Shown here: positions 1 through 64,000 of the stretch, piece by piece
Numbering within the stretch: the first letter of the stretch is position 1
How the letters are laid out: each line of letters starts with the position of its first letter
Source of the DNA: Actinocorallia herbida
GTDB lineage: Bacteria; Actinomycetota; Actinomycetes; Streptosporangiales; Streptosporangiaceae
Length of the DNA: 64,000 nucleotides
Assembly (NCBI RefSeq): GCF_003751225.1
Contig: NZ_RJKE01000001.1
Coordinates: 806,001-870,000, forward strand
Direction: 5' to 3'
The notes under the pieces: generated by a model
What the model saw: only the letters and a program-made list of their open reading frames with translations
The model's database searches: none
Told to the model about the DNA's origin: nothing
Position numbers and translations under genes: made by a program

Positions 1-401
1 ATGTCCTCACCGGACTGTCCTGGGACCGCGCCGGACGGCTCAAGGTCGCCGGGCGCGCCGCGATCTCGCGGGTCCAGGCCCGCGGCCAGGACGTCCAGCT
101 GATCCTGCGCGATGGCGACGAGACCATCACGCACCCCGTCTCCACCTCGGGGGAGGAGTTCGAATACCTCCTCGAACTGCCGGAAACGGGTCTGTGGACC
201 GTCGACGTCGAGGTGACCGTCCTCGGGCTTCGCCGGACCGCCCCGTTCGGGACGGTCCGGGCCGACGGGTTCAAGAACCCCAAGGTCCGGGAGGGGGTCA
301 CCCTCGACCTCTCCGAGGGTCTGTGGATCGGCATCGACGGGGGCGCACCGCCGGCCAGGCCCCGCCGATTCTGGGAGTTCGGGCGGTCTCGTCGGGCCTG
401 A
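1..401 (+). CDS. C-terminal fragment of a large surface-polymer transferase-like protein (partial)
   Basis: An open frame enters from the left edge (codons in phase with position 3) and stops with TGA at 399–401, so about 132 C-terminal residues are visible. They read as beta-strand-rich sequence (for example LTGLSWDRAGRLKVAG and GLWTVDVEVTVLGLRRTAPFG) with no enzymatic motif. Similar beta-sandwich segments occur in actinobacterial glycosyltransferase/CDP-glycerol glycerophosphotransferase proteins that make teichoic-acid-like wall polymers. That identification is from memory of the family and is tentative. The gene ends 89 bases before serA on the same strand. Confidence 0.45.
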   Translation, partial: VLTGLSWDRAGRLKVAGRAAISRVQARGQDVQLILRDGDETITHPVSTSGEEFEYLLELPETGLWTVDVEVTVLGLRRTAPFGTVRADGFKNPKVREGVTLDLSEGLWIGIDGGAPPARPRRFWEFGRSRRA

Positions 402-490
402 CACCCCGGCAGGGATAGACTCGGCACCAGGTTGGCACGAGGGCGTGGCGGCCGTTCACCTGCAAAGATCTCACCTCAAGGATTCTCACG

Positions 491-2080
491 TTGAGCAAGC
501 CAGTCGTCCTCGTAGCCGAAGAGCTGTCCCCTGCCGGCATCGCCGTCCTGGAGAACGACTTCGAGGTGCGTTACGTGGACGGTGCCGACCGCGCCGCCCT
601 GCTGCCCGCCGTCGCCGACGTCGACGCGTTGATCATCCGTTCGGCCACCAAGGCCAACGCCGAGGTCTTCGACCACGCCAAGCGCCTGCGCGTCGTCGCG
701 CGCGCCGGTGTCGGCCTGGACAACGTCGACGTCGAGGCCGCCACCAAGGCCGGCGTCATGGTCGTGAACGCGCCGACCTCGAACATCGTCACCGCCGCCG
801 AGCACGCGATCGCGCTGCTGCTGGCGACGGCCCGCAACGTCCCGCAGGGCCACGCGGCCCTCAAGCAGGGTGAGTGGAAGCGCTCCAAGTACACCGGCGT
901 CGAGCTCCAGGGCAAGACCGTCGGCGTCCTCGGCCTCGGCCGCATCGGCGTCCTGGTCGCCCAGCGCCTCGCCGGGTTCGACATGGAGATCGTCGCCTAC
1001 GACCCCTACATCCAGGCCGCGCGCGCGGCCCAGCTCGGCGTCAAGCTGGTCTCGCTGGACGAGCTGCTGACCCAGGCGGACTTCATCACCGTCCACCTGC
1101 CGAAGACCAAGGAGACCCTCGGTCTCATCGGCGACCGCGAGCTGCGCATGGTGAAGCCCGAGGTGCGCATCGTCAACGCGGCCCGCGGCGGCATCGTCGA
1201 CGAGGCGGCGCTCGACCTCGCGCTGACCGAGGGCCGCGTCGCCGGCGCCGGTCTCGACGTGTTCTCCAGCGAGCCGATGACCGAGAGCCCGCTGTTCAAG
1301 CACGACAACATCGTCATCACCCCGCACCTCGGCGCGTCCACGCACGAGGCGCAGGAGAAGGCGGGCACCCAGGTCGCCAAGTCCGTCAAGCTGGCGCTGT
1401 CGGGCGAGTTCGTGCCGGACGCGGTCAACGTCCAGGGCGGCGCGGTCGCCGAGGACGTCAAGCCGGGCCTGCCGCTGGCGGAGAAGCTCGGCCGGGTCTT
1501 CACCGCGCTGGCCGGGGGCGTCCCCGCCCGGCTCGACGTGATCGTGCGCGGCGAGATCACCGCCCACGACGTCAAGGTGATCGAGCTCGCCGCGCTCAAG
1601 GGCGTGTTCTCCGACGTCGTCGAGGAGTCGGTGACCTTCGTCAACGCGCCGCTGGTCGCCTCCGAGCGCGGCGTCGAGGTCTCGCTGGTCACCAGCGAGG
1701 AGTCCCCGGCGTGGCGGAACGTCATCACCGTCAAGGGCACGATGGCCGACGGTGAGGTCGTCTCGGTGTCGGGCACCCTGTCGGGCCCGCGCAACTGGGA
1801 GCGGATCGTCGAGATCAACGGCTTCGACGTGGAGCTGTCGCCGGCACCGCACATGGCCGTCCTCGGCTACGTCGACCGTCCGGGCGTCATCGGCGTCATC
1901 GGCCGCCTGCTGGGCGACCTCAACATCAACATCGCGGGCATGCAGGTCGGCCGGGACGAGAAGGGCGGCAAGGCCCTCACCGTCCTCACCGTCGACTCCG
2001 CGATCGACCAGAAGGTGCTGGAGTCCATCGCCGAGGAGATCGGCGCGGGCCTGGTGCGCCGGGTCGAGCTGAGCGAGTAG
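491..2080 (+). CDS. serA: D-3-phosphoglycerate dehydrogenase, long form with ACT domain
   Basis: Oxidises 3-phosphoglycerate to 3-phosphohydroxypyruvate with NAD, the first step of serine synthesis in the cytosol. The 529-residue protein is the long actinobacterial type. A substrate-binding half surrounds a Rossmann domain with the GLGRIG motif near residue 148. Next come the catalytic stretch ARGGIVDEAAL (Arg, then Glu) and PHLGAST carrying the catalytic His. An intervening ASB-like domain precedes a C-terminal ACT domain (from about 455, MAVLGYVDRPGVIGVIGRLLGDL), the serine-binding feedback site. The start is TTG at 491, chosen because translation there gives the standard N-terminus (MSKPVVLVAEE) and no ATG/GTG fits better. 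TCTCAC occurs twice in the 30 bases upstream. An intrinsic terminator follows the stop. Confidence 0.96.
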   Translation: MSKPVVLVAEELSPAGIAVLENDFEVRYVDGADRAALLPAVADVDALIIRSATKANAEVFDHAKRLRVVARAGVGLDNVDVEAATKAGVMVVNAPTSNIVTAAEHAIALLLATARNVPQGHAALKQGEWKRSKYTGVELQGKTVGVLGLGRIGVLVAQRLAGFDMEIVAYDPYIQAARAAQLGVKLVSLDELLTQADFITVHLPKTKETLGLIGDRELRMVKPEVRIVNAARGGIVDEAALDLALTEGRVAGAGLDVFSSEPMTESPLFKHDNIVITPHLGASTHEAQEKAGTQVAKSVKLALSGEFVPDAVNVQGGAVAEDVKPGLPLAEKLGRVFTALAGGVPARLDVIVRGEITAHDVKVIELAALKGVFSDVVEESVTFVNAPLVASERGVEVSLVTSEESPAWRNVITVKGTMADGEVVSVSGTLSGPRNWERIVEINGFDVELSPAPHMAVLGYVDRPGVIGVIGRLLGDLNINIAGMQVGRDEKGGKALTVLTVDSAIDQKVLESIAEEIGAGLVRRVELSE

Positions 2081-2119
2081 TCCGCGCCGCGGGCCCGCGC
2101 CCGCAGTCGTGCGTCCGAG

Positions 2120-2157
2120 ACGCCCGCCGGTTCTCCGGCGGGCGTTTCTCCTTTTTT
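2120..2157 (+). terminator. Intrinsic terminator of serA
   Basis: A perfect 11-bp stem (ACGCCCGCCGG / CCGGCGGGCGT) with a TTCT loop is followed by a T-rich tail to 2157. It lies 39 bases after the serA stop. Confidence 0.9.
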
Positions 2158-2529
2158 CGGATGACGAAGGCGTGACCTAGCAAAACGGATGCCGCGCGCA
2201 TTCATGATTGATCTGTCTTATGTCGGCAGAAGGTGCACCTCCGGTGCCGCACGTGTCCGGAATCGGCCGTGGGTCGCCCCCGCGCGGCAGGGGGTGGGCG
2301 GTGCGATGCTGGAGCGGACGCCTCTGGAGGTCGCCTTGACTTCCTCACGGCCGCGTAAGGGCTGCCGCCTGTTTCTTCGAGTTCCGCCCGGCGGCGAGAA
2401 ATGCGGCTACCGCCCGCTGTAAAAGACACTGATGAACTGCGAACCGTCGGCAGGAGGCAGGCGTCAGATGGTCCGTGACCGCGAGGTCGAGGTGTGGCCC
2501 GGGACGCACCGGAGAGTTGAGGGCTGGTC
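2158..2529. other. Intergenic region upstream of the LuxR-type regulator
   Basis: No convincing gene is visible in these 372 bases. A short AT-richer stretch around 2195–2225 (containing ATTCATGATTGAT) may hold the promoter of the downstream regulator, but no clear −35/−10 pair or operator stands out. Confidence 0.4.
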
Positions 2530-4614
2530 GTGACGCGCTGGGGAATCTTCGCTCCCGATGTGGGGACCGCGTGGCCGTTCCGCGGAAGGGACGCCGACAT
2601 GGCCGCGGTGCGCACCGCGGTGCTCGACCCGTCGCTGGTGGGGGCGTTCGTCATCGGACCGGGGGGAGTCGGCAAGTCCCGGCTGATCCACGAGTTCGCC
2701 GCGACGGTCGACACGCCGGTGCTCGAGGCCCGGGCGGGCCAGGCCCCTGCTGTCCGGTTCGGGGCTTTTGCTCACCTCCTCCCAATCCGTACCCCGGTCA
2801 AGGACGTCGCGGCCGGGGTCGAGGCCCTGCTGGCCCGCGCGGGTGAAGGAGCCTTCACCGTCGTCGTCGACGACGTGCACGAGCTGGACGCCGACTCCGG
2901 CCTGCTGCTCGCCGAGCTCGCCGGCTCCGGCCGGATGCGCCTGGTCACCGCGGGCGAGGAGGTGCCGGAACCGCTCGCCGGGCTGGCGCTCGGCCGCGTC
3001 GAACTGGGCCCGCTCGCCGACCTCGCCGTGCTGGAAGAGGTGGACGAGCCGACCGCCGAGTACCTTGCCGAAGCGACCGGCGGCGACCTGCGCCTGCTGC
3101 ACGAGCTGCTGCGCGCCGGACGGTCCACGGGTGTCCTGGACGGCGGCCAGTGGAAGGAGGTGCCCGCGCGCGCCGGGGACGGCCCCGCCTCCCTGGAGGA
3201 GGCCATCGCGCGCGCCTCCCTGCTCGCCGCGCTCGGCTCCGCGGAAGAAGCGGAGCGGATGCTCGCCGACGCCCCGCGCCGCCCCGAGGACAAGGCGCGC
3301 ACCGTGCTCGCCTGCGCCCGCGCCGCGGTCCTCGCCTACGGCCTGGGCCGCGCCGAGGACGCCGACCGGGTTCTGTCGGTGGCGCTGGAGACCGTCGGCA
3401 TGCCCGCCGCGCGCCAGCGGCTGCTCGCCCAGCGGGCCGCGTTCGCGGTGCACCGCGCCGCCAACCGCGAGGCGTTCGACCTCGCCGACGACGCCGCCGA
3501 GCTGAGCGACGCCGACCCCGCGATCCGGACCAGGATCGACACCGTCGAAGCCGTCACCGCCGCGCTCACCGGGCAGGCGACCGCCGCGCTGGAGAAGGTG
3601 CGCGCGGGCCTCCGCCACGTCGAGCACTGGCACGAGCAGGCGCCGGAGTCCGGCCCGCTGCTGGAGTTCGCGCGCGCGTGGGTGTGGATCAGCGTCGGCG
3701 ACCTGGACGCCGCGGCCGAGCACGGCACCCCGTCGGACGATCCCGTCGCCAGAGCCGCGACCCGCGCGCGGGTGCTGCGCGCCCGCGGCCAGGTGCACGC
3801 GGCGCTGCGCGAGGGCTGGGACGGCGCGCGGATGCTGGAGCGCGGCAGATCGCTGTTCGCCGGGCCCTGCCTGGGCGAGCTCGCGCACTCCGCGGCGCTC
3901 GCGGGCGACCTGGCCACCGCCCGGCACGCGCTGGCCGAAGCCGACCGGCGCGCCCTGCCGACGCTGCGCGCGCTGTGGTTCCCCGTCGCCCTCGCCCGCC
4001 CCTGGCTGCTGGTCGCCCAGGGTGCGACCGGCGCGGCGGTGCACGGGCTGCTGGACGCGGCGGCCGCGGCCGAGGCGCTGGAGCTGCGGCCTTACGCGCT
4101 CACCGCCTTGCACGACGTCGTGCGGCTCGGCGCCGCGGGCGTCGTCGCAGACCGGCTCGCCTACCTCGCCGAGGACGCTGAGGGCGACCTCGCCGCACTG
4201 TGCGCCAGGCACGCCGAGGCGTCGGCGGCGGGCGACTGGTCGGGGCTGATCGGGGTGTCGTTCGAGTTCGAGGAGCTCGGCATGGCGCTGCACGCGGCGG
4301 AGGCCGCGGCGCAGGCCGCCGAGGTGCACTGGGACAAGCAGCAGGCCGCCGCGGCCGGGACCAGGGCGTGGGTGCTCGCGCAGCGCTCCGACCAGGTCCG
4401 CACGCCCGCGCTGCGCACCGCGGCCGTGCCCGACCTCAGCCGCATCCAGTACGAGATGGCCGAACTCGTCGCGGCGGGCCGGACCGAGCCGGAGATCGCC
4501 GAGCAGATGGCGATGCCGGCCAAGACCGTCGCCGAGCAGATCGCCGAGATCTGCACCCGGCTGGGCGTCTCGGGGCCGGAGCGGCTCGCGGTCCTGCTGG
4601 CCCCGCCGGTCTGA
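2530..4614 (+). CDS. LuxR-family transcriptional regulator with N-terminal AAA ATPase (LAL-like)
   Basis: A predicted large ATP-dependent regulator of 694 residues, somewhat shorter than classic LAL proteins (about 900). An N-terminal STAND/AAA-type NTPase has Walker A GPGGVGKSR at about residues 43–51 and Walker B VVVDDVHELD at about 110–119. A long Ala/Arg/Glu-rich helical region resembling TPR repeats fills the middle. A C-terminal LuxR-type helix-turn-helix covers about 635–694 (LSRIQYEMAELVAAGRTEPE, then a recognition helix near KTVAEQIAEICTRLGV). The start is GTG. It stands alone between serA and the convergent cbtA gene. No ligand or target can be inferred. Confidence 0.85.
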   Translation: MTRWGIFAPDVGTAWPFRGRDADMAAVRTAVLDPSLVGAFVIGPGGVGKSRLIHEFAATVDTPVLEARAGQAPAVRFGAFAHLLPIRTPVKDVAAGVEALLARAGEGAFTVVVDDVHELDADSGLLLAELAGSGRMRLVTAGEEVPEPLAGLALGRVELGPLADLAVLEEVDEPTAEYLAEATGGDLRLLHELLRAGRSTGVLDGGQWKEVPARAGDGPASLEEAIARASLLAALGSAEEAERMLADAPRRPEDKARTVLACARAAVLAYGLGRAEDADRVLSVALETVGMPAARQRLLAQRAAFAVHRAANREAFDLADDAAELSDADPAIRTRIDTVEAVTAALTGQATAALEKVRAGLRHVEHWHEQAPESGPLLEFARAWVWISVGDLDAAAEHGTPSDDPVARAATRARVLRARGQVHAALREGWDGARMLERGRSLFAGPCLGELAHSAALAGDLATARHALAEADRRALPTLRALWFPVALARPWLLVAQGATGAAVHGLLDAAAAAEALELRPYALTALHDVVRLGAAGVVADRLAYLAEDAEGDLAALCARHAEASAAGDWSGLIGVSFEFEELGMALHAAEAAAQAAEVHWDKQQAAAAGTRAWVLAQRSDQVRTPALRTAAVPDLSRIQYEMAELVAAGRTEPEIAEQMAMPAKTVAEQIAEICTRLGVSGPERLAVLLAPPV

Positions 4615-4662
4615 CGCGGCGCGCCGGGCGGAGTCGTGCCCGCCCGGCGCGCAGCGTCCGGA

Positions 4663-5418
4663 TCAGGCGGGTGCGGGCAGGGGTTCCGCCGCTTCGGCGG
4701 GCGCCGCGGCGCGCAGGCCGAGGAGCCCGAAGCCGACGCCGAGCGACGTCCAGAGGATGACGGCCGAGGCAGCCGCCAGGATCCGGAAGTCCCACAGCAG
4801 CTCCGGGGGCACCGGAAGCGCGTCGGGGTTGGCGGGGATGAGGAAGAGCACCGCGAGCCCCGCGACCGGCACCGCGCCGGTCGCGAGCTGCCTGACGTGG
4901 TCGGGCCTGGCCCGCAGTGCCGAGTGGACCCGCCACGCGACGAACATCGCGGCGAGGCCGAGGACGATGGCCGCGGCCCAGGACAGCGTCCGCTGCTGGA
5001 GGGTCCCCTCGTCGCCCACGCCCGGCGGATTGGCCGGGTAGCGGATGAACGGGAGGAGCCAGTAGCCCGTGAAGGCGGCTCCGGCGAGCGTCAAGGAACG
5101 CTGCCAGGGGCGGTCCGCCGACGTACGGCGGAAGACGGCCCAGTAGACGGCGGCGAAGATGATGCCGAAGGCGATGCCCGCCCCTACCGAGGCAAGGATG
5201 AGGCCGAGGTGCTGCTCGGAGCGGGTGAACACCTCCTCGGCGTGTTCGTGGACGCCTGCGGCGGCCGCTTCCGCGGCCGATCGCTCGCCTTCCAGTTCCA
5301 CCGCCCGGTCCATGACCGGCTCGGCGACGAGGAAGGCGAAACCGCCCGAGATCAGGCCCGCGAGGGCACCGGCGAAGACGCCCCGGCCGAGGAGCCGGGG
5401 GAGGAGATCGGCGGCCAT
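4663..5418 (-). CDS. cbtA: CbtA family cobalt transporter subunit
   Basis: Predicted multi-spanning membrane protein of 251 residues for cobalt uptake supporting cobalamin synthesis. Several hydrophobic helices are visible, beginning with GVFAGALAGLISGGFAFLVAEPVMDRAVELE, the conserved CbtA N-terminus. A charged loop with EHAEEVFTRSEQHLGL then precedes further helices. The start ATG (5418–5416) overlaps the stop of cbtB by one base (TGATG), so the two are translationally coupled. A longer upstream reading frame exists but would run through cbtB and the riboswitch, so this internal ATG is the right start. Confidence 0.9.
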   Translation of the reverse strand: MAADLLPRLLGRGVFAGALAGLISGGFAFLVAEPVMDRAVELEGERSAAEAAAAGVHEHAEEVFTRSEQHLGLILASVGAGIAFGIIFAAVYWAVFRRTSADRPWQRSLTLAGAAFTGYWLLPFIRYPANPPGVGDEGTLQQRTLSWAAAIVLGLAAMFVAWRVHSALRARPDHVRQLATGAVPVAGLAVLFLIPANPDALPVPPELLWDFRILAAASAVILWTSLGVGFGLLGLRAAAPAEAAEPLPAPA

Positions 5419-5612
5419 CAGTGGCAGGGCGCGCCGAAGAGGTGCCGGCCGTCGTGCGCGAGTTCGTGCAGGACGGTCTGCGGGGCGAAGAAGAGGGCGT
5501 AGAGGGTGGCGAACGCCGCGAGAAGGGCGATCGCGAGGAACACATAGGTACGGAGATCGCTTACGGCCGCGGGCTGTGCGCCGATTACCGCCGTCGTCTC
5601 GGGAGTGTTCAT
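5418..5612 (-). CDS. cbtB: CbtB family cobalt transporter subunit
   Basis: A 64-residue single-span membrane protein. One hydrophobic helix (about 22–42, TYVFLAIALLAAFATLYALFF) is followed by a His-bearing C-terminus (HELAHDGRHLFGAPCH) that fits the metal-binding tail of CbtB. It is the first gene of the cbtBA operon, directly below a cobalamin riboswitch. A good ribosome site (AAGGAGAACC) precedes the ATG. Confidence 0.92.
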   Translation of the reverse strand: MNTPETTAVIGAQPAAVSDLRTYVFLAIALLAAFATLYALFFAPQTVLHELAHDGRHLFGAPCH

Positions 5613-5637
5613 GGTTCTCCTTACGGGGTGCCTCGCC

Positions 5638-5762
5638 CCGGATCAGGGAGGACGACGGGTCAGTGTTCTGACTCTCCGGCCGCGGCCGGATCACAGTGGC
5701 GGGACCGTCCCGGACTCTCACCGGGTTCCTGCACACCGTCGCCTCTGTATGTACTTGTCCCC
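5638..5762 (-). promoter_or_regulatory. Cobalamin (B12) riboswitch upstream of cbtBA
   Basis: Read on the minus strand, the leader contains the diagnostic core of the cobalamin riboswitch. GGAACCCGGTGAGAGTCCGG lies around 5711–5730. A GGGACGGTCCCGCCACTGTGA B12-box block lies around 5690–5712. GAGTCAGAACACTG follows at 5674–5661. These conserved elements are in the right order and spacing. Vitamin B12 binding would be expected to shut off cbtBA, probably by hiding the ribosome site at about 5618–5625. The outer limits of the aptamer are approximate. Confidence 0.93.
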
Positions 5763-5824
5763 TGGAGGGTGCTCTTTCGCAGGGCCGCCCGTCAAGCCGT
5801 GCCCTTCCCGGCGTCTCGGGAGGT

Positions 5825-5841
5825 GTCTTGAAATGTAAGAC
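5825..5841 (+). promoter_or_regulatory. Putative IclR (NdgR/LtbR-type) operator upstream of leuB
   Basis: Inverted repeat GTCTT-N7-AAGAC, 41 bases before the leuB ATG. Over 19 positions it matches the CGTCTC-N7-GAGACG repeat in front of leuC at 13 positions. A direct repeat AGACGGATGC also occurs at 5838–5847 and 5858–5867, giving a second ATGAGACGG half site. Assignment to the regulator at 54.5 kb is inference. Confidence 0.5.
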
Positions 5842-5881
5842 GGATGCCCGATGCATGAGACGGATGCACTAGGATGCCGCC

Positions 5882-6931
5882 ATGGCATCCCGCAACATCC
5901 GACTCGCAGTCGTCGCAGGTGACGGCATCGGCCCCGAGGTCGTCGCCGAAGGCCTGAAGGTCCTCGATGTGATCGCCGGTCAGTACGACCTCGCGATCGA
6001 GAAGACCTCCTACGATCTCGGAGCCGCCCGGTGGCACCGGACGGGCGAGGTCCTCCCGGACTCGGTCCTGGAGGAGATCCGCGGGCAGGACGCCATCCTC
6101 CTCGGCGCGGTCGGCGACCCGACCGTCCCGTCGGGCACCCTGGAGCGGGGGCTGCTGCTCAAGCTGCGGTTCGCCCTCGACCACTACGTGAACCTCCGCC
6201 CGGTCAAGCTGTTCCCCGGCGTCGAGACCCCGCTGGCGGGCGTCACCCCCGAGGACATCGACATGATCGTCGTCCGCGAGGGCACCGAGGGGCCGTACAC
6301 CGGCGTCGGCGGCGTGCTGCGCAAGGGCACCCCGCACGAGATCGCGACCCAGGAGAGCGTCAACACCGCCTTCGGTGTCGAGCGCGTCATCCGGTACGCC
6401 TTCCAGATCGCGGCCTCGCGCCCGCGTCGCAAGCTCACCCTGGTCCACAAGGACAACGTCCTCACCTTCGCCGGTGAGCTGTACCAGCGGATCTTGAAGC
6501 AGGTCGCCGCGGAGTTCCCCGAGGTCACCACCGACTACGTGCACGTCGACGCGGCCACGATGTTCTTCGTGAACAACCCGGCCCGCTTCGACGTGATCGT
6601 CACCGACAACCTGTTCGGCGACATCATCACCGACATCGGCGCCGCGATCGCCGGCGGCATCGGCCTCGCCGCGTCCGGCAACGTCAACCCGGACAAGACC
6701 GCCCCGTCGATGTTCGAGCCGGTCCACGGCAGTGCCCCCGACATCGCCGGGCAGAGCAAGGCCGACCCCACGGCCACCATCCTGTCCGTCGCGATGCTGC
6801 TGGAGCACCTCGGCCTGCCCGAGGCTGCGCGCAAGATCGAGCATGCGGTCGGTGCGGACCTCACCGAGCGCTCGGGTGCGCGTTCCACCCAGCAGATCGG
6901 TGACGACATCGCCAAGCGAGTAGCCGGGTAG
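5882..6931 (+). CDS. leuB: 3-isopropylmalate dehydrogenase
   Basis: Catalyses oxidative decarboxylation of 3-isopropylmalate to 2-oxoisocaproate in leucine synthesis (NAD-dependent, Mg2+/Mn2+, cytosolic). The 349-residue length matches the short actinobacterial family. Visible features are the N-terminal GDGIGPEV motif, the substrate-binding segment [20 protein letters not shown] with its arginines, [15 protein letters not shown] (catalytic Lys), and the metal-binding/NAD block [11 protein letters not shown] … [10 protein letters not shown] start at ATG 5882 gives the usual N-terminus. Downstream lies a terminator, so it is probably monocistronic. The leuC/leuD genes are 49 kb away in this window. 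Confidence 0.97.
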
Positions 6932-6975
6932 GCGGCAGCCACCTGGCTCCGCCCGGAGGATCTTCGGGTGTCGGG

Positions 6976-7010
6976 ACGGGCGTGCCGCGGACGCGGTGCG
7001 CCCGTTTTTT
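6976..7010 (+). terminator. Intrinsic terminator of leuB
   Basis: Outer stem ACGGGCG/CGCCCGT with an inner CCGC/GCGG pairing, followed directly by TTTTTT at 7005–7010. Confidence 0.88.
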
Positions 7011-7128
7011 GGTTTCTCCGGTGTGCACCGCGTCGTCTGAAAGGTCCAGGTCGCGCGAACGTGAGACAGAGCACACAATGGAGAGCACCGGAGGATTTCC
7101 CGGTGTCCCGGAAGAGGTTTGGACAGAC

Positions 7129-8220
7129 ATGATCGAGTTCGCCGTCAAGCTCGCCGAGCAGCGCAAGTCCCCCGAGGAGCGGGAGGCGGTGCTGGCGGAG
7201 CCCGGGTTCGGGCAGGTGTTCACCGAACACATGATCACCATCGAGTGGGACACCGAGCGCGGCTGGCACGACGCCCAGCTCCGGCCGTACGGTCCGCTCT
7301 CCCTGGACCCGGCCACCAAGGTCTTCCACTACGCCCAGGAACTGTTCGAGGGCATGAAGGCCTACCGCCAGCCCGACGGCTCCATCGTCAGCTTCCGGCC
7401 CGAGGCCAACGCCGCCCGCTTCAACGTCTCCTGCCGTCGCATGGCGATGCCCGAACTGCCCGAGGAGACCTTCCTCGAGGCGCTGCGCCTGCTCGTCGAC
7501 GCCGACCGGGACTGGGTCCCCACCCGCGAGGGCCACAGCCTGTACCTGCGGCCTTTCATCATCGCGACCGAGACGGGCATGGGCGTCAACTACCCGTCGC
7601 AGAAGTACCTGTTCTGCGTGATCGCCTCCCCGTCCGGCGCGTACTTCTCCGGCGCGATCAAGCCGGTCTCGGTCTGGCTGTCCACCGAGTACACCCGCGC
7701 GGCCCCCGGCGGCACCGGCTTCGCCAAGTGCGGCGGCAACTACGCCGCGGCCTTCGTCGCCCAGCAGGAGGCCGTCGCGCAGGGCTGCGACCAGGTCGTC
7801 TGGCTCGACGCCGCCGAGCACCGCTGGGTGGAGGAGATGGGCGGCATGAACCTCTTCTTCGTCTACGGCTCCGGCGCCGACGCGCGGATCATCACCCCGC
7901 CCGCCACCGGCACGATCCTTCCCGGCATCACCCGCGACTCGATCCTCCGCCTCGCCCCCGACCTCGGGATCAAGGTCTCCGAGGAGCCGATCAGCGTCGA
8001 GCAGTGGCGCGACGACGTCGCCTCCGGCGCCCTCACCGAGGTCTTCGCCTGCGGCACCGCCGCGGTCATCACCCCCGTGGGCCAGGTCAAGGGCGCCGAC
8101 GGCCAGTTCACGATCTCCGAAGAAGGCGGCCAGACCACCCTCCGCCTCCGCGAGGAACTCGTCGGCATCCAGTACGGCAACCGCCCCGACCCCTACCAGT
8201 GGATCACGACCCTCGCCTGA
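7129..8220 (+). CDS. ilvE: Branched-chain amino acid aminotransferase
   Basis: PLP-dependent transaminase for the last step of Leu, Ile and Val synthesis and the first of their breakdown. With the ATG at 7129 the protein has 363 residues, the usual length, and its N-terminus aligns with family members (…EREAVLAEPGFGQVFTEHMITIEWD). GGAAGAGG lies 11 bases upstream. An ATG at 7078 in frame would add 17 residues and is the alternative. The Schiff-base lysine is K200 in GFAKCGGNYAAA, and the phosphate-binding ACGTAAVITPVG motif is near the C-terminus. A GTGAGAC half-site like those near leuB and cimA lies at 7061–7067. Confidence 0.95.
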   Translation: MIEFAVKLAEQRKSPEEREAVLAEPGFGQVFTEHMITIEWDTERGWHDAQLRPYGPLSLDPATKVFHYAQELFEGMKAYRQPDGSIVSFRPEANAARFNVSCRRMAMPELPEETFLEALRLLVDADRDWVPTREGHSLYLRPFIIATETGMGVNYPSQKYLFCVIASPSGAYFSGAIKPVSVWLSTEYTRAAPGGTGFAKCGGNYAAAFVAQQEAVAQGCDQVVWLDAAEHRWVEEMGGMNLFFVYGSGADARIITPPATGTILPGITRDSILRLAPDLGIKVSEEPISVEQWRDDVASGALTEVFACGTAAVITPVGQVKGADGQFTISEEGGQTTLRLREELVGIQYGNRPDPYQWITTLA

Positions 8221-8270
8221 GCTGTGTTCGCCGGCCCGACCTCCGGCCCTGGGGGCCTGCGGTCGGGCTG

Positions 8271-8349
8271 GTGATCGGGCGCTTTCGCGCCCTGGGCCGC
8301 CCCTTCGGCCCTTGGGGGCCTACGGGGCGGCCCAGGGGCGCCCGATCAC
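8271..8349. repeat. 79-bp long hairpin with two perfect 12-bp stems
   Basis: Outer arms GTGATCGGGCGC (8271–8282) and GCGCCCGATCAC (8338–8349). Inner arms CTGGGCCGCCCC (8292–8303) and GGGGCGGCCCAG (8324–8335). Both are perfect. It lies 50 bases after ilvE and lacks a T-tract, so it may act as a terminator or transcript-end structure. The outer arm sequence recurs in a second element at 10638–10732. Confidence 0.8.
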
Positions 8350-8496
8350 GTGCGCGGCCGCGCCTGGCGGCGCTCCCTGGAAGACCGTCGGTGGGCTCAC
8401 CTCGTGTGAAAACCGTTGGGGGGCTCGCCTCGTGTGAGCGGCCGCGCCTTCGGCGCTCTGTGGAAGAACCCGGCACGGGCTCTGTCCTGGGACGTC

Positions 8497-8514
8497 CGTC
8501 TCACGAGATGGACG
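8497..8514 (+). promoter_or_regulatory. Putative NdgR/LtbR-type operator upstream of cimA
   Basis: CGTCTC-ACGAGAT-GGACG, nearly the leuC-side repeat CGTCTC-N7-GAGACG with one base missing in the right arm. It is 75 bases before the cimA leader ORF. A second CATCTC…GAGATCGATG dyad follows at about 8526–8549. Functional assignment is inference. Confidence 0.4.
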
Positions 8515-8588
8515 CCGTGTGACATCCATCTCGGAATCTGAGATCGATGTGACGGGGTTGTAACACGTGTGGCAGACTGCGGAGCACT

Positions 8589-8630
8589 ATGCGCTCCGGC
8601 CTGATCATTATCGGACGGCGCGTCGGCTAA
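8589..8630 (+). CDS. Leader peptide MRSGLIIIGRRVG upstream of cimA
   Basis: A 13-codon ORF with GGAG four bases before its ATG, ending TAA. It contains a Leu-Ile-Ile-Ile run (CTG ATC ATT ATC), as expected for a branched-chain amino acid sensor. Its stop lies within a potential 9-bp pause hairpin (8618–8626 pairing with 8641–8649). A terminator follows, then cimA, which makes the isoleucine precursor. I infer ribosome-mediated attenuation that responds to charged Ile-tRNA (possibly also Leu-tRNA). Confidence 0.72.
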   Translation: MRSGLIIIGRRVG

Positions 8631-8652
8631 AAGGACATCGCCGGCGCGCAGA

Positions 8653-8680
8653 CCTCTCACGTCCCGTGAGGGGTTTTTTT
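8653..8680 (+). terminator. Attenuator terminator in the cimA leader
   Basis: A 9-bp stem (CCTCTCACG with CGTGAGGGG, one G·U pair), a three-base loop and seven T residues at 8674–8680, placed 36 bases before the cimA ATG. A full intrinsic terminator here makes sense only as a conditional one. I could not identify an unambiguous antiterminator pairing by eye. Confidence 0.8.
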
Positions 8681-8716
8681 GTTTCGCCGGACCTTCTGAT
8701 CTGAGGGGCACCACCC

Positions 8717-10291
8717 ATGAGCGACGGCTTCCACGTCTACGACACCACCCTGCGGGACGGATCCCAGCAGGAGGGCCTCAACCTGAGCGTCCAGGACAAA
8801 CTGGTGATCGCCCGGCACCTGGACGCGCTCGGCGTGAGCTTCATCGAGGGCGGCTGGCCCGGCGCCAACCCCAAGGACACCGAGTTCTTCCGGCTCGCGC
8901 GGACCGAGCTCGACCTCAAGCACGCCAAGCTCGCCGCGTTCGGCGCGACCCGCCGGGCCGGGCTCAAGGCCGCCGACGACCCGCAGGTCGCCGCGCTGCG
9001 CGACTCCCGCGCCCCGGTCGTCACCCTCGTCGCCAAGGCCCACGACAGGCACGTCGAGCTGGCGCTGCGCACCACCCTCGCGGAGAACCTCGCGATGATC
9101 CGAGACACGGTCGCGCACCTGACCGCCGAGGGCCAGCGGGTCTTCGTCGACGCCGAGCACTTCTTCGACGGCTACAAGGCCAACCGCGCCTACGCCCTGG
9201 AGGCGGTTCTGGCCGCCGCAGAGGCCGGCGCCTCCGTCGTCGCCCTCTGCGACACCAACGGCGGCATGCTCCCCGACGAGCTCGCCGACGTCGTCCACGA
9301 CGTGGTCTCCACCGGTGCCCGCGTCGGCATCCACTGCCACGACGACTCGGGCTGCGCCGTCGCCAACTCGCTGGCCGCCGTCCGGGCCGGCGCCACCCAT
9401 GTCCAGGGCTGCGCCAACGGATACGGCGAGCGCTCCGGCAACGCCAACCTCTTCACCGTCGTCGGCAACCTCCAGCTCAAGCGCGGGATGGACCTCGTCA
9501 GTGACGCCCAGCTCGCCGACATGACGCGCATCGCGCACGCCGTGTCGGAGGTCACCAACATCACCCTCGGCTCCCAGGCCCCCTACGTCGGATACTCGGC
9601 GTTCGCGCACAAGGCGGGCCTGCACGCCTCGGCGATCAAGGTCGACCCTGACCTCTACCAGCACCTCGACCCCGCCCGTGTCGGCAACGACATGCGGATG
9701 CTCGTGTCGTCGATGTCGGGCCGCGCGTCGGTCGAGCTGAAGGGCAAGGAGCTGGGCTACGACCTGTCCGGCGAGAAGGCCGCCGAGGTCGTCACCCGGG
9801 TCAAGGACCTGGAGTCGCGCGGCTACACGTTCGAGGCCGCGGACGCGTCGTTCGAGCTGCTGCTGCGCGAGGAGCTCGCGGGCGCCAGGACCTCCTACTT
9901 CAAGGTCGAGTCGTGGCGCGTGATCGTCGAGCAGCGGCCCGACGGCACCCAGGTCAGCGAGGCGACCGTCAAGGTCCACGCCAAGGGCGAGCGGATCGTC
10001 GCCACCGGCGAGGGCAACGGGCCCGTCAACGCGCTCGACACCGCCCTGCGGGTAGCCCTGGAGCGGCTGTACCCCGAGCTGGCGACGCTGGAACTCGTCG
10101 ACTTCAAGGTCCGCATCCTCGAAGGCTCGCACGGCACCGACGCCGTCACCCGCGTCCTCATCGACTCCTCCGACGGAAAGGCCGAATGGGGCACCGTCGG
10201 CGTCGGCGAGAACATCATCGCCGCCTCGTGGGAGGCCCTCGAGGAGGCTGTGACGTATTGCCTGCTCCGCGCGGGTTACGACGCCTCCTGA
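8717..10291 (+). CDS. cimA: (R)-citramalate synthase
   Basis: Condenses pyruvate and acetyl-CoA to (R)-citramalate, the threonine-independent entry to isoleucine synthesis through 2-oxobutyrate. The 524 residues show a DRE-TIM/HMGL-like barrel with the YDTTLRDGSQQEG motif (R13, D14, Q17/Q18). The metal site is GIHCHDDSG (HxH), followed by a C-terminal LeuA-type allosteric dimer domain (about 390–520, with the SEATVKVHAKGERIVATGEGNGPVNALD region) that in relatives binds isoleucine. The two CimA/LeuA-like possibilities are separated by length and by the GSQQEG and YVGYSAFAHKAGLHASAI blocks typical of CimA. It sits downstream of a leader-peptide attenuator. Confidence 0.93.
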   Translation: MSDGFHVYDTTLRDGSQQEGLNLSVQDKLVIARHLDALGVSFIEGGWPGANPKDTEFFRLARTELDLKHAKLAAFGATRRAGLKAADDPQVAALRDSRAPVVTLVAKAHDRHVELALRTTLAENLAMIRDTVAHLTAEGQRVFVDAEHFFDGYKANRAYALEAVLAAAEAGASVVALCDTNGGMLPDELADVVHDVVSTGARVGIHCHDDSGCAVANSLAAVRAGATHVQGCANGYGERSGNANLFTVVGNLQLKRGMDLVSDAQLADMTRIAHAVSEVTNITLGSQAPYVGYSAFAHKAGLHASAIKVDPDLYQHLDPARVGNDMRMLVSSMSGRASVELKGKELGYDLSGEKAAEVVTRVKDLESRGYTFEAADASFELLLREELAGARTSYFKVESWRVIVEQRPDGTQVSEATVKVHAKGERIVATGEGNGPVNALDTALRVALERLYPELATLELVDFKVRILEGSHGTDAVTRVLIDSSDGKAEWGTVGVGENIIAASWEALEEAVTYCLLRAGYDAS

Positions 10292-10309
10292 ACTGGTAGA
10301 AATCTGATC

Positions 10310-10588
10310 ATGCCGAAGGTAGCGGACAACCCGCAGCGCAACAGGTACGAGATCTTCACCGACGAGGGAGAGCTCGCGGGCTTCTCCACCTACTCGGTGC
10401 GGGACGGCGTGATCACCTTCCTGCACACCGAGGTCGACATGGCCTACGAAGGCCAGGGCCTCGGTGGCAGGCTCGTCAAGGGCGAACTCGAAGACTCCCG
10501 CGCCCGTGGCTTCAAGGTCGTCCCCCGCTGCCCGTTCGTCAAGGAGTACATGTCCCGCCACCCTGAATACGAAGACCTGAGGGCGTGA
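10310..10588 (+). CDS. Small GNAT-like N-acetyltransferase (YjdJ type)
   Basis: A 92-residue protein consisting of a minimal GNAT-like fold. The central strand and CoA-binding loop are HTEVDMAYEGQGLGGRLVKGELEDSRARG, where the Q-G-x-G-G-R-L pattern is the pyrophosphate-binding loop. It ends in a strand with VPRCPFVKEYMSRHPEYEDL. This matches the YjdJ/human GNAT-like single-domain family, whose physiological substrates are mostly unknown. It begins 18 bases after cimA and is probably co-transcribed with it. Confidence 0.88.
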   Translation: MPKVADNPQRNRYEIFTDEGELAGFSTYSVRDGVITFLHTEVDMAYEGQGLGGRLVKGELEDSRARGFKVVPRCPFVKEYMSRHPEYEDLRA

Positions 10589-11112
10589 TTTCCGCCCCCG
10601 CCTTCGGCGTGATTTCTGTCCCGCCTTCGGCGTGGCGGTGATCGGGCGCCGCAGATCCCGGCGCCCGCCCCTCCGGCCTGCTCTCCTAACGGCTCACAGG
10701 TCTCCGGGGCAGACGCCGGGGCGCCCGATCACACCGGTGTGATTCCTCATCAGGGCCCATGGCCCGCGGTCGCGCTGGAACCCGTTCAGCGGAATCCGCG
10801 TCATGGGGTGTGCCCGCGCCGCGGGCGATCGTGCCGGGCGCGGGTGTCTCCCCTTCTCCAGGGCTGAGTCGCACCCGCGCCGAGCGCGCGCCCGGCCCTT
10901 CACCTTTGGGCGAGCGGCGAGCGGCGAGCCCTAGAGACTCAAAAGCCAGCCATGTCGAGCCCGGCCCGCCTTGCGCCCGTCCAGGCCCGGCCCGCGCCGA
11001 GCCCCGCATGGGGGCGCGCCGACGGCGGCCCCCTCGCGACTCAGGCCCGTTCGTGTCGAGCCCGCGCCGCGTCGAGCGGTTCGGGTTCGGCGGTTCGGGT
11101 TGTTCGGGGGGC
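10589..11112. other. Intergenic region with short GC-rich repeats
   Basis: No supported gene in 524 bases. The first part has two copies of CGCCTTCGGCGTG, which can form UUCG-capped hairpins (about 10598–10634), and a long inverted repeat (listed separately). From about 10750 on the sequence is low-complexity, dominated by CGAGCCCG/GGCCCG blocks. The long open frames there have proline/arginine-rich, frame-shadow composition and were not called. Confidence 0.5.
10638..10732. repeat. Long inverted repeat sharing arms with the element at 8271–8349
   Basis: Arms GTGATCGGGCGCC (10638–10650) and GGCGCCCGATCAC (10720–10732) form a perfect 13-bp stem around a 69-base loop. The first 12 bases of the arm are identical to the outer arm of the element behind ilvE. 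Confidence 0.75.
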
Positions 11113-11463
11113 TTACTGGGGTTCGACCTTTTGGATGACCTCGAAGCCCCACAGTTCGGCGGCGGTGGAGGCTGGGCCGCCGTGGCCGTGGCCATGGCCG
11201 TGGCCGGTGCCCTGGGCGTCGGCGGCGGCCTTGGCGTGGCCCTGGGTGAAGGCGGCGCTCTTGGTCCAGTTCTCGAAGTCCTCCTGGCTGCGCCAGCGGG
11301 TGTAGACGAGGTACTTGTCCGTGCCGTCGGTGGGGCGCAGCAGTTCGAATCCCTCGAAGCCCTCCGACCCTTCGACGAGCCCGGCCCGTGCGCCGAACCG
11401 CTTCTCCAGTTCCGCGCCCGAGCCTTCGGGCACCGTCAGCACGTTGATCCGCACAACCGACAT
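11113..11463 (-). CDS. MhuD/IsdG-like haem-degrading monooxygenase (ABM fold)
   Basis: A 116-residue single-domain protein closely resembling mycobacterial MhuD from the N-terminus (MSVVRINVLTVPEGSGAELEKRF). It is predicted to bind haem and cleave it oxidatively to release iron in the cytosol. The haem-site residues line up: Asn7, Trp66 (ENWTKS) and the axial His at 76 (position 75 in MhuD). Unusually, a Gly-His repeat (GHGHGHGHGG, about 87–96) sits between the catalytic half and the last strand (LWGFEVIQKVEPQ). A strong ribosome site (GAGGAGG) precedes the ATG. The gene stands alone, divergent from the CBM2-like gene. Confidence 0.82.
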   Translation of the reverse strand: MSVVRINVLTVPEGSGAELEKRFGARAGLVEGSEGFEGFELLRPTDGTDKYLVYTRWRSQEDFENWTKSAAFTQGHAKAAADAQGTGHGHGHGHGGPASTAAELWGFEVIQKVEPQ

Positions 11464-11818
11464 TCCGGCCTCCTCGCCGCCGCGCCGGCCCCGTGCCGGC
11501 GCACCGCCCCCACGCTATAGGCCCGGCCCGTCGAGCATCCGACGGCGCTGTGGACAACTCACCCCGAAGCCCGCAGGCCCGCGCGCTTGCGCGGCGCACC
11601 CTTGGGTCGCGTGACGGGAGGGTCTCCTGATGCCGATAGCGCTCAGGTGCCGGGATGTGCGCCGAATCCGTGCCCGAGACGGGGACGCGGGGCCGCGTCC
11701 ACACGTTGGAAACGGCGGGAAGGACTTTCCGCTCTGGGACCCGCGAAGGTGGACGGCGCCGAACTCCGGATGGGCGAGCGGCGTCGGACTCCGTGGGACG
11801 GGTTGGGGAGGAGTCGGC
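11464..11818. other. Divergent intergenic region between mhuD-like and CBM2-like genes
   Basis: These 355 bases carry the upstream regions of both genes. An in-frame ATG at 11630 could lengthen the CBM2-like protein by 63 residues. That stretch has no recognisable domain and a weaker start context than the GTG at 11819, so I treat it as noncoding leader. No clear operator is seen. Confidence 0.4.
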
Positions 11819-13042
11819 GTGGGCGGCAAGAAGGATCGGGCGACGCGCAGGGACCTGCCGCTGCCGGGCAGGCGGGCGCGCGCGAGGGCCCGCCGCGAGA
11901 CCGCGCAGGACGCCGTCGCTCCCGAGGAAGACGTCGAGGCGACCATCGCCGACCGTGCCCCCGAGACCGCGGGCACGGCCGAGACCCCTTGGGGGACCCC
12001 GGTCCCGCGCGCCGAGCGGACCGTCGTGGAGTCGGCGTCCGCCGCGGCGGCGCGGGAGGACGACGAACGGACGGTCGTGGACGCCCGGTTCGGCGAGGTG
12101 CGGCCGGACGACGCGGGGCAGACGATCGTGGACATGGCGGCGCGGAAGCGGGACGTGCCCGTCGCGGGCAGGAGCGGCGAAGGAGGGCCCGCCGACGCCA
12201 GGACGGTCGTGGACGCCCAGGGGACGGTGCCGAAGGCGAGGGTAAGCGAGGAGACCGTCGTAGACCGAAGGGCGCCCGCCGAAGCCGAGGCGCCCGGGGA
12301 GGGCGTGGGGCAGGCGCTTCCGGGGTTGCCGCCAAGGCCGCAGCCCGACGTGATGTTCGGCCCCGTCGTAGGGGCGGACGACGCGACGGGGCCGCAGCCT
12401 CCGCTGCCCGTCTTGATGGGCCTGCTCGGCCGTCCCCCCGCACAGGGCGATCCGCACGGGGAGACGCTGCGCACCCATGCGGACCGGCGCGTCCACCCGC
12501 CCATCTCGCCGGTCCTCGCCGAGGCGCTCTACACGCCTCCGCGTCCCAAGCGGAAGATCGGCCTGGTCATCCCCGGGGTGATCGCCACGGGCCTGCTCGT
12601 CATCGGGGCCGTCGCGGCCCTCATCTGGCCGGAGACGGCCCAGGGCCCGCGGCGCACACCTGCGTCCGGCCTCGCCCCGACGGTCGCCGCACCGGCGGAT
12701 CAGACGGCACAGGGCGTCTCCGGAGTCACGCCCGACGGAGTCCGCGTCGTCTACAAGACCGTCGAGGTCTCCACCGGCTACTTCGAGGGCACCCTCACCC
12801 TGACGAACGACTCGAAGGACACCATCCCGTCCTGGACCGTCGCCTTCACCTACCCCGGCGCCTTCATCCGCAACGTCTGGGGCGGCGAGCTGACCGACCC
12901 CGGCAACGAGGTGACGATCATCAGCGACGACGCGACCTCTCCGATCGCCCCCGGCGAGAGCGTCGAGATCAGGTTCGGCGGCGGCGGGACCCCGTCACGC
13001 CCCCAGGGCTGCACGTTCGGGGGCACGCCCTGCGGGTTCTGA
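11819..13042 (+). CDS. Membrane-anchored protein with TxxD repeat region and extracytoplasmic CBM2-like domain
   Basis: The start is GTG, with GGAGGAG five bases upstream, giving 407 residues. A basic N-terminus is followed by an acidic/Ala-rich cytoplasmic region (about 27–240). That region carries six spaced T-[VI]-[VA]-[DE] motifs with their Thr at about 42, 68, 85, 102, 129 and 146. One transmembrane helix follows at about 246–267 ([24 protein letters not shown]). The rest (about 300–407) resembles a family-2 carbohydrate-binding module, with [46 protein letters not shown] and paired cysteines near the end. The topology suggests a cell-surface binding module tethered to a cytoplasmic docking tail. 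Function unknown. Confidence 0.75.
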
Positions 13043-13067
13043 CCTCGCGCTGTGGAAAACTGGACCG

Positions 13068-13835
13068 ATGCGCATCGCAAGGTTTGCCGTCGGGGAAGAA
13101 GTCGCTTTCGGGGTCGTCGAGGGGGAGGAGATCGCCGCGATCTCCGCGCATCCGCTCCTCGGGGACATCACGTTCACGGGGGCACGTTTCCCCCTGCTGG
13201 ACGTGCGGCTGCTCGCCCCGATCATCCCCAACAAGATCATCGCCATCGGCCGCAATTACGCCGAGCACGCCCGCGAGATGGGCAGTGAGCCGCCGGTCGA
13301 ACCGCTGATCTTCAGCAAGCCCTCGACCTCGGTGATCGGCCCGAACCAGTCGATCCTCTACCCGGAGAAGCTGTCCCAGCGCGTCGACTACGAGGGCGAG
13401 CTCGCCGTCGTCATCGGCCGGGTCTGCCGCGACGTGTCCGTGGCGCGCGCCCACGAGGTGATCTTCGGTTACACCTGCGCCAACGACGTCACGGCCAGGG
13501 ACCTGCAGAAGAAGGACGGCCAGTGGACGCGGGCCAAGGGCTTCGACACCTTCTGCCCGCTCGGCCCCTACATCGTCACCGACGTCGACCCCTCCGACCT
13601 CGCCCTGCGCACCCTCGTCAACGGCCAGGTCCGCCAGGACTCCCGCACGTCGGCGATGATCCACGACATCCCCAACCTCATCGCCCACATCACCCAGGTC
13701 ATGACCCTCCTCCCCGGCGACGTCATCCTCACCGGCACCCCCGAGGGCGTCGGTCCCCTCGAGATCGGCGACACCGTCACCGTCGAGATCGAGTCCCTCG
13801 GCACCCTCTCCAACCGCGTGACCGCCAGGGACTAA
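13068..13835 (+). CDS. Fumarylacetoacetate hydrolase family protein
   Basis: A 255-residue FAH-superfamily protein (fumarylacetoacetase / 2-hydroxyhepta-2,4-diene-1,7-dioate isomerase / acylpyruvase class). The metal-binding signature is visible as [11 protein letters not shown] (Glu-x-Glu), then NDVTARDLQ and [14 protein letters not shown]. The C-terminal [24 protein letters not shown] is also characteristic. It is a single-domain member with the short N-terminal beta segment common in actinobacteria, where it often lies near tRNA and gltX genes. Substrate cannot be assigned from sequence. It begins 25 bases after the CBM2-like gene and precedes tRNA-Gln. Confidence 0.92.
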
Positions 13836-13945
13836 CCCCCCTCTTCCCCCGCAAGCCGCAATCGTTTTGGCTACTACTCCCGAAGTCCTGTAAGCTTTCG
13901 GAGGTCGCCAGGGAGCCCCCGGAAACGGGAAGCCCCCCAGCGCGA

Positions 13946-14017
13946 TGGGGTATGGTGTAATCGGCAACACGACTGATTCTGGTTCAGTTATTCTAGGTTC
14001 GAGTCCTGGTACCCCAG
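13946..14017 (+). tRNA. tRNA-Gln (anticodon CTG)
   Basis: A cloverleaf can be read directly. The acceptor stem is TGGGGTA/TACCCCA with discriminator G at 14017. The anticodon loop is TT-CTG-GT, and the T arm is AGGTTCGAGTCCT. CCA is not encoded. CTG in the anticodon reads CAG, glutamine. Confidence 0.95.
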
Positions 14018-14034
14018 CTTTAAGTCTGACGTAT

Positions 14035-14072
14035 GGCGCGAGTCTCATTGAGACCCGCGCCTTTGTCGTTTT
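14035..14072 (+). terminator. Intrinsic terminator after tRNA-Gln
   Basis: Stem GGCGCG…CGCGCC with inner GTCTC/GAGAC pairing, followed by TTTGTCGTTTT. Confidence 0.8.
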
Positions 14073-14195
14073 CGGGGGAGTCGGGACGTAGGGGGAGGGC
14101 CCCGGAACCGTGCCGCGCGGCCGCGGCCGGGACCCGATCGGGTCCCGGCCGCGGTGTCGTGTTCGATGGTGGACGACTGGTCCGCCGGGCGGCTG

Positions 14196-15866
14196 TCAGC
14201 AGGTGGCGAGGATGATCGAGATGACGTGGCAGGTCTTGCCGGCGGTGTCGTTGGCGGGACCGGGGTCGGTGGGGGCGCTGGCGGTGCGGACACCGGTGAC
14301 CGTCACCGGGCCGAGGGAGAGCAGGTGCAGCGGGACGCGGAAGGTCTTGCCGACGCCGGCTCCGGTGGCGATCGCACCGTAGGTGCAGGTCACGGTGGTG
14401 GAGGCGACGGTGCAGCCGGCCGGGAGGCCGGTGGCGGTCGCGCCGGGCGGGAGGGTGGCGGTGAGCGTGGCCGAGGTGACGGAGTCGGGGCCGGTGTTGC
14501 GGGCGGTGAGGGTGTAGGACAGGAACGGCACGAGGACGCCGAGGTGGGGCCGGGCGGTCAGGTCGACGTCGATGTCCGCCTTCGGCTCGGGGAGATAGGT
14601 GTACTCGTCGGCGCCGCCGGTGGCGCTGGTGCCGGCCTGGGTGGTCACGGTGACGTCCACGGTGCCCGCGGCGTGGGGCGGGGCGGTCGCGGTGACGGTG
14701 GTGGCGTCGACCACGGTCACGCCGGTCGCCGGGGTGCCGCCGAACTTGACCGACTTCGTGCTGTAGAGGTGGCTGCCGGTGATCGTGACGGTGGTGCCGC
14801 CGGCCGCGGGTCCGCTGCCGGGGCTCACGCCGGTCACGACGGGCAGGGCGCGTGAGACGTCGACGTTGTACGGGGTGTCGCCGACGCCGATGGTGGCTGT
14901 GACGGCGTTGGTGTTCAGGTCGATGACCGAGACGTTGTCGTCGGCGGAGTTGCCGACGTAGGCGGTGCCGTCGGCCGGGTCGACGCGGATGCCCGTCGGC
15001 CCGGTTCCCACCGGGATGGTGGTGGTGACGGCGTTGGTGGCGGTGTCGATGACGGCGACGGCGTTGGTGTTGGAGAGGGCCGCGTAGAGGCGACCGCCGT
15101 CCGGGCTGATCGACACGTCCTGCGGACGGCCGCCGACGGGGACGGTGCCCGTGATCGTGTTGGTGGCGAGATCGATGACGGAGACGTTGCTGCTGTTGTA
15201 GTTGGCCGTGTAGGCGTGCGTCCCGTCGGGGCTGATCACCACGCCGGCCGGGGTCAGGGCGCCGGGGTCGGTGATGGTGGCGGTGACGGTGTTGGTGGCG
15301 GTGTCGATGACCGTGACCGCGCTGCCGACGAAGCCGGCGACGATCGCCTCGCCGCCGTCGGGGGTCACCGCGATGTCGAAGGGCTGGCCGGTGACGGTGA
15401 CGGTCGCGACGACCGTGCGGGTGGCGGTGTCGATGACCCTGACCCCCTGGGGTCCGCCGCCGAGGCTGACGCCCACGTAGGCGTGCGCGCCGTCAGGAGC
15501 GAACGCCACGGGGTTGGGGCTCTGGGCGGCCGGGATGGTCGCCGACACCGTGTTCGTGGCGGTGTCGATCACCGACACGTTGTTGGAACCCTGGTTGGTG
15601 ACGTAGACCTCGGCTCCGTCCGGGGAAACGGCCACCCCCGACGGGAAGGAGCCGACCGGGACCGTCGCGGTCACCGTGCCGGTCGTGGCGTCGATGACCG
15701 AGACCGAGTTGCCGCGCAGGTTCGTGACGTAGGCCGTGGCCCCCGGCGCCGCCGCGTGCGCGGGAGCGGGGAGCGCCGTCAAGCCGGTGGCGGCCAGGGC
15801 GAACGCGGTGGCCAGGGTGGTGAGACGTCTGCGCGGTGCCCGTCGGGGACGGTTGATCGGGTACAG
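14196..15866 (-). CDS. Secreted YVTN beta-propeller protein with IPT/TIG and DUF11-like domains
   Basis: An exported protein of about 556 residues. A basic n-region (NRPRRAPRRR), hydrophobic core and AHA-A cleavage site (near residue 38) form a clear signal peptide. Seven propeller repeats of about 42 residues follow (pattern AYVTN…SVIDTATNTVTATIPVG…P.GVAVSPDG). Next are an IPT/TIG immunoglobulin-like domain (VTGVSPGSGPAAGGTTVTITGSHL) and a DUF11-type surface domain (about 455–540). I place the start at CTG 15866, because AGGAG lies seven bases upstream and the signal peptide then begins immediately. The only in-frame ATG (16022) would add 52 residues ahead of the signal. Function is probably structural or adhesive at the cell surface. 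Confidence 0.82.
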   Translation of the reverse strand: MYPINRPRRAPRRRLTTLATAFALAATGLTALPAPAHAAAPGATAYVTNLRGNSVSVIDATTGTVTATVPVGSFPSGVAVSPDGAEVYVTNQGSNNVSVIDTATNTVSATIPAAQSPNPVAFAPDGAHAYVGVSLGGGPQGVRVIDTATRTVVATVTVTGQPFDIAVTPDGGEAIVAGFVGSAVTVIDTATNTVTATITDPGALTPAGVVISPDGTHAYTANYNSSNVSVIDLATNTITGTVPVGGRPQDVSISPDGGRLYAALSNTNAVAVIDTATNAVTTTIPVGTGPTGIRVDPADGTAYVGNSADDNVSVIDLNTNAVTATIGVGDTPYNVDVSRALPVVTGVSPGSGPAAGGTTVTITGSHLYSTKSVKFGGTPATGVTVVDATTVTATAPPHAAGTVDVTVTTQAGTSATGGADEYTYLPEPKADIDVDLTARPHLGVLVPFLSYTLTARNTGPDSVTSATLTATLPPGATATGLPAGCTVASTTVTCTYGAIATGAGVGKTFRVPLHLLSLGPVTVTGVRTASAPTDPGPANDTAGKTCHVISIILATC

Positions 15867-16656
15867 GGGAGGACTCCTCTCGGCTTCCGTGCCGCCACCG
15901 GTGGGCTCTGAGAGGGCCCGGGGGAACCGTGGGCGGTGCGGTCGATCCCAGACGTGCGAGACCGCCGGCGCGGAAGCGGATCTCCACCCCAAGGCGCGCG
16001 ATGACGGTGTGCCGCGGGGCACCGGAGGTCACCAGGAGCATTCGCCCGTACGCCCTGAGTCGTCTTCCCGAAGACTCACACACGGCCCCATCTGTCACAA
16101 GCGGTTAGGTATCATAACTTTCCGCTATTCTGGCCGTTCAGGCGATATCCGACAGGCCGTTACCGTGGCACGGCTTCAAGACGGGCGGATCGGCCCGCAG
16201 GCGCCCGCGCCGATCATTCCGAAGTCCGTGGTGCCCGCTAACGCTCGACTCCGTCGCCGTGATCATCCCCGCCCGGCCCACCGGCTGCGGACGGCATCCT
16301 GGGGGCTCGTCACTGCCGCGAGTAAACAGAATGAACATTCATCTTTGGGATGATCTGCCACCTGCTAACGGCTTTATCGCCACATAACGGCGATCTGCGC
16401 TCTTCTCCCAACATCCTGGCCATGCTGGCGGCTCGGGAGGATTCGCTCATGGTCCCGGCCCGCGCCCGATGCCGGTCGCCGAAGCCTCGGGCCGATCGGT
16501 CCCGGGAAGGGGCCGCGCGGGAGCCGCCCGCCCGCGAAGAAGCGGAGGCGGTCAGGTGGGGAGGCGGCGTTCGCCGACGAAGGCCCCTTCGGTGAACGAA
16601 GGGGCCTTTCGGTGAAACGTCGACGTGGACGCGGGTCCGTCCGCCGGAGCGACGGG
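15867..16656. other. Long intergenic region with AT-richer stretches
   Basis: No supported gene in about 790 bases. Two unusually AT-rich segments stand out against the surroundings (about 16095–16150 and 16320–16400) and may contain promoters. A small 6-bp palindrome GTCTTC-CC-GAAGAC lies at 16062–16075. An 18-codon ATG…TAA frame at 16331–16387 lacks a good ribosome site and was not called. The terminator near 16580–16612 is listed separately. Confidence 0.45.
16580..16612 (-). terminator. Terminator-like hairpin after the catabolic operon
   Basis: Perfect 12-bp stem AAGGCCCCTTCG (16580–16591) / CGAAGGGGCCTT (16597–16608) with a 5-base loop, about 50 bases beyond the pcaJ stop on the minus strand. 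T-tracts are short on both sides, so it could act in either direction. Confidence 0.65.
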
Positions 16657-17289
16657 TCAGATGGTGATGAGCGGGATCCCCAGGCGGTCGCGGAGTTCTT
16701 CGAGCGGGGTGCCGAAGGTCTCCAGGAGGCGGGCGCCGGTGGGGCCGGTTTCGAAGACCGCGTGGTCGGTGTAGACGCGGCTGACGCAGGCGATGCCGGT
16801 CAGGGGGTAGGTGCAGGTGGGGACGAGCTTCGGGGCGCCGGCCTTGGTGAAGAGGGTCATCATCACGTAGACCTGTTCGGCGCCGATGGCGAGGTCCATG
16901 GCGCCGCCGACGGCGGGGATGGAGCCGGGGGCGCCGGTGTCCCAGTTGGCGAGGTCGCCGGTGGCGGAGACCTGGAAGGCGCCCATGACGCAGACGTCGA
17001 GGTGGCCGCCGCGCATCATGGCGAAGGAGTCGGCGTGGTGGAAGTAGGCGGCGCCGGGGAGCTCCGTCACGGGGACCTTGCCGGCGTTGGTGAGGTCGGG
17101 GTCGATGTCGGACCCGGAGGCCGCCGGGCCCATGCCGAGCATGCCGTTCTCGGTGTGCAGGACGACGCCGAGGGCGGCGGGGAGGTGGTCGGCGACCTTG
17201 GTGGGCCGGCCGATGCCGAGGTTGACGTAGCTGCCCGGGGCGATGTCCTGGGCGACCCGGGCGGCCAGTTCGTCGGGGTCGAGCGGCAT
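16657..17289 (-). CDS. pcaJ: 3-oxoadipate CoA-transferase, beta subunit
   Basis: With PcaI it transfers CoA from succinyl-CoA to 3-oxoadipate. The 210-residue length fits the B subunit. The catalytic glutamate is E47 in HTENGMLG. N-terminal YVNLGIGRPTKVADHLP and GGAMDLAIGAEQVYVMMTLFTKAGAPKLV are typical CoA-transferase B segments. Its ATG overlaps the pcaI stop (TGATG). It is the last gene of the minus-strand operon. Substrate specificity for 3-oxoadipate is inferred from the adjacent pcaF-type thiolase; an acetoacetate-type (ScoB) role is the alternative. Confidence 0.88.
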   Translation of the reverse strand: MPLDPDELAARVAQDIAPGSYVNLGIGRPTKVADHLPAALGVVLHTENGMLGMGPAASGSDIDPDLTNAGKVPVTELPGAAYFHHADSFAMMRGGHLDVCVMGAFQVSATGDLANWDTGAPGSIPAVGGAMDLAIGAEQVYVMMTLFTKAGAPKLVPTCTYPLTGIACVSRVYTDHAVFETGPTGARLLETFGTPLEELRDRLGIPLITI

Positions 17290-17984
17290 CAGCGGGCTCC
17301 CTGCACGGTGTAGTGGCGCGGTTCGACCTGGACGACGCGGTCGACGTGGATGCTCGGGGTGACGACGGCTTCGGGGTCGAGTTCCCCCACCGCCACGATC
17401 GACGCGACCTGCACGACGGTCGTCGCGGCGGCCGTGGCCATGACGGGGCCGAAGTTCCGGGCGGTCTTGCGGTACACGAGGTTGCCCATCGTGTCGGCGG
17501 TGTCGGCCGAGATCAGGGCGACGTCGCCCTTGATGGGGTATTCGAGCAGGTAGTCGCGCCCGTCGATCGTCCGGGTCTCCTTGCCTTCGGCGAGCGGCGT
17601 GCCGACGGCCGTCGGGCAGTAGAACGCGCCGATGCCCGCCCCGGCCGCGCGCATCCGCTCGGCGAGGTTGCCCTGCGGGACGACCTCGAGCTCGATCTCG
17701 CCGCGGCGGTAGAGGTCGTCGAAGACGTAGGAGTCGGACTGCCGGGGGAAGGAGCACAGGATCTTCCGCACCCGGCCCGCCTTCAGCAGCGCCGCGAGGC
17801 CCACATCGCCGTTGCCCGCGTTGTTGGACACGATGGTGAGGTCGCCCGCGCCGTGCCCGATCAGCGCGTCGATCAGGTCGAACGGCATGCCGGCGAGCCC
17901 GAAGCCGCCCACCAGGACGGTGTCGCCGTCCTGGACGACGCGCACCGCCTCCTCCGGCGAGGCGAAGATCTGCGCTTTGCTCAT
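17289..17984 (-). CDS. pcaI: 3-oxoadipate CoA-transferase, alpha subunit
   Basis: Alpha subunit (231 residues) of the heteromeric CoA-transferase. The glycine-rich motif VGGFGLAGMPFDLIDALIGHGAGDLTIVSNNAG near the N-terminus is the CoA-transferase A signature, and CSFPRQSDSYVFDDLYRRGEIELEVVPQGNLAERMRAAGAGIGAFY continues it. Its start overlaps the stop of the thiolase gene (ATGA), and its stop overlaps the start of pcaJ, so all three should be translated in step. It acts in the cytosol in the last part of the beta-ketoadipate route. Confidence 0.9.
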   Translation of the reverse strand: MSKAQIFASPEEAVRVVQDGDTVLVGGFGLAGMPFDLIDALIGHGAGDLTIVSNNAGNGDVGLAALLKAGRVRKILCSFPRQSDSYVFDDLYRRGEIELEVVPQGNLAERMRAAGAGIGAFYCPTAVGTPLAEGKETRTIDGRDYLLEYPIKGDVALISADTADTMGNLVYRKTARNFGPVMATAAATTVVQVASIVAVGELDPEAVVTPSIHVDRVVQVEPRHYTVQGAR

Positions 17985-19183
17985 GCTGCTCCTTCCGTCA
18001 CGTTCTCGAGGACCACGGCGAGCGCCTGGCCCACGCCGATGCAGATCGCGGCGACGCCGTACCGCGCGCGCCGCTCGACCAGCACTCTGGCGAGGGTGCC
18101 GAGGATCCGGGCGCCCGACGCGCCGAGCGGGTGGCCGATCGCGATGGCGCCGCCCCTGGTGTTGACGATCTCGGAGTCGATCCGCCAGGCGTCCACGCAG
18201 GCGAGCGACTGGACGGCGAACGCCTCGTTGAGCTCGACGGCGCCGACCCTGTCCCAGCCGATGCCCGCCCGCTCCAGCGCCCGGTTCGCGGCCTCGACCG
18301 GCGCGAATCCGAACATCTGCGGATCCAGCGCGGCCGCGCCGCGCCCCGCGATCCGGGCGACGGGGTCGAGCCCGATCCGCCCGGCGGCGGCCTCGGAGCC
18401 GAGCAGGACCGCCGCGGACCCGTCGTTGAGCGGCGAGGCGTTGCCCGCGGTGATGGTGCCGTCGGGCCGGAAGCTCGGCTTGAGCCCGGCGAGCTTCTCG
18501 GGCGTGGACCCGGCCCGGATGCTCTCGTCCCGGTAGAGCTCGACGCCTTCGACCGGTCCGGCTTTCATCGGGACGACAAGGTCGTCGTAGAAGCCTTCGT
18601 CCCACGCGGCGGCCGCGAGCCGGTGCGAGCGCGCGGCGAACGCGTCCTGGCGCTCGCGCGGGATGCCGAACCGCTCCTGGAGCCGCTCGTTGCACTCGCC
18701 GAGCGAGACCGTCCACTCCGCGGGCATCTTCGGGTTGACCAGACGCCACCCGAGCGTCGTGGAGACCGCTGTCACGTTCCCGGCCGGGAACGCCCGGTCC
18801 GGCTTCGGCAGCACCCACGGCGCCCGGGTCATCGACTCGACCCCGCCGACGAGCACGACGTCGGCGTCCCCGGTGTCGATGGCGCGCGAGCCGATGATCG
18901 CGGCGTCGAGCGAGGAGCCGCACAGCCGGTTGACCGTGGTCGCGGGCACCGACACCGGGAGCCCGGCGAGCAGCCCGGCCATCCGGCCGACGTTGCGGTT
19001 GTCCTCGCCCGCCTGGTTGGCGCACCCCCAGACGATCTCGCCGATCCCGGCCGGGTCCAGCGCGGGCGCCTTGGCGAGCACTCCGGTGATCGCGGTGGCC
19101 GCGAGGTCGTCGGGACGGACGCCGGAGAGCGCTCCGTTGAACCGGCCGAACGGCGTGCGGGCCGCCGCGTAGACGAAAGCCAT
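17981..19183 (-). CDS. pcaF: 3-oxoadipyl-CoA thiolase
   Basis: Cleaves 3-oxoadipyl-CoA to succinyl-CoA and acetyl-CoA. This 400-residue thiolase has the nucleophilic cysteine C88 (VNRLCGSSLDAAI), GHPLGASGAR (catalytic His) and a C-terminal CIGVGQALA cysteine motif. The N-terminus FVYAAARTPFGRFNGALSGVRPDDLAA and the block MTRAPWVLPKPDRAFPAGN are close to PcaF/PaaJ rather than to biosynthetic or fatty-acid thiolases. It overlaps pcaI by four bases and lies five bases after the CocE-like gene. Confidence 0.92.
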   Translation of the reverse strand: MAFVYAAARTPFGRFNGALSGVRPDDLAATAITGVLAKAPALDPAGIGEIVWGCANQAGEDNRNVGRMAGLLAGLPVSVPATTVNRLCGSSLDAAIIGSRAIDTGDADVVLVGGVESMTRAPWVLPKPDRAFPAGNVTAVSTTLGWRLVNPKMPAEWTVSLGECNERLQERFGIPRERQDAFAARSHRLAAAAWDEGFYDDLVVPMKAGPVEGVELYRDESIRAGSTPEKLAGLKPSFRPDGTITAGNASPLNDGSAAVLLGSEAAAGRIGLDPVARIAGRGAAALDPQMFGFAPVEAANRALERAGIGWDRVGAVELNEAFAVQSLACVDAWRIDSEIVNTRGGAIAIGHPLGASGARILGTLARVLVERRARYGVAAICIGVGQALAVVLENVTEGAA

Positions 19184-19188
19184 GGTCC

Positions 19189-20913
19189 TTACCTGTTCTC
19201 GACCGTGAACGGCAGCACCAGCCGGGACGGGTGCGCGGCGTCGCGGTAGATCTTGTGCGTGACGGGGCGGCCCACCGGCAGGTGGAACGCGTCCGGCGGG
19301 AGCAGCGCGTTGTGCTCGTCGGCCAGCGGCTCGTCGTTGGAGAGCTCCACGACCAGCTTGTGGCCGGGCAGGAACGTCGCCGCGAACGGGTAGATCCGCA
19401 GCACGTACTCCTCGATCCGGCCCGGCTCGACCGGCACCGCGCGGGTGTGCGGGTGGTACGGGTCGCCCTCGGTGGTGCGCTCCTCGTCGAGTTCGCGGTG
19501 CGAGGCCTTGAGGTAGGCGGTCGTGATGAGCTGCCGCTTGCCGCCCGGCGCCTCGTCCCACAGGCGCAGGATGAAGTTGGTGTCGGGCTGGTCGATCTCG
19601 GCGAAGAGGTGCGCCGCGCCCTGGCCGATCAGCTCGGTCGGCTCGGTGAACGCCTCGGTGCTCCAGCTGAGGATCTCCACCTTGTCGGTCACCGTGAGCG
19701 GCGCCTGGTAGAAGCCGTCGGGCGCGGCGTGCTCGGCGGCCATCAGCTCGGGCTCGAAGGAGAGCTTGCGGCGCGGCCGGAAGTACAGGGACTTGTACTC
19801 GACGTCCTTCGGCGGCCACTGCGCGCCGGTGACGTACTCGCGCGACCCCTCGACGTGGACGGTGACGGCGGGCTCGTCCATGATCCCGTTGTCGATGCCC
19901 TTGATCCAGTGGTCGTACCAGCGGAACATCTTGTCGTGCTCTTCGATGAAGGGGCGCGACTGCATCGGCGGGTAGGGGCCGATGTCGAGCTTCTTCGGGC
20001 CCTGGAGCGCGTTGTAGGCCTCGATGGTGCCGTCCATCGTCCAGCCGCGGCCCTGGTCGATCTGGAGCCAGACCGGGATGTCGATGTTCCTGGCCAGATT
20101 GACCGGGTTGCGCTCCTCGTACCATTCGCCGTCGACCTCGTTCATGACGATGTCGAACCAGGCCTCGTGGTTCTTCGGGTAGTTGAGCACGTGGAACAGG
20201 TTCGGCCAGGCCGCGACGTCCGGGTCCTGGAGCCGCTTCGCTACGCGCTCCCTGATCTCCTCGGCCGAGTAGGTCTCGAGCATGCGGGACTTGACGCCGT
20301 CGGTGAAGGCCCAGCCGGAGTCGCCGCCGCGGCCCTCGCGCGCCGCGCGCGGCATGAACCACATGACGCCGCCGTGGTACGTGGTCTCGTAGAAGTCGTA
20401 GTGGCCGCCGCTGACGAAGATCGCCTTGAGGCTCGGCGGCCGCTCGGCGGCCGCGATCACCTGCATCGAGCCGAAGTAGGAGATGCCGATCATGCCGACG
20501 TTGCCGTCGCACCACGGCTGCGCCGCGACCCACTCGATGAAGTCGTAGGCGTCCTGGCCGAGCGAGACGCCGCCGGCGTTGTAGTTGCCGATGTGCTCGC
20601 CCTCGGAGGCGCCGGAGCCGCGCAGGTCGCCGATGACGTGGACGTAGTCCTCCTGGACGACGCGCGCGATGTCGCCGGCCTCGATGCAGCCGTCCCACAT
20701 CGGGCTGGGGCGCCGCTGCGGCGGCGTCGTGAGCGCGAGCGCCTGGAGCTCCTTGCCGTACGGGCTGAGCGCGACGAGCGCGGGCCGCGGCTTGTCGTCG
20801 AGGCCCTGGTAGGCGTCGGCGGCCAGCGTGACGCCGTCGCGCATCGGCACGCGGAGGTCCTTGCGGACGGCGATCTCGTCCTGGCCCGCCTGGATGGTCT
20901 GGAAGTCAGCCAT
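19189..20913 (-). CDS. CocE/NonD-family hydrolase (X-Pro dipeptidyl-peptidase S15-like)
   Basis: A 574-residue serine hydrolase of the CocE/NonD class, which cleaves esters or amides of bulky substrates. The N-terminal alpha/beta-hydrolase core has the nucleophile in GMIGISYFGS (S145). The oxyanion-side segment is DYVHVIGDLRGSGASEGEH. A C-terminal jelly-roll half (about 370–574) includes the conserved PGHKLVVELSNDEP and a likely catalytic His in DAAHPSRLVLPF. The start overlaps the end of the MBL gene by eight bases. Within the operon it is presumably an early ester- or lactone-opening step. The actual substrate is unknown. Confidence 0.88.
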   Translation of the reverse strand: MADFQTIQAGQDEIAVRKDLRVPMRDGVTLAADAYQGLDDKPRPALVALSPYGKELQALALTTPPQRRPSPMWDGCIEAGDIARVVQEDYVHVIGDLRGSGASEGEHIGNYNAGGVSLGQDAYDFIEWVAAQPWCDGNVGMIGISYFGSMQVIAAAERPPSLKAIFVSGGHYDFYETTYHGGVMWFMPRAAREGRGGDSGWAFTDGVKSRMLETYSAEEIRERVAKRLQDPDVAAWPNLFHVLNYPKNHEAWFDIVMNEVDGEWYEERNPVNLARNIDIPVWLQIDQGRGWTMDGTIEAYNALQGPKKLDIGPYPPMQSRPFIEEHDKMFRWYDHWIKGIDNGIMDEPAVTVHVEGSREYVTGAQWPPKDVEYKSLYFRPRRKLSFEPELMAAEHAAPDGFYQAPLTVTDKVEILSWSTEAFTEPTELIGQGAAHLFAEIDQPDTNFILRLWDEAPGGKRQLITTAYLKASHRELDEERTTEGDPYHPHTRAVPVEPGRIEEYVLRIYPFAATFLPGHKLVVELSNDEPLADEHNALLPPDAFHLPVGRPVTHKIYRDAAHPSRLVLPFTVENR

Positions 20914-21865
20914 GCGAAGCTCCTTCGTCACGGTTCTGGGTGAAGTGAGTGCGGTAGCCGTGCAGCGACGTGAAGAACGGCGACGGCTCCAGCGAAGGGT
21001 CGCCCTCGTAGCCGATCGCCTCGGCGACGGGAGCGAAGGGCGAGTACGGCGACGCTGTCTCCAGCAGCCCGCCGCACAGGCAGGCGCGGGCGGCGTCGCC
21101 GACCCGGCCCTCGATCTCGAGGCTTTCGCGGAGTGCCTCCGCGGCCTGCTCGGCGTCGAGTTCGACGCCGTAGGGCGTACCGTCGGCACGGCGATACGGG
21201 TGGCCGAGGTAGAGGTGCCGCGGCCGGACCTCGTCGCGCAGGTACTCGAGGCTCGCGCGGTAGGCGGCCGGGTCCTCGAAGCCCGGGAAGCCGTTGGCCG
21301 CGCCGTGCACCTGGACGGCGTCGCCGACGAAGACCGAACGCTGCCCGTCGATCACATAGGCGACCGAACCGGCGGTGTGGCCGGGGATCGCGTGGACCGA
21401 GACGTCCACGCCGCCGCCGAGGGAGAGGGTCTCGCCGCCCTTGACGAGGATGGTCGGCTCCATCTCCCCGGAGATGACCGCGCGCGCGGCCCCGGCGACC
21501 TTGGCGGCTCCCTCGGGATCGTTCAGGTACCGCCCGCGGTTGGCGAGGTACTCGTCGACGTGGGCCTGGCGGGACCGCAGGAACGGCGCGTCGGCGTCGT
21601 GGACGACGACCTGGGCCTTGCGGCCCGTCATCTCCCAGAGCGCGTGGGCTCCGCCGACGTGGTCGATGTGGCCGTGGGTCAGCAGGATCCAGCGCACGTC
21701 CTCGATCCTGCGGCCGAGGGCCTCGAGCGCGGGGGCCATGCCCTCGGCGGGCGAGGAGGCGATGCCGGTGTCGACGATCGCCGGCTCCGGGGCGTCGATG
21801 AAGAAGCTGTACAGGCCGAACCGGCCCCACGGTGAGACGAGGGGGTGGACTTTCACTGCGGACAT
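20906..21865 (-). CDS. MBL-fold metallohydrolase
   Basis: A 319-residue metallo-beta-lactamase-fold protein with the full dinuclear metal motif THGHIDH (63–69). A downstream His lies in AIPGHTAGSVAYVID, an Asp in FVGDAVQVHGA, and a His in LYLGHPYRRADG. MBL proteins of this shape include lactonases, thioesterase-like and glyoxalase II-like enzymes. An extended C-terminal tail (about 260–319, with two Cys in ACLCGG) is unusual. It overlaps the CocE-like gene and belongs to the operon. I infer a lactonase or thioester hydrolase role but cannot choose. Confidence 0.86.
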   Translation of the reverse strand: MSAVKVHPLVSPWGRFGLYSFFIDAPEPAIVDTGIASSPAEGMAPALEALGRRIEDVRWILLTHGHIDHVGGAHALWEMTGRKAQVVVHDADAPFLRSRQAHVDEYLANRGRYLNDPEGAAKVAGAARAVISGEMEPTILVKGGETLSLGGGVDVSVHAIPGHTAGSVAYVIDGQRSVFVGDAVQVHGAANGFPGFEDPAAYRASLEYLRDEVRPRHLYLGHPYRRADGTPYGVELDAEQAAEALRESLEIEGRVGDAARACLCGGLLETASPYSPFAPVAEAIGYEGDPSLEPSPFFTSLHGYRTHFTQNRDEGASHG

Positions 21866-21900
21866 GGCTCTCCTTCCGAGGTCCGTAAGGCGGGTGCGGG

Positions 21901-22821
21901 TCAGCGCGCGAGGAAGTCGCGGGTCTCCGCGTAGGCCCGGTGGAACTCCGGGATCCACGCGAAGTGCTGCACGAACCCGTGGCCCGCGCCGTCGTAGCGG
22001 CTGACCGTGGCGTCCACGCCCGCGTCCTTGAGCCGCCGGCCGTACAGTTCGCCCTCGTCCCGCATCGGGTCGAGTTCGCCGGTGATGACCAGCGCCTTCG
22101 GCAGCCCGGTGAGGTCGGCCCGCTTGATCGGCGAGACGCGGGGGTCGGCCGGGTCGGCGCCGCCGTCGAGGTAGAAGGCGTTGAACGGCTTCAGCCCGGC
22201 CGTCTCCAGCCCGTAGCCGACGGCGTTCTCGCGCAGCGACGGGTAGCGGTCGACGTCGAAGTCGAGGTCGAGCGACGGGTAGAACAGCACCTGGTGGGTG
22301 ATCCGGTCGAAGCCGTCGTCGTGCGCCAGGCCGGCGACCGCGGCGGCGAACGTGCCACCGGAGCTGTCGCCGGCGATGGCCAGCGTCGTGCCGTCCCAGC
22401 CGAGGGACTCGCCGTTGTCGGCGGCCCAGCGGACCACGGCGTAGCAGTCCTCGAGACCCGCCGGGAAGGCGTGCTCGGGCGCCAGCCGGTAGCCGACGGA
22501 GACGACCTTGAGCCCGGTCTCCTTGGCCAGGGAACGCGCGACGTGGTCGTGCGTCTCCAGGCTGCCGAGGAAGAACGCGCCGCCGTGGAAGTAGACCAGG
22601 ACGCCGTAGGAGTCGGCCTCGACCGGCGTGTAGACCCGCACCGGGACGTCGCCGACGGCGGTCTCGGCGGTGAGGTCGGCGACGGAGTGCAGCGGCAGGC
22701 GGTCGGCCAGGGGCGGGACCTGGGACTCCTCGCCCGCGCGCATCGCCGCCGGGTTCAGCGGACCGGGCGGCGGCGCGGGCAGGCTCGCGAGGGCCTGGGC
22801 GATGGCGGGGTGCAGCGGCAT
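21901..22821 (-). CDS. Alpha/beta-hydrolase of the hormone-sensitive lipase family
   Basis: A 306-residue carboxylesterase-type enzyme. It has the HSL oxyanion motif HGGAFFLG at 79–86, nucleophile elbow GDSSGG at 151–156 (S153), acid residue in GELDPMRDEGELYGRRL, and catalytic His in YDGAGHGF. The PLADRLPLHSVADLTAETAVGDVPVRVYTP cap/N-terminal segment is normal for the family. It starts 3 bases after the FAD monooxygenase stop and lies 35 bases before the MBL gene, on the same transcript. Likely hydrolyses a medium-size ester intermediate. Confidence 0.92.
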   Translation of the reverse strand: MPLHPAIAQALASLPAPPPGPLNPAAMRAGEESQVPPLADRLPLHSVADLTAETAVGDVPVRVYTPVEADSYGVLVYFHGGAFFLGSLETHDHVARSLAKETGLKVVSVGYRLAPEHAFPAGLEDCYAVVRWAADNGESLGWDGTTLAIAGDSSGGTFAAAVAGLAHDDGFDRITHQVLFYPSLDLDFDVDRYPSLRENAVGYGLETAGLKPFNAFYLDGGADPADPRVSPIKRADLTGLPKALVITGELDPMRDEGELYGRRLKDAGVDATVSRYDGAGHGFVQHFAWIPEFHRAYAETRDFLAR

Positions 22822-22824
22822 GGC

Positions 22825-23955
22825 TCAGGCCTCCGGGTTCTGGGAGGGGCTCTGGGACGCGGGCTTCTGGCCGGGGAAGACGTCGTTGACCTCGTCCTCG
22901 GTCCAGCCCTGGCGGGAGATCCGCTGGAGCTCGTCGGTCACCGGCTTTCGGGTCGCCTGGAAGAGCGCCAGCGCCTGCTTGACCGAGGGCGCCTCCTTGA
23001 GGGAGTCGGCGAGCGCGCCGGCGTCCAGGATCGCGGAGTTCGCGCCCTGGCCCTGGTGGTGCAGCATCGAGTGGGCGGCGTCGCCGATCAGCACGACGGA
23101 GTCGGTGTGCCAGTGGTCGACCGGGTCGATGTCGTAGACCGCGCGGCAGTTGACGGTGCTCAGGTCGAGCTCGCGGGTGATGGCCACGATCCGCTCGTCG
23201 AAGCCCTCGACGGTCTTGACCATGTCGGCGACGGTGATGTCCGGCGCCCAGGTGCCGTCCGGGCAGAGCGCGGTGATGTCGAAGGAGACCTGGCCGCGGT
23301 GGCGCAGCGGCAGGAGGTAGACCTTCGTGCCCTTGCCGATGTACATGCGCAGGTTGTCGTCGACGACCATGCCGTGGGCGGCGTCGATGTCGATGACGGC
23401 GCGGTAGGCGTGCTCGCCGGAGAAGACCGGCTCGTTCTCCGAGAACAGGGCCTTGCGGACGACCGACTTGATGCCGTCGGCGCCGATGACCAGGTCGGCC
23501 TCGACGGTGACGCCGTTGGCGAAGGTGAGGACCGACGTGGCGCCCTTGTCCTCGATCTTCTCCAGCTTGTGGCCGAGGTGGACCATGCCCTCGGGCAGCA
23601 CCGACAGCAGCGCCTCGATGAAGTCGCCGCGGTGGATCAGGTGGGTGGTGAAGCCGAAGGTCTCCTTCTCCGGCCACTCCTCCTGCATGATCGGGTTGCC
23701 CGTGCCGGTGAGGATCGAGAAGTAGTCGCTCGCGGAGCTGACCTTCTGGACCGCCTCGGCGATGCCCCACTCGTGGAACCGGCCCATGGTGGACGGGCGG
23801 AGGCCGATGCCGGCGCCGACTTCGCGGATCTGGCTCGCCTGCTCGTACACGTTGACGGTGGCGCCGAGGAGGCTGAGGGCCTTGGCCGCCGCCGCGCCGC
23901 CGTATCCGGCGCCGACGATGGCGATGTTCAGGTTCTTGAGGTCTTCGGACTGCAT
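22825..23955 (-). CDS. Group A FAD-dependent aromatic monooxygenase
   Basis: A 376-residue flavoprotein hydroxylase using NAD(P)H and O2. It has the N-terminal dinucleotide motif IAIVGAGYGGAAAAKALSLLGATVNVYEQ (GxGxxG at 15–20) and the mid-protein DG-type motif DLVIGADGIKSVVRKAL. The C-terminal GD motif is VVLIGDAAHSMLHHQGQGANSAILDA. The overall shape is like salicylate hydroxylase and 6-hydroxynicotinate 3-monooxygenase, which hydroxylate (often with decarboxylation) an aromatic acid. The order of genes places it early in the operon, between the phosphotriesterase-like pair and the esterases. The substrate is not evident. Confidence 0.92.
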   Translation of the reverse strand: MQSEDLKNLNIAIVGAGYGGAAAAKALSLLGATVNVYEQASQIREVGAGIGLRPSTMGRFHEWGIAEAVQKVSSASDYFSILTGTGNPIMQEEWPEKETFGFTTHLIHRGDFIEALLSVLPEGMVHLGHKLEKIEDKGATSVLTFANGVTVEADLVIGADGIKSVVRKALFSENEPVFSGEHAYRAVIDIDAAHGMVVDDNLRMYIGKGTKVYLLPLRHRGQVSFDITALCPDGTWAPDITVADMVKTVEGFDERIVAITRELDLSTVNCRAVYDIDPVDHWHTDSVVLIGDAAHSMLHHQGQGANSAILDAGALADSLKEAPSVKQALALFQATRKPVTDELQRISRQGWTEDEVNDVFPGQKPASQSPSQNPEA

Positions 23956-23966
23956 GGGGTGGTCCT

Positions 23967-24947
23967 TCAGTTCTTGATCGAGAGGAAGTCGGCGGGGTTG
24001 TCGACGAAGATCGTCCGGATCGCGGCCTCGTCGAGACCCGCGGCGCGGAGGTCGGGGATGAGGTCCTCGAAGATGTAGTTGACCGTGTGGCCCTTCACGC
24101 CGGGCCAGCCCAGCGCGCTGCAGTTCGCGTCCGCGGAGGCGAGCACCTGCTTGATGCGGCCCTCGCCCGCGATGAACCGGAGGAAGTGGTCCAGGCGCTC
24201 CTTGCGCGGCCGGGCCCAGAACGGCGGGTCCGGGAGCTCGGTCTCGTAACCGAAGGTGTCGAAGCCGATCCGGCCGCCCTGCTCGGCGATCCAGGTGTCG
24301 CGGGTCTTGTCGGCGTTGACGCCGTCGTCGACGTGGCCGAACAGCACCCGGTCGAGGGGGAGCTCCTCCTCGTTGAAGATCGCGATCGCGTTCTCGGCGT
24401 CGATGGCCAGGTGGGTCAGGATGCCGACCCCGGTGGCCTTGGCGGCGCGGGCAGCGGCGCGGTAGATGCGCTTGTCCAGGTCGGTCATCCGGCCGCCCCG
24501 GCTGACGCCGACCTTGATGATCCCGGCCTTGCCGCCGGTGCTGCCGATGCCCACGGTGATCTCGTGGACGAAGTGGTCCGCGAGGTACTCCACGCTCGCC
24601 CGCTCGAAGAACGGCAGGGCGGTGTCACCGCCGACGAAGCCGGTGGAGGCGACGATGTGCACGCCGGTCTTCTCCGACAGCGACTGGTAGTAGTTGATGT
24701 CGCGGCCGTTGCAGATGCCGGTCGCGTCGACGAACGTGCCGCCGCCGTACTCGTGGAACCTGCGCAGTTTCGGGACGGTCTCGTCGTACCGCTGCTCCGG
24801 CGTCTTCCACCACTTGGTGTCCAGCTCGGAGCCGGGCATGCCGTAGCCGATGTGCTCGTGGACGGCCACGAGACCCAGCTCCTCGGTCGGGATCGGTCCC
24901 AGGACCGTGTTCACTCTCGACACAACGCTCACCTCAATCACGTTCAT
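23967..24947 (-). CDS. Phosphotriesterase-family lactonase with complete metal site
   Basis: A 326-residue amidohydrolase-superfamily TIM barrel of the PTE/lactonase (PLL-like) group. Every metal ligand expected for the family is present: His30 and His32 (VHEHIG), Lys145 for carboxylation (GIIKVGVS), His179 (LTHLAID), His205 (LFGHVDD) and Asp273 (ASADANC). Members commonly open lactone rings. It follows a sequence-related gene that has lost most of these residues (24977–25987), 29 bases upstream. The FAD monooxygenase follows after 11 bases. The start at ATG 24947 gives the family-typical N-terminus RVNTVLGPIPTEELGLVAVHEH. Confidence 0.92.
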   Translation of the reverse strand: MNVIEVSVVSRVNTVLGPIPTEELGLVAVHEHIGYGMPGSELDTKWWKTPEQRYDETVPKLRRFHEYGGGTFVDATGICNGRDINYYQSLSEKTGVHIVASTGFVGGDTALPFFERASVEYLADHFVHEITVGIGSTGGKAGIIKVGVSRGGRMTDLDKRIYRAAARAAKATGVGILTHLAIDAENAIAIFNEEELPLDRVLFGHVDDGVNADKTRDTWIAEQGGRIGFDTFGYETELPDPPFWARPRKERLDHFLRFIAGEGRIKQVLASADANCSALGWPGVKGHTVNYIFEDLIPDLRAAGLDEAAIRTIFVDNPADFLSIKN

Positions 24948-24976
24948 GGTTGTTCTGGGCCGGCTGCCGGGCGCGC

Positions 24977-25987
24977 TCAGCGCACGGACAGCAGGGCGCG
25001 CGGGTTGGCGACGAGGATCCGCTGGACCTCCTCGTCGCTCAGGCCCCGGGCCTTGAGGAGGGGGACGAACGCGGACAGCACGTGGCCGTAAGACACGTCG
25101 TTGCCTTCGTGGCCCTTGGCCACCCCGGTCGAGCTGCTGGAGAGCAGGATCCGGTCGCCGAACCCGGCTTCGACCAGCTCGGCCACCAGGGCGGCGCGCT
25201 CGGCGTCGGTGATGCGGGCGCCGTCCTCGGTGCCGACGTGGTCGATCGCGACGTAGGCGCCGCGGCGGGCGACCTCGAGCGGGGCGGAGGCGGCGACGGC
25301 GTCCTTGCGGTCGAGTCCGCCGACGACGACGCGGTCGGCCGGCAGTTTCTCGTCGAGGACGGTGTCGAGTTCGCGCACGGCGTCGTGGCCGTGGCGCAGG
25401 GACACCGGGACCCCGGTCGCCAGGGCGGCGCGGGCGGCGCCGCGGAGCAGGCTCTCGTCGGTCGCGGTCATGCCCGTGAGGGTCGCGGCGGTGGCCACGA
25501 GGCCGGCCGGGCCGCGCCGCTCGACCCGGGGGACGACCATGCCCTCGGTGATCTCCTGGGCGAAGAGATCGGCGAACCTGTCGGCGGGCCACGGGGTCGG
25601 CGGGTTGGTCTGCGGGGTCAGGAAGTAGCCGCCGAGCATCTCCTCGGGGCCCTGGCCGGTCGACGCGACGATGTGCACGCCGGTCGTGCGGGAGAGGGCC
25701 TCGTACAGCTTCACGTCGCGCCCGTGGAACATGCCGGTGCTGTCGACGATCGTGCCGCCGCCGGCGCCGCGGAACTCCGTCAGCTTCGCGGCGAGGGTCT
25801 GGAAGATCTCGGCCCGGTCGATGGTGATGTCGAACGCGTGCTCGGCTCCGGGGACGACCGACAGCAGGGCCTCGTGGACCGCGACGACGCCGAGTTCCTG
25901 CGCGGGAACGGGGCCGAGGACGGTGTTGACGGTGGTGCTGGTGTTGATGGTGGTGCCGGTGGTGTCCTCGGCGGTCTGGGTACCCAT
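24977..25987 (-). CDS. Phosphotriesterase-like paralogue lacking the metal-binding residues
   Basis: 336 residues from the ATG at 25987 (a GTG immediately before, at 25990, is an equal alternative). The fold-level similarity to the next gene is plain: NTVLGPVPAQELGVVAVHE, RGAGGGTIVDSTGMFHGRDVKLYEALSRTTGVHIVASTG, and a matching C-terminus VANPRALLSVR. The ligands are altered: HEH becomes HEA, the carboxylated Lys position reads GLVATAA, the GHVDD His becomes GGLDR, and the Asp of SADAN becomes SSSST. Only one His (SLRHGHD) is kept. I infer a non-catalytic or re-purposed partner, possibly of the adjacent lactonase. It is the first gene of the operon. Confidence 0.85.
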   Translation of the reverse strand: MGTQTAEDTTGTTINTSTTVNTVLGPVPAQELGVVAVHEALLSVVPGAEHAFDITIDRAEIFQTLAAKLTEFRGAGGGTIVDSTGMFHGRDVKLYEALSRTTGVHIVASTGQGPEEMLGGYFLTPQTNPPTPWPADRFADLFAQEITEGMVVPRVERRGPAGLVATAATLTGMTATDESLLRGAARAALATGVPVSLRHGHDAVRELDTVLDEKLPADRVVVGGLDRKDAVAASAPLEVARRGAYVAIDHVGTEDGARITDAERAALVAELVEAGFGDRILLSSSSTGVAKGHEGNDVSYGHVLSAFVPLLKARGLSDEEVQRILVANPRALLSVR

Positions 25988-26016
25988 CACTGGTACTCCT
26001 CTCGGGGTGGTGGCGA

Positions 26017-26030
26017 GTGACAGCGATCAC
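26017..26030 (-). promoter_or_regulatory. Palindromic operator candidate of the catabolic operon
   Basis: GTGA-CAGCGA-TCAC on the plus strand (minus: GTGATCGCTGTCAC), 30 bases before the first gene. It is 15 bases downstream of the 27-bp shared promoter motif. Its counterpart in front of the MFS gene reads GTGATCTCGATCAC. Either the TetR regulator or a CRP-like protein (GTGA-N6-TCAC) could bind here. Confidence 0.55.
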
Positions 26031-26045
26031 GCCGCGGTGTGAATG

Positions 26046-26072
26046 GTGTCACTTGAGTTTACGTGATGTCAA
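26046..26072 (-). promoter_or_regulatory. Shared promoter-like motif of the catabolic operon
   Basis: On the minus strand TTGAC-N2-CACGT-N9-TGACAC, with the same residues and spacing as 27920–27946. TTGACA can serve as −35, with a −10-like CACCAT 18 bases further on, placing the start of transcription near 26036, just before the palindrome. Confidence 0.55.
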
Positions 26073-26105
26073 CCGAACTTTCTGGTAGTAAAGATCGCTT
26101 CCATG

Positions 26106-26135
26106 GAGAAAGCCCCCGCCCACAAGGGCGGGGGC
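26106..26135 (-). terminator. Intrinsic terminator of the MFS gene
   Basis: Perfect 10-bp stem GCCCCCGCCC (26112–26121) / GGGCGGGGGC (26126–26135) with a 4-base loop. On the minus strand it is followed by TTTCTCC. It separates the MFS gene from the nine-gene operon. Confidence 0.85.
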
Positions 26136-26167
26136 CTCCTCATGACCCTGCTCCGACGTGGGCTAAG

Positions 26168-27820
26168 TCACTTTCCGACGAGGCTGTGTGACGCATTGCC
26201 ATCGCCTTCGAGCGGGCTGGAAACCGAGCCGGAATCGGTCTGCACATGCCTGCCGTGCCGACCGAACAGGCCCACCAGCGTCAGCGCTCCGGCCGCGGCC
26301 GCGCACAGGCCCGCGACGAGGAAGGCGGTGCTGTAGGCGTCGCCGAGCGAAGTGAAGGCGAGTTCGGTCAGCTGCTGCGGCATCGGCACCGGCGCGGCGT
26401 CCGGACCGGCGCCCGGCACGACCGGCATCGCGTTGATCGCCATGGCGCCGCCGCTGTGCGCGATGCCTCCGGCGATGTCGGTGTAGGGCGCCTGGAGGCC
26501 GGAGGCGCCGATGGCGCCGCCGAGGCCGGTGAGCAGCCCGTCGTTGGCCTTGCCGATCGCCAGCGCGGCGATCAGCACGGGCCCGAGCGCGAAACCGAGG
26601 TCGCGCAGCAGGTTGGTGGTGGCGCTGGCCATGCCGGCGAGCCGGACGGGGACCGTGTTGATCGCGACCGCGGTGATGGAGCCGACGGTCAGCGCGAAGC
26701 CGACGCCCATGATCGCCATCGGGGCGATGAACCGGACCCAGTCCAGGTCGGCGACGTCGAACGTCGAGCACCAGATCCCGGCGACGGCGATGAGCGCGAA
26801 GCCGCCGGTCAGCACCCAACGCGGCGCCACGTTGCGGATCAGGTGGGAGACGACGGGCACCAGCAGCAGGGCGGGGCCCTGGATGAACACGAACAGCACG
26901 CCGATCTTGAGCGCGCTCTGGTGCTGGATCGCGCCGAGCCAGATGCTCATCGAGTAGCAGATGGCCAGGAAGGCGAACATGCCGATGACCGTGGCGATCG
27001 CGACGATCGCGTAGGCGCGGTTGGCGAACAGGCGCAGGTTGAGCAGCGGGACCTCGGTGCGCAGCTCGATCACGATGAACGCGGCGAGCAGCACGACGCC
27101 GGCGACGCACGCGGCGATGATCTTCGGGTCGGCGAAGCCGGTCTCCGAGCCCTGGGTGGCGGCGAACAGCAGCGCGATGAGGCCGAGCGCGAGGGTGGCC
27201 TGACCGGGGATGTCGAGCTTGCGGCCTTCCGGCGCGGAGGAGTCGGTCGCCTTGAAGGTGATCAGGAAGGACACGATGGCCGCGCCGATGACGACGCCGT
27301 ACGCGCCGCGCCAGCTACCGCCCTCGGCGAAGGCCCCGCCGAGCAGCGGCGAGACCGCCGCGCCGATGGACAGGAAGCCCGCCCACAGCGCGATCGCCTT
27401 GGCACGGCCCTCCTCGTCCGGTGCGACCGCGGCGATCATGGCCAGCGAGATCGGGTAGAGGATCGCCGCGCCGAGCCCGGCGACGACCATGCCGGCCCAC
27501 ATCGCCTGGACGGTGCCCGCCAGGGCGCAGATCAGCGAGCCGATGACGGTGAGGACCGCGCCGGACTGGAGCAGCCGCCTGCGGCCGAACAGGTCGCCGA
27601 TGACACCGGTGGTCAGCTCCAGCACGACCATCGGGATGGCGAAGGCCGCGGTGATCCAGGTGAGCTGCGACCCGGTGGTCGCGAACTCCTGCTGGAAGGT
27701 GCCGTTGAGGGCACCGGGCAGCGAGTAGGCGACCTGCGCGAGCAGGACCGCGAAGCAGCCGGCGACCACCGTTGGGGCGTAGCCCGGCATCCGAGTGCCG
27801 GGCAACGGGTTCTGGGCCAT
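26168..27820 (-). CDS. MFS transporter, DHA2 (14-helix) type
   Basis: A 550-residue proton-coupled membrane transporter. Hydrophobic helices run throughout. The MFS motif A is GDLFGRRRLLQSGAV after helix 2, and motif C-like glycine-rich WAGFLSIGAAVSPLLGGAFAEGGSWRGAY follows in helix 5. Length and 14 predicted helices fit the drug:H+ DHA2 branch. The start ATG (27820) has AGGAG upstream; an upstream in-frame region lacks a ribosome site. It shares its control region with the divergent TetR gene. It probably imports the substrate of the neighbouring operon or exports a toxic intermediate. Confidence 0.93.
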   Translation of the reverse strand: MAQNPLPGTRMPGYAPTVVAGCFAVLLAQVAYSLPGALNGTFQQEFATTGSQLTWITAAFAIPMVVLELTTGVIGDLFGRRRLLQSGAVLTVIGSLICALAGTVQAMWAGMVVAGLGAAILYPISLAMIAAVAPDEEGRAKAIALWAGFLSIGAAVSPLLGGAFAEGGSWRGAYGVVIGAAIVSFLITFKATDSSAPEGRKLDIPGQATLALGLIALLFAATQGSETGFADPKIIAACVAGVVLLAAFIVIELRTEVPLLNLRLFANRAYAIVAIATVIGMFAFLAICYSMSIWLGAIQHQSALKIGVLFVFIQGPALLLVPVVSHLIRNVAPRWVLTGGFALIAVAGIWCSTFDVADLDWVRFIAPMAIMGVGFALTVGSITAVAINTVPVRLAGMASATTNLLRDLGFALGPVLIAALAIGKANDGLLTGLGGAIGASGLQAPYTDIAGGIAHSGGAMAINAMPVVPGAGPDAAPVPMPQQLTELAFTSLGDAYSTAFLVAGLCAAAAGALTLVGLFGRHGRHVQTDSGSVSSPLEGDGNASHSLVGK

Positions 27821-27887
27821 GGGATGGGACTCCTTGTCGTTCACCGGGCGGCTCGTGCTCACAGTCCGTGGGGAGCGGCAAGTGTTT

Positions 27888-27901
27888 GTGATCGAGATCA
27901 C
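27888..27901 (-). promoter_or_regulatory. Palindromic operator candidate of the MFS gene
   Basis: Perfect GTGATC-GA-GATCAC palindrome. In context it reads TGTGA-TCGAGA-TCACC, which also fits a CRP-type site. It is 11/14 identical to the palindrome in front of the catabolic operon, and lies 18 bases downstream of the shared promoter motif. Confidence 0.55.
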
Positions 27902-27919
27902 CCGTAGTGCCTGTGCACA

Positions 27920-27946
27920 GTGTCATATCGACTGACGTGGCGTCAA
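27920..27946 (-). promoter_or_regulatory. Shared promoter-like motif of the MFS gene
   Basis: Minus strand TTGAC-GC-CACGT-N9-TGACAC, same spacing as at 26046–26072. A −10-like CACTGT is 18 bases after TTGACG. It lies between the MFS gene and the divergent TetR gene. Confidence 0.55.
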
Positions 27947-28017
27947 GTGAACGGTTGGTCTGTATGGCGAGCTGCCGCGACGGACGGGCGAGGGGACGCC
28001 TGCGCTAGGGTCTTCGC

Positions 28018-28635
28018 GTGGCCAGCCTCCGTGAAGCGCAGAAGGAGATGACCCGGCGGATGCTGCTCGACGCCGGGCTGGAACGGTTCACGAGCAGGGG
28101 CTACATCGCCACGACCGTCGAGGACATCGCCCAGGCGGCGGGCACGACGCGGGTCACCTTCTACGCGCACTTCCCGTCCAAGGGCGAGCTGATGAAGGCG
28201 CTCATCGCCGAGCGCCTCAACGAGGTGCTCCAGCGTGAGCGGTCCGCCGAGCACGGCTCGACCGCGCTCGGCCTGGTCGAGGCGGTCCGCGACGGCCGCA
28301 GCGAGGTGATCGCGGACTGGCTCCGCCGCACCGCCGACCAGTGGCCGGTGATCCACCCGATCATCCGCATCGGCCGTCAGGCCGCCGCCGCCGAACCCGA
28401 CCTCCTGCACGACCTCGTCGAGCACTGGATGGAAGAGGCGATCAGCGACGTCGAGGACGGCCTCACCGCCGCCGGCCGCTTCGCTCCCCACCAGCGCCGC
28501 TTCCGTGGCGTCCTGGCCATGGCCCAGCTCGACTTCGTCGCCCAGAACTGGGGCGCCGCCGACTGGAAGCTCACCCGGGACCAGATGCTCGAAGAACTCG
28601 CCGCCAGCTGGTCCGCCCTCCTCGGAGCCCCCTGA
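28018..28635 (+). CDS. TetR-family transcriptional regulator
   Basis: A 205-residue TetR-type repressor. The N-terminal helix-turn-helix is at about 10–55 (LLDAGLERFTSRGYIATTVEDIAQAAGTTRVTFYAHFPSKGELMKAL), followed by an all-helical ligand-binding domain. The start is GTG at 28018. A TAGGGT hexamer seven bases upstream could be a −10 box, giving a leaderless transcript. Divergent to the MFS gene and 72 bases from the shared motif, so it most likely controls the MFS gene and the nine-gene operon. Its inducer is probably an intermediate of that pathway. Confidence 0.93.
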   Translation: MASLREAQKEMTRRMLLDAGLERFTSRGYIATTVEDIAQAAGTTRVTFYAHFPSKGELMKALIAERLNEVLQRERSAEHGSTALGLVEAVRDGRSEVIADWLRRTADQWPVIHPIIRIGRQAAAAEPDLLHDLVEHWMEEAISDVEDGLTAAGRFAPHQRRFRGVLAMAQLDFVAQNWGAADWKLTRDQMLEELAASWSALLGAP

Positions 28636-28696
28636 CCGTCCGCCCGACCCGTCGACTGCGCCGCGGACGGCGTCCGTGGCGTTCTCCGTGCCGCGG

Positions 28697-30049
28697 TCAG
28701 TGGTGGCGGAGGACCTGGTCGCGGACCGAGGCGTTGAGGGCGGCCAGGAGGGTGGGGGAGCGGCCGTCGGCGGAGGCGCGGAGGATGGTGGCGGTGGAGG
28801 GGGGCGGGACGTAGGTGAGGATCGCCGCGGCGCGCTCGACGGTGAGGGTGGCGATGAGGTCGGCGGCGGCCTGGGCGGGGAGGTCGGTGAGGATTCCGGC
28901 CGCGGTGCGCGCGTCGGTCCCGGCCAGGATCGCGGCCAGGGCCGTCGAGGTGAGGCCGTGGAGGAGGTCGGCGGCTTCCGCAGGGGGCAGGTGGCCCAGC
29001 GCGCGGCCCACCAGCGGGGCGGGGAGCGCCTGCACCACGTCGGCCGCGCCCGGTGTCCCGGGGAGAGCGGAGATGAGGGCCAGGCGGTCGGTGAACGACT
29101 CGGCCTCGAGGATGGCCGCGGCGCGTTCGGCGGCGGTACGGACCGGCCGGCGGGCGGAGGAGTCCGGGACCGCCACGGTCGCCGGGACCTGGGCCTGGGC
29201 CTGCCGCGGGATCGGCGGCCGGCTGGGGATGGGGTCCCGGACGGTCAGGACGGCGCGCAGCGCGCGGGCGAGTTCGGTGACGGTCATGCGGGTGCGCGGG
29301 GACGGGTCGAGGAGGCGGGCGAGGACGGGGGCGAGGGCACCCGCGTGGACGGGGGTGGGGACGGCGCCGTCGATGACCGCCCGGATCGTCGCGGCGACCT
29401 CGTCGGACTCGTCGGGCCGGAACGGAGAGTAGCCCTCCAGCGCCTGGAAGAGGGTGACGCCCAGGGCCCACAGGTCGGCCGACGGCTGCGCGGGCTGCCC
29501 GGAGAAGCGTTCCGGCGCCATGTACTCCACGGTGCCGATCATCATGTGCGCGGACGTCATCGGATCGGTCCCGGTGAGCTGGGCGATGCCGAAGTCCACG
29601 AGGTGGACCCGGTCGTCGGCCGACAGCAGGATGTTGTGCGGTTTCACGTCGCGGTGCAGCACCCCCGCCTTGTGCGCGGCGTTGAGCGCGCCCGCGACGC
29701 GCAGCCCGATCTGCGCCGCGATCCGCTCCGCGACCCGTCCCTCGGCCGCGATGATCTCGGCGAGGGACCGGCCGGGGATGTACTCCAGGACGATCCACGG
29801 ATCGCCTTCGTGCATGATCACGTCGTAGACCTGGACGATCGCGGGGTGCCGCAGCCGGGCCAGGGCCTGGGCCTCGCGCAGCGCCCTGCGCCGGAACTCC
29901 TCGTGATGGTTCGGATCGCGCTGGCGGACCAGTTCCTTCAGCGCCACCTGCCGGTCGAGCATGCCGTCCTCGGCCAGCCAGACGCTGCCCATGCCGCCCC
30001 TGCCGAGCTGGGAGAGCAGGCGGAAGCGGTCGTTCAGGACACGCTCCAT
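28697..30049 (-). CDS. Soluble Ser/Thr protein kinase with MgtE_N-like helical C-terminus
   Basis: A 450-residue PknB-type kinase. The glycine-rich loop is LGRGGMGSVW (15–24), with catalytic K38 (VALKEL), HRDVKPHN (132–139), DFG at 152 and APE (YMAPERF). The kinase domain ends near 265 and is followed by a Pro/Ala linker. The last 150 residues form repeated helices of the pattern LPAPLVGRALGHLPPAEAADLLHG…LAAILAGTDARTAAGILTDLP. This is like the superhelical N-domain of MgtE transporters. No transmembrane segment is present, so it should be cytosolic. Its ATG follows the DUF4407 gene stop by two bases, implying translational coupling. Confidence 0.9.
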   Translation of the reverse strand: MERVLNDRFRLLSQLGRGGMGSVWLAEDGMLDRQVALKELVRQRDPNHHEEFRRRALREAQALARLRHPAIVQVYDVIMHEGDPWIVLEYIPGRSLAEIIAAEGRVAERIAAQIGLRVAGALNAAHKAGVLHRDVKPHNILLSADDRVHLVDFGIAQLTGTDPMTSAHMMIGTVEYMAPERFSGQPAQPSADLWALGVTLFQALEGYSPFRPDESDEVAATIRAVIDGAVPTPVHAGALAPVLARLLDPSPRTRMTVTELARALRAVLTVRDPIPSRPPIPRQAQAQVPATVAVPDSSARRPVRTAAERAAAILEAESFTDRLALISALPGTPGAADVVQALPAPLVGRALGHLPPAEAADLLHGLTSTALAAILAGTDARTAAGILTDLPAQAAADLIATLTVERAAAILTYVPPPSTATILRASADGRSPTLLAALNASVRDQVLRHH

Positions 30050-30051
30050 CC

Positions 30052-31581
30052 TCAGAACTTCTCGTCGCCGAAGAGGTCCTCGTCGTCGCCCAGCCCGTCG
30101 AAGGAGTCGCCGGGCAGGCGGAAGGGGGACACCTCCATGTCCCGGATCTTCACGTGGTCGAGCGAGGTGTGCGCCTGGCCCGACTCGGCGGGCGTGCCCG
30201 TTGCGGGGTCCGTGGGCAGCGGGACCGTCGCCGGACGCGGTATCGCGGTGGTGGTGAAGGTGCCGTTCGCCCCGTTGCCGCTCACCGCGCCGTCGCCGTC
30301 GCGGTCCCGGTCGGTACCGGCTCCGCGCGCGCCGCCGTCGGCCTCGCCGGCCCTGCGGGAGTCGCCGGACCTGCCGCCGCCGTCGCGCTTCCAGGTGTCG
30401 TTGACCGACCATTCACGGTCGCCGTCGCCGCGGCCCCCGCCCAGCCCGCCGAGCCTGCCGCGCGAGTAGTTGCCCCGGGCCCTGCGGAGCTCGTCGCGCT
30501 TCTCGATCTCCAGGATGCGCTCGTAGTTCTCGGCCCGCAGCATCAGCTTGACCAGCACCGGCAGGCACTCGATGAGGAGGAAGAGCAGGAACAGCAGAAT
30601 GCGCGCGCCGGTCAGCGTGGTATTGCCCCCGGTGATCTCGTTGAGTGCTTTCAGCCGGATGAGAAGGCCATTGGCCGCGGTGTTCTGGGAGTCGAACTTC
30701 TCCTGGAGATCGTTCTGCCGATCGACCGCGGCGGCCAACTGCTCTTTCGCCTTCGGCAGTTCCGCCTTGGCCTCCGCGACGCGGCCCGCCCGGGCGCCCT
30801 CGTCCCTGGAGATGAGCTGGTTCTTGCGCTTCTCTATCTGACCCGTCAGATTGTCCACGCGCTTCTTGGACTTGAGGTAGGCATTGTGGCTCGCCTCGGC
30901 GAGCGGGCCGTTGCCTTTCTTGGTGCAGCCGGCGCCGCCGTACAGCTGGCACTGCCATTTGTCGTAGTCGTCGTCCATCTCGGTCTTGGCGCCCTCGAGT
31001 TCGGCCGAGAGGGCGATCACCCGGGGGTCCTTGGCCGGGTCGGCGGGGACGTCGCCGTTCTTGTTGATGGTCTCCTGGAACCCTTCGACCGTGGCCCGCA
31101 GCGTCGCGACGTCCTGGCCGTTGGCGCCGGTCTTCTGGCTCTCGGCGAACGTGTCCATGTCCCGCTGCTTGATCACCACCATCTGCGCGTTGATCTCGGA
31201 CTCGAAGATCCGCAGCACCAGCGGGGTGGAGATGACGAAGCCCATGAGCAGGGCCATCGCGATGCGCGGCGCCGCGGTGCGGAACCGGCGTGAGCCCTCG
31301 GTGGGCAGGGTGCTGACCAGCCACCGGTCGAGGCCCAGGATCATCAGGCCCCAGATGACCGCGACGGGCAGGGCGACGAGCCCCGACACGCCGACCGCGC
31401 TCGACAGGGCGAACCACATCGAGAAGACCGCGAGGACCGACGTGGTGAGGACGGCGCCGCCGATCCCCTGGAATTTGGGCCGTTCACTGGGGCACTGGGC
31501 CAGGACCTTGCGATTGGCGCCGGACAGGATGATCAGGAAATCGCGCACTACCTCGCCCCTCGGCACGACACCGTTCCCCAT
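30052..31581 (-). CDS. DUF4407 family membrane protein
   Basis: A 509-residue protein with hydrophobic helices near 42–85 and 108–126. A long coiled-coil/charged region (about 130–325, LSAELEGAKTEMDDDYDKWQ…) contains two cysteines (CQLYGGAGC). A further transmembrane helix is at about 333–352 (ARILLFLLFLLIECLPVLVKL). A disordered Gly/Arg/Asp-rich cytoplasmic tail ends in acidic GDDEDLFGDEKF. N-terminal RDFLIILSGANRKVLAQCPSERPKFQGIG is the DUF4407 hallmark. An alternative GTG start is at 31548. Co-transcribed with the downstream kinase, which might phosphorylate its Thr/Ser-rich tail. Function unknown. Confidence 0.88.
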   Translation of the reverse strand: MGNGVVPRGEVVRDFLIILSGANRKVLAQCPSERPKFQGIGGAVLTTSVLAVFSMWFALSSAVGVSGLVALPVAVIWGLMILGLDRWLVSTLPTEGSRRFRTAAPRIAMALLMGFVISTPLVLRIFESEINAQMVVIKQRDMDTFAESQKTGANGQDVATLRATVEGFQETINKNGDVPADPAKDPRVIALSAELEGAKTEMDDDYDKWQCQLYGGAGCTKKGNGPLAEASHNAYLKSKKRVDNLTGQIEKRKNQLISRDEGARAGRVAEAKAELPKAKEQLAAAVDRQNDLQEKFDSQNTAANGLLIRLKALNEITGGNTTLTGARILLFLLFLLIECLPVLVKLMLRAENYERILEIEKRDELRRARGNYSRGRLGGLGGGRGDGDREWSVNDTWKRDGGGRSGDSRRAGEADGGARGAGTDRDRDGDGAVSGNGANGTFTTTAIPRPATVPLPTDPATGTPAESGQAHTSLDHVKIRDMEVSPFRLPGDSFDGLGDDEDLFGDEKF

Positions 31582-31787
31582 TAGCCGGTGTCTCCACTTC
31601 TCCGACGGCCACCCTAGTTCGCCGGGTAGCCGAAATGGACGCTGTTACGTGAGTGATACTGATGGCCGCATGCGGTCAATCTGTGTCAGGTGCGGCAGAG
31701 TTATCCAATGGTGCCCGTAATCCAGTATGCGAGGGGAGTGGTTGGGCTAGCCTTCCCTGCGAATGGACCGGAGGGGGACGGTAAGCG

Positions 31788-33155
31788 GTGCCTGATGAGG
31801 ACCTGGGCAAGGCCCTCGTCGGAAGTCTGGCGGAGGTGTTCGGCACACGGCGGCTCGTCGTCGTCGAGATGACCGGCGCGCAGGTCTCGGTGTGGAAGGT
31901 GAAGCGCGATGACGCGGGTGTTCCCCGAATGCGCTCCGCGTCCTTCGCCGCCGAATCCGCGCCGGACCGGAGTGCGGCGATGGTGAGGGGACTTCTCGGC
32001 CGGCTGGGCGTCGGCCCCGCGGACACGGTGCTGGTCGTCGCCCGGCCCGGTGGCCCCGTTCCCGATCCGGGCCTCCGCGTGGGTGCGGTCCACACGATGG
32101 AGTCGGCGGCGCCGGTGCGGGAGGCGCTGCGCACCGCGATCGCCGACGAGCCGCTGACCCAGATGTACGAGCTCGTGACGCTGCGCGCCACCCCGCGCGG
32201 CCGGCTGGAGTTCGGCGCGGTGCCGCTGTTCCCGATGGGGACGCAGCGGGGCGCGACGGTCCGGGTCGCGGTGCGCTTCACCGCCCGCGAAGAGACGGGC
32301 ACCACGCTCGCCGTCGTGGCGAGCAGCCCGAGGGAACGCCGCTTCCGCCCCGTCGTCCTGGTCCGCGCGCACACCGCGCCCGCGGCCCGTGAGCTGCGGG
32401 TCGACCTCGACGGCCCCGGCAAGGTCGGCTTCCCGGACGTGCCGGGCCGGATCGTTCCCGAGAGCCGCCCGTGGCCGGAGCTGGTGGACGGCCTCCAGGG
32501 CAGGACCGCGCCGCGTCCGGCGGGCCGGACCGGCCATCTCGTCTGCGCGGTGGAGGCCGGGGTGCCCGGCAGCGGCGCCCAGGTCATGGCCGAGCGGATC
32601 GCGCTGCTCCGCAGCCTGGCGCAGACCTGTCCGCCCGGCATGCGGCTCTCGCTCCTCGCCTACGGCCCGCACGCCTTCCAACGCGCCGCCGATGACTCGG
32701 TGCCGGAGCTGCTGTGCTGGGCGGAGCCCGTGCCCGTCTTCCTCGACCGGCTGACGGACCTGGCGAACCGGCCCGCCGCGACCGAGGGCTATCCGCTGGC
32801 GGCCCGGCTGGAGTGCGCGCTCGCGCTGGTCGCCGCGCGGCTGGAGGACGGGGCCGAGGAGACGGCGCTGCTCGCGGTCGGTTCGCGGCCGGCCTTCCCG
32901 CCGCGGGTCCACCCGTCGCAGATTCTGCCGTGCCCGAAACGGCACGACTGGCAGCGGCTGGCCGCCGACCTGCGGCGGCGGGGCGTCCGCATCGCGGCGG
33001 TGCGCGACGGGCACGACGCCGCGGACTTCTGGCGGACCTTCGCCCCCGACGCGCTCTTCGACGCGGCGGCGCGGGACCAGGACGGGGTGGCCGAGGCACT
33101 ACGGCTGCCAGGGCCCGGCGAAGAGTACGCGTTCCCTCTGAGCGAGACGGAGTGA
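31788..33155 (+). CDS. vWA-like protein of a GTPase-associated operon
   Basis: 455 residues, GTG start. I do not recognise the family with certainty. The N-terminal half (1–190) is a beta-rich domain (RRLVVVEMTGAQVSVWKVKRD). The second half (about 240–440) has alternating hydrophobic strands and helices like a von Willebrand A / Rossmannoid fold (TGHLVCAVEAGVPGSGAQVMAERIALLRSLAQTCPPGMRLSLLAYG … RRGVRIAAVRDG). The metal-site DxSxS of true vWA domains is absent (VEAGVPGSG instead). It is five bases upstream of the GTPase-like gene and begins the plus-strand operon that ends at 37847. Confidence 0.6.
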   Translation: MPDEDLGKALVGSLAEVFGTRRLVVVEMTGAQVSVWKVKRDDAGVPRMRSASFAAESAPDRSAAMVRGLLGRLGVGPADTVLVVARPGGPVPDPGLRVGAVHTMESAAPVREALRTAIADEPLTQMYELVTLRATPRGRLEFGAVPLFPMGTQRGATVRVAVRFTAREETGTTLAVVASSPRERRFRPVVLVRAHTAPAARELRVDLDGPGKVGFPDVPGRIVPESRPWPELVDGLQGRTAPRPAGRTGHLVCAVEAGVPGSGAQVMAERIALLRSLAQTCPPGMRLSLLAYGPHAFQRAADDSVPELLCWAEPVPVFLDRLTDLANRPAATEGYPLAARLECALALVAARLEDGAEETALLAVGSRPAFPPRVHPSQILPCPKRHDWQRLAADLRRRGVRIAAVRDGHDAADFWRTFAPDALFDAAARDQDGVAEALRLPGPGEEYAFPLSETE

Positions 33156-33160
33156 GGCCG

Positions 33161-34123
33161 ATGGCGGAGGCGCCCGGCGGTCAGCAGCGGCCGCACAAGG
33201 CGGGCATCGTGATGTGGGGGGCGCCGGCCTGCGGCAAGACGACGTTCCTCGCGGCCCTGAGCATCGCGCTCGGCCGCAGGAACGTGGGCTGGAAGGTGAT
33301 CGGCGCGGACACCCCGTCGACGAACGCGCTGGTGAACTTCACCACGAAGCTCACCAAGGACCGGGTCTTCCCCAAGGCGTCCGACCTGGTCATCGAGCAG
33401 TACCGCTGGCGGCTGGTGGGCGAGCGGACCGTGCGCAGCTGGAAGCGTTTCCTGCGCGCGGAGACGCAGGAGGTGCGGCTCGCCCTCGACCTCGCGGACC
33501 TCGGCGGTGAGGGCTACTCCTCGACCCTGGTCTCCCCGCCCAAGGGCCTGATCGACAACCTCGTGAACGGCGGCGGGATCATCTTCCTGTTCGACCCGGT
33601 GCGCGAGTTCGAGGAGGGCGACTCCTTCACCCATTTCTTCGGGGTGCTGTCGCATCTCGCCCAGCACGTCATGGAGAACTCCGACCTCGTCGGCGGGCGG
33701 CTGCCGCACCACCTCGCCGTCGTCATCACCAAGTTCGACGAGCCGCGGGTGCTGGAGACCGCCGACAAGCTCGACCTGATCCAGTTCGACCCGGACGACC
33801 CCCAGGACTTCCCCAGGGTCGGCACCGAGGACGCCAAACAGCTCTTCACCGAGCTGTGCCGGATCTCGGCGACGGGCGACGCCGAGATGGTGCTGAACTC
33901 CATCGAGCAGTACTTCCTGCCGGACCGGACCAGGTACTTCGTGACGTCGGCGATCGGCTTCCACGTCGACAAGGACACCGGGACCTTCGACGCCGAGGAC
34001 TTCCAGAACGACATGGTCGACGCCCAGGGCTTCAAGCGCATCCGCGGCGCGGTCAACCCGATCAACGTGCTGGAGCCCCTGAGCTGGCTGGGGGAGAGGC
34101 TTACTTCCGGGAAGGGGACCTGA
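33161..34123 (+). CDS. P-loop GTPase-like protein of a GTPase-associated (GAP1) system
   Basis: A 320-residue NTPase. Walker A is GAPACGKTT (20–28). A G3-like segment reads LALDLADLGGEGYSS, and a TKFD sequence at 190–193 (VVITKFDEPRVLE) stands where the NKxD base-specificity motif of GTPases sits. A hydrophobic strand GGGIIFLFDPVREFEEGD resembles the 'double-GTPase/DO-GTPase' class described with GAP1 proteins in actinobacterial conflict systems; that naming is from memory and should be verified by profile search. Its stop is one base before the next ATG. Confidence 0.72.
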   Translation: MAEAPGGQQRPHKAGIVMWGAPACGKTTFLAALSIALGRRNVGWKVIGADTPSTNALVNFTTKLTKDRVFPKASDLVIEQYRWRLVGERTVRSWKRFLRAETQEVRLALDLADLGGEGYSSTLVSPPKGLIDNLVNGGGIIFLFDPVREFEEGDSFTHFFGVLSHLAQHVMENSDLVGGRLPHHLAVVITKFDEPRVLETADKLDLIQFDPDDPQDFPRVGTEDAKQLFTELCRISATGDAEMVLNSIEQYFLPDRTRYFVTSAIGFHVDKDTGTFDAEDFQNDMVDAQGFKRIRGAVNPINVLEPLSWLGERLTSGKGT

Positions 34124-34124
34124 C

Positions 34125-36059
34125 ATGAGCGGCGACCTGGTGGAGATCAGCGCCGAATGGGCCCAGTGGGGCAAGAGGGCGGACGACCGGGGCTACGAGG
34201 TGCTGGCGCACAGCGCCGCGCACTTCACCAGGGAGAACTTCCACCAGCTGCTCCAGCGCTTCTCCCCGGGCACCCCGGAGCGGCTGCCCCAGGTGACGAT
34301 CGGGTGGGCCGGGCAGAAGCGGACGCACTGGGTGGGGATCGGCATCCAGGAGGCGTCGAGCCGGCCCGACCGGGTCGGCCGCCGGGTCAGCGAGACCCGC
34401 TTCTTCTGCGTCCCCTACGAGATCCTCCGGCACAATCAGGTCACCTACCTCGACCTGTTCCAGCAGTTCTGGAACGTCTCGCTGCCCGATGAGGGCATGC
34501 CCGTGACGGTGACCGTGCCACTGCTGCGCCCCGACCACATCGAGGTGGACCTGACGTCGAAGGCCGAGAAGGCCGCCGCCCTGCTCATCACCGGCAAGCC
34601 CATCTGCGTCGTCGCCGGAGAGCGGGTCACCGTGCACGACAGGCTGCGGTTCCTCGACGCGGCGGCCGCGCTCCTGCCCTACGGGGTGCGCACGAAGCTC
34701 TCGGCCTCCACCTGGACGAGCTCCACGGCCGATCACAAGATCCGGTTCTCGTTCACCGACGAGCCGCGCGAGGACTCCTTCAATCTCTTCTGGGACAGCG
34801 AGGAACTCGTCCGGCCACGCGAGGAGCCTCCGAGGGCCACGTGGCAGATGGCCGTGAACTACCAGACCAGGCTGCGCGAAAGCCTGCGCCGCGACCACCT
34901 CGTGGGACGGCTCGCCGGGACGGTCGCGCCCGTCTCCTTCGAGGATCCGCACCTGCTGCTGAAGGCCTTGGACGACCGGCCTTCCGACGTCCACTTCGGG
35001 GACGCCGGAGGCCGGATGCCCGATGACCCTCCGGAGGTCGTGCGCGCGCTCGGCGCGGCCTTGGAGTCCGGCGAGACCGACAAGGTGGACTCGTGCCTCA
35101 AGCAGTTGAAGATCGCCAGTGCGGCGAACCATCCCGAGCACGTCAAGAAGCGGCTGCGCGAGAACATCATGACCTACCGCCTCTTCTCCGCGGCGGTGCG
35201 GGTACAGCCCTCGGCGAAGGTCGCGCTCTACCAGTCGCTCTTCGCCACGGCGTTCGGGCAGAGGCTGACGGAGGAGTCCTACAAGCAGATCGTGGACTTC
35301 GTGGGCAGGGCGTCGTTCTCGAAGGAGCACATCCAGGCGCTGCGCCAGCTCACGACGGGGGACGTGTGGCTCAAGTTCACCCTCGCCTGGTGGCAGGGCG
35401 CCGACGTCCTCGGTCAGCTTCTGCAGGCCGCGAGCCCGGACGAGCTGGTGACGGTGGCCGCGGACGTCAGGACGTCCCATGAGCTGCGCGAGGCGGTCTT
35501 CCGCGAGATCGACCGCAGGGATCCGAGCGAAGAACTGGCCACGGCCCTGCTCCGCCACGCCTTCCTGTGCGACGTGCTGCGGCGGCACCTCCCGGGTGTC
35601 GACGGCGCTCAGGCCGAGCGGCTCAAGAAGCTCCTGGCGAAGGTCTACGGCCATGAGGGCTTCGGACCGCGCGAACTCCAGGAGGCGCTGACCTCGGGCG
35701 AGGTCAAGGTGCTGCCGACGGTCGCCCTCATCGGCGCCGCGGCCGAGACGTACGGCGAAGGGGCCGGCGCCGCGCTCATCCACAAGTTCCTCGCGGTCGT
35801 GATCGAGCAGTCGGGCATGAACCGGTTGGAGAAGGACCGGATTCACGCGCTGCTCCAGGACGTGCCCGCGCCCCTGTACTCGCCCGCGGAGGCGGCCGGG
35901 TTCCAGGCGGGCCTGGTGGCGCACGCGTCCGGCGGCGATCTGCGATCGACCTGGCCCGGCCGGCTGCGCGCGGTGCTGGCCGGCCCGATCGCGCGGTCGA
36001 CGTTGATCGCCCTCGGGCTCGTCGCCGTCGTGGTCGCCATAGTCCTTCTGCTCGCGTAG
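34125..36059 (+). CDS. GAP1-like GTPase-associated protein with C-terminal membrane anchor
   Basis: 644 residues. The N-terminal domain (about 1–250) has the blocks LPQVTIGWAGQK, RFFCVPYEILRHN and LPYGVRTKLSASTWTSSTADHKIRFSFTD. The family match is to proteins annotated as GTPase-associated protein 1 (N-terminal type 2 plus middle domain). A long helical middle region (about 330–590) follows, and the protein ends in a single hydrophobic helix (about 620–643, TLIALGLVAVVVAIVLLLA). That helix probably anchors it to the membrane facing the cytoplasm. It is a paralogue of the next gene. Confidence 0.7.
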   Translation: MSGDLVEISAEWAQWGKRADDRGYEVLAHSAAHFTRENFHQLLQRFSPGTPERLPQVTIGWAGQKRTHWVGIGIQEASSRPDRVGRRVSETRFFCVPYEILRHNQVTYLDLFQQFWNVSLPDEGMPVTVTVPLLRPDHIEVDLTSKAEKAAALLITGKPICVVAGERVTVHDRLRFLDAAAALLPYGVRTKLSASTWTSSTADHKIRFSFTDEPREDSFNLFWDSEELVRPREEPPRATWQMAVNYQTRLRESLRRDHLVGRLAGTVAPVSFEDPHLLLKALDDRPSDVHFGDAGGRMPDDPPEVVRALGAALESGETDKVDSCLKQLKIASAANHPEHVKKRLRENIMTYRLFSAAVRVQPSAKVALYQSLFATAFGQRLTEESYKQIVDFVGRASFSKEHIQALRQLTTGDVWLKFTLAWWQGADVLGQLLQAASPDELVTVAADVRTSHELREAVFREIDRRDPSEELATALLRHAFLCDVLRRHLPGVDGAQAERLKKLLAKVYGHEGFGPRELQEALTSGEVKVLPTVALIGAAAETYGEGAGAALIHKFLAVVIEQSGMNRLEKDRIHALLQDVPAPLYSPAEAAGFQAGLVAHASGGDLRSTWPGRLRAVLAGPIARSTLIALGLVAVVVAIVLLLA

Positions 36060-36083
36060 TTCCCGATCTGATGGAGAGGCCGG

Positions 36084-37847
36084 ATGCACGACGGGATCGA
36101 GCTCGACGTCGAATGGGCGTGCGCGGACCCGGGGGAGGGGCTGCGCCACGGCCCGGGGGAGCTGCGCCGCGGCGACTTCGAGCGGGTCCTCGACCGCTAC
36201 GCGGTGGGCACGCCCGAAGATCTGCCGCAGGTGACCATCGCCTGGCTCGGGCAGGACGTGCGGGCCAGGGTCTGCTTGATCGTCCACGAGCCGGCGCCGG
36301 TGCCCGACCGTTACGGCCGCCGAGGGGTGCGCAGGCGTGTGTTCTGCGTGCCCTACGCGGGGCTCGCTCTGGGCCGGATCGGCTACACGGCCCTTTACGG
36401 GGCGCTCGCCGGGGTGGAGCTGCCCGCTGAGGGCGCGCTGGCGGTGTCCTTCCCGAAACCGGACCCGCGCTCGACGGAACGGCGGCCCGACGACCAGGCG
36501 CTGACCACGGCGGCGCTGCTGCTGACCGGCGAGCCGGTGGCCGTGCTGGATCCCGGCGGCCTCGACCTCGCCGCGCGGATCGGCTTCCTCGACGACGTCG
36601 CCGCGATGCTCCCGTTCGGCCTGCGGGCCCGGCTGTCGGTCTCGACCTGGGTGAGCGCGACCGTCGACCACGGCATCCGGCTGTCGTTCGCACGGACGGC
36701 CCGGAGCGTCGGCCACGCCGTGGTGTGGGGGCGGCACCCGGACGTGCCGGAGAGCCCAGAGACGCCGCAGGCTTATCTCGACCTGCTCGCCGCGCACAGC
36801 CGCAGGGACGTGCTCGTGCGGACGCTCGCGGCGATCACCGGCCCGATGTCGTTCAAGCGTCCCGAGGCGGTGCTGCACGCCCTGGACGGCGCGGTCCGCC
36901 CGCCCGAGGACTCGGGCGCGCGGCGGGCCGCCGGCACGTCGCCGGTGCGGCCCGGCCTGGACCGGCTGGCGGCCGCGCTGCGCACCCGCGCGCCCGGGGA
37001 CCTCGCGGCGTGCCTCGCCGACCTCAAGGCGCTTTCCGGCCTCCCGCAGCCGGTCGACCACCGGGCCGAGCGGCGCGAGATCATCGGCTCCTACGGGCTG
37101 CTGGGCGCCGGCATCGGGCGGACCCTGCCGGACCGGACCCTGGACGAGCTCTACGAGGTCCTGCTCGCCCTGTCGGTCGGGACCAGGATGACCGCGGACG
37201 CCGTCGAGGAGGCCCGGCGCATGGCCGGGACGCTGCACGGTCCGCTGGTCCGCGTCATGCGCGGGAAGGCGCCGGACGGCGAGGCCGCGTTCGACGCGCT
37301 GCTGCGCCCCGAAGAGCGCCGGTCGCTCCTGGCGTGGCTTCCGCTCGCCGACCTGCTGGACTTCGCGACGCGGCGGGACACGGACGCCGAGCTGTTCCTG
37401 GAGATCCTCGATCTCGTCGAGGAGCGGAGGCGCGAGCCGCGGCCGGGCGCCGATCCGGAGGCCGAGGCCGCGGCGGTGGCCGCGTTCGCCGCCCACCGGT
37501 ACCTCGGCGACGCGGTCATGCGGCGCTTCCCGGCCGACGGCGCCCGGCAGTTCCAGCTCTTCGACCGGGTGCTGCGGGCCGCGCACCCGGGCGGGCTCGG
37601 CCCCGCGGAGTTCGCCGCGGTCGCCGTGCCGGAGGGGCCGCTGCCGCCACCCGCCCTGCTGGCCGCGGCGCTCGACCGCTGCGAGGGCGACGCCCGCGCC
37701 CTGCTCGCCGAGCACTTCGGCCGCCCGCTTGTCGACCGCCTCGACCTGCCGCCCGCCCGGCGCGCGGCGCTGCTGGACCGCCTCGCCCCCGACGCGCAGG
37801 GCGCCGCCGCGGGCGGCACCGGGATGCGCTTCCGCCGCAGGCGCTGA
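36084..37847 (+). CDS. GAP1-like GTPase-associated protein, soluble paralogue
   Basis: 587 residues, starting 24 bases after the preceding paralogue with GGAGAGG upstream. It shares the diagnostic blocks (LPQVTIAWLGQDV, RRVFCVPYAGLALG, LPFGLRARLSVSTWVSATVDHGIRLSFA) in the same order. It lacks the C-terminal transmembrane helix and ends in a basic tail (MRFRRRR). A helical second half rich in Leu/Ala/Arg covers about 300–570. It is the last gene of the four-gene operon. I infer a complex with the GTPase-like protein and the membrane-anchored paralogue. Confidence 0.7.
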   Translation: MHDGIELDVEWACADPGEGLRHGPGELRRGDFERVLDRYAVGTPEDLPQVTIAWLGQDVRARVCLIVHEPAPVPDRYGRRGVRRRVFCVPYAGLALGRIGYTALYGALAGVELPAEGALAVSFPKPDPRSTERRPDDQALTTAALLLTGEPVAVLDPGGLDLAARIGFLDDVAAMLPFGLRARLSVSTWVSATVDHGIRLSFARTARSVGHAVVWGRHPDVPESPETPQAYLDLLAAHSRRDVLVRTLAAITGPMSFKRPEAVLHALDGAVRPPEDSGARRAAGTSPVRPGLDRLAAALRTRAPGDLAACLADLKALSGLPQPVDHRAERREIIGSYGLLGAGIGRTLPDRTLDELYEVLLALSVGTRMTADAVEEARRMAGTLHGPLVRVMRGKAPDGEAAFDALLRPEERRSLLAWLPLADLLDFATRRDTDAELFLEILDLVEERRREPRPGADPEAEAAAVAAFAAHRYLGDAVMRRFPADGARQFQLFDRVLRAAHPGGLGPAEFAAVAVPEGPLPPPALLAAALDRCEGDARALLAEHFGRPLVDRLDLPPARRAALLDRLAPDAQGAAAGGTGMRFRRRR

Positions 37848-37890
37848 TCACCGCTCGTCGGGGGCCGGGAGGGCCTCTGGGGAAACGCGT

Positions 37891-37919
37891 TTTGCGTTGG
37901 GCTGGGAAGCCGGTATTGT
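37891..37919 (+). promoter_or_regulatory. Candidate promoter of the tRNA-Glu genes
   Basis: TTTGCG, 17 bases, then TATTGT (37914–37919), about 80 bases upstream of the first tRNA-Glu. The match to consensus is only fair. Confidence 0.35.
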
Positions 37920-38000
37920 TTACCTCGCTGGAGCGCCGGGGTTCGTGAGACCCGGTGATCCGGTCGAGTTCCCTGAGCCCATCGGGGATCGACTCCCCTT

Positions 38001-38076
38001 GCCTCCGTCGTCTAGTGGCCTAGGACGCCGCCCTCTCAAGGCGGTAGCGGCGGTTCGAATCCGCTCGGAGGTACCA
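38001..38076 (+). tRNA. tRNA-Glu (anticodon CTC), first copy, CCA encoded
   Basis: Acceptor GCCTCCG/CGGAGGT. The anticodon stem CCGCC/GGCGG surrounds CT-CTC-AA, and the T arm is GCGGTTCGAATCCGC. The 73-base body is followed by encoded CCA (38074–38076). Confidence 0.96.
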
Positions 38077-38113
38077 CTTCCTGTGAAGTGCGCAACAATT
38101 GCATATGAGGCTT

Positions 38114-38186
38114 GCCTCCGTCGTCTAGTGGCCCAGGACGCCGCCCTCTCAAGGCGGTAGCGGCGGTTCGAATCCGCTCGGAGGTA
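38114..38186 (+). tRNA. tRNA-Glu (anticodon CTC), second copy, no encoded CCA
   Basis: Differs from the copy 113 bases upstream by one D-loop base (CCCAGG for CCTAGG). It is followed by CGT, not CCA. A strong terminator lies directly downstream, so the pair is probably one transcript. Confidence 0.96.
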
Positions 38187-38196
38187 CGTACGCAAG

Positions 38197-38230
38197 AGCC
38201 CCGATCCCAGTCATGGGATCGGGGCTTCTT
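38197..38230 (+). terminator. Intrinsic terminator of the tRNA-Glu pair
   Basis: Perfect 13-bp stem AGCCCCGATCCCA / TGGGATCGGGGCT with GTCA loop, then TCTT. Confidence 0.88.
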
Positions 38231-38260
38231 CGGCGTTCGGGCGAAGGGGGCAGAGCGGTC

Positions 38261-40525
38261 TTGGGCGAGGACGCGATCGGGCAGGAGCAGCGGAAGGTCA
38301 GCTGGCTCTACGGGCTGCTGGACGCGGCGCGCGAGCGGACCGAGGGCTCCGCGCGCGCCCAGGCGGGGGGCGGCGGCGGATTCCAGCAGCGGGTCGACCG
38401 GGACACCGCCGAGAACGAGCGGTACCGCAGGCTCGCCCAGTTCGCCGCCGTCGAGCACGGCCTGTGCTTCGGCAGGATCGACGGCCGCGACGGAGACACC
38501 CTGTACGTCGGGCGGATGGGCCTGCGCGACGAGGAGGGCGAACCCGTCCTCATCGACTGGCGGGCGCCCGCGGCCCGGCCGTTCTACACCGCCACGTCCT
38601 TCGACCCCGGACCGCTCACCCGCCGCCGGCACATCCACACCCGGGGCCGCCGGGTCGTCGACCTCGACGACGAGGTGTTCGACCTCGCCGGGATGCGCCC
38701 CGCCGACCGGGCCGGGCTCGTCGGCGAGGCGGCGCTGCTGGCGACCCTGCGCAAGGGCCGCACGGGGCGGATGAGCGACGTGGTCGCCACCATCCAGGCC
38801 GAGCAGGACGAGGTGGTCCGCGCGGCCTTCCAAGGCGTCCTGGTGGTCCAGGGCGGGCCGGGCACCGGCAAGACCGTCGCGGCCCTGCACCGGGCCGCCT
38901 ACCTGCTCTACACGCACCGCGACGCGCTCAGCCGCCGCGGCGTCCTCATCATCGGCCCGAACCCCACGTTCCTGCGCTACATCGAGCGGGTCCTGCCCGG
39001 CCTCGGCGAGACCGACGTGGGCCTCGCCACCCTCGGCGAGCTGTTCCCCGGCGTCCACGCGACCGCGGTCGACCCTCCGGAGACCGCGGTGGTGAAGGGG
39101 AGCCCGGAGATGGCCGATCTCCTGACCGCCGCGCTCGCCCGCCGCAGGCCGGTGCCGGACGAGGACCTGACGATCGAGGCCGACGGGATGCCCGTCACGC
39201 TCAGCGCCGGCGCCGCCCGGCGCGCGCACGAGCACGCGCGCGCCCTGCGCGCGCCGCACAACCTCCAGCGCCGGATCTACGTGCACGACGTGCTCGCGGC
39301 CCTCGCCGAGGACCAGCTGGAGCGGCTGGAGAAGGCCACCGACGAGCCTTTGCTGAAGCTGCTCGAAGAGGGCGGCCTCAGCGCCGAGCTTCGGGAGATC
39401 CTGGAGGACCCGTCCTCCCTGCTGCGGGACGAGCACGACGCGGAGTACGCCAAGGAGCAGCTCTGGCAGGATCCCGCCGTGCGCGCGCTCATCGACGGCC
39501 TGTGGCCCGAGCTGACCCCGCAGGAGTTCCTCGCCGACCTGTACGCCGACCGGGAGTTCCTGGAGGTCGCCGGCTTCGGCGCACTGCACCGGGCGCCCGG
39601 CGCGGCCTGGACCGTCGGGGACGTGCCCCTGCTGGACGAGGCGGCCGAGCTGCTCGGCGTCGACGACCGGGAGGGGCGGGCGCGGGAGCGGCAGGGGGAG
39701 GCCCTGCGCGAGGAGGAGGTCCGCTACGCGCTCGGCGTCCTCCAGGTGACCGGCATCGAGGGGATCACCGCGGCCGACCTCGCCGAGCGGCAGCGCGAGG
39801 AGCGCGGCCCCGTCACCGCGGCGGAGCGGCTCGCGGACCGGGACTGGGCCTATGGCCACATCATCGTGGACGAGGCGCAGGAGCTGTCGGCGATGGCCTG
39901 GCGGGCCGTCATGCGGCGGGTGCCCACCCGGTCCGTGACGATCGTCGGGGACCTCGCCCAGACGGGCAGCCCGGCGGGCGCGCGGTCCTGGGGGGAGATG
40001 CTGGCGCCCTTCGTGCGCGAGCGCTGGCGGGAGCTGAGGCTCCTGGTCAACTACCGCACCCCCGCGGGCATCATGCGGCTGGCCGAAGACGTCCTCGCGG
40101 AGGTGGACCCGGAGGCGGAGGCGCCCGCCTCGGTGCGTGAGGAAGGCGACCCGCCCATCGCGGTCCCCCTTGACTCGCCCGCCGAACTGCCCGCCCTCAT
40201 CGCGGCCGAGCGCGCGCGCATCGGCGACGGACGGGTGGCCGTCATCACGTCCGCGGCCTGGCACCCCGCCGTCACCGCGGCCCTTTCCGGCGTGCCCACG
40301 GGGATCACCCCCGAGTCGCTGGACGAGCCCGTCGTCATCCTCACCGCCGGCGAGTCCAAGGGCCTGGAGTTCGACGCCGTCGTCATCGCCGACCCCGTCG
40401 GCATCCTCACCGAGTCGGCCTCAGGCGGGCACGACCTCTACGTGGCGGTGACCCGGGCCACCCGCCGCCTGGCGATCGCGCACACCGGCCCCCTCCCGGA
40501 CCTCCTGCGCCGCCTCGAGGGCTGA
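38261..40525 (+). CDS. helD: HelD-like superfamily 1 helicase (RNA polymerase recycling factor)
   Basis: 754 residues from a TTG at 38261. An upstream in-frame ATG at 38213 lies inside the tRNA terminator and is unlikely. An N-terminal coiled-coil (about 1–60, ARERTEGSARAQ…ENERYRRLAQF) precedes Walker A GGPGTGKT (198–205). The UvrD-like motifs follow in order: HIIVDEAQEL, TIVGDLAQTG, LLVNYRTP, TAGESKGLEFDAVVIADP and LYVAVTRATRRLAIAHTG. This layout is HelD, which removes RNA polymerase from stalled complexes and in some actinobacteria gives rifampicin tolerance. Confidence 0.9.
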   Translation: MGEDAIGQEQRKVSWLYGLLDAARERTEGSARAQAGGGGGFQQRVDRDTAENERYRRLAQFAAVEHGLCFGRIDGRDGDTLYVGRMGLRDEEGEPVLIDWRAPAARPFYTATSFDPGPLTRRRHIHTRGRRVVDLDDEVFDLAGMRPADRAGLVGEAALLATLRKGRTGRMSDVVATIQAEQDEVVRAAFQGVLVVQGGPGTGKTVAALHRAAYLLYTHRDALSRRGVLIIGPNPTFLRYIERVLPGLGETDVGLATLGELFPGVHATAVDPPETAVVKGSPEMADLLTAALARRRPVPDEDLTIEADGMPVTLSAGAARRAHEHARALRAPHNLQRRIYVHDVLAALAEDQLERLEKATDEPLLKLLEEGGLSAELREILEDPSSLLRDEHDAEYAKEQLWQDPAVRALIDGLWPELTPQEFLADLYADREFLEVAGFGALHRAPGAAWTVGDVPLLDEAAELLGVDDREGRARERQGEALREEEVRYALGVLQVTGIEGITAADLAERQREERGPVTAAERLADRDWAYGHIIVDEAQELSAMAWRAVMRRVPTRSVTIVGDLAQTGSPAGARSWGEMLAPFVRERWRELRLLVNYRTPAGIMRLAEDVLAEVDPEAEAPASVREEGDPPIAVPLDSPAELPALIAAERARIGDGRVAVITSAAWHPAVTAALSGVPTGITPESLDEPVVILTAGESKGLEFDAVVIADPVGILTESASGGHDLYVAVTRATRRLAIAHTGPLPDLLRRLEG

Positions 40526-40556
40526 GGGCGCGGCCCGGCCGGTGTCCCGTGGCGGT

Positions 40557-42038
40557 TCAGTCCTGGTGCCCGAGGGTGACGTCGGTGGTCCCGGAGACGT
40601 ACCGGGCCTGCCCGTCGCCGAGGAGGGTGAGGGTCATCCGGGAGTCGTCCTCGCAGACGTCGTCCATCCTGATGACGATCTTCTCGGAGCTCGCCCAGGT
40701 GAGGCTGCCGAGCGTCTTGCACCGGTTCTCGCCGCGCTCCAGCTGGATCTCGGCGATGTGCGCGCCCACCGATCCCTCCTCGATGTCGACCCGGAGGGAG
40801 AACACGTCGGTCTCCTCCTCCCAGGTCCCGACGAACGCCGGGGGCACCGCGGGAAGCGTCGCACCGGGCGAGGGCGCGGCGGACGAGGACCCGGTGGACC
40901 CGGTTCCGGCGGTCTCGCGCTCGCCCGTGCCGGGCGATCCCTGCGGCCGGAACACGAACGCGCCGAGCGCGACCGCGAGCACGGCCACCGCCACGGCGAT
41001 CGCCTTGCCCTTGCCGGGCCGCTTTTCGCCGCCGTCCGAGCCGGGCGGGGGCGGCGGCACCCGCGTGGTCGCGGGCTCGACGTCAGGACCGGGCGCCCCG
41101 TATGCGGTGCCGGGCACCTCGGGCACCGGCACGGTGGGGAGGGGCGTGATAGGTCCGGTCGCGGGCCCGGCGAAGGCGGGCACGGAGGGTTCCGCGGACG
41201 GGAGGGACGCCGCGGGCGGGACCTGGCTCGCGCGGTCGAGCATGGCCGTCGTCTCGGCGGCGGTGGGACGGGCGGCGGGGTCCTTGCGGAGGAGGGCGTG
41301 CAGCACGGGTGCGAGGGGTCCGGCGTTGGCCGACGGTGAAAGCTCCTGCTGGAGGATGGCCACGAAGACGGCGCTCGGAGAGGGCGCGGCGAACGGGGAG
41401 CGTCCCTCGACGGCGTAGTAGAGGGTCGCGCCGAGCGACCAGAGGTCGGCGGCGGGCCCGACGGGCTGGGCGGCGACCTGCTCCGGAGCCATGAAGCTCG
41501 GCGTGCCGAGGACCGACCCCGTCTGGGTGAGATGCCCTTCGCCCTCGACGGCGGCGATCCCGAAGTCGGTGAGGACGACCCGCTCGTCCTCGAGGAGGAT
41601 GTTCGCGGGCTTGATGTCGCGGTGCACCACCCCGTGGGCGTGCGCGGTCTCCAGCGCCGCGAGGACCGCCCTGCCGATCCGGGCCGCCTCACGCGGGCGG
41701 AGCGGTCCGTCGGCCTTGACGGCGTCGGCGAGCGAGCGCCCCCGGACCAGCTCCATGACGATCCAGGGGATGCCCTCGCCGTCGGTCACCCGGTCGTGCA
41801 CGGTGACGATGCCGGGGTGCTTGAGCATCGCCGCCGCCAGGGCCTCGCGCTCGACCCGCGCCACGAGCTGGTCGCGGGTCTGGTCGCTCAGCCCCGGCGG
41901 CAGGACGAGCTGCTTCAGGGCGACGTCGCGCCGCAGCCGTTCGTCGGCCGCCTGCCAGACGACGCCCATGCCGCCGCGGCCGAGGATCCGGGTGAGCCGG
42001 TAGCGCTCCGCGACGAGGGCGCCGGGGGAGTGGTCCAT
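40557..42038 (-). CDS. Transmembrane Ser/Thr protein kinase
   Basis: 493 residues. The kinase domain is at about 12–270, with LGRGGMGVVW (19–28), K42, HRDIKPAN (139–146), DFG at 158 and MAPEQ. A Pro-rich linker (about 275–340) leads to one transmembrane helix near 344–362 (AIAVAVAVLAVALGAFVF). An extracytoplasmic domain of about 110 residues (from GTWEEETDVFSLRVDI to DVTLGHQD) with two cysteines may be a ligand sensor. The domain has no PASTA repeats. It is the neighbour of a small HATPase protein on the same strand, 46 bases apart. Confidence 0.93.
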   Translation of the reverse strand: MDHSPGALVAERYRLTRILGRGGMGVVWQAADERLRRDVALKQLVLPPGLSDQTRDQLVARVEREALAAAMLKHPGIVTVHDRVTDGEGIPWIVMELVRGRSLADAVKADGPLRPREAARIGRAVLAALETAHAHGVVHRDIKPANILLEDERVVLTDFGIAAVEGEGHLTQTGSVLGTPSFMAPEQVAAQPVGPAADLWSLGATLYYAVEGRSPFAAPSPSAVFVAILQQELSPSANAGPLAPVLHALLRKDPAARPTAAETTAMLDRASQVPPAASLPSAEPSVPAFAGPATGPITPLPTVPVPEVPGTAYGAPGPDVEPATTRVPPPPPGSDGGEKRPGKGKAIAVAVAVLAVALGAFVFRPQGSPGTGERETAGTGSTGSSSAAPSPGATLPAVPPAFVGTWEEETDVFSLRVDIEEGSVGAHIAEIQLERGENRCKTLGSLTWASSEKIVIRMDDVCEDDSRMTLTLLGDGQARYVSGTTDVTLGHQD

Positions 42039-42084
42039 GGGTTCATCGTCGCACGGGCGAAGCGGGACCAACCCCCCATGCGGT

Positions 42085-42456
42085 TCAGTGCGCGAGCCGC
42101 AGCCTCGCCTCCACGACCTTGCCGGTCGGCAGCGGGGTCGTGGTGAGCTCGGCGAGCGCGCTGAGCACGGTGAGGCCGAAGCCGCCGGTCTCGTCGCCGG
42201 GCCTGGGCGCCGGCGGTTCGCGCAGTGCGTCGCGGACGCCGACGTTCAGCATCCCGTCCCGCACCGACAGGGTGAGCCGCACGGGCGGCTTGCCGTGCCG
42301 GACGGCGTTCGTCACCAGTTCGGAGACGAGGAGCGCCGCCGTGTCGGCGAGCGCCGCCAGGCCCCACTCGGCCAGCGTGCTCACCGCCGCGCTGCGCGCG
42401 TGCCGCACGGGGGCGGGCACGTCGTCGAGATTCCAGGTACGCGATCGGGCGTACAT
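42085..42456 (-). CDS. Anti-sigma-factor-like ATP-binding protein (HATPase)
   Basis: 123 residues of the RsbW/SpoIIAB-like HATPase fold. The N box is ALLVSELVTNAVRHG (Glu and Asn in place), and the ATP-lid glycine motif is GDETGGFGLTVLSALAE. Such single-domain proteins in actinomycetes act as anti-sigma kinases or serve other partner-switch roles. The ATG at 42456 has AAGGAG upstream. The gene lies ahead of the transmembrane kinase on the same strand, probably as one transcript. No cognate sigma or antagonist gene is in view. Confidence 0.87.
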   Translation of the reverse strand: MYARSRTWNLDDVPAPVRHARSAAVSTLAEWGLAALADTAALLVSELVTNAVRHGKPPVRLTLSVRDGMLNVGVRDALREPPAPRPGDETGGFGLTVLSALAELTTTPLPTGKVVEARLRLAH

Positions 42457-42702
42457 TGAGGCTCCTTCCTCGGGATTCTCCTGACAGACGCCCGAACTCG
42501 TCGACCATGACGCGGTTTCTTCCGGGATTTCGCGCGGTGTCCCGCGATCCGTCCCGGGCGCGGCCGGGACATGGCCGGGACGCCGGTCCGTCCGGGCACG
42601 CTCCGCACGTGGCGACACCTGCCTCTGTCCCGCGGGACCGACCGCCGGGGACCTTGGGACCTACCGCCGAGCGGCGGTGCACCTCGGACACAGGCGGAAG
42701 TC

Positions 42703-43380
42703 ATGACGAACACGGCAGGGGCCCGACAAGCACAGCAGTCCGGACGCGCGGCGGGGGGATCGCTCTGGGCCTGGGCGGGCGCGGCGGCGGGCGTCGCGGG
42801 CGTCACCGGCATCCAGGCCAGCATGGCCATCAGCGCGGCGTACGACCCGGCCACCGTCCACGACCCCGCGCAGGTCGCCGCGGGCCTCGGTGAGCACACC
42901 ACCGCGCTCCTGGTGATGCACACGGCGATGATGGCCGCGACCGTGCTCCTACCGGTGTTCGCCGCGGGCCTGCACCGGCGCCTGCGCCGCGCCCTGCCCG
43001 CCGAGAGCCTGCTCCCCGCGGTCGCCGCGGCGGGCCTGCTCCTGACGGCGGCGGCGACGCTCCTCGGCACCGGCCTCGACACCGAGCTGATCTTCGGCTT
43101 CGGCGAGGACGGCACCCTGTCCGACGAGTTCCTGACCGTCGGCTCCCACTGGGTCGGCACGATCCCTTGGCTGTGGGTCGGCTCCGGACTCACCGGCGTG
43201 ACCGTCGCCGTCGCGTCCCTCCGGCACCGCGCCGTCCCGGCCTGGCTCGGCTGGACCGGTGTCGTCCTCGGCGGCCTGACCCTCCTCACCGGCGTCTCCC
43301 CGCTCCAGTACATGGCGGGTTTCCCCGGCCCGCTCCTCGTCGCCCTCCTAGGGCTGGGCTTCGCCTTCTCCCGCCGCTGA
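42703..43380 (+). CDS. Six-helix membrane protein of unknown function
   Basis: 225 residues with about six hydrophobic helices, beginning GSLWAWAGAAAGVAGVTGIQASMAISAAYD. A hydrophilic loop (ELIFGFGEDGTLSDEFLTVGSHWVGTIPWLW) lies between helices 3 and 4. A short C-terminus ends FAFSRR. I do not recognise a named family (it is DUF4386-like at most). The ATG at 42703 has AGGCGGAAG upstream. Transcribed away from the HATPase gene; a strong bidirectional hairpin follows. Confidence 0.75.
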   Translation: MTNTAGARQAQQSGRAAGGSLWAWAGAAAGVAGVTGIQASMAISAAYDPATVHDPAQVAAGLGEHTTALLVMHTAMMAATVLLPVFAAGLHRRLRRALPAESLLPAVAAAGLLLTAAATLLGTGLDTELIFGFGEDGTLSDEFLTVGSHWVGTIPWLWVGSGLTGVTVAVASLRHRAVPAWLGWTGVVLGGLTLLTGVSPLQYMAGFPGPLLVALLGLGFAFSRR

Positions 43381-43392
43381 TCCACCTTCCCC

Positions 43393-43426
43393 GCGCCCCG
43401 CGAGCCCCCTTCGGCTCGCGGGGCGC
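43393..43426. terminator. Bidirectional terminator between convergent genes
   Basis: Perfect 14-bp stem GCGCCCCGCGAGCC / GGCTCGCGGGGCGC with a 6-base loop, between the stops of the six-helix protein (plus) and the beta-solenoid protein (minus). Confidence 0.75.
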
Positions 43427-43448
43427 CGGCGTCTTCGCGGGGCGCGGG

Positions 43449-46400
43449 TCAGCGGCGGCCGATGGTGCGGGCGGCGGCCGCGGCGATGGTGGAGGCGAGG
43501 ATCCAGCCCGCGGCGACCAGGAGGAAGGAGAACCACTGGTCGGCGCCCGCCGGGTTGAAGGCGCGCTCCTGTCCCAGGTCGACGATGGGCAGGAGGAGGT
43601 CGAGGGTGTAGATGATCGCGTTGAAGTGCGGGTGCTCGTCGGCCTTGATGGGCTGCGGCGGTGAGACGGCGAAGACGATGGATCCCAGCGCGACGAGGAG
43701 GGCCAGCCAGGTGGCGGCGCGCAGCGGCTGGTAGCCGAACCCGACCGTGGCGTCCTGGAGCCTGCCCCACACCCGGCCCGTCCAGTCCGCGCCGTCGCTC
43801 TGGCGCCGCTCCCGGGCCAGGAGGACCGCCTGCGCCTCCCGTTCCTGCCCGGTCTGGGTGTAGTGCGCGGCGAGCTGCTCGTACGGCTGCGGCTGGAAGC
43901 CGTCCTCGTCGCGGCGCAGCCACTCCAGCCGCTTCTCGGCGGGCATCCGCGGCTCCAGCGCCTCGTAGGTGAGGCCGTTCAGGCCGATGACCTCCGGCCA
44001 CGACGTGGCGTCGTCGCACAGGACGCCGAGCCTGGCGTGCTCGAGGTCGACCGCGCCGACGAGCTTGTCCGGCCGCAGCGTCAGGCGGCCCGCCTGGAGG
44101 CCGCGCGCTTCGACCGCGTACCCGCCGGGGTTCTCCAGGTCCGCGTCGGTGAGCTGGAGGATGCGGCCGATCTTCGCCTCGGCGACGCGCAGCACTCCGT
44201 CGATGCGGGAGCGGCCGAGGAACACGTCGCCGGTCACGTCGGCGAGCGAGAGCCGCAGCGCCACGTTCCCCGGATGGGCGAACACCGCGTCCCTGCCGTC
44301 GACCATGTCGACGATCCGGGCGCCGCGCAGCGCCACCTCCCCGGTGATCCTGGCCCGGTTCATCCGCAGCGAGCCCGCGCTGAGCCCGTCGCCGACGATC
44401 GCCTTGGCGCCGTCGCCCTCCAGCCTGGAGCCCTCCATCCGGACCTCGCCGCTCACCTGGGAGCCGCGCAGCATGATCCGGCCCTCGGCGGTCAGGCCGG
44501 GCGCCCAGATGCCCCCGGTCGTCAGCCAGTCCGCGCCGAGCGCGATGCCGCCCGGATTCCGCAGCACCGCCTCGGCGAGGTCGATGACGCTGGTCACGGT
44601 CGTGCCGCGGACCGAGACCACCCCGTCGGCCTCGAGCCCGGAAAGGTAGATGTTGACGGCGGTGGACCCCTCGACGGTGAAGGCGTAGCCCTTCTCGTCG
44701 GCCGTCGCGCGGGCGTTCCTCGCGGAGATGTCGCGCGCTATCTGGGTGCCGCGCATGGAGACGCGCCCTTCGGCGCGCACGTCGTCGAGGTTGATCCGGG
44801 CCGCGCTCATCCCCCCGGCGACCAGGGAGACCCCGCGCAGCCCGGCCGCGATCCGCGCCTGGCGCAGGTCGAGGTCGCCGACGACCTGGGCGCCGCGCAG
44901 CGAGATCCGGCCCGCGATCCCGGCGTCCCAGCCGAGGACGTGCACGGCCTGGAGGCCGTCGGCGGAGAGCGCGCGGCCTTCGAGGTCGCGGCCGACCTCG
45001 GCGGAGACGAGGTTGACGTCCCCGGAGATCTCCGCGGCGCGCAGCGAGATCCGGCCCGCGGCCTTGGCGGACTCCAGGGTGAGGCCGCCCGCGGCGAGGC
45101 CGTCGGCGGAAAGGGACAGGCCGGTCTCGTCGGCGGCCAGGGACCCGGAGGAGAAGTCGACCTCCCGGATGACCTGGGCGTCGTCGAAGACGAGCAGGCC
45201 CTCCGCGCGCAGACGCGCCGCCCGCACGCCGCCCGCGTGCAGGCCCGCGGCGCTGAGCGCGGTGCCCTCGGCACCTCCCGCGAGGACCGCGAGGCGCAGG
45301 TCGAGTTCGCCGGTGACGCGCGCGTCGTCCAGGGAGACCAGGCCCACGGCGTGCGCGCCGCCCAGGGCGAGGTGGGCGGCGTCCATGCCGTCGGCGACGA
45401 ACGCGAGGTCGTCCTCGCCCGCGGTGAGCCTGGCGTCGCCGAAGCGGACGTCCCCGGCGAAGGTCGCGCCGCGCAGCGTCACCCTGCCTTCCGCGGTGAG
45501 CCCTTCGGCCGACAGCGCGCCCGCGTGCGCCCGGTCGACGCGCAGCGCGTACCCGTCCTGCCCCGCGACGAGCACGGCCTGGTCGAGGCCGGCCTCGCCG
45601 ATCCGCGCGTTGCGCAGGGACACCCGGCCCGTCGCGTGCAGCCCGTCGAGCTTGACGGTCGCCGCGGTCATCCCGTCGGCGGCGAACGCGACCCCGTCGG
45701 CCGCCGCGGTGACGCGCGCGCCGGGCAGCACCACGTCGCTGATGAGCTGGGCGTTGACCAGCCGGACCTGGCCGCCGTCGACGACGAGGCCGCGGCCTTC
45801 CAGCCCCGACATCACCGCGCCTTCGAGGTTCAGCGAGGCCCGGTCCAGCCTCGCGTTGTTGAGGGTGAGGTGGCCGCGCAGGGTCGCGCCGATGAAGCGG
45901 ACCTCGCCCTCGGCCCGGAAGCCGTTGTTCATCCAGACCGATCCGTGCGCGGTGATCCCGCCCGCGCTGACCGCCACCCCGCCCGGGTTGCGCATCTCCG
46001 CGCCCGAGAGCGTGAACGGCCCCTCGATCTGGGAGTTGTCGACCAGCAGCGCGGCCCACTGGCCGGCCGCCTCCACCGAGGCGTCGGTGAAGTTCAGCCG
46101 GCCGCCGAACCGCGCGTGGGTCAGCCGGACGCTGCCCTTGGCGGCGAACCCCCGGTCGAAGTTGGCCATCCCGCTCACCCGCAGGCCCTCGCCGTACAGG
46201 GCGGTCTTCTCCGGGCCGCCGCCGAGCACCGCGCCCGACATGTGGATCTCGCCCTCGATCCGCGCGTGGTCGAGCCTGACCTCGCCGTCGATGATCGAGC
46301 CGCGCAGCGACAGCAGGCCGTCGAGGTGCAGCCTGGCCAGGCCGAGACCGGGCATCCGGCAGCGGACGAACCGGACGGTCCGGGTCGTGGACTCCATGAA

Positions 46401-46673
46401 CTGCGGCGCCTCGTCGAGCACGCACTCGCTGAGGACGAGGGGGCAGCCGGCCGTCGCGGCGCGCAGTTCGAGCCGTCCGGTGATCCGGGCGCCGCGCAGC
46501 CGCACCCCGGGCGAGCGGCCTGGCTCGGCTTCGCAGGCCCCGAGCAGCAGCGCGGAGATCACCCGCGCGCGGATCTCGCGGTCGCCGTCCTGCCGGGTCA
46601 GATCGACCGTCGCCCCGTCCGGATAGCACGCCCAGAGCCGCCGCTCCGCCTCGGTCAGCCCCTCCGGAACCAT
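43449..46673 (-). CDS. Giant beta-solenoid membrane protein
   Basis: 1074 residues. After an N-terminal capping region (about 1–60, MVPEGLTEAERRLWACYP…), some 850 residues consist of short repeats. Their pattern is G-x-[VI]-x-[LM]-R-G-A-x-[IV]-x-G-[DE]-[VL] (for example EGRVSMRGTQIARDISARNA, AGRISLRGAQVVGDLDLRQA), as in right-handed beta-helical/pentapeptide-type solenoids. After a charged segment (WLRRDEDGFQPQPYEQLAAHYTQTGQEREAQ) there are two transmembrane helices, at about 983–1003 and 1047–1068. Homologues in actinomycetes are sometimes annotated 'membrane-associated oxidoreductase', but I see no cofactor motif. Alternative starts lie a few codons upstream. Confidence 0.8.
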   Translation of the reverse strand: MVPEGLTEAERRLWACYPDGATVDLTRQDGDREIRARVISALLLGACEAEPGRSPGVRLRGARITGRLELRAATAGCPLVLSECVLDEAPQFMESTTRTVRFVRCRMPGLGLARLHLDGLLSLRGSIIDGEVRLDHARIEGEIHMSGAVLGGGPEKTALYGEGLRVSGMANFDRGFAAKGSVRLTHARFGGRLNFTDASVEAAGQWAALLVDNSQIEGPFTLSGAEMRNPGGVAVSAGGITAHGSVWMNNGFRAEGEVRFIGATLRGHLTLNNARLDRASLNLEGAVMSGLEGRGLVVDGGQVRLVNAQLISDVVLPGARVTAAADGVAFAADGMTAATVKLDGLHATGRVSLRNARIGEAGLDQAVLVAGQDGYALRVDRAHAGALSAEGLTAEGRVTLRGATFAGDVRFGDARLTAGEDDLAFVADGMDAAHLALGGAHAVGLVSLDDARVTGELDLRLAVLAGGAEGTALSAAGLHAGGVRAARLRAEGLLVFDDAQVIREVDFSSGSLAADETGLSLSADGLAAGGLTLESAKAAGRISLRAAEISGDVNLVSAEVGRDLEGRALSADGLQAVHVLGWDAGIAGRISLRGAQVVGDLDLRQARIAAGLRGVSLVAGGMSAARINLDDVRAEGRVSMRGTQIARDISARNARATADEKGYAFTVEGSTAVNIYLSGLEADGVVSVRGTTVTSVIDLAEAVLRNPGGIALGADWLTTGGIWAPGLTAEGRIMLRGSQVSGEVRMEGSRLEGDGAKAIVGDGLSAGSLRMNRARITGEVALRGARIVDMVDGRDAVFAHPGNVALRLSLADVTGDVFLGRSRIDGVLRVAEAKIGRILQLTDADLENPGGYAVEARGLQAGRLTLRPDKLVGAVDLEHARLGVLCDDATSWPEVIGLNGLTYEALEPRMPAEKRLEWLRRDEDGFQPQPYEQLAAHYTQTGQEREAQAVLLARERRQSDGADWTGRVWGRLQDATVGFGYQPLRAATWLALLVALGSIVFAVSPPQPIKADEHPHFNAIIYTLDLLLPIVDLGQERAFNPAGADQWFSFLLVAAGWILASTIAAAAARTIGRR

Positions 46674-46773
46674 CCGCCCAATCTCGCAGAAACCACCCTC
46701 ATACGCCACACATCCGAAAAAAAGCCACCACAACTCGCGGTGCCGGATGAGCCGGTGCGCCTTGCCGGGCGGG

Positions 46774-47433
46774 TCAGTCGCCGGTCGGGACGGAAGGGTG
46801 GACCCGGTCGGCGATGTGCGACGGGACGGGGTAAGGCGCGGCGAGAAGGGGGTCGGGCCGGGGAGCCCCGTAGGAGGTGCGCAGAGGGAGGACGCCTGCC
46901 CAGAGGGGGAGGGCGTAGTCGTCCTCGTCGTCGACGGGCGGGCCCGTGCGGACCTTGACGGACGCCTCGGTGAGGGGGAGCGCGAGGACGAGGGTCGCGG
47001 CGAGCTCCTTGCGGTCGGGGGCGCGCACGGCGTCCCACTGGCCGGGGGCGAGCTGCTCGGTGATCGCGCGCAGCCCGGCGAGCCGCTCATCGGGGTCGGT
47101 CACCTTGCGCGGGGCGCCATAGACCATCGCCGAGCGGTAGTTGAGCGAGTGGTGGAAGGCCGACCTGGCGAGCACGATCCCGTCGAGATGGGTCACCGTG
47201 ACGCAGACCTCTCCGTCCAGCCGCAGCGACCGCGCGCCCGTGGAGCCGTGGAGGTAGAGGGTGTCGCCGATGCGGCCGTAGCCGGTCGGCACGACCATCG
47301 GGGCGCCGTCCGGGCGGACCACCCCGAGATGGCAGACGAGTCCGGCGTCGAGGATCGCGTAGAGGTCGGCGGTTTCGGTGCCCGCGCGGTCGGCGGCGCG
47401 GCCCAGCCTGGTGCGTTCGGTCGTCGAGAGCAT
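46774..47433 (-). CDS. Pyridoxamine 5'-phosphate oxidase-family FMN-binding protein
   Basis: 219 residues with the split-barrel PPOX fold. LVCHLGVVRPDGAPMVVPTGYGRIGDTLYLHGSTGARSLR is the FMN-binding half. CVTVTHLDGIVLARSAFHHSLNYRSAMVYGAPRKV is typical of the Nim/FMN-binding subgroup found next to MocR regulators. The ATG at 47433 was chosen over an upstream start (47517), because the added residues would cover the divergent promoter. It faces away from the MocR gene, which very likely controls it. Confidence 0.88.
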   Translation of the reverse strand: MLSTTERTRLGRAADRAGTETADLYAILDAGLVCHLGVVRPDGAPMVVPTGYGRIGDTLYLHGSTGARSLRLDGEVCVTVTHLDGIVLARSAFHHSLNYRSAMVYGAPRKVTDPDERLAGLRAITEQLAPGQWDAVRAPDRKELAATLVLALPLTEASVKVRTGPPVDDEDDYALPLWAGVLPLRTSYGAPRPDPLLAAPYPVPSHIADRVHPSVPTGD

Positions 47434-47537
47434 GCCCCTATCCTTCGGCCGAGTGGACCGGCGGAACATGGCCACTTCTGCCCGATAATCGAAGACCACT
47501 TCTCGTTGAGACCGCACCTCGCCCCGGAGCGCCGCCC

Positions 47538-48920
47538 ATGGCCCGCACCCACGCCGACCTGCCCGTCCTGCTCGACCGGACGTCGGGCGACCCCCTGCAC
47601 GTCCAGCTCGCCGAGACGCTGCGCGCCAGGATTCGGGCCGGCGACCTCCCGGCGGGGGAGCGGCTGCCGTCCAGCCGGGCCTTCGCCGCCGCCCTCGGCG
47701 TGAGCCGCACCGTCGTCACCGAGTCCTACCAGCAGCTCTACGCCGAAGGCTGGCTCGAAGGACGGCACGGCTCCGGCACCTACGTCGCCGACGTCGGCGA
47801 CCCCCGCCCGCCCGGACCCGTCGCCGGTCCGGCGGTGGCCGGGGAACCGGCGGAGCTCAGCCGCGACGAGGCGCGGGCGCTGGGGCTCGTCGACCTGCGG
47901 CCGGGAGGGCCGTGGACGGGCGGGCACGCGGCGGCGGCCTGGAAGCGCGCCTGGCGTGCCGCCGCCGAGCACCCGCCGGGTGACGACCCCGACCCGCGCG
48001 GGCTGCCGCGCCTGCGGGCGCTGCTCTGCGACCACCTGCGACGGGCCCGCGGGGTCGCGGCGGGACCGGAGAACCTCATCGTCACCCGGGGGACGGGCAA
48101 CGGGCTCGACCTCGTCGGCGCGCTCTTCGCGGCGGGGCGCCGCGCGGGCGTGGAGGACCCCGGGTACGGCAGCGCCCGGTCGATCCTCGCGGCCCGCGGC
48201 GCCGTGCCCGTCGCCTGCCCGGTGGACCGGGACGGGATCGTCGTGGACGGGCTGCCCGACGACCTCGCGCTGCTCTACACGACGCCGGCGCACCAGTACC
48301 CGCTCGGCGGCAGGCTGCCGATCGCCCGCCGGGAGCGCCTGCTGGAGTGGGCGCGGCGCACCGGCGCGCGCGTCGTCGAGGACGACTACGACGCCGAGTT
48401 CCGCTACGACGTCGCGCCCCTGCCCGCCCTCTACGGGCTCGACCCCTCCCAGGTCATCCTTCTCGGCACGCTGTCCAAGACGCTCAGCCCCGACCCGGGC
48501 CTCGGCTGGATCGTCGCCGCGCCGGAGACCGCCGACCGGATCGCCGCCCTGCGCCGCGACCTCGCCGACCGCACCAGCGTGCCCGTCCAGCACGCGATGG
48601 CCGAACTGCTGGACCGCGGCGACCTGGACCGCCACCTGCGCAGGATGCGCCTGGAGTACGCGCGGCGGCGCGCCCTGGTCGTGGACATCCTCGGCGACCG
48701 CGTCACCGGTGACACCGCGGGCCTCCACGTGATGCTCCCGCTGCCCGAGGACCGCCTCGAACCCGTGCGCCGGGCCGCCCGCGCCCACGGCGTCCTCCTC
48801 GACGACACCCGCCGCTACACCCGGGCCCCGCACTCCCATCACGGCCTGGTCCTCGGCTACGCCACTCCCTCCACCGCCGACCTCCGCCGCGCCTGCACCA
48901 CCCTCGCCGCCCTCCTTTGA
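47538..48920 (+). CDS. MocR-family (GntR–aminotransferase) transcriptional regulator
   Basis: 460 residues. An N-terminal GntR winged helix (about 15–80, PLHVQLAETLRARIRAGDLPAGERLPSSRAFAAALGVSRTVVTESYQQL) is fused to a fold-type I aminotransferase-like domain. The PLP-lysine region is LLGTLSKTLSPDPGLGWIVAA. Such proteins sense PLP or related amines and regulate vitamin B6 or GABA genes. It is divergent from a PPOX-family gene (104-base gap), which supports a pyridoxal-linked role, though a different substrate is possible. Confidence 0.93.
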   Translation: MARTHADLPVLLDRTSGDPLHVQLAETLRARIRAGDLPAGERLPSSRAFAAALGVSRTVVTESYQQLYAEGWLEGRHGSGTYVADVGDPRPPGPVAGPAVAGEPAELSRDEARALGLVDLRPGGPWTGGHAAAAWKRAWRAAAEHPPGDDPDPRGLPRLRALLCDHLRRARGVAAGPENLIVTRGTGNGLDLVGALFAAGRRAGVEDPGYGSARSILAARGAVPVACPVDRDGIVVDGLPDDLALLYTTPAHQYPLGGRLPIARRERLLEWARRTGARVVEDDYDAEFRYDVAPLPALYGLDPSQVILLGTLSKTLSPDPGLGWIVAAPETADRIAALRRDLADRTSVPVQHAMAELLDRGDLDRHLRRMRLEYARRRALVVDILGDRVTGDTAGLHVMLPLPEDRLEPVRRAARAHGVLLDDTRRYTRAPHSHHGLVLGYATPSTADLRRACTTLAALL

Positions 48921-49328
48921 CCACCGCCCCCGCTTTCCCGTGGCCGACTCCTTCGGGCGCGGGTCCACCGGGGAATCGGCGTGGCGCCGGCCGCGGCGGC
49001 GCACACGTCCCAGAGCCGGGCGGTCTCGCCGGGGCCGACGGTGCACGCGCGGCCGCCGCCGTCCACGGCCCGCTCGGGAGCGGAGACGCGGGCGACGTCG
49101 CCGGTCCTCCGGGACCCGGCGGCCTGAGGCGACGCCCGGAGGTCCGCGCCGTGTGCGCGACGGCGCTAGGGTCGTCGGCCCTGCGGTATCCGGCGCGCTC
49201 GGGCGCACCCGTGACGGGAGCGGCTCGACGAGGACGGAAGATCGGCGACAGGTCGAAGCCCGCGGCTCGCAGGCGGGCGGAGTCGGGCCCGGTGGCGTGG
49301 AGGCGGGCCCGCCGGGCTGCTCTACGGT
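48921..49328. other. Intergenic region upstream of the EamA transporter gene
   Basis: About 408 bases with very high GC and no supported reading frame. I see no terminator with a T-tract, tRNA or repeat here. Confidence 0.4.
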
Positions 49329-50189
49329 GTGGGATTTGTGGTGACGTTTCTGGCGCTGACGGCGGCGTGCTTGTACGGGGTCGGGGATTTCGTGGGCGGG
49401 GTCGCGGCTCGGCGGGCCGGCGTGCTCGCGGTGCTGCTGGTGGGCATTCCGGTGGGCCTCGGGTGCACGGCGGCCGTCGCGGCCGTCGCGGGCGGGGCGC
49501 CGACGGCGGCGGGCCTGGGATGGGGCTTCGCGTCGGGCCTGGCCAGCGGCGTCGGGTTCCTGGCGTTCTACCGCGCGCTGGCGATCGGCCCGATGAGCGT
49601 GGTGGCTCCGGTGGAGGCGCTGGCCGGGACCGTCGTCCCGGTCGCGGTGGGCCTCTGCCTGGGAGAGCGCGCGGAGGGACGGGTGCTGGCGGGGGTCGCC
49701 CTCTGTGTGGGGGCCATCGGTTTCGTCAGCAGGGAGCGGGGCGGCGGCCGGGTGTCGTGGCGGCCGACGGAGGGTCCGGGCCTGGCGCTGGTCGCGGGGC
49801 TGGGCTTCGGGGTGTTCTTCGTGCTGCTGCACCAGGCGGGGGACGGCGGCGGGCTGTGGCCGCTGGTCGCCTCCCGCGCGGGAGTGCTCACCGCGGTCCT
49901 CCTCGGGCTCGTCCTCGCCCGCCGGGGGAACGCGCCGGGCGCGGTCCTGCGCGACCCTCGCACCCTCGCCCTGGCCCTCGCGGCGGCCTGCGTCGACGTG
50001 GCCGCCAACGTCTCCTACTTCCTGGCGAGCACCGCGGGGATGCTCTCCGTCGTCGCGGTGCTGACGTCGCTGTATCCGGCGGTCACCGTCCTGCTCGCGC
50101 GGGTCGTGCACGGCGAGACGCTCCAGGCGGCGCAGCGCCTCGGCCTCGGGATGGCATTGACGGGAGTGGCCCTGGTCACCCTAGGGTGA
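49329..50189 (+). CDS. EamA/DMT-superfamily transporter
   Basis: 286 residues, about ten transmembrane helices in two EamA halves (first about 5–130, second about 145–286). Typical segments are LAIGPMSVVAPVEALAGTVVPVAVGLCLGERAEGRVLAGVALCVGAIGF and, in the second half, LTSLYPAVTVLLARVVHGETLQAAQRLGLGMALTGVALVTL. The start is GTG at 49329. Substrate unknown (metabolite or amino acid efflux in relatives). Isolated gene. Confidence 0.9.
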   Translation: MGFVVTFLALTAACLYGVGDFVGGVAARRAGVLAVLLVGIPVGLGCTAAVAAVAGGAPTAAGLGWGFASGLASGVGFLAFYRALAIGPMSVVAPVEALAGTVVPVAVGLCLGERAEGRVLAGVALCVGAIGFVSRERGGGRVSWRPTEGPGLALVAGLGFGVFFVLLHQAGDGGGLWPLVASRAGVLTAVLLGLVLARRGNAPGAVLRDPRTLALALAAACVDVAANVSYFLASTAGMLSVVAVLTSLYPAVTVLLARVVHGETLQAAQRLGLGMALTGVALVTLG

Positions 50190-50261
50190 GACCCGCCTTC
50201 AAAATGACCGGTAAGCGATGATTTACTACCGGGCACATGACTCTGCAGGGGACGGCGCCAT

Positions 50262-51869
50262 ATGTCTGGGTTGGATCTGGCGAACTTGTTCGAAGCGATC
50301 GCGGCCGCGATCCCGGAACGCGAGGCGGTGGTCTGGCGCGGCACCCGCCGCACGTTCGGCGAGACCGCGGACCGGGTGCGCCGGCTGGCCCGCGTCCTCG
50401 GCGCGCACGGGCTGGGGCGCACCGGTGAGCGCGGCGAGCCCTGGACGTCCAACCACGACCATCTGGCGCTCTACCTCCACAACGGGCCCGCCTACCTCGA
50501 GGGACTCGTCGGCGCCCACCGCGCCAGGGTCGCGCCCTTCAACGTCAACTACCGGTACGTCGACGACGAGCTCGTCTACCTGTTCAACGACGCGCGCCCG
50601 AAGGCGATCCTCTTCCACGCGGCCTTCGCGCCGGTCCTCGAGCGCGTCCTGCCCTCGCTGACGACCGAGCCGCTGCTCCTCCAGGTCGCCGACGACTCGG
50701 GCAACCCGCTCCTGCCCGGCGCCCTTGACTACGACGACGCCCTGGCCGCCGCCCCCGACGGCGCTCCTACGGCGGTCCCGGACGCCGACGACCTCCACAT
50801 CCTCTACACCGGCGGCACCACCGGGATGCCGAAGGGCGTCCTGTGGCGGATCGAGGACCTCGTCGAGGGCCCGCTCGGCATGCTCCGCAAGGACGGCACC
50901 CGCTACGAGGGCCCCGCCGAGATCGTCGCGATCGCCGCGGCCCGCGCGAGCGCGAAGGTGCTCGTGCTGCCGCCGATGATGCACGGCTCCGGCACCTGGA
51001 CGGCCCTCGGCGGCTGGCTCGGCGGCGCGACCGTGCTCATCCCCGACGCCGTCGACAGGTTCGACCCCGTCGCCACGCTCGACCTGATGGAGCGCGAGGG
51101 CGCGACCCGGATCCCGGTGGTCGGCGACGCGTTCGTGCGCCCGCTCGTCGCCGAGCTGGAGCGCGCGCCCCGCGACACCTCGCGCATCCGCCACCTCATC
51201 AACTCCGGCGCGGCGATCAACCCGGCCACCAAGGCCCGCCTCGCCGAGCTGATGCCGCACACCAAGATCTTCGACGTGGTGGGCTCGTCCGAGAGCGGGC
51301 TGCACATCACCCGGTACGGCGCCGCCGACACCGCCTTCCAGGCGACGCCCGGCGCGGCCGTCGTCAGCGAGGACCGCACCCGCCTGCTCGCTCCCGGCGA
51401 CGAGGAGATGGGCTGGCTCGCCAAGGGCGGATCGATTCCGCTCGGCTACCTCGGCGACGGCGCCAAGACCGCGGCGACGTTCCTGGAGATCGCGGGACGC
51501 CGCTGGGTCCTGCCCGGCGACCGGTCGCGGCACCTGGCGAACGGCACGATCGAGATGCACGGCCGTGACTCGATGACCATCAACACCGGCGGCGAGAAGG
51601 TCTTCGCCGAGGAGGTCGAGGCGGTCGTGCGGGCGGTGCCCGGCGTCGCCGAGGCGCTGGTGCTCGGCCGCCCGTCCGAGCGCTGGGGCACCGAGATCGT
51701 CGCGGTGGTCAGGCTCACCGCCGAACTCTCCGACGATGAGCTGCGCGACGCCTGCGCGGCCCGCCTCGCCCGCTACAAGATCCCCAAGACGTTCGTCCGT
51801 ACCGACCGCGACCTCCGCCTGCCCAACGGCAAGGCGGACTACGGCACGGCGCGTTCGCTCACCAAGTAA
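50262..51869 (+). CDS. Acyl-CoA synthetase (AMP-forming)
   Basis: 535-residue ANL-superfamily ligase that activates a carboxylic acid as acyl-AMP, then acyl-CoA. The phosphate-binding loop A3 is YTGGTTGMPKGV. A5 reads VVGSSESGLH, and A8 is HGRDSMTINTGGEKVFAEEVE. The catalytic lysine A10 lies in LRLPNGKADY near the C-terminus. A7 is partly altered (VLPGDRS for the usual YxTGD). The sequence resembles actinobacterial FadD proteins acting on sterol side chains or short acids, but the substrate is not certain. A second synthetase follows 42 bases later, so they probably form an operon. Confidence 0.93.
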   Translation: MSGLDLANLFEAIAAAIPEREAVVWRGTRRTFGETADRVRRLARVLGAHGLGRTGERGEPWTSNHDHLALYLHNGPAYLEGLVGAHRARVAPFNVNYRYVDDELVYLFNDARPKAILFHAAFAPVLERVLPSLTTEPLLLQVADDSGNPLLPGALDYDDALAAAPDGAPTAVPDADDLHILYTGGTTGMPKGVLWRIEDLVEGPLGMLRKDGTRYEGPAEIVAIAAARASAKVLVLPPMMHGSGTWTALGGWLGGATVLIPDAVDRFDPVATLDLMEREGATRIPVVGDAFVRPLVAELERAPRDTSRIRHLINSGAAINPATKARLAELMPHTKIFDVVGSSESGLHITRYGAADTAFQATPGAAVVSEDRTRLLAPGDEEMGWLAKGGSIPLGYLGDGAKTAATFLEIAGRRWVLPGDRSRHLANGTIEMHGRDSMTINTGGEKVFAEEVEAVVRAVPGVAEALVLGRPSERWGTEIVAVVRLTAELSDDELRDACAARLARYKIPKTFVRTDRDLRLPNGKADYGTARSLTK

Positions 51870-51911
51870 GGCCCCGCACGCAGCCCCTCCTACCTCCCCG
51901 GGAGCTCGCCC

Positions 51912-53642
51912 ATGTCCCACCCCAAGACCCTCGTAGAGGCGTTCCAGAACACGGTCGCCGAGATACCCGACGAGGTGGCCCTGCGCACTCCGGGCGGCGC
52001 CCAGAGCTACACGTGGGCTCAGTACGCCGCCAAGGTGGAGCACCTCGCGCGCGCGCTGCACAAGCTCGGCATCAGGCGCGGCGACAGGGTCGCGCTGATG
52101 CTCACCAACCGTCCGGAGTTCAACTTCGTCGACACCGCGGCGCTGCACCTGGGCGCGATCCCGTTCTCGATCTACAACACCAGCTCGCCCGAGCAGATCG
52201 CCTACATCATCGGGCACGCCGGACCGAAGATCGCGGTCGCCGAGGACCAGTTCGTCGCGCGGCTCACCGAAGGCGGCGCGGCGTCCCTCGACCACCTCAT
52301 CAACGTCGCCGACCTCGACGCCCTGGTACCGGACGAAGAGTTCGACTTCGCTTCCACCTGGAAGTCCGTCGACCCCGACGCCGTCATCACCCTCATCTAC
52401 ACCTCGGGCACGACCGGCCCGCCCAAGGGCGTGGAGACCACCCACCGGGCGGCCCTGGCCAACGCCGCAGGGCTCGCCGCGGGCTTCGAGGTCCGGCGCG
52501 GCGACCGCGTCACCTCCTACCTGCCCTCCGCCCACGCGGTGGACCGGATGGCCTCGCACTGGCTGCACATGCTGCACGGCACGGTCGTCACCTCGGTCGC
52601 CGACATCACCCAGATCCTCGGCGCGCTCGGCGAGGTCCGCCCGACGGTCTGGGCCGCGGTCCCGCGCGTGTGGGAGAAGATGAAGAACGGCATCCAGGCG
52701 CTGCTGGCCGGGGCCGACGAGGAGAAGCGCAAGGCCGCCGAATGGGCCTTCGACGTCGGTCTGCGCAAGGTGCGGCTGGAGCAGTCCGGCCAGCCCGTCC
52801 CGGAGGAACTGGCGAAGGAGTACGAGCTGGCCGACCAGCTCGTCTTCGCCACCATCCGCCAGCTCCTCGGCCTCGACGAGATGCGCTACGCCTTCTCCGG
52901 GGCCGCGGCGGCCCCGAAGGAGACCTTGGAGTTCCTGCTCGCGATGGGCCTGCGCGTCGTCGAGGCCTGGGGCATGACCGAGGTGACCTCGGTGGCGATC
53001 TCCAACCCGATCGACGCGCCGAAGATCGGCACCGTCGGCAAGGTCATGCCGGGCATGGAGGCCAGGATCGCCGACGACGGCGAGCTGCTGGTGCGCGGCT
53101 CCTGGGTGATGAAGGGCTACCGGGGCGACCCGGAGAAGACCGCGGAGGCGATCGACGCCGAGGGCTGGCTGCACACCGGGGACGTCGCCACGATCGACGC
53201 CGACGGCTACATCACCCTGGTCGACCGCAAGAAGGAACTGATCATCAACGCGGCGGGCAAGAACATGTCGCCGAGCAACATCGAGAACACCATCCGGGCG
53301 CACAACCCGATGCTCGGCGGGATCATCGTGGTCGGCGAGGGGCGGCCCTACAACGTCGCGGTGTTCTCGCTCGACCCCGACGCGGTCGCGGGCTACGCCG
53401 CGGCGAACGCGCTGCCCGCCGACCCGGCCGTCCTGGCCAAGGAGCCGGCGATCCTCGCGGTGGTGCAAGAGGGCGTGGACCAGGCCAACGCGAAGCTGTC
53501 CCGGGTGGAGCAGATCAAGAAGTTCGCGATCGTGGGCGGCTACTGGGAGCCGGGCGGCGACGAGCTGACCCCGACGATGAAGTTGCGCCGCAAGCCCATC
53601 CACAGCAAGTACGCCGAGGAGATCGAGGGCCTGTACACGTGA
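51912..53642 (+). CDS. Long-chain fatty-acid–CoA ligase (FadD15-like)
   Basis: 576 residues. A3 loop YTSGTTGPPKGVETTH, then LPSAHAVDRMASHWLHMLHGT, A5 EAWGMTEVTSVA, A7 LHTGDVATID, A8 DRKKELIINAAGKNMSPSNIENTIR. A C-terminal lysine-bearing segment (TPTMKLRRKPIHSKYAEEIEGLY) is typical of the long-chain FadD15/FACL group. Acts on long-chain fatty acids at the membrane surface, feeding beta-oxidation or lipid synthesis. Located directly after the first synthetase. Confidence 0.94.
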   Translation: MSHPKTLVEAFQNTVAEIPDEVALRTPGGAQSYTWAQYAAKVEHLARALHKLGIRRGDRVALMLTNRPEFNFVDTAALHLGAIPFSIYNTSSPEQIAYIIGHAGPKIAVAEDQFVARLTEGGAASLDHLINVADLDALVPDEEFDFASTWKSVDPDAVITLIYTSGTTGPPKGVETTHRAALANAAGLAAGFEVRRGDRVTSYLPSAHAVDRMASHWLHMLHGTVVTSVADITQILGALGEVRPTVWAAVPRVWEKMKNGIQALLAGADEEKRKAAEWAFDVGLRKVRLEQSGQPVPEELAKEYELADQLVFATIRQLLGLDEMRYAFSGAAAAPKETLEFLLAMGLRVVEAWGMTEVTSVAISNPIDAPKIGTVGKVMPGMEARIADDGELLVRGSWVMKGYRGDPEKTAEAIDAEGWLHTGDVATIDADGYITLVDRKKELIINAAGKNMSPSNIENTIRAHNPMLGGIIVVGEGRPYNVAVFSLDPDAVAGYAAANALPADPAVLAKEPAILAVVQEGVDQANAKLSRVEQIKKFAIVGGYWEPGGDELTPTMKLRRKPIHSKYAEEIEGLYT

Positions 53643-53686
53643 CGTTCGAGTGGCACGTTCGTTACTGAGGGTGTACGAATCGTGCC

Positions 53687-54460
53687 ATGGCCTTCACGCA
53701 GCGTCAGCGTTCGAGTCTTCTGTTCCAGGTGGGGCACGCGATGCGCCATCCGTCGCGCATCCGGCCCTACCTGAGCCGGTACGCCCGCGATCTCGTGCTG
53801 CGCGCGGGCGCGCCGGACCACGTCGCCTATTACCGCGAGGTCATGCGCGCCGAGGTGGCCGACAAGAGCCCGTTCGACGCGGTCGGCAGCCCGAGCCACG
53901 GGCACTGGCTGCGCAACGGGCGGCGCCAGTTCGACTACCTGTGCGCGCACGGCCTGCGGCCGGGCCACGCGGTGCTGGAGATCGGGTGCGGGAACCTGCG
54001 CGCGGGCTGGCGGCTCATCCGGTATCTGGACTCCGGCCGCTACCACGGGATCGACATCTCGCCCGACATCCTGCTCGCGGCGTCCGACACCCTGGTCCAG
54101 TACGGCCTCCAGGACAAGCTGCCGCACCTGACGCTGGTCGGTGATCTGACGTTCTCCAGCCTTCCCGACGATCACTTCGACGTCGTCCACGCGCACAGTG
54201 TGTTCAACCACACGCCGATCGAGGTGATCGACGAGTGCTTCGCGCACGTGGGCCGGATCATGCGCCGGGACGCGTTCTTCGACCTGACCTTCGACCGCAC
54301 CGAGCGCGCCGACCACCAGGTTCTCCAGGAGGACTTCTACTACCGCACCGACACCCTCGTCGGCCTCGCGACGGCCCACGGCCTCACGGCCCGCTTCATG
54401 GACGACTGGGAGGCGGGCCCGTCCCCCCACAGCAAGCTCCGGCTGACCAGGACGTCCTAG
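53687..54460 (+). CDS. Class I SAM-dependent methyltransferase
   Basis: 257 residues. Motif I is AVLEIGCGNLRAGWRLIRYL, with the acidic motif II in YHGIDISPDILLAA. A motif IV-like FDVVHAHSVFNHTPIEVIDECFAHVGRIMR follows. The substrate is not predictable. It begins 45 bases after the acyl-CoA ligase and is convergent with the IclR gene. Confidence 0.88.
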   Translation: MAFTQRQRSSLLFQVGHAMRHPSRIRPYLSRYARDLVLRAGAPDHVAYYREVMRAEVADKSPFDAVGSPSHGHWLRNGRRQFDYLCAHGLRPGHAVLEIGCGNLRAGWRLIRYLDSGRYHGIDISPDILLAASDTLVQYGLQDKLPHLTLVGDLTFSSLPDDHFDVVHAHSVFNHTPIEVIDECFAHVGRIMRRDAFFDLTFDRTERADHQVLQEDFYYRTDTLVGLATAHGLTARFMDDWEAGPSPHSKLRLTRTS

Positions 54461-54521
54461 ACACGCGCTTTCCAGGGAGCACCGCCGGGCGCGGCCGATC
54501 ACCGCGACGCCGGAGGCGGCG

Positions 54522-55238
54522 CTAAGAAGAGCGGCGCATCGACTCCGAGATCTTCTCCGCCGCCGCGACGACGGGGCCGGCGTGGACGCGGCCGGGGGAG
54601 CGGGTGAGGCGCTCCAGGGGGCCGGAGACGGAGATCGCGGCGATGACGCGGCCGCCGTTGCCGCGGATGGGGGCGGAGACCGAGCCGACGCCGGGCTCGC
54701 GCTCTCCGATGGACTGGGCCCAGTTGCGGCGGCGCACCGAGGCGAGGGTGGCGGCGGTGAACTTGGCGCCGCGCAGTCCCCGGTGGAGCCGGTCGGGCTC
54801 CTCCCAGGCGAGCAGGACCTGGGCGGCGGATCCGGCCGTCATGGGCAGGGACGCGCCCACGGGTACCGTGTCACGGAGGCCGCTGGACCGTTCCGCGGCC
54901 GCGACGCACACCCGCACGTCGCCCTGCCGCCGGTAGAGCTGGGCGGACTCGCCGGTCAGGTCGCGCAGCTGGGTGAGGATCGGCTGGGCGATCGCCAGCA
55001 GGCGGTCCTCGCCCGCGGCGACCGCGAGTTCGGCGAGGCGCGGGCCGAGGATGAACCGGCCCTGGGTGTCGCGGTGCACGATCCGGTGGTGCTCCAGCGC
55101 CACGGCCAGCCGGTGGGCCGTGGGGCGGGCCAGACCGGTGGCGGTGACGAGCTGGGCCAGCGACGCGGGGCCGGCTTCGAGGGCGTTGAGGACGAGAACT
55201 GCTTTGTCCAGTACGCCGACTCCGCTAGAGTTGTCCAT
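54522..55238 (-). CDS. ndgR: IclR-family regulator of leucine genes (NdgR/LtbR type)
   Basis: 238 residues. An N-terminal winged helix-turn-helix (about 5–65, GVGVLDKAVLVLNALEAGPASLAQLVTATGLARPTAHRLAVALEHH) is followed by the IclR effector domain (about 80–235, SAQLYRRQGDVRVCVAAAE, ISVSGPLERLTRSPGR). The gene is divergent to leuC, the arrangement known for NdgR in Streptomyces and LtbR in Corynebacterium, which control leuCD (and leuB in the latter). The ATG at 55238 was chosen over one further upstream, because that would cover the operator. The 79-base gap carries a dyad, probably its own operator. Confidence 0.93.
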   Translation of the reverse strand: MDNSSGVGVLDKAVLVLNALEAGPASLAQLVTATGLARPTAHRLAVALEHHRIVHRDTQGRFILGPRLAELAVAAGEDRLLAIAQPILTQLRDLTGESAQLYRRQGDVRVCVAAAERSSGLRDTVPVGASLPMTAGSAAQVLLAWEEPDRLHRGLRGAKFTAATLASVRRRNWAQSIGEREPGVGSVSAPIRGNGGRVIAAISVSGPLERLTRSPGRVHAGPVVAAAEKISESMRRSS

Positions 55239-55251
55239 ACCTCGATATTGC

Positions 55252-55270
55252 CGTCTCGATAGATGAGACG
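55252..55270. promoter_or_regulatory. Operator dyad between ndgR and leuC
   Basis: CGTCTC-GATAGAT-GAGACG, perfect 6-bp arms, 7-base spacer, 48 bases before leuC and 14 before ndgR. The position is right for binding by the IclR protein to control both genes. Related repeats occur before leuB and cimA. Confidence 0.72.
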
Positions 55271-55317
55271 CAACTCGACGGAAGATGATGAAGATCTCAA
55301 CGGAGAGAGGTGCACCG

Positions 55318-56715
55318 ATGGGCCGCACACTGGCCGACAAGGTTTACGACGCGCACGTCGTGCGTCGGGTCGAGGGCGAGCCCGACCTCCTCTACATCGA
55401 CCTGCACCTCGTCCATGAGGTCACGTCGCCGCAGGCCTTCGACGGCCTGCGGATGTCCGGTCGCCAGGTCCGCCGCCCCGACCTGACGATCTCGACCGAG
55501 GACCACAACGTCCCCACCCAGAACATCGACCAGCCGATCGCCGACCCGGTGTCGCGCACCCAGGTCGAGACGCTGCGCAAGAACGCCTCGGAGTTCGGCC
55601 TGCGGCTGCACCCGATGGGCGACCGCGGCCAGGGCATCGTGCACGTCATCGGCCCGCAGCTGGGCCTGACCCAGCCCGGCATGACCGTGGTCTGCGGCGA
55701 CTCCCACACCTCCACGCACGGCGCGTTCGGCGCCCTCGCGCACGGCATCGGCACCTCCGAGGTCGAGCATGTCCTGGCCACCCAGACGCTGCCGCAGATC
55801 AAGCCGAAGATGATGGCCGTCACCGTCGAGGGCGCGCTGCCCGCCGGCGTCACCGCCAAGGACCTGGTCCTGGCGATCATCGCCGAGATCGGCACCGGCG
55901 GCGGCCAGGGCTACATCATCGAGTACCGCGGCCAGGCGATCCGCGACCTGTCGATGGAAGGCCGCATGACGGTCTGCAACATGTCCATCGAGGCGGGCGC
56001 CCGCGCCGGCATGATCGCCCCCGACGAGACCACCTTCGCCTACCTGGAGGGCCGCGAGTCCGCGCCCAAGGGAGCGGACTGGGACACCGCCGTCGCTTAC
56101 TGGAAGACCCTGAAGACCGACGACGACGCGGTCTTCGACAAGGAGGTCGTCATCGACGCCTCCACGCTGACCCCGTTCGTCACCTGGGGCACCAACCCGG
56201 GCCAGGGCCTCCCGCTGGGCGCCTCGGTGCCGTCGCCGGAGGAGTTCACCGACCCGATCGAGCGCCAGGCCGCCGAGCGCGCGCTGGAGTACATGGGCCT
56301 GGAGGCCGGCACCCCGCTGCGCGACGTCAAGGTCGACACCGTCTTCGTCGGCTCCTGCACCAACGGCCGCATCGAGGACCTGCGCGCGGTCGCCGGGGTC
56401 CTCAAGGGCCGCAAGGTCGCCGAGGGCATGCGCGCGCTGATCGTCCCGGGCTCGGTCCTGGTCAAGATCCAGGCCGAGCAGGAGGGCCTCGACAAGGTCT
56501 TCACCGAGGCCGGCGCGGAGTGGCGCGAGGCGGGCTGCTCGATGTGCCTCGCGATGAACCCGGACAAGCTGGTCGCGGGTGAGCGCAGCGCGTCCACCTC
56601 GAACCGCAACTTCGAGGGCCGGCAGGGCAAGGGCGGGCGCACCCACCTGGTCTCCCCGGAGGTCGCCGCCGCCACCGCCGTCAAGGGCCGCCTGGCCGCC
56701 CCCGCCGACCTGTAG
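55318..56715 (+). CDS. leuC: 3-isopropylmalate dehydratase large subunit
   Basis: 465-residue aconitase-family subunit holding the [4Fe-4S] cluster; isomerises 2- to 3-isopropylmalate with LeuD. Cluster cysteines lie in [10 protein letters not shown] and [47 protein letters not shown] is the signature N-terminal block. The start at ATG 55318 has GGAGAGAGG upstream; a further upstream ATG (55285) would add residues that are not conserved. leuD follows 36 bases later. Confidence 0.97.
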
Positions 56716-56751
56716 CCGCCCGGCCTGACTGGTCTGAGAAGGAGATCCACG

Positions 56752-57339
56752 ATGGAGAAGTTCACCGTCCACACGGGCCGCGCGGTGCCGCTGCGGCGCA
56801 GCAATGTCGACACCGACCAGATCATCCCGGCCGTCTGGCTGAAGATGGTCTCGCGGACCGGCTTCGACAAGGGCCTGTTCTCGGTCTGGCGCGAGGACCC
56901 GTCCTTCGTCCTGAACAACCCGGTCTACGAGGGCGCCTCGATCCTGGTCGCGGGCCCCGACTTCGGCACCGGCTCGTCCCGCGAGCACGCGGTGTGGGCG
57001 CTCCAGCAGTACGGCTTCCGGGTCGTCATCGCCCCCCGCTTCGGCGACATCTTCCGCAACAACTCCACGAAGATGGGCCTGCTGCCCGTCATCCTGGACG
57101 AGAAGATCGTCGAGGAGCTGCAGTCCGCCGCCGAGGCCGACCCGCAGACCGAGATCACGGTCGACCTGGAGGCCCGCGAGGTCCGCTGCGGCGACCTTAC
57201 CGCCTCCTTCGACCTGGACGACTACACCCGCTGGCGCCTCATCGAGGGCCTGGACGACATCGGCCTGACCCTCCGGCACGCCGACGACATCACCTCCTTC
57301 GAGGCGTCCCGTCCGTCCTGGCTGCCGGTCACCCTGTAG
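56752..57339 (+). CDS. leuD: 3-isopropylmalate dehydratase small subunit
   Basis: 195 residues, swivelling domain of isopropylmalate isomerase. [21 protein letters not shown] near the N-terminus and [46 protein letters not shown] are diagnostic. A good ribosome site (AAGGAG) precedes the ATG. A strong terminator follows. Confidence 0.97.
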
Positions 57340-57423
57340 GCCCTGCCGCCGAAGAGACCCCGGCCCGCACCAAGGCCAGGAGATGGGCGGCCGCCCACCA
57401 CGCGCGGCCGCCGTTCGTCCGAG

Positions 57424-57470
57424 CGCGCGCCCCTCGAACACACAGTTCCGAGGGGCGCGCGTCCGTCTTT
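57424..57470 (+). terminator. Intrinsic terminator of leuCD
   Basis: Perfect 13-bp stem CGCGCGCCCCTCG (57424–57436) / CGAGGGGCGCGCG (57449–57461) with a 12-base loop, followed by TCCGTCTTT. Confidence 0.85.
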
Positions 57471-57562
57471 CCGGCGGGCCCCGGCGCGCCCGGCCTCCGG
57501 CGGTCCCCGCTTCGGGGGTCCCGCGCGGGCGGGCTCCGGCGGACGGCTGCGACAATTGCCGC

Positions 57563-57799
57563 ATGGGTGCTGAGGATGACCGGTCTGGACCGGCCTGGGA
57601 CGACCCGGTCCTGATGCTGCTCGCCGATCGGCTGCGCACCGCGCACCAGCGGATCGCCCCCCTGCCGCGGGACACGCGGCGGCGGCTGCACCGGCAGCTC
57701 CTGGCGATCACCGACCTCGCCAAACGGGACCACGAGCTCGCCGCGCGCCGGCTGACCACGTTCCTCGACGACATGGACGCCGACCCGTCGCACGCCTGA
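57563..57799 (+). CDS. Small conserved helical protein
   Basis: 78 residues, all predicted helix (DDPVLMLLADRLRTAHQRIAPLPRDTRRRLHRQLLAITDLAKRDHELAARRLTTFLDDMD). It lies between leuD and the HU gene. I have no function to offer. Similar short proteins sit here in other actinobacteria, which supports that it is real. The ATG at 57563 is preceded by CAATTG, not a clear ribosome site. Confidence 0.65.
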   Translation: MGAEDDRSGPAWDDPVLMLLADRLRTAHQRIAPLPRDTRRRLHRQLLAITDLAKRDHELAARRLTTFLDDMDADPSHA

Positions 57800-57959
57800 C
57801 GACCGGAGCGGCTACTCCCAACGAATCCCCATAAGCAGGGCGATATCTGCCTTTGGATTCGCCCATGACATGGGAAAACTCGCGACAAGGTGATTGTGTG
57901 GTTCGTGTGATGCCCTTAGTTTCGGGGGCGCAACGGGGGAAGCCGGAGGAGTAAACCCT

Positions 57960-58238
57960 ATGAACAAGCGTGAGCTGGTCGACGCGATCGCCGAACGGCT
58001 GAACGGCAGCAAGAAGGACGCCGCCGAAGCCGTCGAGGCGTTCCTCGACACGATCCAGACGACGGTGGCGAAGGGTGAGAAGGTCGCCATCACCGGGTTC
58101 GGTTCGTTCGAGAAGGCGCACCGCCCCGCCCGTACCGCGCGGAACCCCGCCACGGGCAAGACGATCGAGGTGGCTGAGACGTCGGTGCCCAAATTCAAGG
58201 CCGGCGCCGACTTCAAGAACCTGGTCGCAGGCAAGTGA
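57960..58238 (+). CDS. hup: HU-family DNA-binding protein
   Basis: 92-residue nucleoid protein that bends DNA as a dimer. MNKRELVDAIAERLNGSKKDAAEAVEAFLDTIQTTVAKGEKVAITGFGSFEKAHRPARTARNPATGKTIEV carries the classic HU core. GFGSF and the RxxRNPxTG tip of the DNA-binding arm are intact. No Lys/Ala-rich C-terminal tail is present, so this is the HupA-like short type rather than the mycobacterial long form. The ATG at 57960 has GGAGGAG upstream. An intrinsic terminator follows. Confidence 0.97.
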   Translation: MNKRELVDAIAERLNGSKKDAAEAVEAFLDTIQTTVAKGEKVAITGFGSFEKAHRPARTARNPATGKTIEVAETSVPKFKAGADFKNLVAGK

Positions 58239-58264
58239 GTCGCAGGCAGTAACCGTCTGACGCG

Positions 58265-58298
58265 AGACGCCCGCATGCTCATTGTGCGGGCGTCTTCG
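58265..58298 (+). terminator. Intrinsic terminator of hup
   Basis: Stem GACGCCCGCA (58265–58274) / TGCGGGCGTC (58285–58294), 10-base loop, then TTCGTGTT. Confidence 0.82.
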
Positions 58299-58315
58299 TG
58301 TTGCCCGGCGGAACC

Positions 58316-58473
58316 GCCCTCCGGGCTGTGCTCATCGGGGCCCGGTGACGGCTCTTGGGGAGCCCGGCTTCGCCGGGGAGCCTCCCTCCGGGCCGTGCTT
58401 ACCGGGGGCCTGGTAGCGGGCTCTTGGGGCCCGGTTTCGCCGGGAGTCCGCCACCGGGCTCGCGCTCACCGGC
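58316..58473. repeat. About 67-bp direct repeat, two full copies and a partial third
   Basis: Units beginning near 58316 and 58383 share CCCTCCGGGC(T/C)GTGCT, then CGGGG…CC(C/T)GGT, and a CCCGG(C/T)TTCGCCGGG hairpin. A shortened third start (CCACCGGGCTCGCGCTCACCGG) follows at about 58450–58473. It lies between the hup terminator and the convergent cold-shock-like gene. The repeats are imperfect and noncoding. Confidence 0.7.
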
Positions 58474-58478
58474 CCGGC

Positions 58479-58679
58479 TCAGGGCAGGGGGAGCGTCGAC
58501 AGCGTGATCGCGGTGACGCGGGCGCCGTCGTGGGCGAGGTTGACGCGCTGCCCGAAGCGGAGCAAGCGCAGCCCCCCGGCGGCGAACGCCTCGGCGTCGA
58601 AGGGCAGCTCGCTCCCGTCGTCCAGCAGCACGCTGCCGGAGGCGGTCGCGGTGTCGAAGTCCTTCACTGTGCCCTGCAT
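58479..58679 (-). CDS. Cold-shock-domain-like small protein
   Basis: 66 residues (or 69 from a GTG at 58688) with a divergent OB-fold like cold-shock proteins: MQGTVKDFDTATASGSVLLDDGSELPFDAEAF … LRFGQRVNLAHDGARVTAITL. The aromatic RNP1/RNP2 residues of true CspA are missing, so nucleic-acid binding is uncertain. It follows cofC by 10 bases on the same strand and is probably co-transcribed. In other actinobacteria a similar small protein is found in this place. Confidence 0.78.
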   Translation of the reverse strand: MQGTVKDFDTATASGSVLLDDGSELPFDAEAFAAGGLRLLRFGQRVNLAHDGARVTAITLSTLPLP

Positions 58680-58689
58680 GGCAGCCACC

Positions 58690-59337
58690 CTAGCCGGGGG
58701 AGCACGCCAGGATCAGGGAGGCGACCTCCGCGGTACGCGGTCCGACGCCGAGCCCGAGGGCGGCGCGCAGGTCGTCGAGGGTGTCCACGTCGGTTCTGAG
58801 GCTCGCCAGTTCCGGGCAAGGCAGCTCGGCGGCTCCCAGGGCCAGGTGGCGCGCCCGCGAGGCGCCGCCGAAGGCCGGGGAGAAGGACGCCCCGGGCGAC
58901 GCGGTGTACAGGACGGTCCCCGTGCGCGCGCTGTCGGCGAGGAACCCCTGGGGGTAGGCCGACGCGCAGGAGAGCGCGGAAGCCAGATCATCAGGACGCA
59001 GCGCGGGAAGGTCGGCTTGGAGTGCCGCTCGGGGAACCGCTGAGCCTATGGACTCGGCGCCGCGCCGCAGTGCCTCGTTGAGCCCCTGAGGAGTCCCCTC
59101 GGGCAGCGTACGGGCGCCCAGGGCGGCGAACTCGGCGGCGGCCGAGGGGTCGCCGGTGACCACGAGCACCTCGGCGACGGCAGGGCAGCGCAGCGCCGCC
59201 GCGACGGTGTCCAGCGCCACCGCGAGCGCGAGCGCGGCGCGGTGCGCTCCGGCGGCCCCGGCCAGGCGGGACTTGCCGAGCGTCGGCGGTTTCACCGGGA
59301 CGATCAGCGTCCATCCGGCGACGACGGTGTTCGACAT
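58690..59337 (-). CDS. cofC: 2-phospho-L-lactate (or phosphoenolpyruvate) guanylyltransferase
   Basis: 215 residues. Transfers GMP from GTP to 2-phospholactate (or PEP in actinobacteria, where the enzyme is also called FbiD) in coenzyme F420 synthesis. N-terminal WTLIVPVKPPTLGKSRLAG is the nucleotide-binding signature. Also seen are VVTGDPSAAAEFAALG, a possible catalytic loop with QADLPALRPDDL, and PGASFSPAFGGASRARHLALG. The ATG at 59337 is 66 bases from the divergent plsC remnant, so they share an upstream region. Confidence 0.9.
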   Translation of the reverse strand: MSNTVVAGWTLIVPVKPPTLGKSRLAGAAGAHRAALALAVALDTVAAALRCPAVAEVLVVTGDPSAAAEFAALGARTLPEGTPQGLNEALRRGAESIGSAVPRAALQADLPALRPDDLASALSCASAYPQGFLADSARTGTVLYTASPGASFSPAFGGASRARHLALGAAELPCPELASLRTDVDTLDDLRAALGLGVGPRTAEVASLILACSPG

Positions 59338-59403
59338 GACAAGGACGACATTAAGGTGTTCCGATCGCGGCCCCGCCGCCAGCCCGCCAGGAAGGACGCG
59401 GTC

Positions 59404-59865
59404 ATGCTCTCCGGCTCCGCCTCCGCCCGCCGCTTCTCGCGCGGCCGGAGGCCGTGCGCTCCGGCCGTCCCGCTGCCCCCGCGCCGAGCGGGCCGGGCCG
59501 TCGCGTTCTTTCCCGAGGGCGCCCGCGCCCGCGACCGGACGCGGTGGCCGATGCGCGCCAAGACAGGCGCGGCCCCGCCCGCCCCGGAGACCGGCGTCCC
59601 GGCGGTCCCGGCGGCCAGGCGGGGCGCGCATGAGCTGCCTCCCCACCGGCTTGGCGGGCGCCACGCGCCGCCGCGCGAGACGACGGGGGCGGCGGCAGGC
59701 GAACCGGTCGACCTGACCGCTTATGCCGACTCGACCCCTGACGCCGATACCCTCAGAGCGGCGACCGGTGAGATCATGCGGAAGATCACGGTGTCGCCGG
59801 GCGAGCTGCGGGATCAGGCGCCGCCCGAAAGGCCGTACGTCCATGAGGAGCGTAGACAGACGTGA
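59404..59865 (+). pseudogene. plsC: Truncated, decayed 1-acylglycerol-3-phosphate acyltransferase (plsC remnant)
   Basis: A 153-residue open frame with AGGAAGG upstream of its ATG. Residues about 36–150 align with the C-terminal two thirds of PlsC. AVAFFPEGARARD stands for the conserved FPEGTRS block. KTGAAPPAPETGVPAVPAARRGAHELPPHRLG corresponds to the KTGAARLALETGVPVVPVAxWGAHE region, and GEPVDLTAYADSTPDADTLRAATGEIMRKI to its end. The N-terminal part with the catalytic HX4D motif is absent, and the first 35 residues are unrelated Arg/Pro-rich sequence. The GTGA overlap with gpsA survives. I read it as a deletion remnant kept for, or tolerated by, gpsA coupling. Confidence 0.72.
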
Positions 59866-60869
59866 CGCGCGTTGCGGTGATGGGAGCCGGGTCCTGGGGG
59901 ACCGTCTTCGCGAAGGTCCTGGTGGACGCCGGGAGCGACGTGGTGCTCTGGGGGCGGCGGTCCGAGGTCACCCGTGAGATCAACGAGCGGCACGAGAACA
60001 CCGAGTACCTGCCCGGGGTGACCCTGCCCGAGCGGCTGCGCGCCACCACCGACGTGGCCGAGGCGCTGGAGGGCGCGGAGTTCGTGTGCCTCGCCGTCCC
60101 GGCGCAGACGCTGCGGGAGAACCTCGCGGCGTGGGCGCCGCGGATCCCCGACGGCGCGGTCATGGTCAGCCTGATGAAGGGCATCGAGTCCGGCACCAGC
60201 CTGCGGATGTCCGAGGTGATCACCGAGGTGCTTGGCGTCGGGCCCGAGCGCGTCGGCGTGGTCTGCGGGCCGAACCTCGCGCCGGAGATCGCCCGCGAGG
60301 AGCCGGGCGCGGCGGTCGCCGCCTGCGCCGACGAGGAGACCGCGCTGCGGCTCCAGGGCGCGTGCATGAACCCCTACTTCCGCGTCTACACCAGCACCGA
60401 CGTCATCGGCTGCGAGGTCGGCGGCGCGGTGAAGAACGTGATCGCGCTGTGCGTCGGCATAGCCACCGGCCTCGGCTTCGGCGACAGCACCAAGGCGCTG
60501 CTCATGACCCGCGGGCTCGCCGAGATCATCCGCCTCGGCGTGACGCTCGGCGCGCAGGAGCCGACCTTCGCGGGCCTCGCCGGGCTGGGCGACCTCGTCG
60601 GCACGTGCAGCTCACCGTTCTCCCGCAACCGGACCTTCGGCGAGAACCTGGGCCGGGGCATGACACTGGAGGAGGTCATCGCGGTGACGCGGCAGACCGC
60701 CGAGGGCGTCAAGTCCGCGCTGCCGATCCTCTCGCTCGCGCGCGAGCACGCGGTGGAGATGCCGATCACCGAGATCGTCGCCGCGGTCATGCACGACGGG
60801 GTGCCGATCGAGGAGGCGTACCTCAAGCTCATGACGCGCTCGCCCAAACCCGAGCGCTACGGCGTCTAG
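59862..60869 (+). CDS. gpsA: NAD(P)-dependent glycerol-3-phosphate dehydrogenase
   Basis: 335 residues. Reduces dihydroxyacetone phosphate to sn-glycerol-3-phosphate for phospholipids. NAD-binding VAVMGAGSWGTVFAKVL at the N-terminus (GxGxxG), CGPNLAPEIAREEPGAAVAAC, catalytic GGAVKNVIALCVGIATGLGFGDSTKALLMTRGLAEIIRLG and a C-terminal AGLGDLVGTCSSPFSRNRTFGENLG. The GTG start overlaps the stop of the plsC remnant (GTGA). Confidence 0.97.
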   Translation: MTRVAVMGAGSWGTVFAKVLVDAGSDVVLWGRRSEVTREINERHENTEYLPGVTLPERLRATTDVAEALEGAEFVCLAVPAQTLRENLAAWAPRIPDGAVMVSLMKGIESGTSLRMSEVITEVLGVGPERVGVVCGPNLAPEIAREEPGAAVAACADEETALRLQGACMNPYFRVYTSTDVIGCEVGGAVKNVIALCVGIATGLGFGDSTKALLMTRGLAEIIRLGVTLGAQEPTFAGLAGLGDLVGTCSSPFSRNRTFGENLGRGMTLEEVIAVTRQTAEGVKSALPILSLAREHAVEMPITEIVAAVMHDGVPIEEAYLKLMTRSPKPERYGV

Positions 60870-60907
60870 CCGCGAAATCCCACCACCCGCTCACGTGTCG
60901 TGACAAC

Positions 60908-62194
60908 ATGGTCGCGATGCGTAAGAGAACGAGGGGTGAGAACACCCGGGCCGTCCAGCTTCCCGAACCGCCCGTGCCCGCGCAGCGGCCGTCCGCGCCG
61001 CCCGTCTACCGCACGAGCTCCTTCGCGTTCGCGAGCGCGGCGGAGCACGCCGACCTCGTCCACGAGGGCGGCGGCTACCTCTACGGTCGCGTCGACAACC
61101 CCACCTGCGACGCGTTCGCCGACGCCGTGGCGGCGCTCGAAGGGGTGGCCGTCGAAGGTGTGCGGGCGCAGGCGTTCGCCTCGGGGATGGCCGCCGTCAG
61201 CGCCGTGCTGCTCGCCTTCACCCGGTCCGGAAGTCATGTCGTCGCCCCGCGCGCGCTGTACGGGGGCGTCTACGAGGTGCTCGCCGGGCTGATGTCCCGA
61301 TTCGGGGTGACCGCCGACTTCGTCGACTTCACCGACCCCGCGCGGGTCAGGGCCGCGCTGCGCCCGACGACCCGGCTGGTGTGGGCCGAGGCGCTGTCGA
61401 CCCCCGCGATGGAGGTCGCCGACCTGCCCGCGCTGGCCGCCGTCGCGCACGGCGGGGGCGCCCTGTTCGCGGTGGACTCGACCGTCGCCACCCCGGTCCT
61501 GTGCCGTCCGCTGGAGTACGGCGCCGACCTCGTCGTCCACTCGGCGACCAAGTACCTGGGCGGGCACGGCGACGCCGTCGGCGGGGTCGTGGCCGGGCGC
61601 GCGGACCTCGTCGGGGAGCTGCGGCGCGTCCGGGTCGCCACCGGCGCGGTGCTCGGCCCGGACGACGCGTTCCTGCTGCGCCGCGGGCTGGAGACGCTGC
61701 CGCTGCGGGTGCGCCGCCAGTGCGACACCGCCTCCCAGTTCGCCGCGGCGCTGGCCCGGCATCCCGCGGTGGCGGCCGTGGACTACCCGGGCCTGCCCGA
61801 ACATCCCGGGCACACCCTGGCGCGGCGGCTGTTCGATCGCGGCCCCGAGGGCACCCGCTTCGGCGCCCTGGTGACGGTGACGCCGCACGGCGGCCGGGAG
61901 GCCGGGATCGCGCTGTGCGACGCCCTGCGCCTCGCCAGGCCCGCGACGTCCTTCGGCGGGACCCGCACCACGGTCGCCCACCTCGGGACCACCGCGCTGA
62001 CCGGCCGGGACGACGCGCTGCTCGCGGGCGGCGGGGTCGCGCCGGCCGCCGTGCGGTTCTCCATCGGCCTGGAGGACGCCGAGGATCTGATCAGGGACGC
62101 GGCGGAGGCCCTCGACACGCTGCCGGTCGTGGACCACTCTGGGAGTGCGACGGCGGGGGCCGGACGTCTCAGCGAGGAGGCCGTGTCCGGCTGA
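60908..62194 (+). CDS. Cys/Met-metabolism PLP-dependent enzyme (cystathionine gamma-lyase/synthase type)
   Basis: 428 residues, fold-type I. Phosphate-binding residues lie in YLYGRVDNPTCDAFADAVAALEG and FASGMAAVSAVLLAFTRSGSHVV. The PLP-binding Asp is in FAVDSTVATPVLCRPLEYGADLVVHSATKYLGGHGD, where the lysine forms the Schiff base. The C-terminal SFGGTRTTVAHLG is typical. Lyase versus synthase activity cannot be separated by eye. A start at ATG 60908 (or 60917) is close to a possible leaderless promoter. It lies between gpsA and ddl, a common actinobacterial order. Confidence 0.9.
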   Translation: MVAMRKRTRGENTRAVQLPEPPVPAQRPSAPPVYRTSSFAFASAAEHADLVHEGGGYLYGRVDNPTCDAFADAVAALEGVAVEGVRAQAFASGMAAVSAVLLAFTRSGSHVVAPRALYGGVYEVLAGLMSRFGVTADFVDFTDPARVRAALRPTTRLVWAEALSTPAMEVADLPALAAVAHGGGALFAVDSTVATPVLCRPLEYGADLVVHSATKYLGGHGDAVGGVVAGRADLVGELRRVRVATGAVLGPDDAFLLRRGLETLPLRVRRQCDTASQFAAALARHPAVAAVDYPGLPEHPGHTLARRLFDRGPEGTRFGALVTVTPHGGREAGIALCDALRLARPATSFGGTRTTVAHLGTTALTGRDDALLAGGGVAPAAVRFSIGLEDAEDLIRDAAEALDTLPVVDHSGSATAGAGRLSEEAVSG

Positions 62195-62227
62195 CCGACC
62201 GCCGAGGGCGATAGAGTCGGAGCCATC

Positions 62228-63328
62228 ATGCCGGAAAAGATCACAGTCGCCGTGGTGTTCGGCGGCCGAAGCTCAGAGCACGCCATCTCCTGCGTCACCG
62301 CGGGCAGCGTCATGGCCGCCATCGACCCCGACCGCTACGAGGTGCTGCCCATCGGCATCGCCCGCGACGGCCGGTGGGTCCTCGCGCGCGATGAGCGGTT
62401 GGCGATCAGCGACGGCGCCCTGCCCGAGGTCTCCGGCGACGGCCCCGCGCTCGCGCTGCCGTTCGACCCGGACGCCGCGGGGCTCGTCACCATCGAACCG
62501 CACGAGATCCCGCGCGCGCTGGGCAAGGTCGACGTCGTCCTGCCGCTGCTGCACGGCCCGTACGGCGAGGACGGCACCATCCAGGGGATGCTGGAGCTGG
62601 CGAACCTGCGCTACGTCGGCGCGGGCGTGCTGGCCAGCGCCGTCGGCATGGACAAGGCGTTCATGAAGCTGGTCTGGCAGGCCCAGGGCCTGCCGGTCGG
62701 CCCGTACGTGATCATCACCGACCGCGAGTGGCGGCTGGAGCGCGAGCGCAAGCTGGACGAGGTCAAGCAGCTCGGCTGGCCCGTGTTCGTCAAGCCCGCC
62801 CGCGCCGGATCCAGCATGGGCATCTCCAAGGTGAGCCGCGCCGAGGACCTCGTCCCGGCGATCGAGGCGGCCCGCGAGCACGACCCCAAGCTGATCATCG
62901 AGTCGGGCATCGAGGGCGTCGAGGTCGAGTGCGGCGTCCTGGAGGGCGTCGGCGACGGACCCAACGAGGCGAGCCTCCCGGCCGAGATCGTCATGCTCGG
63001 CGAGCACGACTTCTACGACTTCGAGACCAAGTACCTCGACGGCACCTCGCGGCTGGAGATCCCCGCGGGCCTGCCCGGCGAGGTCGTCGAGCGGCTGCGC
63101 GCCACCGCGGTGCGGGCCTTCGACGCGCTCGGCTGCGAGGGCCTGGCCCGGGTCGACTTCTTCGTCACCCCCGAGCACGACCTGGTGCTGAACGAGATCA
63201 ACACGATGCCCGGGTTCACCCCGACCTCGGCGTTCCCGCAGATGTGGGCGGCGACCGGCCTCGAGTACTCCGAGCTGGTGGACCGGCTCATCCAGACGGC
63301 GCTCGCCCGTCCCCTCGGCCTGCGCTGA
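62228..63328 (+). CDS. ddl: D-alanine–D-alanine ligase
   Basis: 366 residues, ATP-grasp enzyme that makes D-Ala-D-Ala for peptidoglycan. N-terminal VAVVFGGRSSEHAISCVTAGSVM, VVLPLLHGPYGEDGTIQGMLEL, ATP-binding WPVFVKPARAGSSMGISKV, and C-terminal LARVDFFVTPEHDLVLNEINTMPGFTPTSAFPQMW (metal-binding Asp/Glu/Asn) are all intact. I see no basis for calling it a D-Ala-D-Lac enzyme. Confidence 0.97.
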   Translation: MPEKITVAVVFGGRSSEHAISCVTAGSVMAAIDPDRYEVLPIGIARDGRWVLARDERLAISDGALPEVSGDGPALALPFDPDAAGLVTIEPHEIPRALGKVDVVLPLLHGPYGEDGTIQGMLELANLRYVGAGVLASAVGMDKAFMKLVWQAQGLPVGPYVIITDREWRLERERKLDEVKQLGWPVFVKPARAGSSMGISKVSRAEDLVPAIEAAREHDPKLIIESGIEGVEVECGVLEGVGDGPNEASLPAEIVMLGEHDFYDFETKYLDGTSRLEIPAGLPGEVVERLRATAVRAFDALGCEGLARVDFFVTPEHDLVLNEINTMPGFTPTSAFPQMWAATGLEYSELVDRLIQTALARPLGLR

Positions 63329-63379
63329 GGGACGGGCCACCGCCCGGACGCCGCGTGAGCGCCCGGGCGGCGTGCCGCC

Positions 63380-64000
63380 TCACCGCTGCGGCAGCCGGAT
63401 CCAGGCCTTGGACTGCAGGGTGGCGGCGTCGGTGATCTTGATTCCGGACTCCGAGAAGGTCCACACGGACCCGCCGAGGTAGACGGCGCGGCCGACCATC
63501 TCGTGCTTCCGCGGGTGGGTGATCTCGCCCAGCAGGGCGATCTTCTCGGAAGTGACGGACAGCACGAGGGTCTTCTCGAACGCCGGCAGGACCGTCAGGC
63601 CCGTCTCCGGCAGGAACAGGAAGCCGTGCGCGTCGTGCTCCACGACGGTCTGGACGTTCTTCACGTGGAGCTGGGACAGCCGGGTGGGGGAGTCGCCGGA
63701 CACGTCGAACAGGGACGCCTGGAAGCCTTGGATCCGTCCTTGGCGGTCGGCCTCCTGCCCGATGCCGAGGAGCCGTCCGTCGGCCGTCGGGTGCAGGTAG
63801 GCGGAGAACCCGGTGATCTTCAGCTCACCGAGGGCGCGCGGCGCGGCCGGGTCGGAGAGGTCGAGGGTGTAGAGCGGGTCGACCTGCCGGAAGGTGACGA
63901 CGTAGCCCCGGTCCCCGATGAAGCGGACCGAGTAGATGCGCTCGTCCTTCCCGAGCCCGCCGATCGCACCGAGCTCCTTCAGCTCGGTGCCTTGCGTGGA
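63380..64000 (-). CDS. Secreted beta-propeller-domain protein (C-terminal part, partial)
   Basis: The frame enters from the right edge and stops at 63380. About 206 C-terminal residues are seen. DERIYSVRFIGDRGYVVTFRQVDPLYTLDLSDPAAPRALGELKITGFSAYLHP (63800–63945) is the hallmark of the 'Beta_propel' family of large secreted or lipoprotein-type actinobacterial and archaeal proteins. The start and any signal peptide lie outside the window. Convergent with ddl, from which it is separated by a CCGCCCGG/CCGGGCGG hairpin (63340–63370). Confidence 0.86.
   Translation of the reverse strand, partial: STQGTELKELGAIGGLGKDERIYSVRFIGDRGYVVTFRQVDPLYTLDLSDPAAPRALGELKITGFSAYLHPTADGRLLGIGQEADRQGRIQGFQASLFDVSGDSPTRLSQLHVKNVQTVVEHDAHGFLFLPETGLTVLPAFEKTLVLSVTSEKIALLGEITHPRKHEMVGRAVYLGGSVWTFSESGIKITDAATLQSKAWIRLPQR

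Follow-up and report, generated by a model that had tools for sequence, protein, structure and literature searches.

What kind of system is formed by six neighbouring genes in which a Ser/Thr kinase and a DUF4407 membrane protein stand back to back with a GTPase operon ending in two GAP1-like genes? We analyzed such a module at positions 28697-37847 of the window, i.e., the whole stretch of 64,000 nucleotides under study. At a probability of about 0.5, we read it as a membrane-gated, kinase-tuned GTPase switch, that is, a predicted divergent DO-GTPase2 system with GAP1-like partners. Sequence and models outline the anatomy of this switch, namely GTPase motifs, kinase catalytic residues, four hydrophobic segments in DUF4407, a transmembrane (TM) segment on one GAP1-like protein (GAP1-A) and conserved linkage. 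The module appears to form a new branch within a family of predicted bacterial systems for conflict or immunity, and a putative immune role of the module is plausible. It is a compact set that recurs widely in filamentous actinobacteria and poses testable questions on GAP1 as a longin-type regulator, on DUF4407 gating the kinase, and on phage protection.

Gene organization of the module

Open reading frames and profile searches confirmed the two divergent units with six genes that had been described in an earlier note on this DNA (Table 1), an arrangement that recurs in at least 41 of 67 unique GTPase loci. In the plus-strand unit, the vWA-like, GTPase, GAP1-A and GAP1-B genes are separated by only 5, 1, and 24 bases; in the minus-strand unit the DUF4407 gene precedes the kinase gene. 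The kinase start at 30412 given in the same note was wrong. There the open frame merely continues upstream across the DUF4407 gene, in a frame other than that of the gene, and this start was therefore rejected; the most likely start is the ATG at 30049, two bases past the DUF4407 stop codon.

Table 1 Features of the kinase/DUF4407/GTPase/GAP1-like module in window coordinates
Feature	Position	Strand	Length	Basis
Ser/Thr kinase	28697..30049	-	450 aa	PF00069, PF03448
DUF4407 membrane protein	30052..31581	-	509 aa	PF14362 E 1.9e-77
Divergent intergenic region	31582..31787		206 bases, between both units	sequence itself
vWA-like protein	31788..33155	+	455 aa	AlphaFold2 model and Foldseek
DO-GTPase2-type GTPase	33161..34123	+	320 aa	PF19993 28.1 bits, hhalign
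GAP1-like A	34125..36059	+	644 aa	PF20014 below cut-off, model, Foldseek, hydropathy
GAP1-like B	36084..37847	+	587 aa	similarity to GAP1-like A; hydropathy scan

A divergent DO-GTPase2 with twin GAP1-like partners

The GTPase carries a P-loop (GAPACGKTT, about 33218-33244), a DxxG motif (about 33497-33508) and TKFD (about 33728-33739), and these G1, G3, and G4 columns show little or no variation in 19 and 30 members. The expectation that this P-loop protein belongs to a GTPase-associated family was borne out by a narrow pass of the DO-GTPase2 profile PF19993 (28.1 bits versus a cut-off of 27, E 1.9e-6), which was matched at E 0.05 by 28 of 30 family members; the C-terminal 272 aa of the GTPase by themselves scored 15.3 bits, below the cut-off. 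Two canonical DO-GTPase2 copies of the same genome scored 47.8 and 35.5, and alignment of the GTPase family with canonical DO-GTPase2 by hhalign gave a probability of 99.4 (E 9e-22). The two N-terminal zinc ribbons usual in GAP1-N2 systems are absent, as just 19 residues precede the P-loop; four canonical DO-GTPase2 copies have conserved cysteine pairs N-terminal to it. Judged by its sequence, the GTPase is a divergent DO-GTPase2 member.

For the two downstream proteins, the label GAP1-like is tentative; it is backed by gene order and by weak matches to GAP1-M (PF20014), with E 0.018 and 15.7 bits versus a cut-off of 24 for GAP1-A and with 7 of 30 members matched (best E 0.0019). Against it, GAP1-N2 (PF20013) matched none of the 30 members at E 0.05, and neither did GAP1-C (PF20052), which is present in one of two canonical copies scanned. 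The two GAP1-N2 matches of the genome lie elsewhere than in the module. An hhalign comparison with GAP1-M gave a probability of 0.9% (E 0.058) in that region only, which counts against the switch. GAP1-B has no Pfam match of its own and is a paralogue of GAP1-A, with 35% identity over its residues 6-560. The membrane anchoring proposed for GAP1 applies to copy A, for which a hydropathy scan predicts a C-terminal TM segment (about 35988-36053), and not to copy B, for which none is predicted.

The predicted structure of GAP1-A (pLDDT 81.9, pTM 0.50) begins with the strand and helix order beta-beta-alpha-beta-beta-beta-alpha, as in longin (about 34137-34472), followed by the GAP1-M-like stretch (about 34596-34736) and a helical repeat domain. 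Foldseek returned no match at or below 0.001; TagF (9t0n, prob 0.99, E 0.01), reported to be longin-like in an excerpt of PMC3325213, ranked behind two designed repeat proteins. Strand order and this one weak structural match thus hint at a longin-type N domain in the modelled GAP1-A; the TagF match counts for the switch, the weakness of the longin reading against it. PDB sequence searches with the GTPase, with DUF4407 and with the GAP1 profile gave nothing useful, and the last did not find TagF.

Recent duplication of the GAP1 twins was rejected for five groups of loci. In these, first copies cluster with first copies from other genomes and second copies with second copies, and the twin state is therefore old there. 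Locus L107 is an exception, each twin of L013 has the other as its nearest, if distant, relative, and both copies of the window are nearest to second copies of other loci.

The first protein of the unit has no Pfam or NCBIfam match. Its designation as vWA-like is supported by its AlphaFold2 model (pLDDT 86.6), which in Foldseek matched vWA structures (1shu at E 3e-7, several below 1e-6) and DnaK (5nro, E 1.9e-7), matches that count for the switch. With borders drawn by eye, residues 1-120 read as an RNase H/actin-like half domain, residues 121-230 as an 8-stranded beta region resembling the substrate-binding part of Hsp70, and residues 245-440 as a vWA domain in which the position of the classical DxSxS metal site is CAVE-type in most of 24 members. 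The protein thus models as an Hsp70-like part joined to a vWA domain without the classical metal site. It differs from Hsp70 (DnaK) in having, by eye, only part of the ATPase domain and in the attached vWA domain. Profile alignment of its N part with 16 Hsp70 sequences was not significant (best E 0.095), a point against the switch. The short matches of this N part coincided with two stretches of DnaK, VILVGGSTRIP and VEVTFDIDANGILHVSA.

The kinase and DUF4407 pair

The kinase combines a kinase domain (residues 10-261, about 29267-30022; PF00069 E 4e-51) with MgtE_N-type repeats (residues 350-426, about 28772-29002; PF03448 E 1.3e-14), and no TM segment is evident in its sequence. Both profiles were matched by all 26 module kinases scanned, which counts for the switch, and the catalytic columns K38, HRD, and DFG are invariant across 26 homologues. 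A literature search on MgtE and kinases found nothing relevant. PADLOC matches of the kinase to PD-T4-6 and MAD6 were dismissed as generic kinase similarity; the kinase at 40557 matches likewise.

By hydropathy, the DUF4407 protein has four hydrophobic segments that start at about residues 40, 63, 105, and 319, and a Cys scan found a WxCxL...C cysteine pair in the long segment between the third and the fourth. Variation among homologues counts against the switch, as 11 of 53 DUF4407 proteins have three hydrophobic segments in the domain instead of four and 14 of 53 lack the cysteine pattern.

DUF4407 could alternatively be the weapon itself. Under this reading, which we weigh as unlikely, the module would be an anti-phage or inter-strain conflict system whose membrane-acting effector, DUF4407, is held by the kinase and the GTPase/GAP1/vWA proteins and freed on infection to damage the membrane. 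In 12 of 16 picked GTPase-free DUF4407 loci, one operon encodes DUF4407, a coiled-coil-like protein and an NTPase, the last identified by Pfam as nSTAND3 in the one member scanned (L125). DUF4407 is hence common to different switch operons, as expected of an exchangeable effector, yet this pattern suits a common sensor equally well, and DUF4407 is well conserved rather than hypervariable. PMC7159879 (in excerpt) proposed that DO-GTPase/GAP1 systems act in conflict, in some cases with membrane effectors, and the patchy presence of the GTPase, in at least 108 of 341 family genomes, would agree with such a role. On the other side, no PADLOC model matched DUF4407, the vWA-like protein, a C-terminal piece of the GTPase, GAP1-A or GAP1-B, and the models matched by the kinase are built on kinases generally.

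Recurrence, linkage, and distribution

The 67 unique GTPase loci (69 less two duplicates) comprised 30 from the matches listed in a pattern scan, two taken by place from genomes G000 and G002, the window, and 36 from the genome-search listing; chosen from search matches, they favour close relatives, and envelope and distance thresholds were self-set. GAP1 lies directly downstream of the GTPase in 62 and the vWA-like gene directly upstream in 55 of them. The complete divergent set of six genes was found in at least 41, a lower bound for the sample because at least five loci (L056, L060, L067, L070, and L092) are incomplete upstream of the GTPase; earlier thresholds, with duplicates still included, had given DUF4407 plus kinase in 40 of 69. 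The kinase/DUF4407 pair is hence kept beside the GTPase operon in the 41 loci, as anticipated.

It is very improbable that the two halves are independent neighbours, placed together by chance or by shared regulation only. Such independence would accord with the 21 of 62 GTPase plus GAP1 loci that have no complete adjacent pair (20 without adjacent DUF4407, four of these incomplete upstream, and L114 with DUF4407 only) and with the occurrence of DUF4407 elsewhere. The identical divergent order in so many loci disfavours chance pairing, and kinase domains are fused to the vWA-like part as well as to the GTPase. The 21 loci, a point against the switch, imply that the pair may be dispensable for the core.

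Linkage also holds at the genome level, where counts are lower bounds from searches that scored up to six candidates per genome. Among the matches listed, a DUF4407 gene lies within 12 kb of 100 and within 5 kb of 81 of 123 GTPase places (107 genomes). DUF4407 occurs in 99 of 108 GTPase genomes versus 42 of 233 others among the matches listed (Fisher 1e-40, kinship ignored), a comparison that took in 141 of the 142 DUF4407 genomes over the cut-off and 119 GTPase entries, the one for G318 being empty, with five listed places missing. These linkage and co-occurrence counts speak for the switch. In the genome studied, the only two detected DUF4407 genes both sit inside its two module copies. Counting against the switch, 53 of the 150 DUF4407 places listed have no listed GTPase close by.

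Distribution bears equally on a further explanation, that the module serves developmental or envelope-stress signalling in filamentous actinobacteria and has no immune role, its GTPase being a polarity or stress switch. MglA with MglB is such a switch. That one architecture recurs in many genera, with no evident variable effector, fits this explanation, as do the kinase and membrane components. A predicted role of DO-GTPases in membrane-related stress (PMC11237479, in excerpt) points the same way. We nevertheless regard it as quite unlikely, given that the GTPase is confined to the above fraction (at least 108/341) of family genomes, that the module is missing from the syntenic place in the congener G002, with a copy elsewhere, and that trypsin, STAND-like, and AAA fusions of module parts resemble conflict systems.

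Proposed mechanism and relation to known systems

In the switch that we favour, DUF4407 would use its long segment with the cysteine pair, placed outside the membrane, to sense envelope damage or invasion and would dock the kinase through the MgtE_N-type repeats, and the kinase would then tune the GTPase arm. The vWA-like protein, with its Hsp70-like part and vWA domain, may supply the GTPase with a peptide or client. Through a longin-type N domain, GAP1-A and GAP1-B would bind the GTPase and determine its nucleotide state, the former at the membrane and the latter in the cytosol. As output, the switch would probably recruit a partner effector from a gene nearby or elsewhere, with SAV_2336 or peptidase proteins that bear GTPase or vWA-like copies as candidates. 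No killing effector was recognised among the six genes, which counts against the switch.

DO-GTPase/GAP1 systems were predicted in 2020 in eLife (PMC7159879), a paper that a literature search for DUF4407 did not find; a search by name found no experimental work on these systems. The module resembles the actinobacterial kinase theme of GAP1-N2-type systems, as excerpted from that paper, in a DO-GTPase2 gene followed by a GAP1-like gene, in a kinase and vWA nearby, in a TM segment on GAP1, and in its actinobacterial hosts. It differs in a GTPase without the usual zinc ribbons, in the lack of a GAP1-N2 match, and in the addition of DUF4407 and of a kinase with MgtE_N repeats. The theme unites an active kinase, a PP2C phosphatase, and a standalone vWA; the module has kinase and vWA-like protein, and neither PP2C nor FNIII was matched among 20 window proteins scanned. 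Missing PP2C is a weak failure because the paper, in excerpt, says 'usually'. The TagF/T6SS threonine-phosphorylation pathway shares with the module the weak fold match of GAP1-A to TagF and, in excerpted literature, an associated Ser/Thr kinase, and differs in that no T6SS match occurred among the 20 window proteins scanned.

Fusions suggest, at the sequence level, a link between GTPase systems and SAV_2336/AAA systems. Besides a kinase-vWA fusion (L070), we found trypsin-vWA-GTPase (L096), SAV_2336-kinase-GTPase (L114), and SAV_2336-WD40-AAA-GTPase (L111) fusions, and SAV_2336-vWA in five loci; all of these fusions count for the switch. The likeness to MoxR-vWA ternary systems lies in 7 of the 67 loci, in which the GTPase or vWA-like part belongs to a SAV_2336 protein encoded next to an AAA ATPase; four of these seven ATPases match AAA_5 in Pfam. 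SAV_2336 and the adjacent ATPase are presumably a MoxR-vWA core; SAV_2336 is not named in the text of the MoxR-vWA paper. The module differs in having no SAV_2336 or such ATPase among its six proteins or the 20 window proteins. Reading L013:77-1783 as caspase-Hsp70 was rejected, as Pfam gives HSP70 only.

It is tempting, if doubtful, to place the module at the hub of one merged actinobacterial network, in which a longin-regulated GTPase with two specialised GAP1 partners and a DUF4407 plus kinase gate would, by sharing GTPase and Hsp70-vWA parts, also drive the MoxR-vWA ternary systems. On this view, two system types that were described as not exchanging core components would be two arms of one immune relay, with GTPase, STAND, and kinase switches all using DUF4407 as their membrane port. 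If the SAV_2336/AAA systems are MoxR-vWA, the separation of GTPase and MoxR-vWA cores in the literature would have to be revised.

Genomic context

The tRNA-Glu pair was rejected as the site of a clean insertion, as no empty site could be defined by comparison with G002, where nothing upstream aligns other than in a kinase-to-kinase match. A plasmid protein search gave one weak match. G001 keeps the helicase, with no tRNA found in the stretch; G002 keeps both the tRNA-Glu pair and the helicase, and its similarity to the window begins at position 37999.

Conservation and layout of the module

The genome of A. herbida is one contig of 9.80 Mb, and the G+C content of the window is 68-78% (per 2 kb). 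The earlier note's account of six genes in two divergent units holds, with 206 bases between the units, and only its kinase start had to be replaced (Table).

Table. Features of the six-gene module and its surroundings
Feature	Position	Strand	Remark
DUF4407 protein	30052-31581	minus	upstream gene of minus unit
Ser/Thr kinase	likely start ATG at 30049	minus	next after DUF4407 gene
Plus unit		plus	vWA-like, GTPase, two GAP1-like paralogues; gaps of 5, 1 and 24 bases
GAP1-like copy A	34125-36059	plus	
GAP1-like copy B	36084-37847	plus	
Two tRNA-Glu (CTC) genes	38001-38187		after module
Another Ser/Thr kinase	40557-42071	minus	near module; no MgtE_N match
1213-aa protein	43449-47090		pentapeptide repeats (PF13576), only Pfam match at E 1e-5

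The module is real and widely conserved. The GTPase query matched at least 108 of 341 family genomes, and a pattern scan of genome contigs gave at least 30 named GTPase loci; genera among the matches listed include Actinomadura, Microbispora, Herbidospora, Streptosporangium, Actinoallomurus, Frankia, Protofrankia, Lentzea, Streptomyces, Actinoplanes, Paractinoplanes, Actinophytocola, and a Rubrobacter MAG. Among 67 unique GTPase loci, chosen from the search matches with close relatives favoured, GAP1 directly follows the GTPase in 62, the vWA-like gene directly precedes it in 55, an adjacent divergent DUF4407 gene is present in 42 with the kinase next in 41, and directly adjacent GAP1 twins occur in 15. 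A DUF4407 gene lies within 12 kb of 100 of the 123 GTPase places among the matches listed. The A. herbida genome carries a second, flipped copy of the set, and a congener has the set with one GAP1 gene. The congener also retains the tRNA-Glu pair and a helicase gene, with similarity starting at window position 37999. In more distant loci, the core stands beside AAA ATPase domains, a radical-SAM protein and a weak HSP70-like match (L054, Actinomadura) or a CHAT protein (L061, Streptomyces).

Protein families and predicted folds

At full length the GTPase scored just over the cut-off of Pfam DO-GTPase2 (28.1 versus 27 bits). The model was also matched by 28 of 30 family members at E <= 0.05; the two canonical GTPases of A. 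herbida scored 47.8 and 35.5 bits. The 30-member profile aligned with four GTPases adjoining GAP1-N2 genes, two of them from the A. herbida genome, over 259 columns (probability 99.4, E 9e-22), and P-loop, DxxG, and TKFD are conserved in the family alignments. Only 19 residues precede the P-loop, so that zinc ribbons do not fit in the module GTPase, unlike in canonical copies.

Neither GAP1-like protein matched GAP1-N2 or GAP1-C, and GAP1-M was matched weakly by 7 of 30 family members. Against five canonical GAP1 proteins, only the GAP1-M region of the family profile aligned (probability 0.9%, E 0.058). Across the A. herbida genome the GAP1-N2 model found two places, both away from the module's GAP1-like genes. 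Longin and related folds are common among GTPase regulators. The structure model of copy A (pLDDT 81.9, pTM 0.50) begins with the order beta-beta-alpha-beta-beta-beta-alpha-alpha, and its last helix is transmembrane by hydropathy scan. It matched no solved structure at E <= 0.001; third, below two chains of a designed repeat protein, ranked TagF (9t0n; probability 0.99, E 0.01), for which similarity to the longin domain of Sec22b has been reported (PMC3325213). The main text of PMC7159879 does not use the word "longin". A longin-type N-terminal domain in copy A is a lead suggested by the model. In five groups of loci, which exclude the window's own pair, the GAP1-like twins are no recent duplicates.

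The vWA-like protein matched no Pfam or NCBIfam model, and only 2 of 24 family members gave a single weak Pfam match. Its structure model (pLDDT 86.6) matched vWA domains, e.g., 1shu (E 3e-7), and Hsp70 (DnaK 5nro, E 1.9e-7). As read from the strand order of the model, the vWA domain would make up the C-terminal part, preceded by an Hsp70-like half domain and then an eight-stranded sandwich. The protein lacks the DxSxS metal site typical of vWA domains, and profile alignment to 15 DnaK sequences and one divergent Hsp70 gave no significant match (best E 0.095).

The module kinase has its catalytic residues, and all 26 module kinases scanned also matched MgtE_N. Four hydrophobic segments were counted in the window's DUF4407 protein. 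Of 53 DUF4407 domains examined, 42 have this number and 11 have three; a WxCxL...C cysteine pair occurs in 39, and the window protein has it between segments three and four. Given positive residues close to the N terminus and also between the second and third segments, the sequence suggests that the part bearing the pair is outside the membrane.

A proposed membrane-gated GTPase switch

By family, the module is a divergent DO-GTPase2 system, with the membership of its GAP1-like partners uncertain. Matches to GAP1-N2 and GAP1-C and the zinc ribbons of GAP1-N2 systems are all missing from it, and of the PP2C that usually accompanies the kinase theme none was found among 20 window proteins scanned; the module is therefore no plain member of either system. 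Literature searches for DUF4407 and the family names listed no description of the six-gene set.

Best supported among the readings is a membrane-gated GTPase switch. Its families, motifs, predicted folds, linkage, and fusions are observed; sensing, phosphorylation, GAP1 action, and output are inferred. DUF4407 as input and the kinase as tuning component would form one arm, and the vWA-like protein, the GTPase, and the two GAP1 proteins would form the switch. An immune role is plausible, because of the published proposal that DO-GTPase/GAP1 sets are conflict systems (PMC7159879) and because of the fusions. That the module instead serves developmental or envelope-stress signalling with no immune role is unlikely, though the predicted action of DO-GTPases in membrane stress, stated in PMC11237479, would suit it.

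Fusions and neighbouring systems

The GTPase is fused to trypsin and vWA-like parts (L096:14547-17267), to SAV_2336 and a kinase (L114:9855-13154), and to SAV_2336, WD40 repeats, and AAA domains (L111:5283-10790). The DO-GTPase domain is the C-terminal end of these large proteins. Judged by domain composition, the GTPase looks as if it might play an adaptor-like role there. Fusions of the vWA-like part join it to a kinase in L070 and, in five loci, to SAV_2336.

SAV_2336 occurs in seven loci, three confirmed by NCBIfam and four found with a profile built from those three. In all seven its neighbour is a gene for a relative of the ATPase in L013, the locus of A. herbida's second module copy, and the four of these ATPases scanned matched AAA_5. 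We take SAV_2336 and the adjoining ATPase to be the MoxR-vWA core described in 2020 (PMC7159879), and no model match names MoxR for the pair. The text of PMC7159879 makes no mention of SAV_2336. It states that systems do not swap their MoxR-vWA and DO-GTPase-GAP1 cores with one another. If the pair is indeed the MoxR-vWA core, the seven loci would be exceptions to this non-exchange.

Beside the second module copy (L013:77-7790) lie genes for a protein with an HSP70 match, whose N-terminal part appears caspase-like by eye but matches nothing in Pfam, for an AAA_5 ATPase, and for a SAV_2336-vWA fusion. The fusion gene and the convergent GAP1 gene stop two bases apart. Besides the module, A. herbida has two GAP1-N2 loci with DO-GTPase2 genes (G000:C1:7103972 and 2494378), one with an HSP70 gene nearby, and therefore carries several GTPase systems.

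DUF4407 also occurs away from the GTPase. In 12 of 16 GTPase-free loci (L123-L127, L129-L133, L135, L138), hand-picked from 54 DUF4407 places away from listed GTPases, it is the last gene of an NTPase-containing operon with the order about 300 aa, NTPase, coiled-coil-like, DUF4407; L135 showed no about-300-aa first gene. The NTPase is nSTAND3 by Pfam in the one member scanned (L125), and a protein in 11 of the 12 loci reads by eye as cyclase-like. Three other picked loci have a 504-aa-type partner in common.
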